Positions 1 through 32,614 of a stretch of DNA of 32,614 nucleotides are shown piece by piece. The DNA is taken from NCBI GenBank assembly GCA_028598975.1, contig JAQRMU010000008.1:1-32614 (forward strand), given 5' to 3'. The DNA is from Gammaproteobacteria bacterium (lineage in GTDB: Bacteria; Pseudomonadota; Gammaproteobacteria; Nitrosococcales; Methylophagaceae). Position numbers and translations under genes: made by a program. The notes under the pieces were generated by a model. It made no database searches. It was not told where the DNA came from and saw nothing but the letters and a program-made list of their open reading frames with translations. Position 1 is the stretch's first letter. Each line of letters begins with the position of its first letter.

Positions 1-270
1 ATTGTGGATATTGTTAATGGCAATGGAACACATAGTGGCTACTGGACTGTTAGTCAAAATGGTGAGACGGTCACCAACAAACTAACAGGAAAAATGACTA
101 CCGTGATGGCTGCCGATGGAAAAACACCATTGACGAGCATTAATGGGACTTTTGCTAATGTGTATGGAACGGGTGTTCATGCAACAATCCATCCTATTGG
201 TACCTATAAAGTAACATTCACGTCTCCGACAGAGTATGTCAGTGAGTGGGAAGTAACGGGCTTTGAATAA
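1..270 (+). CDS. C-terminal part of an unrecognised protein
   Basis: The reading frame is open from the first base and ends with TAA at 268-270, so the gene most likely begins left of the window; a GTG at position 4 is possible but has no visible upstream context. The visible ~89 residues are rich in Gly, Thr, Ser and Val with alternating hydrophobic residues, as in a beta-rich domain, and contain no Cys and no membrane segment. I do not recognise a family and assign no function. About 100 bases separate it from the molybdoenzyme operon, so co-transcription is possible but not shown. Confidence 0.5.
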   Translation: MVDIVNGNGTHSGYWTVSQNGETVTNKLTGKMTTVMAADGKTPLTSINGTFANVYGTGVHATIHPIGTYKVTFTSPTEYVSEWEVTGFE

Positions 271-329
271 CTGTTTAAATAGTAAAACTGGACTGACTGA
301 AGGGAAGATTTTATCTACTTGAGGCCAGC

Positions 330-367
330 CCACAACAACAGAAGAAATTCTGTTCACAATGTTGTGG
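330..367 (+). promoter_or_regulatory. Nested inverted repeat overlapping the ribosome-binding site of the small-subunit gene
   Basis: CCACAACA (330-337) is the exact reverse complement of TGTTGTGG (360-367). Inside it AACAG (337-341) pairs with CTGTT (350-354). The right arm runs into the GGAG (366-369) that serves the ATG at 377. The arrangement could be an operator or an RNA hairpin that partly hides the ribosome-binding site. The repeat is seen directly; its function is inference. Confidence 0.35.
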
Positions 368-376
368 AGAAAACTC

Positions 377-832
377 ATGTTAACTTTACTGGTAAATGGT
401 GAAAAAAGAGACATTGATGTTGATGATGACACACCATTATTGTGGGTGCTACGTGATAGCTTAGGTCTAACTGGTACTAAGTATGGCTGTGGTATAGCTT
501 TGTGTGGAGCATGTACGGTACATATTGATGGTATTGCAGCACGATCCTGTGTGACACCCGTATCAACAGTTATTGGTAAAACTATCACAACTATCGAGGG
601 CTTGTCTCAAGACAGTAGTCATCCACTACAACAAGCATGGTCAGAAGAGCAGGTGTCTCAATGTGGATATTGTCAGTCTGGTCAGATTATGTCAGCTGCT
701 GCATTGCTAGAAAAAATATCTAATCCAAGTGATGAAGACATCAATAATGCTATGAGTGGGAACATTTGTCGCTGTGCTACGTATCAACGGATTCGTGCTG
801 CGATTCATACTGCTGCGAAGATGGGAGGTTAA
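377..832 (+). CDS. iorA: Isoquinoline 1-oxidoreductase-type small subunit, [2Fe-2S] protein
   Basis: This is the electron-transfer subunit of a xanthine-oxidase-family molybdenum hydroxylase. It passes electrons from the molybdopterin subunit through two [2Fe-2S] clusters. The 151-residue length fits the family. The plant-ferredoxin-type cluster ligands are C38, C43, C46 and C58 ([11 protein letters not shown]), and the second cluster uses the CGYC pair C96/C99 and C131/C133. An ATG at 359 is in frame, but the ATG at 377 has GGAGA six bases upstream and gives the normal N-terminus, so I use 377. One base separates its stop from the large-subunit ATG. The gene is intact, unlike two of its operon partners. 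The true substrate (an aldehyde or N-heterocycle) cannot be told from sequence. Confidence 0.88.
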
Positions 833-833
833 T

Positions 834-3026
834 ATGAACACTAACCTCAAGATGACACGACGAGACTTTTTGAAAGTGGATGCAAGCTTGGGGCTTGGTC
901 TTATACTCGCATTTTATATGCCGACAGGATTATCCAAAGCGGTCAGATCTCTTTCCCCAGAAAGTCGCCCATTCAACTCTTCTTTTGAGCCGAATGCTTT
1001 TATTCGTATAGCAACTGACAATAGCATTACTGTCATCGTTAAGCATTTAGAAATGGGCCAAGGAGTCTCTACTGGTCTACCCACATTAATTGCTGAAGAA
1101 CTTGATGCTGATTGGAATCAGATTAATGTGGAAGCGGCACCCGCTAAAGCTAGGCTTTACCGGAACCTTATATGGGGATCTCTGCAAGGTACTGGGGCCA
1201 GTAACTCTATGGCCAACTCATTCAATCAAATGCGTCAAGCGGGAGCGACAGCACGAGCCATGCTCGTCAGTGCTGCGGCAGAGCGCTGGAATGTTCCTGC
1301 AAGTGAAATCACAGTCAGTAAAGGTGTGGTGCAACATCACGGTAATAAGTTCAAAGCCAGCTTTGGTGAATTGGTAGAAGCAGCATCACAATTGACGATT
1401 CCTGAGAATGTCACATTAAAAGAGTCGAAGGATTTTGAATAGATAGGCAAACATGTTGACCGTAAAGATACGATGGTCAAGTTAAATGGTACTGCCCAAT
1501 ATACGATAGATATGCAGTTAGCTGATATGTTGACGGCAGTAGTTGCTCATCCGCCACTGTTTGGTGCCAAGGTTAAGTCGTTCGATGACAGTAAGGCTAA
1601 AACAGTTAAAGGGGTTGTTGAAATTGTACAGGTCCCTAGTGGAATAGCAGTACTTGCCAATGGGTTTTGGTCTGCAAAACTGGGACGTGATGCACTAAAG
1701 ATCGAATGGGACACATCGGTTGCGAATACACTAGGATCAGATGAGATCCTTCAGAAATATAAAGAATTGGCAAAAATTCCTGGAGCGGTTGTGCGTAGTG
1801 AAGGTGATATAAACAAGGCTATGGCGGGAGCTACAAAACGACTCTTTGCTACTTTTGAATTCCCCTACCTTGCACATGCCGCGATGGAACCAATGGATTG
1901 CACCATAGCATTAAGCGAAGAAAGATGTGAATTGTGGCACGGGGAACAGATGCAAACCCTAACTCAGGTCAATATGTCTAGAATACTGGGTCTCAAATTG
2001 GATCAAATAAAGATCAATACACTCTATGCTGGTGGTAGCTTCGGTCGACGCGGGAATCCACAATCAGATTTCCAATCTGAAGCGGCGCACATTGTTAAGG
2101 CCATTTCAGGTCGAATCCCAATTAAGCTGATCTGGACACGTGAAGATGATATGCAGGCAGGTTTCTATCGACCACTTAATTACCATACGCTAGAGGCGGG
2201 TCTTGATGATGAGGGTAATATAATTGCTTGGCATCACCGTATTGTTGGACAGTCAATTCTTGCGGGGACGATGTTGAATAGCGTGTTGCTAGAAAAAGGT
2301 AATGATCCGATGGCAATGGATGGAGCAAAGGATTTTCCATACCGAACACCTAATCTACTTGTTGATCTACATACACCCAAGATCAATATACCGGTTCTAT
2401 GGTGGCGTTCGGTAGCACATACTCATACCGCTTTTATTGAGACTTTTATTGACGAACTTGCGATCGAAGCAAACGAAGATCCAGTTGAATTTCGTCGTTC
2501 ACACCTTGCTGGACAATCACGTTTTCTGAATGTACTTGAATTAGTAGTTGAAAAGTCTGGTTGGAAAAGATCTATGCCAAAAGGCAGAGGCCTAGGCTTG
2601 GCACTGCATAAATCATTTAATACTTACGTTGCCCAAGTTGCTGAAGTTACGGTGAGTAAAGAGGGTAAGCTCACGGTTGATCGTGTTACTTGTGCTGTGG
2701 ACTGCGGCATTGCCGTTAATCCCAAAATCATCGAATCACAGATGCAGGGAGGTATAGGTTTTGGATTGTCGGCAGCTTTAAAGGGTGAAATTACATTAAA
2801 AAATGGCAAGGTAGAGCAATCTAACTTCCACAATTACCAACCGATTCGAATGAATGAAATGCCACATATTGATGTGCATATTGTGGAGAGTCATGAAGCA
2901 CCATCAGGTGTCGGAGAACCTGGTGTGCCACCTATTGCTCCCGCAGTATGCAATGCGATTTTCATGGCTACTGGCAAGCGCATACGATCTCTGCCAATCA
3001 GTTTGCATGATTTAAGTTATACCTAG
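834..3026 (+). pseudogene. iorB: Isoquinoline 1-oxidoreductase-type molybdopterin large subunit, interrupted by an in-frame amber codon
   Basis: This would be the catalytic molybdopterin subunit of the hydroxylase. It begins with a twin-arginine signal (TRRDFLK, followed by a hydrophobic stretch), implying Tat export of the complex. Frame 834 encodes 202 residues and stops at TAG (1440-1442). The same frame then continues without further stop to 3026, with the family-typical IGKHVDRKDTMVKLNGTA immediately after the TAG. Counting the TAG as a residue the product is 730 long, as expected for an unbroken family member. Cofactor and active-site motifs survive: GGSFGRR, and GVGEPG with the presumed catalytic Glu near position 695. 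An ATG at 1473 has no ribosome-binding site and would make a fragment lacking the N-terminal domain. Only one codon is damaged, so this is a very recent nonsense mutation, a readthrough codon or a sequencing error. Confidence 0.85.
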
Positions 3027-3041
3027 TTAGGAAAAATAAAA

Positions 3042-3437
3042 ATGCAAAGTATAGATTTAGGAGCTGTTCAAGGCATTATCAGATGGCTGAAGGGTGGTCA
3101 TCAGCTAAGCTTAATTACGGTCGTTAATACTTGGGACCCATCACTACGACCTGTTGGATCAATCCATGGTATCAGGCAATATGGATTATTGCTCGATTCA
3201 GTATCGGGGGGATGCATTGAGGATGATGTAGTGAAGGCGTTTACTCCTAAACAGCACACAGAGATAGTCAGTTTGTCACATGATCCAAGATTGGGTGATA
3301 TGGCGTTATTGGAAGCATTAATATTTGATGCCTTTTATGAGAGTGCAATAGAATCGCATAGCAATAACCAAAAACGTCGTGAACGGATGGCAATGTTAAC
3401 TGGAAGGGCAGATGATATTAAGGATGAGGCGGCATGA
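3042..3437 (+). pseudogene. XdhC/CoxI-family molybdoenzyme maturation protein, internally and C-terminally deleted
   Basis: XdhC-like proteins insert sulfurated molybdenum cofactor into xanthine-oxidase-family enzymes and are usually about 250-350 residues with an N-terminal XdhC_CoxI domain and a C-terminal Rossmann domain. Here only 131 residues remain. The N-terminal motif is present (RPVGS, then VSGGCIEDDVV), but from about residue 70 the sequence jumps to the late part of the second domain (SHDPRLGDMALLEAL, NNQKRRERM). The GxG nucleotide-binding start of the Rossmann fold and the final GARTPPEIA-type segment are missing. Usually invariant positions are also changed: WDPS replaces WGSS, and ESAIESHS replaces VGALGSRR. 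The stop overlaps the next ATG (ATGA). It is probably non-functional. Confidence 0.7.
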
Positions 3438-4021
3438 TCTGTGGCATATTGCTTGCTGCTGGAACTGCCAGTCGTTTTGGTAGTAACAAACTACTGTACC
3501 CACTACCAGACGGTACGCCCATTGGAATTTCTGCAGCGCGTAATTTAAAAAAAAGTGTTGATCATGTCATTGCTGTTGTGAGGCCTGATGATAAAGTTCT
3601 TACCAATTTATTACATACTGAAGGCGTGAGCACGATAGTGGCTGAAAATTCAGGGCAGGGAATGAGCGGGAGCCTAGTGGTTGCTATTCGTACTACAAAA
3701 GATGCCGATGGTTGGCTTATTGCCCTTGCAGACATGCCTTGGATAAACCCTCAGACAATAAGTACGATTGCGATGATGATAGAAGAGGGTACAGATATAG
3801 CCGCACCTTATTATGGAGAACATCGTGGTCATCCGGTAGGGTTTTCACATCGATTTTTACCAGAATTACTTCGTCTTACAGACGATAAAGGGGCTGGTGA
3901 GTTACTACGAATAAACAGTTGTTTTATAAGAAGATTTCAATCTGATGATATTGGAATACTACAGGATGTTGATAGGCCAAGAGATGTATTGACTAAATCA
4001 GAATTAATTTCACCATGCTGA
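3434..4021 (+). CDS. MocA-like molybdenum cofactor cytidylyltransferase (NTP-transferase family)
   Basis: The 195-residue protein has the MobA/MocA nucleotidyltransferase fold. Visible motifs are the N-terminal nucleotide loop LAAGTASRFGSNKLL (residues 7-21), SLVVAI, the metal-binding ALADMPW segment, RGHPVGF, DKGAGELL and a final DVDRPRD. In this family MocA adds CMP to molybdopterin to make the MCD form of the cofactor used by xanthine-oxidase-family enzymes, which fits its place after the small and large subunits and the XdhC-like gene. Its start overlaps the XdhC-like stop by four bases. It appears complete. Cytidylyl rather than guanylyl specificity is inferred from the neighbours. Confidence 0.8.
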   Translation: MICGILLAAGTASRFGSNKLLYPLPDGTPIGISAARNLKKSVDHVIAVVRPDDKVLTNLLHTEGVSTIVAENSGQGMSGSLVVAIRTTKDADGWLIALADMPWINPQTISTIAMMIEEGTDIAAPYYGEHRGHPVGFSHRFLPELLRLTDDKGAGELLRINSCFIRRFQSDDIGILQDVDRPRDVLTKSELISPC

Positions 4022-4047
4022 TGTATATAGCTCATACTTTTGCGAAA

Positions 4048-5637
4048 CTAAGAATATCGGGAGCGAATTTGATCCCACATTTTATGTTGTTGTTTAATGG
4101 TTTTATCATTCCATATTGATACTTGTTGTATATTATCAATACTCCCTTTAAGTTCGCGAAGAAGTGTAAATTTCTTTTTAACTTGCTCTGTCATTCCTAA
4201 GGTTTCATAGCTCATCATTTGTAAATAATGGCAAGGAGTAAAATTAGGACTCATGATGCAACCTTCTTCATAAGCGGCGATCGCTTTTTGGTACTCTCCT
4301 AGGACAAAATAACTTTGGCCTAGCGCAAGCTCATATAATGGAGAAGGTGTGGGGGTAAAGCGCTTTGCTTTTTCTGCATTATAAAGGGCTTCTTCTCCTA
4401 CTCCTGAAGCAGATAGTGCCATAGAAAGGAATAGATGTGCTTCGGCATTATTAGGGTCTAAGGCTACAGCTTGACGGCACTGTGAGATCGATTCGTTACC
4501 TTGCTGCCGCCAAAGTTGTACCCAGCCTAATATTGACATGGTGTAGGGTGATTGGGGATCTAACTCTATTGATTGTTGGGCATGTGAAAGTGCTAAATCT
4601 AAATTTGAGTGCTTAGTATTCCAAGTCATTAGCCACTGATAGACAATGACTCGTGCTAGCCATGCATGCACAGCCGCATAGTTTGGATCTATTTGATTAG
4701 CCTTAGTTAAAAGGCGTAAGGCTTCATTAGTTTCTTTTGCGGTATAGCATCTAAATTGTGCAATACCCTGAAGCAAAGTATCGTGTGCCTCAACACTACT
4801 TGTGCCTTTATAACCAAAGAGTGCTGCTTCTTCACCTGCTAGTTTGATCTGTAGTACGCTAACAATGCTTTGAGTTAACTCATCTTGAAGGACAAAAATA
4901 TCTTTTAACTCGCGGTCGTAACTATCAGACCACACATGACCATCACTCCGTGTATCTATTAATTGTGCAGTGACACGTAAATGATTGCCGGCATGTTGCA
5001 CGCTACCTTCAAGTAAATAACGCACGCCTAATTCAGCTGCGATTTCTTTAGATGATTTTTTACTACTTTTATAAGAAAAAGATGACTGTTTAGATATAAT
5101 AAACAAGCCAGATAACCTTGATAACATGGAAATTAAGCTATCGGTAATACCATCAGCAAAATACTCTCGTGTACTATCTGTAGCAATGTTGGCAAAAGGC
5201 AATACGGCAAGAGACTGTTGATCTTCAATAAGTGTTGGAAAGTCACTTATTTTGCGAGCATGGCTTTGTACAGAGATTCTTTCCTGCCATTCAATTTGGA
5301 TGGCATAGCTTCCTTTTGGTAACGTGAATCGGACAGGGTCTGTGGCACCTTCATCATCGTAGTATTCACGTAACTTAGACCGTAAACGTCCAGCCTCCAC
5401 GCGAACTATTGAATCTATAGCAGGATCAAATGATGGCTCTCTATCAAATACTTCAATACCAATACTATAACCTTTGAGTTTCTTGGCCCGGCCCTCAAGG
5501 GTCTCTGCCATGATATAACTCAGAAAGCGTTGTTGGCGCTCAGCCTTGGCAAACATCGGACTAGAAAGGATCTTGGCAAAACATTCATTAATTTGGATGT
5601 CTTGAACTTTCGTCCACTTAGTATTAGATAAATCCAT
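4048..5637 (-). CDS. TPR-containing signalling/regulatory protein with FlgO/TolB-like domain
   Basis: A 529-residue cytoplasmic-looking protein with three parts. Residues ~16-115 form the domain seen at the start of many 'adenylate cyclase-like' TPR regulators, with the signature FDPAIDSIVRVEAGRLRSKL and a closing LPKGSY. Residues ~141-265 are the FlgO/TolB-N-like segment (SLAVLPFAN, EYFADGITDSLISMLSRL, YLLEGSV, DIFVLQDELTQSI). Residues ~285-500 are helical TPR repeats. I see no cyclase catalytic domain. It converges on the molybdoenzyme operon with only 26 bases between stops, so it may or may not regulate it. Start at 5637 is the first Met of the conserved domain. The domain assignment is firm; the biological role is unknown. 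Confidence 0.7.
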   Translation of the reverse strand: MDLSNTKWTKVQDIQINECFAKILSSPMFAKAERQQRFLSYIMAETLEGRAKKLKGYSIGIEVFDREPSFDPAIDSIVRVEAGRLRSKLREYYDDEGATDPVRFTLPKGSYAIQIEWQERISVQSHARKISDFPTLIEDQQSLAVLPFANIATDSTREYFADGITDSLISMLSRLSGLFIISKQSSFSYKSSKKSSKEIAAELGVRYLLEGSVQHAGNHLRVTAQLIDTRSDGHVWSDSYDRELKDIFVLQDELTQSIVSVLQIKLAGEEAALFGYKGTSSVEAHDTLLQGIAQFRCYTAKETNEALRLLTKANQIDPNYAAVHAWLARVIVYQWLMTWNTKHSNLDLALSHAQQSIELDPQSPYTMSILGWVQLWRQQGNESISQCRQAVALDPNNAEAHLFLSMALSASGVGEEALYNAEKAKRFTPTPSPLYELALGQSYFVLGEYQKAIAAYEEGCIMSPNFTPCHYLQMMSYETLGMTEQVKKKFTLLRELKGSIDNIQQVSIWNDKTIKQQHKMWDQIRSRYS

Positions 5638-5940
5638 AATTACCTATTCTAATGTAAGTTATTGAATTGTGCTTATAATCTATTACTGAGGTGATAAGTG
5701 CTAAGTGAAGTGCGTGAAGAAGTCTCATTTATCCCTGAGAAATAAGCAATTCACTTTTAATGAACTAGCTAGGGTTTTGTGCTGTGGTTTAATTTATTCT
5801 AATTGAGCGGAATACCTAGAAAAAAGTCCCTACCATGAAACCATGACAGGGACTTTATTCAATATAGTCTACGAACTAAGGAAAGTACTGGGACTTAGTT
5901 TCGCTATTACAACAACGTTAAAAAGCTGTTTTGTAGCCAC
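5638..5940. other. Intergenic region between the TPR regulator and the secreted-protein gene
   Basis: About 300 bases without a credible gene. It should contain the minus-strand promoter of the TPR protein in its left part, although no clear -35/-10 pair stands out. At 5823-5856 it holds the terminator described separately. The sequence is AT-rich. I see no repeat or RNA gene. Confidence 0.5.
5823..5856 (-). terminator. Rho-independent terminator of the 17-kDa-antigen-like gene
   Basis: AAAGTCCCT (5823-5831) and AGGGACTTT (5848-5856) are perfect inverted repeats, with an additional CATG/CATG pairing inside. Read on the minus strand the stem is followed by a run of T, about 85 bases after the stop of the gene ending at 5941. 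Confidence 0.75.
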
Positions 5941-6303
5941 TTAATCTAACTGAGCAATCCAATGACCGTCATAATTCATGCAGGCATTAAGATCTTGGTT
6001 TTCAGTTTTAGAGCTGTGTTTAACAATAAGCTTATAAGCAACACATGGACGTAGATCAGAGCTAAAGTGTTCACCAATAATGACATCGTAATGAGTTGTT
6101 GTATCAATGTTGTACCAAGAGTCTGAAGCACCCGTTGGCTGAGTCATCAGAATTTCTTGAGTTTTATTGAGATCAATAATTGTCATTGCTGTATCTGAAT
6201 CAATACCCGCTTCAACACCAGCAAGTAATTCTAGAGGTGACTCTGCAGCGATAACGCTCATTGATAAAGTTGCACCGATTAAAGCTGTAAATAATTTTTT
6301 CAT
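5941..6303 (-). CDS. Small secreted protein resembling the RT0821/Lpp0805 (17 kDa) surface-antigen domain
   Basis: The likely product starts at the Met at 6303 (MKKLFTALIGATLSMSVIAA), a clear Sec signal peptide with cleavage near AAES. A longer in-frame start at 6339 would bury the signal peptide behind 12 polar residues and is less likely. The mature ~100 residues carry the spacing of the 17-kDa surface-antigen family: Trp-Tyr-Asn, then Tyr-Asp-Val, then RPCVAY, then a second Cys in NACMNYDGHW. The two Cys residues probably form a disulfide in the periplasm or at the surface. Such domains are often of unknown function. It is a single-gene unit with its own terminator. The family match is moderate. 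Confidence 0.6.
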   Translation of the reverse strand: MKKLFTALIGATLSMSVIAAESPLELLAGVEAGIDSDTAMTIIDLNKTQEILMTQPTGASDSWYNIDTTTHYDVIIGEHFSSDLRPCVAYKLIVKHSSKTENQDLNACMNYDGHWIAQLD

Positions 6304-6386
6304 TTTTATCCATCTATGGTTTTTATGAGAACAGTGCATAGAATACAGATGATGAGAAAAAGCTGTATGAGTGATAAATCCTTTTT

Positions 6387-6408
6387 TATCAGGAGTTTAT
6401 TCCTGATA
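6387..6408. other. Hairpin downstream of hflD
   Basis: TATCAGGA (6387-6394) pairs perfectly with TCCTGATA (6401-6408) around a 6-base loop, 47 bases beyond the hflD stop. On the minus strand the stem is followed by A-rich rather than T-rich sequence, so it does not look like a standard terminator for hflD. It may be an RNA-stabilising 3' end or part of the upstream region of the neighbouring gene. Confidence 0.3.
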
Positions 6409-6454
6409 TTTATGACAGTACTGTAACAATTACCTAGTGTTTGACTCAGGTTTG

Positions 6455-7087
6455 TTAAATGGATTTATGCAGTTCGGTGGCAAACTTAAGAATTTTGTTT
6501 GATTGAAAAACAAAGTGCCAGCGTCGTCCACCTTTTTGATGCCACAGTATTGCAGCACGAATTCCTGCAAGAAGAAGTGTACGAACACGGTTTATATTAT
6601 CAGCATGTTGTAAGAATGTTGGATCACCATGGACTTGAATACGTGGTGATAACTCACTGATTGTTCGAAGGTAAATGTCTGCAAAGCGAGCTATAACTTG
6701 AGGGTTGTTAATATCACCAAAGTAGTCAATTTGCTGTGGAATTTGATCAATCTCTCGACCAATTAAATCCATCATTGCTGGTCGCTTTGCAAGTTTTCGC
6801 TCAAGGTGTAGCAGACCAATAACATAACGGAGAACCTGCACATCTTTTTTCTCTTTATTTTTAGATAGCTGATTATTAAGTTGCTCTATTCCTGTTTTTA
6901 AGTGGGCTAAATCACCATAGATTGCTTCTGTGTTTGGGGCTTCTAGTGCAACAAGGCTCTTTAACAATGTCTCAAACTCGGTTTGATCAACATTACCTGT
7001 CTCTGCAATTTGTTGGACTAATGTGACTGATTGTAATAGTGCTGCTAGGGCAATTGTGCGATCGCGCTCTCGGGCACTTATGCTCAT
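6455..7087 (-). CDS. hflD: High-frequency lysogenisation protein HflD homologue
   Basis: A 210-residue mostly helical protein of the HflD (YcfC) family, matched through its N-terminal [19 protein letters not shown], the central [12 protein letters not shown] and the C-terminal [20 protein letters not shown] with a short tail. In E. coli HflD is a peripheral membrane protein that binds lambda CII; its general cell function is unclear. Its ATG overlaps the mnmA stop by four bases, the standard gammaproteobacterial mnmA-hflD arrangement. The usual next gene, purB, is not here; a secreted-protein gene follows instead. Length is normal and no defects are seen. Confidence 0.92.
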
Positions 7088-8196
7088 GGATGAATACCCG
7101 GTGCATCTGTACTGACGATAATTCCGCCACCTAGACAGTCGTCATCAATATAAAAAACAACAGACTGGCCTGGGGTAACAGCACGTTGTGCTTGCTCAAA
7201 CTCAACATGAATTAAACCATTCTCATCTTCAGTGATAATGCAGGCTTGATCGGGCTGGCGATAGCGTGTTTTGGCTGAAGCTTTGCAAGGGAATGTCGGT
7301 GGATGTCCTGCAACCCATGATAACTGTTCTGCCTTTAATGAATTACTATGTAACCAAGGGTGATCGCCTTGAACAACATAGAGGATCTTTTTCTCCATAT
7401 CTTTACCGGCAACAAACCATGGTTTACCTGAACTATCTTTACGGCCACCAATTCCTAAACCTTGGCGTTGACCTAGGGTGTAATACATTAAACCTTGGTG
7501 CTGGCCTATCACTTCTCCCTCAGGTGTTTGCATTTCACCCGGTTGAGCGGGGATGTAGCGACCTAAAAACTCACGGAAACGACGTTCACCAATAAAACAA
7601 ATACCGGTACTATCTTTTTTATCATGGGTGATAAAGCCTGCTTCTTCGGCAATTTGGCGTACTTCAGGTTTTGGTAATTCACCAAGTGGGAATAGGGTGC
7701 GTGACAGTTGATCTTGGCCTAAGGTATATAAAAAATAGCTTTGATCTTTGTTGTCATCATGACCCTTTAATAAATGGAAGCCATCATTACGTTCTTCGAC
7801 ACGAGCATAGTGGCCGGTGGCGATCATATAACCACCCAGTTTCATGGCATGATCTAAGAAGGCTTTAAATTTGATTTCACGGTTACATAAGATATCGGGG
7901 TTGGGTGTTCGTCCTGCTTTATATTCATCGAGAAAGTTCTTGAAGACATAATCCCAATATTCCATTGCAAAGTTAGCTTCGTGAAAAGGCACGCCTATTT
8001 TATCGGCAACGGAATTGGCATCATCACGATCTTCAGCGATCGTACATTCACTTTCTTCGGCAAAATCGACCCAGTTCTTCATAAACATGCCTTCAACATC
8101 ATGGCCTTGCTGTTGTAACAATAAGGCTGCAACTGAAGAATCTACACCGCCGGAAAGACCGACTACGACTTTGTTGTTATTTGTTTTTTCTGACAT
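7084..8196 (-). CDS. mnmA: tRNA-specific 2-thiouridylase MnmA
   Basis: MnmA makes the 2-thio group of 5-substituted 2-thiouridine at wobble position 34 of tRNAs for Lys, Glu and Gln. It uses ATP and sulfur relayed through the Tus system. The 370-residue protein has the PP-loop GLSGGVDSS (13-21), the catalytic Cys C104 in [13 protein letters not shown] and the second reactive Cys C200 in [10 protein letters not shown]. The central and C-terminal beta domains ([21 protein letters not shown]) are also present. Only two bases lie between it and nudJ upstream, and it overlaps hflD downstream, so all are probably one transcript. Complete. Confidence 0.97.
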
Positions 8197-8198
8197 GT

Positions 8199-8639
8199 TT
8201 AATTATGTAATAAAGTAAGTGGATAGCGCTGGCCTGAAAGATAATCATTCAAACAGTCCAAAACTAAAGGACTGCGAAAATCAGCTTGTCTTGCCATTAA
8301 TTGTTGCTTATTTAACCATAAAGCTTGATGAATATCGTCATCTAGTTTTTGATTGGGATCGTGATTACTCGCCATTCCTGTAAAACAATACCGTATATAG
8401 GTGTCTTTACTTTCAGGATGTTGCCAGCGATAAATACCAATCAATGCAGTGGGTTCAAATTGCCATGCGGTTTCTTCGTGGGTTTCACGAATAACAGCAT
8501 CAATCAGACTTTCGCCTGACTCGAGATGGCCTGCGGGTTGATTGAGCGTCATCTTGCCGTCGATTTCTTCTTCGACTATTAGGAAGTTGCTTTCCTGTTC
8601 GATGATTGCGGCGACGGTGGTTCTGGGAGTCCAAATCAT
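8199..8639 (-). CDS. nudJ: NUDIX hydrolase, NudJ-like
   Basis: A 146-residue NUDIX enzyme with the full box [20 protein letters not shown] (residues 37-56), which holds the metal-binding Glu residues. NudJ of E. coli (YmfB) hydrolyses nucleoside tri- and diphosphates and the thiamine precursor HMP-PP; the same place between rluE and mnmA supports the assignment. The start at 8639 gives the canonical N-terminus ([10 protein letters not shown], then LNQPAGHLE), so the first 140 bases really do lie inside the rluE reading frame. Translation may be coupled to rluE. Confidence 0.9.
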
Positions 8640-9210
8640 CCGATGATTTTATCATGGCCGGGCTAAGTACAGGAGCAGGAACTTCTATCCACTGTCCTGA
8701 ATCGATATTATCCACCGTCCAATCACCAATGGCATAACGGATTAAACGTAAGGTTGGATGTCCAATTGCGGCAGTCATGCGGCGAACTTGGCGATTTTTA
8801 CCTTCGGTTATTTTGAGTTCAACCCATTGTGTTGGAATTGATTTTCGTTCACGTATTGGCGGGATACGATCCCAAATAGCAGGTGGTTCAATTAATGTTG
8901 CTTTTGCAGGCCGAGTCATACCATCTTTAAGTTCAACCCCTTGCCGTAACTGCTCTAATGCGGCATTATCGGGAATGTTTTCCACTTGAGCCCAATAGGT
9001 TTTTTCAAGCTTGTGGCGAGGATCACTAATAAAATGTTGAAGTGGACCTGAATCCGTAAGCAATACCAAACCTTCACTGTCGCGATCTAAGCGTCCTGCA
9101 GGGTAGACACCTTTAACATCAACAAAGTCTTTTAGTGTTTGTCGACCTGCCTCATCAGTAAACTGAGTAAGCACATCAAAGGGTTTATTAAGTAATATTA
9201 GACGTGGCAT
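8500..9210 (-). CDS. rluE: 23S rRNA pseudouridine synthase RluE with an Arg-rich C-terminal extension
   Basis: RluE of E. coli converts U2457 of 23S rRNA to pseudouridine. The 236-residue product has the RsuA/RluB/E-type catalytic motif [13 protein letters not shown] with Asp42, the family N-terminus ([14 protein letters not shown]) and [20 protein letters not shown]. The ordinary enzyme core ends near residue 188. The frame then runs on for about 46 residues inside nudJ, giving a tail with about 14 Arg. The tail is visible in the sequence. Whether it is functional (RNA binding) or the result of a lost stop codon is open. First gene of the rluE-nudJ-mnmA-hflD operon. Confidence 0.92.
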
Positions 9211-9293
9211 GGGGTGATATAAAGTGAGACTTGTTTAAATAAGAGAACATCATATCAAATTACCTCACGAGCTATTTAAACAGTTAATTTATA

Positions 9294-9322
9294 GATTACC
9301 CTTGGTTTTATCTTTGGTAATC
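9294..9322. repeat. Inverted repeat in the rluE/slyD divergent intergenic region
   Basis: GATTACC (9294-9300) and GGTAATC (9316-9322) are perfect inverted repeats around 15 bases, roughly 40 bases before the slyD -35 box. It could be a regulator site or chance in AT-rich sequence. Confidence 0.25.
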
Positions 9323-9356
9323 CTCATATTGTAGCCAACCACGGTAGAACACTTTT

Positions 9357-9384
9357 TTGAAAGTACTGTTTCATAGTGTAAAAT
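9357..9384 (+). promoter_or_regulatory. Sigma-70-type promoter of slyD
   Basis: TTGAAA (9357-9362), a 16-base spacer and TAAAAT (9379-9384) lie about 60 bases before the slyD ATG. The match to TTGACA/TATAAT is good at five of six positions in each box. Confidence 0.6.
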
Positions 9385-9442
9385 GATGATTTCAATGATA
9401 ATACCGTAGCAGTTTATCAAATTTAATTTTAGGAATTTAAGA

Positions 9443-9925
9443 ATGAAAATAGCAGAAAATGCAGTAGTCGTTATTGATTACACTCTGACTGATAATGAGG
9501 GCGAAGTAATTGATAGTTCAGAAGGTGCAGGTCCATTAGCATACCTTCACGGTATGGGTAACATCATCACTGGTTTAGAAACCGCTTTATTAGGTAAAGA
9601 AGCTGGCGATGAAGTTAAAGCAAGCATTGAACCTGCAAATGCATACGGCGAACGTCATGAAGATATGAAACAAGACGTACCAAAAGAATTATTTGGTGGC
9701 ATCGATAAAATTGAAGTCGGTATGCAATTTCAATCAGAAACAGATGATGGCCCAGTAATGGTTACAGTTGTTGCAATCGGCGATGAAATGATTACGGTTG
9801 ATGGTAACCATCCTCTAGCTGGTGTTCACTTAAACTTTGACGTGACAATTCGTGAAGTTCGTGAAGCAAGCGAGGAAGAATTAGAACATGGTCATGTTCA
9901 TGGTGAAGGCGGCCATCAACACTAA
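9443..9925 (+). CDS. slyD: FKBP-type peptidyl-prolyl isomerase, SlyD family
   Basis: SlyD is a cytoplasmic prolyl isomerase and chaperone; in enterobacteria its His-rich tail also binds nickel for hydrogenase maturation. This 160-residue protein has the split FKBP domain (VVVIDYTLTDNEGEVIDSS at the start, GNIITGLETALLG, FDVTIREVREA at the end of the core). The inserted IF chaperone domain occupies about residues 70-125. The tail is short but His-rich (HGHVHGEGGHQH), less metal-dense than in E. coli. AGGA sits eight bases before the ATG. A hairpin pair and a terminator follow, so it is probably monocistronic. Confidence 0.93.
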   Translation: MKIAENAVVVIDYTLTDNEGEVIDSSEGAGPLAYLHGMGNIITGLETALLGKEAGDEVKASIEPANAYGERHEDMKQDVPKELFGGIDKIEVGMQFQSETDDGPVMVTVVAIGDEMITVDGNHPLAGVHLNFDVTIREVREASEEELEHGHVHGEGGHQH

Positions 9926-9939
9926 GATATCTTTTTGAG

Positions 9940-9960
9940 GTATAGTGTCGTTCACTATAC
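9940..9960 (+). other. Hairpin after slyD
   Basis: GTATAGTG (9940-9947) and CACTATAC (9953-9960) are perfect inverted repeats with a 5-base loop, followed by TTTC. It lies 14 bases after the slyD stop and just before the stronger terminator, so it may act as a first termination or 3'-end-protecting stem. Confidence 0.5.
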
Positions 9961-9973
9961 TTTCAATGATGAG

Positions 9974-9999
9974 AGACGGGCTTTTTGGCCCGTCTTTTT
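9974..9999 (+). terminator. Rho-independent terminator of slyD
   Basis: AGACGGGC (9974-9981) pairs with GCCCGTCT (9988-9995) around a 6-base loop and is followed by a T run. Its presence argues that the downstream mutarotase starts after it. Confidence 0.9.
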
Positions 10000-10030
10000 G
10001 TTTAAACAAGCAAGAAACCACAATCATAAT

Positions 10031-10933
10031 ATGCAGAACCAAGCACAACTCAACCAACAATTTGGAATTTCCAGCCAGCTCCAGTTCAATCAGGAGGTGG
10101 ATGGATTCATCATGGTTGATATTTCAAATGATTTTGCTACAGCACGTGTTTCAACCTATGCAGGCCAGGTTGTTTCTTTTTTGCCTAATAATGCAGTTGA
10201 AGATGTTCTGTTTTTAAGTGACAAAGTTATTTATCAAGATGGTAAGGCAATACGTGGTGGAACTCCTATCTGCTGGCCATGGTTTGGTGATGATACCTCA
10301 GGCTTTGGTAGACCCTCACATGGTTTTGTGCGAAATCAGCCTTGGAGTGTTTTAAAGACTGAATCATTAGCTGATGGTAGAACAAGTGTTACCTTGGGGC
10401 TTGAAGATACGGAAGGTAGTAGATCTGTTTGGCCATATAAATTTAAGCTTGAACTTGAAGTGATTGTTGGTCAACAACTTGAAGTTAAATTAACAACAAA
10501 AAATAGGGATAAAAAGGCATTTAGTATTACTCAAGCCTTGCATACTTATTTTAATATTAGTGATGTTGATAATGTGTCTGTAAAGGGGCTTGATAGTAAA
10601 TCTTATCTAGATAAATTGGATAGTTTTAATTCAAAGCGTCAATCAGGTAGTGTGGTTTTGTCAGAAGAAACTGACCGTGTTTATCAACAATCGCCAGAAA
10701 ATGTTTGGTTGCAAGATGTTGGTTTTGAACGCATCATCAATATTAAATCTTCAGGTAGTAATACAACTGTTATTTGGAACCCATGGTCAACATCGGTAAC
10801 AAAAATTGCAGATCTAGATGACAGTAGTTTTAGAAACTTTATCTGCGTTGAAACTGCCAATGCTGCAGATGATACAGTCACAATTCAACCTAGTAATGAG
10901 CATACAATTACAGCAACTTACAATATTGTATGA
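10031..10933 (+). CDS. yeaD: D-hexose-6-phosphate mutarotase (aldose 1-epimerase family)
   Basis: The protein interconverts alpha and beta anomers of hexose 6-phosphates such as glucose 6-phosphate. The family is shown by RGGTPICWPWFGDD, the SHGFVR segment with the likely catalytic His, LHTYF, and FICVETAN with the likely catalytic Glu. The frame is open back to an ATG at 9935, but that start would lie across the slyD terminator. The ATG at 10031 gives about 300 residues, the usual family length, so I use it; no strong ribosome-binding site is visible there. It stands alone, convergent with the broken GGDEF-EAL gene. Confidence 0.88.
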   Translation: MQNQAQLNQQFGISSQLQFNQEVDGFIMVDISNDFATARVSTYAGQVVSFLPNNAVEDVLFLSDKVIYQDGKAIRGGTPICWPWFGDDTSGFGRPSHGFVRNQPWSVLKTESLADGRTSVTLGLEDTEGSRSVWPYKFKLELEVIVGQQLEVKLTTKNRDKKAFSITQALHTYFNISDVDNVSVKGLDSKSYLDKLDSFNSKRQSGSVVLSEETDRVYQQSPENVWLQDVGFERIINIKSSGSNTTVIWNPWSTSVTKIADLDDSSFRNFICVETANAADDTVTIQPSNEHTITATYNIV

Positions 10934-10982
10934 TAGTGATATTTTGAATGTAATAGATATTGGGCTTATTGCTTAGAACACT

Positions 10983-13361
10983 TTATTCACATATATCTAA
11001 GGCATGTTCCATATCAGCAAAGGCTAGCTGGAGTTGAGTTACTCCTTCTCTTGCGGCATCAATATTATTAGCTTGATATTGGCTTTGTAGAGTAGCAGCG
11101 ATTGAGTGAACATCGTTGTGAGTTTGTTCAAGTTTTTTCAATCCGACATGATCAAAAAAATGTTCCTGTTTAGCTCGTATAATCCATGTCCCACAAGGGC
11201 ACTTCTTGTGATTCATAATTGGCCAAAGTTCACTGGATTGAGGTTCATTATGGATGATTTCAGTAAACTTGTTTTTCCACTGCTGAGAAGCCAGTAGGAA
11301 TGTTTTTGCTTTAGTTTCTTTAAGACTTAGGTTTGTATTGCCGGTTAATAACCACTCTTGATTAGGAATATACTGACTTAACCACTTAGGAAATTCAGTA
11401 GCAGGCATAGGTTTAGCAATGCCATAGCCTTGTGCATGATCGCATCCCATAAGTATTAACATTAATCCATGCTCTGTTGTTTCCACTCCCTCAGCAATTA
11501 CCTCACGGTTAAATGAATCAGCCAAGCCAATCACACCATCAATAATAGCTGAGTCACTAGGATCATCTAACATATCCCGAATAAAGCTTTGGTCTATTTT
11601 AATGGTATTAGCAGGTAGATTTCTTAAATGCGTTAGCGATGAGTAACCTGTGCCAAAGTCATCTAGAGCAATATTAACGCCTAATGTTTTTTGACAGGTT
11701 GTGATAATGCTACTGATAGCATTGAGGTCACTTAAAACACTACTTTCTAATATTTCTAACTGCAGACATTTTGAATTTACAGATGAGTGTTTGCTTAATG
11801 CTTGTTCAAGCAAGCTCAAGAATGAATCAGATAATATATGATGAGAAGATATATTAACGCTAACTTCCAATTTGATATCTTGTTTTCGCCACACTTCAAG
11901 TTGATGGAGTGCTTCATTTATTACCCAGTCACCTAACTTTATCTCTAGTTCAGTACCTTCGATTGAAGGTAAAAAATCTAATGGTGGAATGAGACTATTT
12001 TCAGGATGAATCCATCTAATTAATGCCTCAGCCCCATATACCTCACCGCTGACCATGTTAACTTTTGGTTGATAATACAGCTGGAATTCATTGTTAGTTA
12101 AGGCATGTTCAATTTCAACTAATTGATGGTGCTTTTGAATAGTGCGCTGATCATGTTCTGGGTTAAATAGGTGATAGTTGTTTTTCCCTGCCAGTTTAGC
12201 TTGATACATTGCTTGGTCGGCGTGGCGTAGCAAGGTATCTATATCGCTATTATCCTGTGGGAATATACTGATACCGCTAGAGGCCGTAATTTTATGGGAA
12301 TAATTATCAATTAAAAAAGGCTGTGCAAGTGAGTGGTGTATGCGCTCTAGAGTTTGCCGGCATTGATCGTAAGATTCAATCTCATTTAACAGTAAAGTGA
12401 ACTCATCTCCTCCTTGACGAGAAACGGTATCTTCTTCTCGTATATTAGCAGTAATACGTTGTGCTACTTCCAGTAATAAAGCATCTCCCACATCATGATT
12501 GACCATAATTATCATTAACTGGTTTGAAATTATCTAAATCAAGGAAACAAACAGCCAATTGAGTTTTAGTGCGCTTACTGTGAGAAACGGCTTGATGGAA
12601 ACGATCTGCAAATAATGCTCTATTTGGCAAGCCTGTAAGAACATCATAATGTGCCATTGATTCCAGCGTTTTCTGATGCATTTCATTTTGAGATATGAGA
12701 AAGGCTTGTTCATTATTACTAGCTTTTAAATCTGTCACTAAATCTGCATTTTTGAATCCCAGTCTTAAACCTGAAACTAGACTGTGGTTGAATCTTTTCA
12801 CAACTAAAACCATGAACACAAAATGAATAATTAGAAAAACAGTTGCCATTTCAATATCCAGTTCATCTAACACAAACATTAATGGTAGTAGTGCAGGTGT
12901 TATAAAGCTGTAATAAGCGGGCAAACTACTAGAGTTTGAACTTATAGCGCCAGCTGAAATGCCAATTAATACGAAAGGAATAATAAATTGGGCACCCAAA
13001 GACCAACTTGGATCAATTGAAAAACTTAATATACCGAATGTAAGGCCACTCAAAAAACCACCAATACTATATTTTATTTCATAGTCACTTACTTGCTTTC
13101 GAGTTAAAAGCATGTTGGATTTAGTTAGCTGGTTTTTTATTTTTATGATTAATAGAATCCGAAAAATAGTAATAATGATTACGGTTACACTCCAAGTGGC
13201 TAGTAGTGCCGTATCAAGTGCATTAATTAGTACTGTTGAGGCCAGTAAAAAAAACTTACAAAAAGGCTGGTTATTAATGCCGATAGTCCTTGCTTAGCTA
13301 AAAGGTGAATACGCTCACTATCTACTTGTAAATTTACTTTTTCTTCAGTTGGTTCGCTCAT
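10983..13361 (-). pseudogene. Membrane GGDEF-EAL protein with C-terminal CZB-like domain, broken by two frameshifts
   Basis: Read through three frames this was a cyclic-di-GMP enzyme. From the ATG at 13361 (MSEPTEEKV) come about five or six membrane segments, then a GGDEF domain (YDVLTGLPNRALFADRF, later RQGGDEF), and an EAL domain keeping AEALIRW, DDFGTGYSSL, KIDQSF and VIAEGVET. It ends with a chemoreceptor-zinc-binding (CZB) like region (CPCGTW, then HNDVH). Frame break 1 is a T8 tract (minus strand; A8 at 13247-13254), where nine or six T would restore the frame. Break 2 is four extra bases at 12498-12501, between NDNYG and HDVGD. Longest intact pieces are 12493-13113 (membrane part and start of GGDEF) and 10983-12515 (rest of GGDEF, EAL, CZB). 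An EAL fragment with all visible catalytic residues could still be made if translated. Confidence 0.85.
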
Positions 13362-13531
13362 ACTATATTTTCAGTAAGCCTATTGCATAGAGATTTAATC
13401 GATATTATCTATTTATAAATATACATTAAATATCAGAGAGAAAAGAATTATTAATTTTGATAATACAGACTAAGCTGGTGTGTAGAAGAATGGTTAAATT
13501 ACCGTTGGGGAAGGGGCAAGCCAAATAATGA

Positions 13532-13936
13532 TTATTCTTGCCGTGTAAACTTAATAATATGTCGTCGATCACGTTTATTTGGACGACCTTTGTCATGCCT
13601 GAAGCCTAAAGGCTGATCTTTAATCTGTTGCTGTAAAAGTTCACGCTTGGCGATACTCTCTTCAGATTCACAATAAAGCTGTTGAGCCTCAACTGCAGGT
13701 CGACGCTGTTTGTTTAAACCTAACACCGTAATAACATGTTCGTAAGGTGGTTTTGAGATGGTTAAAATATCATCAGGTTTGATTGTACGGCTAGGTTTTA
13801 CTCTATTATTATTGAGGTGAACCTTACCCCCATTAATAGCCTCAACAGCAAGGCTACGCGTTTTATAAAAACGCGCCGCCCATAGCCATTTATCTAAGCG
13901 TTGGCTTTCATCTGAAACAACTTCTTTTTTTGCCAC
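13532..13936 (-). CDS. hslR: Ribosome-associated heat shock protein Hsp15 (S4 domain)
   Basis: Hsp15 binds free 50S subunits carrying nascent chains and helps recycle stalled ribosomes. The 134-residue protein begins with an S4 RNA-binding domain (RLDKWLWAARFYKTRSLA, then VHLNNNRVKPSRTI). It ends in a basic tail (RPNKRDRRHIIKF), as in the family. The start is a GTG at 13936 that shares one base with the acs stop (TAGTG), so translation is probably coupled to acs. The acs-hslR pairing is not one I know as conserved. Confidence 0.9.
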   Translation of the reverse strand: MAKKEVVSDESQRLDKWLWAARFYKTRSLAVEAINGGKVHLNNNRVKPSRTIKPDDILTISKPPYEHVITVLGLNKQRRPAVEAQQLYCESEESIAKRELLQQQIKDQPLGFRHDKGRPNKRDRRHIIKFTRQE

Positions 13937-15900
13937 TAAGCTTTACCTTGTAATTGAGGCAATATAGATTCATTCTCTAACGTTGATGTATCAGAAGTGA
14001 TTTCTTCACCTTTGGCAATGGTTCTTAATAAACGACGCATAATTTTACCTGAACGTGTTTTGGGCAGGTTGTCTGCGTATCGGATTTCATCAGGTTTGGC
14101 GATGGCACCAATTTGTTCTCCAACCCATGCCCGTAATGTTTGAGTTAACTCATTATCAACACCGCCTTCTGGTCTTTCACCTTTTAAAACGACATAGGCA
14201 AATACTGACTCGCCTTTAACATCATGAGGTTTACCTACCACAGCGGCTTCTGCGACGAGTGAATTAGCAACAAGTGCTGATTCAATTTCCATTGTACCTA
14301 GACGGTGACCTGATACATTCAATACGTCATCAATGCGACCCATTATCCAGAAGTAACCATCTTCATCACGTCGAGCACTATCACCAGCAAGATAGAACTT
14401 GCCATCAAAATAAGGCCAGTAGGTATCTTTATAACGTTGGTCATCTCCCCAAACTGTTTGGATCATGGATGGCCATGGCTTGCGAATAACTAAGTAGCCA
14501 CCTTCATTGGCGGTTGTGATTTCTTCACCTTCTTGATTAACTATCGCGGCATCAATACCGGGAAGGGCAAGAGTGCATGAACCAGGCTTTGTAACAGTAA
14601 CTGATGGAACGGGTGCCAGCATATGTGCGCCTGTTTCTGTCTGCCACCATGTATCCACGATAGGGCAGCGTTCCTTACCAATAACCGTGTGATACCACAT
14701 CCACGCTTCAGGATTGATTGGTTCGCCAACAGTTCCTAATAAACGTAGTTTTGAAAGATCATGACTATTTGGGTAATCATCACCTTGTTTAATCAGTGCT
14801 CGGATAGCTGTAGGTGCAGTGTAAAAGATGCTAACACTATGACGTTCACACATATCCCAAAAACGACCAGCATCAGGGTAGGTTGGCACGCCCTCAAAGA
14901 TAACAATGGTGGCACCAGTGGCTAATGGGCCATAAGCGACATAAGTATGGCCGGTAATCCAGCCCACATCGGCTGTACACCAAAATACATCTGAATTTTG
15001 AATGTCGAAGACCCAACGCATGGTTGTAATGGCATTTAATAGATAACCACCGGTTGAATGTTGAATCCCTTTAGGTTTACCTGTTGAACCTGATGTATAT
15101 AACAGAAATAAAGGATGTGTAGCATCTACCCATGTTGGTTCACACTCGCTAGTTTGCCCTTTTTCTGCATCAGCCCACCAAATATCACGATCAGCTTGCA
15201 TAGAAATATCATGGCCTGTGCGTTTAAATACGATGACTGATTTAACACTGTCACAACCAGCATTTAAAGCACTGTCAGTTGTAGACTTTAGCTCAATGAC
15301 TTTTCCACCACGGTGTCCACCATCTGCAGTAATAACCATTTTTGCTTGGGTATCTTCAATGCGATCTTTTAATGACGATGCAGAAAAGCCACCAAAGACA
15401 ACAGAGTGAATAGCACCAATACGTGCACAGGCTTGCATGGCAATAACGGCTTCGGAAATCATCGGCATATAGATAATGACGCGATCACCTTGAGCAATAC
15501 CTTGCGCTTTTAAGGCATTGGCAAAGGTGCACACTTGAGCATGTAATTCACGGTATGTAATATGTTGAACATCGCCTGCATCACCCTCAAAAATAATGGC
15601 TGTTTTATCGGCATTTTTTTCTAGTTGGCGATCTAGACAGTTATACGAGGCATTTAATTGACCATCAGGAAACCAGCGGTAGAACGGTGCATTTGATGAA
15701 TCAAGCGTTGTCTCAAAAGGTGTGTGCCAATCAATCTCAGTACGTGCTTGTTGAGCCCAAAATTCTTGATTATCACCTTTAGACTTAAGGTTTAACTCAT
15801 TGACTTTGCTTGAAGATAATGCCGAACCATTGATGAAGTCAGTGCTTGGTGGGAATCGACGATCTTCATGTAATGTTGATTGGATATTGTCTTGAGACAT
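13936..15900 (-). CDS. acs: Acetyl-CoA synthetase (AMP-forming)
   Basis: Converts acetate, ATP and CoA to acetyl-CoA through an acetyl-adenylate. At 654 residues it is full length. Visible motifs are the P-loop-like [11 protein letters not shown], the acyl pocket [13 protein letters not shown], the hinge region [15 protein letters not shown], and [11 protein letters not shown] with catalytic Lys619. That lysine is the residue acetylated by Pat in other bacteria, so protein acetylation is a likely control. It lies directly downstream of the aldehyde dehydrogenase on the same strand, although a terminator separates them. The two enzymes would act in sequence (aldehyde to acetate to acetyl-CoA). 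Confidence 0.96.
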
Positions 15901-15971
15901 GCCTTAGTACCTATGAGGTTATTGTTTCTAGACTAGAGTATAGCCTTCAAACTATTAGAAATGAAATGAAA

Positions 15972-16003
15972 AATGCCCCCATAAGTTTCCTTATGAGGGC
16001 ATT
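15972..16003 (-). terminator. Rho-independent terminator of the aldehyde dehydrogenase gene
   Basis: A 14-base arm (15972-15985) pairs with 15990-16003 with one mismatch around a TTTC loop. On the minus strand the stem is followed by TTTTT. It lies 18 bases past the aldehyde dehydrogenase stop and just before the acs upstream region. Confidence 0.88.
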
Positions 16004-16021
16004 CTATTTTGTGATCTTTAT

Positions 16022-17542
16022 TTAAAAGAAGCCAAGAGGACTTGTGCTGTAACTTACTAATAAATTCTTAGTTTGTTGGTAATGATCAAGCATCATTTTA
16101 TGCGTTTCACGTCCGACACCTGATTTTTTATAACCACCAAATGCAGCATGTGCAGGGTAGAGGTGGTAACAGTTTGTCCATACGCGACCCGCTTGAATAC
16201 CTCGTCCCATTCGATAAGCTCTATTCATATCACGCGTCCATAGACCTGAGCCAAGACCAAATTCAGTATCATTAGCGATTTCTAATGCTTCTGCTTCATC
16301 TTTAAACGTAGTAACGGCAACAACTGGACCGAAGATTTCTTCTTGGAAAATACGCATATTGTTCGACCCTTTTAACAAGGTAGGTTCAATATAGTAGCCA
16401 CTATCAAATTCAGGGCCGACTTGAGCAATATTACCGCCAATTAATAATTCAGCACCTTCATTTTTACCAATCTCAACATACTCTAGAATTTTTTCATATT
16501 GTTGTTGTGATGCTTGTGCACCTACTTGAACATCAGTATCAAGCGGGTTGCCACGTTTTATTTTCTTCGCACGGTCAATAATAATAGCCATAAACTCATC
16601 GTAGATGCTTTCTTGAATCAGTGCACGAGAAGGACAAGTACAGACTTCGCCTTGGTTGAAAAAAGCTAAGACAAGACCTTCGGCACATTTACTAATATAG
16701 TCATCTTCTTGCTGCATAATATCTTCAAAGAAAATATTTGGAGATTTGCCGCCCAACTCAACAGTAGATGGAATAATATTTTCAGCAGCACGCTTCATAA
16801 TGTGTGAGCCAACAGGTGTTGAACCGGTGAAGGCAATTTTGGCAATGCGAGTGCTACTGGCTAATGCTTCACCAGCTTCTCTACCGAAGCCATTAACAAT
16901 ATTAAGTACGCCTGGTGGTAATAAATCACCGATTACTTCGATGAGCTTTAAAATTGATACTGGCGTTTGTTCGGCAGGTTTCATCACAATACAGTTACCC
17001 GTCACTAAGGCTGGCGCTAATTTCCATGCAGCCATTAATAATGGGAAGTTCCAAGGAATAATTTGGCCTACAACACCTAATGGTTCATGGAATTGGTATG
17101 AAACAGTTGTTTCGTCAATCTCACCCATCGTACCTTCTTGAGCACGCATACAACCCGCATAGTAACGGAAGTGATCTGCACATAATGGTACATCGGCATT
17201 CAGTGTTTCTCGTACAGCTTTACCGTTATCCCATGTTTCTGCAACAGCTAACATTTCAAGGTTTTGTTCAATTCGATCTGCAATTTTTAATAAAATATTA
17301 GAACGTTCGGTAACTGATGTTTTTCCCCATGCATCCTTGGCAGCATGAGCAGCATCTAGTGCTAAATTGATATCCTCTTCGGTTGAACGGGGGATTTCAC
17401 AAAATTCTTCGCCAGTAACAGGCGTTACATTGGTGAAATATTCACCTTTAACAGGAGATGTCCATTCACCATTAATATAGTTACCATAGCGTTCTTTAAA
17501 TGAAACAACAGAACCTTCGGTTCCTGGGTTTGAATAGATCAT
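16022..17542 (-). CDS. exaC: NAD-dependent aldehyde dehydrogenase, ExaC/AldB type
   Basis: A 506-residue aldehyde dehydrogenase likely to oxidise acetaldehyde or similar short aldehydes to acids. The catalytic Glu262 is in [12 protein letters not shown] and the catalytic Cys301 in [13 protein letters not shown]. Cofactor-binding PWNFPLLM and FTGSTPVG are present, as are the extra N-terminal residues and [20 protein letters not shown] segment typical of the ExaC/AldB subgroup. AAGGAG lies eight bases before the ATG. It is divergent from an AraC-type regulator and upstream of acs, consistent with ethanol or aldehyde use. The exact substrate is inferred. Confidence 0.9.
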
Positions 17543-17638
17543 GATTGTTCTCCTTAGTGTGTTGTGTATTTCATAGAATAGACCGTACTAAATAGAGATA
17601 CTAGACTTATAATCTTATTTACTTGACTTAGAATCCAA

Positions 17639-18583
17639 ATGGTCACAAAATGCATATATATGAATAAGTTATCACAAAACAAACGGCGAGATAATCGGCA
17701 GTTACTCGTCGAAAACAAGCTTAGTTTTGCAGGCCCAGACTCTGAGCTGAGTATTTATGATACTTATCGCTCTGCCTCACGTGTTGGACTTGGTGCTGAT
17801 CAGCTGATGTATTGTGGCATGGTCAAAGGTAAAAAGATCATGCATAACTTTCATGATGAACAAGAGCAAGTCTTTTTGCCTCACGAATCTTTTGTTATGC
17901 CGCCTGGTGAATATGTAGAAATTGACTTCCCTGAAGCGAATGAACAACAGCCCACAACTTGTTTGACAATCGAAATTCCTAAAGAGCGAATCGAAGGTAT
18001 TTCTGAGCGAATGCAGGACTTAACGACTTTAAATCATCTCGATCATGATTGGCAGTACCAACCTCATATCATTCATTCTCACCATACACGTGATACACAG
18101 CAGTTATTAGAGAAGCTTGTCTTACTCTTTACTCATAATCATCCCGACAAAGAAATAATGGTCGAGCTCGGCGTGTCAGAGCTTATCATTAAATTATTGA
18201 GAGAGCAGGGGCGAGATTTACTGTTAAATTATAGTCAGAAATCACCTGATGCAACTGGCATTACCGCAGTTGTTCATTATATTGAACAAAATAGTGCCAA
18301 ACCGCTTGATATTGAAATCCTATGTCAAAAAGCGTGCATGAGTAAAAGTAAGCTTTATATCGTGTTTAAAAAACAGTTAGGCTGTTCGCCAAGTGAATAT
18401 TTACAGCAAAGAAGATTGAAGAATTCCGCAGAGGCCCTGCGTTCTGGTCTAACGGTTACTCAAGCTTGTTACGATTCAGGCTTTAATGATTTAAGTCACT
18501 TTAGTCGACGGTTTACACAGTTTTTTGGCTGTCCACCGCGTCAATACCGGACTAAATACTCAGTAGAAAGCACATCTGATTAG
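17639..18583 (+). CDS. AraC-family transcriptional regulator, probably of the divergent aldehyde dehydrogenase
   Basis: About 314 residues. The C-terminal ~100 residues form the double helix-turn-helix of the AraC family (LDIEILCQKACMSKSKLYIV, then a second helix pair ending YDSGFNDLSHFSRRF). The N-terminal ~200 residues are a cupin-like ligand domain I cannot assign (FHDEQEQVFLPHESFVMPPG). An alternative in-frame ATG at 17660 exists; neither start has a good ribosome-binding site, so the N-terminus is uncertain. It is divergent from the aldehyde dehydrogenase with 96 bases between, the usual layout for an AraC-type activator and its target. The inducer is unknown. Confidence 0.85.
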   Translation: MVTKCIYMNKLSQNKRRDNRQLLVENKLSFAGPDSELSIYDTYRSASRVGLGADQLMYCGMVKGKKIMHNFHDEQEQVFLPHESFVMPPGEYVEIDFPEANEQQPTTCLTIEIPKERIEGISERMQDLTTLNHLDHDWQYQPHIIHSHHTRDTQQLLEKLVLLFTHNHPDKEIMVELGVSELIIKLLREQGRDLLLNYSQKSPDATGITAVVHYIEQNSAKPLDIEILCQKACMSKSKLYIVFKKQLGCSPSEYLQQRRLKNSAEALRSGLTVTQACYDSGFNDLSHFSRRFTQFFGCPPRQYRTKYSVESTSD

Positions 18584-18693
18584 ACAATGCTAATGCTAGT
18601 TGATAGCATAGCCGAGTGTTTTACTTGGTAATTCCATAGCCCCTATATATAAGGGCATTCCATTATTATAATTCTTAATTTAAGGAGCAAAAT

Positions 18694-19293
18694 ATGAGCG
18701 TTTTAGTTACTCAAACAGCCCCAGATTTTACGGCGGCAGCAGTCATGGCTGACAACAGCATCAATGAAAACTTTTCATTGTCTGATTACAAAGGTCAATA
18801 TGTTGTTTTATTCTTTTACCCATTAGATTTCACATTTGTTTGTCCATCTGAAATTCTTGCTCACCACCACCGTGTTGCTGCATTTAAAGAACGTGGCGTT
18901 CAAGTTATCGGTATTTCAATCGATTCACAATTCACACATCTAGCATGGCGTAATACTGCTGTTAATGATGGCGGTATTGGTCAAATTGATTTCCCATTAG
19001 TTGCAGATACTGATCAATCTATCATGGCTAACTATGGTGTTAAGCACCCTGCAAGTGTTGCTTTACGCGGCTCTTTCTTAATCGACAAAGAAGGTGTTGT
19101 ACGCCATCAAGTTGTTAATGACTTACCTTTAGGTCGTGAAGTAGATGAAATGTTACGTTTAGTAGACGCACTTCAATTCCACGAAGAGCATGGCGAAGTT
19201 TGTCCAGCTGGTTGGAACAAAGGTGACGAAGGTATGAAAGCTGACGCTGCTGGCGTTGCTGATTACTTAGCAAAACATGGTGAAGAACTGTAA
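18694..19293 (+). CDS. Typical 2-Cys peroxiredoxin (AhpC/Prx1 family)
   Basis: A thiol peroxidase of 199 residues that reduces H2O2 and organic peroxides. The peroxidatic Cys50 is in PLDFTFVCPSE and the resolving Cys170 in HGEVCPAGW. A GGIG motif (93-96) resembles the GGLG of oxidation-sensitive enzymes, but the C-terminal YF motif is not present (the tail ends YLAKHGEEL). AAGGAG lies 8 bases before the ATG, and a TATAAT (18667-18672) lies upstream without an obvious -35 box. A strong terminator follows. No dedicated AhpF-type reductase is adjacent, so it probably uses thioredoxin or glutathione systems. Confidence 0.93.
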   Translation: MSVLVTQTAPDFTAAAVMADNSINENFSLSDYKGQYVVLFFYPLDFTFVCPSEILAHHHRVAAFKERGVQVIGISIDSQFTHLAWRNTAVNDGGIGQIDFPLVADTDQSIMANYGVKHPASVALRGSFLIDKEGVVRHQVVNDLPLGREVDEMLRLVDALQFHEEHGEVCPAGWNKGDEGMKADAAGVADYLAKHGEEL

Positions 19294-19300
19294 AAAAACA

Positions 19301-19338
19301 TTTAACGCGTCGTCTTTTTCGCCATGTCGGGCGTTAAA
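19301..19338 (+). repeat. Inverted repeat after the peroxiredoxin gene
   Basis: TTTAACGC (19301-19308) is the reverse complement of GCGTTAAA (19331-19338), enclosing 22 bases. It begins 8 bases after the stop and is followed by AAATTGTC, so termination is weak here; the real terminator is at 19411-19440. Confidence 0.3.
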
Positions 19339-19410
19339 AATTGTCTTGACGAAAAATACTTAACGTGAAAAGTTTTTTGTAGATATTGAACTTTGTTTGT
19401 TTAAAGCAAA

Positions 19411-19440
19411 AAAAAAGCCCCGATTAATCGGGGCTTTTTT
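19411..19440. terminator. Bidirectional Rho-independent terminator between peroxiredoxin and dksA
   Basis: A perfect 30-base palindrome: A-run, GCCCCGAT (19417-19424), ATCGGGGC (19427-19434) and T-run. It ends transcription in both directions, serving the plus-strand peroxiredoxin and possibly the minus-strand dksA. Confidence 0.95.
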
Positions 19441-19476
19441 ATGTCTAATATTCTAGGAAGAACATGGTGAAGCACT

Positions 19477-19524
19477 GTAGGTCGGTGTTTTAAGCCGACA
19501 CTGTTGGACTAAAGTCCAACCTAC
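19477..19524. repeat. Double-hairpin repeat (REP/MITE-like)
   Basis: GTAGGT (19477-19482) and ACCTAC (19519-19524) form the outer arms. Inside are a GTCGG/CCGAC hairpin and a perfect GTTGGACT/AGTCCAAC hairpin (19503-19520). Such cruciform units with GTAGG/CCTAC ends and TTGGACT-type stems recur in many proteobacterial intergenic regions. It sits just after the dksA stop. Only this copy is in the window. Confidence 0.55.
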
Positions 19525-19530
19525 GCAGAA

Positions 19531-19953
19531 TTAAACGCGATTCTTTTCTCTGATTTCAGCCAAAGTCTTACAATCGATACATAAGTTTGCAGTCGGGCGT
19601 GCTTCAAGGCGACGGATACCGATATCAGTACCACATGACTCACAATAACCGTAATCGCCTTTATCTAGATCTTCAAGTGACTGCTTGATCTTTTTAACGA
19701 GTTTACGTTCACGGTCACGAGTTCGCAATTCAAGTGTAAATTCTTCTTCTTGTGTCGCACGGTCATTAGGATCTGGGAAATTTGCTGCATCATCTTGCAT
19801 ATGATGTACAGTGCGATCCACTTCTTCCATTAACTCGACTTTCCAGCTATCAAGGATGGCACGGAAGTGAGCAACTTGGTCGTCATTCATATACTCTTCG
19901 CCGCTTTTTTCTACATACGGTGCGAATTTAGTATCTGTCTGTGATGAACTCAT
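19531..19953 (-). CDS. dksA: RNA polymerase-binding transcription factor DksA
   Basis: DksA enters the RNA polymerase secondary channel and, with ppGpp, controls rRNA and amino-acid promoters in the stringent response. This 140-residue protein has the coiled-coil tip motif DPNDRA with Asp61 and Asp64, and a four-Cys zinc finger (C104, C107, C125, C128 in YCESC and LCIDC), which is typical of DksA rather than the zinc-free DksA2. Its length is a little under the E. coli protein. It is transcribed alone and divergent from the CbbY-like gene. Confidence 0.95.
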
Positions 19954-20070
19954 CTTTAGTTAAACCTTATCAACTTTTTTAAATTAAGGCGCAATTCTAT
20001 ACCAGAAAGCACGTCATGTGTGTAATAAATTTGATACTATTTTATTCCTTTTTCAATAAGAAAACGACTA

Positions 20071-20832
20071 ATGAAACAATTAAAAGCACTTATTTTCGAT
20101 GTGGACGGCACATTGGCAGAGACAGAACGTGATGGACACCGTATTGCATTTAACCTTGCATTCAAGGATGTCGGGCTTGATTGGCACTGGGATGAGGCTT
20201 TATATGGCGAGTTATTGGCGGTAACAGGCGGTAAGGAGCGTATTCGTTATTATCTATCGCACTTCAATACTGGCTTTAAACACGATGATATTGATAGCTT
20301 GATTGTTAGCTTGCACGCAAATAAAACGAAACATTATGTTGAGTTACTAGAGTCAAATGCGATTACATTGAGACCGGGTGTTGTAAGGTTGATGGATGAG
20401 GCGCGTGAATCAGGTTTGCGATTAGCGATAGCGACAACAACAACACCTAAAAATGTAACGGCACTTGTAAAAAGCACATTAGGTGAAGAAGCATTAGCAT
20501 GGTTCGATTGTATTGCCGCCGGTGATATCGTACCTGCAAAGAAACCTGCACCAGATATTTTTGATTATTGTTTACAAGAAATAGGTTTGTCAGCAGACGA
20601 GTGTTTGGTGTTTGAAGATTCAGCCAATGGCGTGCTGTCTTCTTGTGGTGCAAATATTATGACAATAGTGACTCAAAATAATTACACACATGATGATGAC
20701 TTTAGTGGTGCGGTGACTGTTTTAGATCATTTAGGTGAACCAGAGCTTGCGTGTACTGTCATTTCAGGCCAAGGCATTGCGGGTGGCTATGTAACTGTTG
20801 ATGATTTGAGACAAATCCACGCCAATGGCTAA
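20071..20832 (+). CDS. cbbY: HAD-family phosphatase, CbbY-like
   Basis: A 253-residue HAD-IA hydrolase. Motif I FDVDGTLAETE carries the nucleophile Asp10 and Asp12, the cap domain lies at about residues 18-95, motif II is ATTTT, motif III Lys is in PAKKPAPDIF and motif IV is FEDSANG. The LAETERDGHR sequence after motif I is typical of CbbY, whose known members dephosphorylate xylulose-1,5-bisphosphate, an inhibitor of Rubisco. There is no Rubisco gene in the window, so the substrate here is uncertain. It overlaps the next gene by eight bases and probably starts an operon. Confidence 0.8.
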   Translation: MKQLKALIFDVDGTLAETERDGHRIAFNLAFKDVGLDWHWDEALYGELLAVTGGKERIRYYLSHFNTGFKHDDIDSLIVSLHANKTKHYVELLESNAITLRPGVVRLMDEARESGLRLAIATTTTPKNVTALVKSTLGEEALAWFDCIAAGDIVPAKKPAPDIFDYCLQEIGLSADECLVFEDSANGVLSSCGANIMTIVTQNNYTHDDDFSGAVTVLDHLGEPELACTVISGQGIAGGYVTVDDLRQIHANG

Positions 20833-22003
20833 GTGCATTATTTCACAGCGTGCCAGAGACATTTCCCCCTTCCATGTAATGGATATATTGGCTCAGGCAA
20901 AGCTACTTGAGGCCCAAGGTAAAGATATTATCCATATGGAAGTCGGGGAGCCTGACTTTGATACACCTCAGCCGATTATTGATGCAGGTATTAATGCACT
21001 AAAGTCAGGTAAGACACACTACATAGCTGCTCTAGGTTTGCCTGAGTTACGAGAATTAATTGCAAACTGGTATCACACGCAGTATCAGGTAAATATTTCT
21101 CCTAACCGTATCGTTGTTACTCCCGGTGCCTCAGGTGCTTTGCTCTTGGTAATGGGGGCTTTACTAGAGCGAGATAAAAAAGTCTTATTAGCTGACCCAG
21201 GCTATCCGTGTAATCGAAATTTTGCTCGCTTTGTTGAAGCTAAGGCGGCCTCTATTGCCGTTGACTCAACATCAAACTTTCAACTTACCGCGCAACATAT
21301 TAATGACTATTGGGATGATGATACTGCCGTCGCATTGGTTGCTTCACCCTCAAATCCTACTGGCACAGTTTTATCGCGCCAAGAGTTAACTGATTTATCA
21401 ATTGCTGTTAAAGCTAAAAAAGGTCACCTTGTTGTTGATGAGATTTATCATGGCTTAACGTATGATGATATTGACACACCTACGGCCTTGTCTATCGATC
21501 AAGATGCCTTTGTAATCAATAGTTTCTCAAAGTTTTTTGGTATGACAGGATGGCGCTTGGGTTGGTTAGTGGTACCTGAAGAATATGTGCCGGTTATGGA
21601 TCGCTTAGCTCAAAATTTATTTCTAGCGGCGCCAACCATGTCACAATATGCGGCACTAGCAGCATTTAACCAAAATACATTAGACATTTTAGAACAGCGT
21701 CGGCAGGTATTTGAGCAACGACGAAACAGCTTATTACCAGCATTACAGTCGCTAGGTTTGGATGTAACAGCATCACCGCAAGGTGCTTTTTATATTTACG
21801 CAAATTGTAGCCAGTTTCTTAATGATAATCAGCCCGATAGCATGGCATTATCTAAATATTGGTTAGAAAAAGCGGGTGTAGCTATAACACCGGGTAATGA
21901 CTTTGGTCATCACTTATCAGAACACTATCTTCGCTTTGCATATACAACAAATGAACAGCGATTATTAGAAGCAGTAGAAAGAATTAAAACTTTAGGAATT
22001 TAA
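20825..22003 (+). CDS. PLP-dependent class I aminotransferase
   Basis: A 392-residue fold-type-I aminotransferase. PLP Lys236 is in NSFSKFFGMTGWRLGW with phosphate-binding Arg244. Also visible are HMEVGEPDFDTP near the N-terminus, the ASPSNPTGT loop and VVDEIYHGLTYDD with the PLP-ring Asp. It resembles aspartate/alanine aminotransferases of the AspC/AatA group; the amino-acid substrate cannot be read from sequence. It overlaps the CbbY-like gene by eight bases and its stop abuts the isocitrate dehydrogenase ATG, so the three are probably co-transcribed. Confidence 0.88.
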   Translation: MAKCIISQRARDISPFHVMDILAQAKLLEAQGKDIIHMEVGEPDFDTPQPIIDAGINALKSGKTHYIAALGLPELRELIANWYHTQYQVNISPNRIVVTPGASGALLLVMGALLERDKKVLLADPGYPCNRNFARFVEAKAASIAVDSTSNFQLTAQHINDYWDDDTAVALVASPSNPTGTVLSRQELTDLSIAVKAKKGHLVVDEIYHGLTYDDIDTPTALSIDQDAFVINSFSKFFGMTGWRLGWLVVPEEYVPVMDRLAQNLFLAAPTMSQYAALAAFNQNTLDILEQRRQVFEQRRNSLLPALQSLGLDVTASPQGAFYIYANCSQFLNDNQPDSMALSKYWLEKAGVAITPGNDFGHHLSEHYLRFAYTTNEQRLLEAVERIKTLGI

Positions 22004-24223
<2,220 letters not shown>

Positions 24224-24229
24224 ATTTGT

Positions 24230-24961
24230 TTAGCTTTTAAATTTATCTAAATACAGCGCTGTTGCACCTGCAACAGCGGCTGGGATAACTAAAAAATTCA
24301 CAAATGGAATCATTGTTGCTCCCAATGTAGCGACACCAAAGCCAAGTGTTAGAGATCGTTTTTGTCTTAGTAGTGCTCGTTGTTGAGGGAATTTTATTTG
24401 ATGGTTACCCATTGGATAATCATGATAATCAATGGCTAACATCCAACTTGAAAATGCTATCCATAAGAGTGGTGCGATGATATTAACAACAGGTAGCCAC
24501 GAAAAGATAAATAATGGGATCATCCACGCTGCGAAATAAAGAAGCTTACGAATTTCATTCCAGATCATTGAGGGTGCATCTTTAAGTATTTCGTTAAAAT
24601 TTAGACCTATTGGTGCTTTCCCTTGCAGTTTAGTTTCTACCGCTTCGGCAAGAGCACCATTAAATGGTGCTGCTAATACATTAGCAATAATAGAAAAACT
24701 GAAGAAGACAATGAGCAGGAGTAAGCTGGCAAAGATTGGCCATATAATCCACATAATCCAACCAAGTAACCATTCCGGGATCCATGTTGGCATCATCGCG
24801 TTAATCCATTGATCGAATTTCGATATGCCTAGCCAAATAGCAAAGCTGAATAATAGTGTATTGATTGCCATGGGAATGTAGGCAAATTTACGAATCCCTT
24901 TTTGATGAATTAGGCTAAAACCTTTCAGTAGGTAACGAGCACCACTAAATAAATCCTGCAT
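24230..24961 (-). CDS. cysZ: Sulfate transporter CysZ-type membrane protein
   Basis: An inner-membrane protein of ~243 residues in the CysZ family, which carries sulfate into the cell for cysteine synthesis. It has about four to five long hydrophobic segments (for example IWPIFASLLLLIVFFSFSII and the last, FVNFLVIPAAVAGATAL). It also has the family segments LAAPFNGALAE, LPVVNIIAPLLW and AIDYHDYPMGNH. I start at the ATG at 24961 (MQDLFSGARYLLKG). The longer start at 25000 lies inside the upstream kinase gene and adds residues not typical of the family. It is two bases after the kinase stop, in the queF-kinase-cysZ unit, which has no other sulfur gene. Confidence 0.85.
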   Translation of the reverse strand: MQDLFSGARYLLKGFSLIHQKGIRKFAYIPMAINTLLFSFAIWLGISKFDQWINAMMPTWIPEWLLGWIMWIIWPIFASLLLLIVFFSFSIIANVLAAPFNGALAEAVETKLQGKAPIGLNFNEILKDAPSMIWNEIRKLLYFAAWMIPLFIFSWLPVVNIIAPLLWIAFSSWMLAIDYHDYPMGNHQIKFPQQRALLRQKRSLTLGFGVATLGATMIPFVNFLVIPAAVAGATALYLDKFKS

Positions 24962-24963
24962 AA

Positions 24964-26247
24964 TTAAACTTTGTCCTTTAATGAGTTTGATGCTAAACAT
25001 GCAGCACCATATGCTGCTTCAGTATGTTTGGGAGTGATGAATGATACGGGGATAGTCTGCTGACGGATAGCCTGCCAAACTTTATTCACCGCACCACCAC
25101 CTACTGTACGAATAGAACTTATAGCCGGTGCACCAGCTTGTTCTAGTCGCTGATAAGCCTGCCGTTCAATGCTGGCAATACCTTTTAGCATGCCATGCAA
25201 GAACTCAACATCATTCGTTGAGCGGGGCGATAGTCTAGGTTCTAATTCTGGGTTATTGATTGGAAAACGTTCACCTTTTGATAATAATGGGTAGTAGTCA
25301 GGCGCTTTATTCTCAAGTGAAATTAACTGGCTTAAGCGTTGTAGCTCACCAGAGTTAAAAAAATGTTTAAGTACAGCACCACCAGTATTAGATGCGCCAC
25401 CTACCAGCCATTGATCACCCAAGCGGTGACTATAAACCCCATTTTCAGGTAAAAAGATCGGCATATCACTGATTAATTTTACAACGAGTGTTGAACCTAG
25501 TGATGTAACGGCATCACCGATATGATTAGCACCCGTAGCAAGTAATGCCGCAATACTATCTGTTGTACCAGCAACAATATTAGGTGCTGATGTTAAATTG
25601 AATTGTGTGCAGAGCTCGTCAGACAATGTACCAATAAGATGCCCTGGACTTACCACATCTGGTAATTGAGAACGAACAGCAATTGAGTTAATCCACTCTG
25701 GCCATTGTCGAGTGATTGGGTCATAACCCGTTTTAAGAGCATTGTTTTCATCACTTACTCCCAATGGCGCACCGAGCTTAAAATTAATCCAGTCTGCTTG
25801 ATGTAATAAGTGACCATGAGATGGGAAGGAATGGTTTTGTTGTAAGTATGCCAATTTAGCCAAACCACTACTTGCACCATGAGCCGCCGATTCTGCAGGA
25901 GCAACATCCGCAATGTGTTGGCTTTGCTCTACTGCTCTTGCATCGTTATACATCAGTATGGGTGTAAGAGGCTGGCCCTGCTTATTTGTAATTAAGATTG
26001 AACCTGAGGTGGCATCGACTGCAATGGCTTTGACTTCATAATGTTGACAGTGTGGAATAAGTTCTGAGAGCACGTGTTTGACAATCTGCCAGTGCGCATC
26101 TGGATCTTGCTCTGAGATTGGCGAATTATCGTGTGATAGTGTCAGCGCGCATTGGCTACGGGCAATAATGTTCTGTTGTTGATCAATCGCAATAGCTCGG
26201 CACCCTGAGGTGCCGAGATCAATGCCGATATAGGCGTTATCAGCCAT
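24964..26247 (-). CDS. FGGY-family sugar kinase, D-ribulose-kinase-like
   Basis: A 427-residue FGGY kinase with ATP-binding GIDLGTSGCRAIAID at the start. VDATSGSILI, LMYNDARA, SDENNALKTGYD, AGTTDSIAALLATGA, TSLGSTLVVKL and GGASNTGGAVL follow, then a closing TVGGGAVNKVWQ. This short form and these motifs match the cyanobacterial/plant XK-1-type group characterised as D-ribulose kinases better than classical xylulokinases (~480-500 residues). It would phosphorylate D-ribulose to D-ribulose 5-phosphate. It lies 24 bases after queF and immediately before cysZ. Substrate is inferred from family. Confidence 0.8.
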   Translation of the reverse strand: MADNAYIGIDLGTSGCRAIAIDQQQNIIARSQCALTLSHDNSPISEQDPDAHWQIVKHVLSELIPHCQHYEVKAIAVDATSGSILITNKQGQPLTPILMYNDARAVEQSQHIADVAPAESAAHGASSGLAKLAYLQQNHSFPSHGHLLHQADWINFKLGAPLGVSDENNALKTGYDPITRQWPEWINSIAVRSQLPDVVSPGHLIGTLSDELCTQFNLTSAPNIVAGTTDSIAALLATGANHIGDAVTSLGSTLVVKLISDMPIFLPENGVYSHRLGDQWLVGGASNTGGAVLKHFFNSGELQRLSQLISLENKAPDYYPLLSKGERFPINNPELEPRLSPRSTNDVEFLHGMLKGIASIERQAYQRLEQAGAPAISSIRTVGGGAVNKVWQAIRQQTIPVSFITPKHTEAAYGAACLASNSLKDKV

Positions 26248-26271
26248 AACGCGTACTATTCTTAAATCGTA

Positions 26272-26661
26272 CTAAGGTAGCTGAACGGGTGTTGGTGCAA
26301 TCCAGCCTTCTTTTTTATGTTCAGCGACAACGGTTGTATAAACACCACCACGAACATTAAAAATGCCCGTGATACGCATAAAACGAGGCTCAGTTGCAGC
26401 AACGAGATCATCTAAGATCTGATTAGTGACTTTCTCATGAAATGCGCCTTCTTCACGGTATGTCCACATATAAAGTTTGAATGATTTTAACTCAACACAT
26501 TTGAGATCAGGTACGTAATCAATCTTGATCGTGGCAAAATCAGGCTGACCTGTCATTGGGCATAAACAAGTAAATTCAGAAGTTTCAATGTGAATGGTAT
26601 AATCACGTTCTGGAATCGCGTTGTCGAAGGTGTCAAGATCTTTGCTTGGAAGTGTGGACAT
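26272..26661 (-). CDS. queF: NADPH-dependent 7-cyano-7-deazaguanine reductase QueF (short type)
   Basis: QueF reduces preQ0 to preQ1 in the synthesis of queuosine for tRNA wobble position 34. The 129-residue protein is the compact single-domain form. It has the catalytic Cys34 and Asp41 in [13 protein letters not shown] and the NADPH-binding QueF motif ELKSFKLY (57-64). EGAFHE and the C-terminal RGGVYTTV are also present. It is divergent from zipA with ~60 bases between, and heads a minus-strand unit with the kinase and cysZ. Confidence 0.95.
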
Positions 26662-26723
26662 AGGAAGTCTCGATAATGATGATAAAAACGAACTATTATC
26701 CCCTAGTTGGAAGATTAATTTAA

Positions 26724-29574
<2,851 letters not shown>

Positions 29575-30624
29575 GTGAGTGCATTAGCTGAAGCAATTAA
29601 AAAAGTAGCCACAGGTCCTCATTTATCAAAAGATCTGAGCCAAGAAGAAGCGCGATTAGCGATGATGGAAATATTGTCAGGTCAGGCGGATCCAGTTCAA
29701 GCTGCCATCTTCTTTATTTCTCTCCGAATCAAAACTGAAACAAATGAAGAAAACTTTGGTATCTATCAAGCATTACAAGCATCTACCAAACAATCTATTG
29801 CTAATGTTGAGCAGTTATTAACCATTTCAGATCCCTTTAATGGCTTTAATCGACACTGCCCTATATCTGCATTTTTACCTGCTGTATTAGCGGCATCTGG
29901 CTTGCCAACACTGTCACAAGGTGTAAAAGAGATGGGGCCTAAATTTGGAGTGACGCATTCGCAAGTATTAGCTGAAGCTGGTGTTAATGTTGATTTGACG
30001 GTAGAGCAGGCAACAGAAAGGTTAAATAAGAAAGAGCTCGCATGGACATTTATTGATCAGCGACAGGCAACGCCAGCTCTTTTTGCTCTAGAAGACTTAC
30101 GCACAAGAATGATAAAACGTCCGAGCTTGGCAACACTGGAAAAGTTAATCATGCCAATCAAAGCACAAAGCAAAACACATCTCCAAATTGGCTTTGTGCA
30201 TAAGGCTTATCCGCCTGTATTAGCATGGCTTGCAGAACAAGCTGATTTTTCATCTGCACTGATTGTTCGTGGAATTGAAGGTGGAATATTGCCAACATTA
30301 CGTGAGCCATCAAACTGTTTTCAAACCTTTACAGGTGATGCTATGGAATGTCTTATTGATCCGAATGAATTTGGTTTGAAGCAAACAACGCGTGGTGTAT
30401 TGCCAGCAGAAGGTACAGACGTTAGCACACAGCAAACCGTTGAACTAGGTTTGGGCGCATTGTCAGGTCAGTCTGGCCCTGCATTTGACAGCTTGGTTCT
30501 GGGCGGTGCAATGGCATTATGGCATTGTGGATTGCAAGCAACTCAGCAACACGCAGCTGACCATGTAAGACACGTGATTAAAACTGGTCGTGCAAACGCA
30601 TTTTTTGAACAAGGGGTTGGGTAA
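29575..30624 (+). CDS. Anthranilate phosphoribosyltransferase-like protein (TrpD/TrpD2 superfamily)
   Basis: A 349-residue glycosyltransferase-family-3 protein: a helical N-terminal domain (LSQEEARLAMMEILSGQADPVQ...FFISLRIK) followed by the alpha/beta phosphorylase-like domain (FNGFNRHCPISAFLPAVLAA, IVRGIEGGILPTLREPS). The classical anthranilate-site KHGNR-type motif of TrpD is absent and no other trp gene is adjacent, so tryptophan synthesis is unlikely. The related E. coli YbiB (TrpD2) binds nucleic acid. The start is GTG directly after the ligA stop, and yjbQ follows with no gap. Position in a zipA-ligA operon fits a DNA-linked role, but this is inference. Confidence 0.75.
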   Translation: MSALAEAIKKVATGPHLSKDLSQEEARLAMMEILSGQADPVQAAIFFISLRIKTETNEENFGIYQALQASTKQSIANVEQLLTISDPFNGFNRHCPISAFLPAVLAASGLPTLSQGVKEMGPKFGVTHSQVLAEAGVNVDLTVEQATERLNKKELAWTFIDQRQATPALFALEDLRTRMIKRPSLATLEKLIMPIKAQSKTHLQIGFVHKAYPPVLAWLAEQADFSSALIVRGIEGGILPTLREPSNCFQTFTGDAMECLIDPNEFGLKQTTRGVLPAEGTDVSTQQTVELGLGALSGQSGPAFDSLVLGGAMALWHCGLQATQQHAADHVRHVIKTGRANAFFEQGVG

Positions 30625-31041
30625 ATGGTATTTCAGCAATCGTTAAGTTTTACAACATCAGGCCGAAGTACAAACAATATCACCGATCAAGTACAGAGTA
30701 TTGTTGCCCAATCAGGTATTAATATCGGTACTTGCCATGTTTTTGTTCAGCATACTTCAGCTTCGCTGATGCTGTGCGAAAATGCAGACCCTGATGTGCA
30801 ACGTGATATGGAAACGTATATGCAGCATATCGTACCTGATGGCGACCCTATGTTTTTGCACCAAGATGAAGGGCCTGACGATATGAGTGCACATATTAGA
30901 ACCGTGCTCACCAACCCAGATCTAACCATGCCCGTGAGTGGAGGCCGTTGTGATTTAGGAATTTGGCAAGGTGTTTATCTTTGGGAGCACCGAACTCATG
31001 GCCATCAACGTAAAGTCATTGTTACAGTTCAAGGTGAGTAA
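30625..31041 (+). CDS. yjbQ: YjbQ/UPF0047 family protein
   Basis: A 138-residue single-domain protein of the YjbQ family, recognisable from HTSASLMLCENADPDVQRDM, the DGDPMFLHQDEGPDDMSAH region, and the C-terminal LGIWQGVYLWEHR. The conserved His and Glu/Asp residues form the presumed active site; E. coli YjbQ has weak thiamine-phosphate-synthase activity, but the cellular role is not settled. It is the last gene of the zipA-ligA unit, following the TrpD-like gene without a gap. No clear terminator is visible after it. Confidence 0.92.
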   Translation: MVFQQSLSFTTSGRSTNNITDQVQSIVAQSGINIGTCHVFVQHTSASLMLCENADPDVQRDMETYMQHIVPDGDPMFLHQDEGPDDMSAHIRTVLTNPDLTMPVSGGRCDLGIWQGVYLWEHRTHGHQRKVIVTVQGE

Positions 31042-31124
31042 TGAAGCAATAGAGGGCATATTTTTGAGTTAAAGAATATGGCTTTCAACCTTTATATTAT
31101 CTGCAGCAAAGTGCTTTTGACGTG

Positions 31125-31451
31125 TTATTCAACTTTTAAAAACTTGTTTAATATGTTGAGTAGGTGGGAAAGATCAAGAGGCTTGGTAATATAGTCATCA
31201 AATAATCCTTTCGCTGACTCAATATCATCTTTCATTGCCGATGCTGTTACAGCAACAATGGGGCTGCTCTTATAACTGTCCGTGTTTCTTAATCGGCGAG
31301 TTAGCTCATTGCCATCCATTTCTGGTAAATGAATATCCATTAATATTAAATCAAAATTGTGTTCTAGGGCGCTTTTCCAGCCTAACTCTCCCGTTTCTAC
31401 CATATGTAAGATATGTGGCTGTCTATCAAAAACAGATTGCAGGTAAGTTCT
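31125..31451 (-). pseudogene. Truncated response-regulator receiver domain, probably from a hybrid sensor kinase
   Basis: The frame encodes the last ~100 residues of a CheY-like domain: VETGELGWKSALEHNFDLIL, the phospho-Asp in LMDIHLPEMDG, VTASA, and the conserved Lys in DYITKPLD. The domain's first strand with the acidic pair is missing. Homology-like sequence extends upstream of the first ATG (31403), through LQSVFDRQPHILH, to a TGA at 31452-31454, immediately before the REPIN. The gene therefore lost its 5' part, which may have held a kinase or GGDEF-type module. A protein from the ATG at 31403 would not fold as a normal receiver. Confidence 0.7.
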
Positions 31452-31455
31452 TCAT

Positions 31456-31478
31456 GAAATAAAGGGGAAATAAAGGGG
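31456..31478. repeat. Short tandem duplication abutting the REPIN
   Basis: AAATAAAGGGG occurs twice in a row (31457-31467 and 31468-31478), the second copy leading straight into the repeat arm GGGGACGCTACCC. It looks like local slippage or the trace of a repeat insertion. Confidence 0.5.
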
Positions 31479-31538
31479 ACGCTACCCTTTGTTGTAGAAA
31501 AAGTAAATCTATTAATAAAAAAGGGTAGCGTCCCCTAT
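31472..31538. repeat. REPIN-like inverted pair of REP sequences
   Basis: GGGGACGCTACCCTTT (31475-31490) is followed after 29 bases by its exact reverse complement AAAGGGTAGCGTCCCC (31520-31535). Two inverted REP-like units around a short AT-rich spacer form a REPIN, an element mobilised by RAYT (IS200-like, TnpA_REP) transposases. No RAYT gene is in the window. The element sits at the broken 5' end of the receiver-domain fragment. A single related arm recurs at 32421-32441. Confidence 0.7.
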
Positions 31539-31566
31539 TTCAAGTTTGAACCGGCAACAAAAAATA

Positions 31567-31788
31567 TTAACCCTTTGGTGGGTATGGATCATTTCCGTAT
31601 GAATCTCTATCACGGATTTTTCCATCTCTACCATGAATCAATACTTCACTTTGTTGATTTCTGGCGATATCAACCGCTGCCTGACGTGCTTCTTCCTGAG
31701 TACGATGGTGAGAAGTATCTCTGGAATTACCTTCTCCACGAACACCCCAACCATCTTCTCGTTTTACTACATGCTGATTTTTACCCAT
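31567..31788 (-). CDS. DUF2188 domain protein
   Basis: A 73-residue protein of the DUF2188 family, recognised along its length: NQHVVKREDGWGVRGEGNSR, then SHHRTQEEARQAA, then SEVLIHGRDGKIRDRDSYGN and the terminal PYPPKG. These small proteins are widespread, often in mobile or accessory regions. Their function is unknown. It starts at the ATG at 31788 and lies between the REPIN and the structured-RNA stretch. No partner gene is evident. Confidence 0.88.
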   Translation of the reverse strand: MGKNQHVVKREDGWGVRGEGNSRDTSHHRTQEEARQAAVDIARNQQSEVLIHGRDGKIRDRDSYGNDPYPPKG

Positions 31789-31960
31789 TTAAAGTACTCT
31801 GTCACTTAAGAGCAAAATTGCTCAGGAGTCATATGGGGGCAAACAGCTGAGATTCAAGTAAGCATTTGTATTAAATACTTATTTGTTAGAATAGGCACAG
31901 CAGCGTAGCTTTTATTTCATTAACTTACCTTAACTAATTCTAAGGTTAAGGTGAGGTGAG
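31789..31960. other. Non-coding stretch upstream of the DUF2188 gene
   Basis: No credible ORF. ACCTTAAC (31927-31934) and GTTAAGGT (31945-31952) form a perfect 8-base stem with a 10-base loop. The promoter of the DUF2188 gene should lie here; no convincing boxes are seen. Confidence 0.4.
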
Positions 31961-32260
31961 GCGAGAGCTAAGGCATACATTCCGCTTCATATAATGTTAT
32001 CCATCAGTCGCTGACCTTTGGGCATTACGTCCACTTCTTCCGATCGACTCCACTCTCATCACAGTCAAACCTTAAGGAATCAGCTCAAGGTAGAGTGGAA
32101 ATTACATTACGCCGTCATCGAATCCACGATGAGGAGGTAGTATTGCAGTTCCGGCTCTTTCCGCTAGCCTCGTTTCATATCCCCTACCAATCGGAACCTA
32201 GCTCTGATTCAGCTAGACGTATATTGGGGACATTCAAAAATTTGGCTAACAAAGTAACCT
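31960..32260 (-). ncRNA. Hairpin-rich, RNA-like sequence; possible group II intron fragment
   Basis: About 300 bases without a protein-like frame but with several nested stems: 32049-32056 with 32092-32099 (TCCACTCT/AGAGTGGA) enclosing ACCTT/AAGGT (32069-32073, 32087-32091); CATCG/CGATG (32116-32131); GGCT/AGCC (32153-32169); CTAGCT/AGCTAG (32198-32216). Base composition is richer in GC than the flanks. Read on the minus strand, patches such as GAGCCGGAACTGC and GTGGACGTAATGCC look to me like group II intron domain I, and an HNH tail typical of intron-encoded proteins lies next to it on the same strand. I see neither a GTGYG 5' end nor a domain V, so at best it is a partial relic. Confidence 0.35.
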
Positions 32261-32310
32261 CCATCCTAAACGACCCAAAAGGGACAAGAAGAGTTAATTA
32301 AAACAAACTA

Positions 32311-32418
32311 TTAACCATCATGCAACCCATTGTGCAGTTGCATATGACAGTTGGGATGTAACAACACCAAGTTTTCCAACTTATCGCTACCGCCTTTGTG
32401 CTTTTCAATAACGTGGAA
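32311..32418 (-). pseudogene. C-terminal fragment of an HNH endonuclease, possibly from a group II intron-encoded protein
   Basis: A 35-residue reading frame ending in TAA at 32311-32313 encodes HVIEKHKGGSDKLENLVLLH then PNCHMQLH. This is the second half of an HNH nuclease motif with its conserved His, Asn and Cys-x-His. HNH domains of this type end many group II intron reverse transcriptases. The frame runs upstream only through the REP arm to a stop, with no start codon, so the rest of the gene is gone and the repeat marks the break. It was missed as an ORF because it lacks a start. Confidence 0.6.
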
Positions 32419-32593
32419 AAGGGGGGGCGCTACCCTTTTTTAAAGATTGTTGATATTGGGTTTTGTAGGTGTCAAATTGTTTGAGTTGGGCAGCGTCTAG
32501 CCCGAGTTCGATTTGCTTCTCGGGGCTGATATGGATGTATTCATTCATAGTGTTAAGTTCGTTATTAAAACTGCTGTATTGTTTACTTTCCAT
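32405..32593 (-). CDS. Short hypothetical ORF whose 3' end runs into a REP arm
   Basis: A 62-codon ORF with a good ribosome-binding site (GGAG seven bases before the ATG at 32593). The first ~50 residues look like a real, mostly helical, Gln- and Glu-rich protein (MNEYIHISPEKQIELGLDAA). The last ~12 (KKGSAPPFPRY) are translated from the REP arm at 32421-32441, so the original C-terminus was probably lost. I do not recognise a family. It could be a truncated gene start left by rearrangement. Confidence 0.4.
   Translation of the reverse strand: MESKQYSSFNNELNTMNEYIHISPEKQIELGLDAAQLKQFDTYKTQYQQSLKKGSAPPFPRY
32421..32441. repeat. Solitary REP-like arm
   Basis: The sequence here matches the left arm of the REPIN at 31475-31490 with one substitution (GGGGGCGCTACCC for GGGGACGCTACCC) and the same T-rich continuation. 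No inverted partner is close by. It joins the HNH fragment to the short ORF. Confidence 0.55.
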
Positions 32594-32614
32594 AGCTTAC
32601 TCCGTTATTAAAAT

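Follow-up and report, generated by a model that had tools for sequence, protein, structure and literature searches.

The window, which denotes the whole 32,614-nucleotide stretch of DNA analysed here, corresponds to contig 78 of 94 in a draft genome of 1.88 Mb (99.64% complete). At its start lies an operon encoding the small and large subunits of a molybdenum-binding enzyme, XdhC and a MocA-like protein (Table 1). We searched 28 other same-genus genomes, several of them incomplete, and found a close operon in three and a distant relative of it in two more. The three close operons belong to one Methylophaga sp. and two Methylophagaceae assemblies (L027, L028, and L029), and were 90, 89, and 85% identical to the window over the downstream part of the large subunit. 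The small ORF, 170 aa long in L027 and L029, precedes the operon in all three relatives, and the TPR gene lies 3' of it in the window and in all three. The order of the small ORF, both subunits, xdhC, mocA, and the divergent TPR gene (window 1-5637) was the same in the four genomes; the genes beyond this block differed between L028 and L029, as if the block were a travelling cassette. Promoter-like sites showed no excess over shuffled sequences (6 versus 9.8, sd 3.7), and nothing was built on the pattern of terminator-like sites (3 versus 2.3 in shuffles, sd 1.3).

Table 1. Features at the molybdoenzyme locus, in window coordinates.
Feature	Position	Strand	Basis
Small conserved ORF, 3' end, cut by contig end	1-270	+	
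Small subunit, two [2Fe-2S] domains (Fer2, Fer2_2), open, 157 aa	359-832	+	
Large subunit, molybdenum-binding, xanthine oxidase family, interrupted at codon 203	834-3026	+	translation, Pfam, branch dN/dS
In-frame TAG; TAT (tyrosine) in three same-genus relatives	1440-1442	+	translation, alignment
Frame from first ATG past TAG, 517 aa, possible reinitiation start at residue 214	1473-3026	+	
xdhC remnant, 131 aa; partial CoxI match, 52 of 68 positions	3042-3437	+	
Junction of 459-base loss in xdhC, at GATGAT	3222-3227	+	
MocA-like molybdenum cofactor cytidylyltransferase, under family curated cut-off, open	3434-4021	+	
TPR-repeat regulator-like gene, best NCBIfam matches far under cut-off	4048-5637	-	

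The first-pass annotation had described the large subunit as being of a length normal for its family and broken by a lone TAG, with the same frame on either side and homology running across it. Translation confirmed this description: the gene spans 730 residues, and codon 203 was the sole internal stop. Pfam matched MoCoBD domains both upstream of the stop (first segment of MoCoBD_2, residues 44-199, 58.5 bits) and downstream of it (MoCoBD_1, 103.3 bits, and the remainder of MoCoBD_2, 62 bits), against a cut-off of 27 bits each. The three relatives aligned without a gap near the codon, and the proteins of two of them are 726 and 730 aa long from the equivalent Met. Both MoCoBD domains, which were also present in the two intact relatives scanned, identify a large subunit of the xanthine oxidase family; the TAG deprives the window copy of a single uninterrupted cofactor-binding chain. 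A weak hammerhead match, below the cut-off, began at residue 215 in L027 and 219 in L028, shortly past the position of the stop. The N-terminus resembles a signal with what we take to be a twin-arginine motif. No NCBIfam equivalog (PaoC, 4-hydroxybenzoyl-CoA reductase, xanthine dehydrogenases, and others) scored over its cut-off, the best being 155.7 versus 994.55 bits for the downstream part, and these scores were lowered because the gene was scanned as two parts.

Among solved structures, chain C of the aldehyde dehydrogenase 8gy3 was closest in sequence to the intact L027 protein, of which residues 6-721 of 726 aligned to it. As in the 8gy3-type large subunit, an N-terminal MoCoBD_2 segment stands ahead of the hammerhead and MoCoBD_1 regions in L027, whereas the window copy is stopped at codon 203. 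The known aldehyde dehydrogenase includes a cytochrome subunit; no cytochrome match was found among the seven neighbouring proteins scanned in the window. In the isoquinoline 1-oxidoreductase IorAB, a small Fe-S subunit is followed by a large subunit with an N-terminal twin-arginine signal, and there is no adjacent FAD subunit. The window operon shares this architecture, but differs from IorAB in its stop codon and its gutted xdhC, and no family named for isoquinoline 1-oxidoreductase was among the profile matches to the window proteins. Judged from its sequence, the enzyme would be a small-plus-large-subunit member of the xanthine oxidase family, of the aldehyde dehydrogenase or isoquinoline 1-oxidoreductase type.

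Examination of the same codon in close relatives, a check that the first-pass annotation had proposed, revealed TAT (Tyr) in L027, L028, and L029, whose large-subunit frames run without interruption for 752, 756, and 756 codons, respectively. We also surveyed homologues in named genomes, taking the best 80 of 264 matches, these three included. The codon was covered in 78 of the 80 (all except L036 and L105), with a sense codon in 77, a gap in one, and a stop in none. The 77 residues were 36 Leu, 18 Ile, 16 Tyr, 4 Val, 2 Phe, and 1 Arg, indicating a position that is mostly hydrophobic or aromatic. Three alignment rows held a stop elsewhere in the subject, and none held one at this site. The large subunit carries a disabling lesion that is absent in its relatives, as expected of a pseudogene.

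Selection on each gene was assessed with a home-made four-taxon codon model, from which gapped columns and the stop column were removed. On the window branch, the large subunit had a dN/dS of 0.082 (95% 0.062-0.109; p 0.76 versus background), with values of 0.087 before the stop and 0.074 after it. The first-pass annotation had called the small subunit and the MocA-like gene intact, and both were indeed open and constrained, with dN/dS of 0.086 (95% 0.047-0.145; p 0.59 versus background) and 0.148 (95% 0.082-0.295; p 0.53), respectively. The TPR gene was if anything tighter (0.134 versus a background of 0.205, p 0.06). For xdhC, dN/dS was 0.90 (95% 0.45-2.1) against a background of 0.087 (p 2.5e-8). 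Doubtfully aligned columns account for part of the amino-acid excess in xdhC; with these columns out (96 of 131 codons), the estimate was 1.38 (95% 0.52 to the grid limit of 5; p 7.6e-7). Private changes were also counted. The ratio of amino-acid to silent changes in xdhC was 29:4 in the window versus 13:21 in the three relatives pooled (Fisher p 3.5e-5), and in the large subunit it was 17:39, the stop being one of the 17, versus 57:142 (p 0.87). By simple arithmetic mixing neutral and constrained evolution, the neutral phase would have taken up at least about 40% of the branch for xdhC (from the lower bound of 0.45), and no more than about 2-5% for the large subunit (from the upper bound of 0.109). 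The relaxed selection expected of a pseudogene was thus seen in xdhC (0.90) and not in the large subunit (0.082), so the stop is young and the large subunit at most a very young pseudogene.

The xdhC gene lies between the large subunit and mocA, and its gutted state was absent from the first-pass annotation. It encodes 131 aa, versus 334, 339, and 336 aa in L027, L028, and L029. The 459 bases lost are a multiple of three, and in L028 a copy of GATGAT marks each end of this stretch; the C-terminal part is either missing or too diverged to align. No Rossmann domain was matched in the window xdhC at E 0.001; this domain occupies residues 165-306 in the two relatives scanned. The PF02625 score was 37 bits, whereas the other five genomes searched gave 68-73 bits. 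The frame is still open, and its stop lies across the start of mocA, an overlap that the relatives share. A spare XdhC elsewhere in the genome was considered and rejected, as the remnant was the only PF02625 match at E 0.001. In Rhodobacter capsulatus, xanthine dehydrogenase depends on XdhC to obtain its cofactor: the review PMC2997495 describes the XDH of an xdhC mutant of this species as inactive and without cofactor, and PaoABC as inactive if expressed without PaoD. We also rejected the idea that this enzyme type always has XdhC beside it: an XdhC-like frame was found in the flank of 22 of the best 80 of 264 loci, a count in which flank lengths vary and a divergent XdhC may escape.

The best tree differed from gene to gene. 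The window copies of the large subunit and the TPR gene grouped with L027, those of mocA and the small subunit with L029, and that of xdhC with L028. The part of the large subunit before the stop, taken alone, also grouped with L028. L027 was the nearest relative along much of the large-subunit gene. In mocA (3500-3799), identity to L029 was 0.84, versus 0.72 and 0.75 for the other two, and in xdhC (3050-3349) L028 was slightly nearer (0.82 versus 0.80 and 0.73). The mocA-like gene (window 3350-3950) being nearest L029 while the large subunit is nearest L027 suggests within-operon exchange between species. The operon looks mosaic from these sequence comparisons, and the branches of different genes may consequently span unequal time.

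Further possible lesions were observed in the window and elsewhere in the genome. On contig 37 (12997-13314; L022 / L150), a remnant of another xanthine-oxidase-family large subunit was found as a 106-residue C-terminal match within a 127-residue frame; it is 42% identical to the window large subunit and adjoins a frame that by eye resembles an IS3-type transposase. In the window, a GGDEF-EAL gene (10983-13113, - strand) is split into frames of 206 and 510 aa. The shift resembles a 4-base tandem duplication near 12493-12515, and the break falls at position 52 of the GGDEF profile. When 11 other same-genus genomes were compared, the top match had an uninterrupted frame of 1322 codons; it is 69% identical and may be a paralogue. 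The split may be a second recent lesion, or it may reflect faulty assembly. At 8199-9210 (- strand), a pseudouridine-synthase-like frame, recognized by eye, overruns by about 140 bases into a Nudix-like gene in another frame, perhaps through a lost stop or a late shift. The stretch at 31125-32614 (- strand) holds few long frames and a 92-aa fragment that by eye is response-regulator-receiver-like, and lies close to the end of the contig; it may be made up of repeats or of genes in decay. The contig 37 remnant and the broken GGDEF-EAL gene look like wider signs of loss.

The first-pass annotation had left three options for the TAG: a fresh nonsense mutation, suppression or read-through, and a sequencing error. 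The fresh mutation was best supported, by a stop that is private and a gene without relaxed selection, whereas suppression was disfavoured. The search for an amber-suppressor tRNA that it had proposed was run, and none of the 31 detected tRNA genes had the anticodon CUA; the genes came from a tRNA family search, and ARAGORN supplied the anticodons, for 30 of them in their loci and for the last in a separate stretch. Because expected tRNAs, for example an isoleucine tRNA, are missing from the list, the search or the draft is not exhaustive. Under amber suppression or reassignment, TAG would be unused as a terminator and RF1 lost. Here, RF1 was present (554.1 bits versus a cut-off of 423.25 bits), and the 30 counted window frames ended in 19 TAA, 6 TGA, and 5 TAG, the large subunit's own terminator being one of the TAGs. 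With no CUA anticodon among the 31 tRNA genes detected and RF1 present, a suppressor tRNA or a loss of RF1 was rejected. Programmed read-through would leave the stop conserved in orthologues, but it was found in none of the three same-genus relatives and none of the 78 covered loci among the best 80 of 264. That TAG is nonetheless decoded at a useful frequency, by a near-cognate tRNA or an undetected suppressor, to make the full-length enzyme gains some credit from the constraint past the stop, which equals that of the upstream part. In PMC7918605, many in-frame bacterial stops are argued to be read through, since dN/dS around them is below 1, and long deletions are taken as a sign of degradation, by which deletions in the gene itself are meant. 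For a TAG that is private and young, however, a low dN/dS is expected anyway, so this argument cannot separate read-through from a recent nonsense mutation here; the stop is common to none of the three relatives, and the branch-wide constraint therefore mostly predates it. The first-pass annotation had also argued that the intact neighbours make suppression worth excluding. The neighbours are open as it said, but the argument is weakened because the xdhC between them is gutted, which itself speaks for decay. We consider functional decoding of the TAG very unlikely.

An error of sequencing or assembly, or a minority-strain allele in the draft, could also have placed the TAG in a gene that is really open. 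The TAG is one base from the codon of the relatives, the gene is otherwise constrained, and gene-wide dN/dS would be the same for an error and for a very young mutation. The apparent 4-base frameshift in the GGDEF-EAL gene might hint at imperfect assembly, while the absence of internal stops from the 29 other counted frames tells nothing on the error rate because these frames were chosen as open. The adjoining xdhC, however, has many substitutions and a 459-base loss, which are beyond a single-base error and make real loss plausible; we give the error only a minor share of the probability. It is still harder to credit, and indeed scarcely probable, that the stop has turned the gene into a pair of functional chains, one of 202 residues that is exported and a second, reinitiated at ATG 1473, that assembles with the first. 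The stop does sit past the first MoCoBD_2 segment and ahead of the relatives' weak hammerhead match, which a restart at residue 214 would keep. Moreover, the molybdopterin part of nicotinate dehydrogenase (3hrd) consists of two named chains, and residue 2 of 3hrd_A aligns to L027 residue 194, near the stop position; the 3hrd chains match other parts of the protein, though, so that split lies elsewhere. About ten residues past the stop, similar across many homologues, would be lost, the downstream piece would be without a signal of its own, and the codon at 1473 is Met in L028 and L029 but another residue in L027. The gutted xdhC weighs against two working chains as well.

Taken together, these findings suggest that the TAG is probably a recent nonsense mutation of a Tyr codon in a decaying operon of a Methylophaga-like bacterium. 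Translation would stop after 202 residues, ahead of most of the cofactor-binding part, and an active enzyme would therefore not be expected. The sequence shows that the operon was already damaged: over half of xdhC is gone, and the gene has drifted without constraint. The long-relaxed xdhC and the still-constrained large subunit are most simply explained if xdhC went first and the TAG came much later. The operon would then be undergoing stepwise loss, the helper gene before the structural gene, an order that depends on gene trees in mutual disagreement. The private stop, the open orthologues, and the unrelaxed remainder of the gene resemble recent single-nonsense pseudogenes of bacteria, from which the window differs in that the adjoining helper gene decayed much earlier. 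Against decay, the constraint on the large subunit, the small subunit, and mocA is equally predicted by a working enzyme, whether read through or split. Loss of the molybdenum cofactor pathway was rejected as the cause of decay, as 26 of the 29 genomes of the genus, the window's own included, encode MoaC, and MoeA was found in all four genomes searched. This retention of general cofactor synthesis also counts against decay of the operon, though the proteins kept may serve other molybdoenzymes.

If the genes of the operon share one history, the enzyme could have kept working long without a normal XdhC, with the 131-aa remnant, or nothing, maturing a xanthine-oxidase-family enzyme. We regard this as doubtful. 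One possible reason for the tolerance of the xdhC losses is that its frame stays open to the stop overlapping the mocA start. An already-dead xdhC could also have been brought in late by exchange between relatives, which would remove the puzzle of an enzyme without XdhC.

These results indicate that a lone in-frame stop is best judged together with its neighbours: the large-subunit gene alone could pass as read through, whereas its operon shows decay. The suggested order of loss, from helper to enzyme, also raises the question of whether XdhC is always needed.
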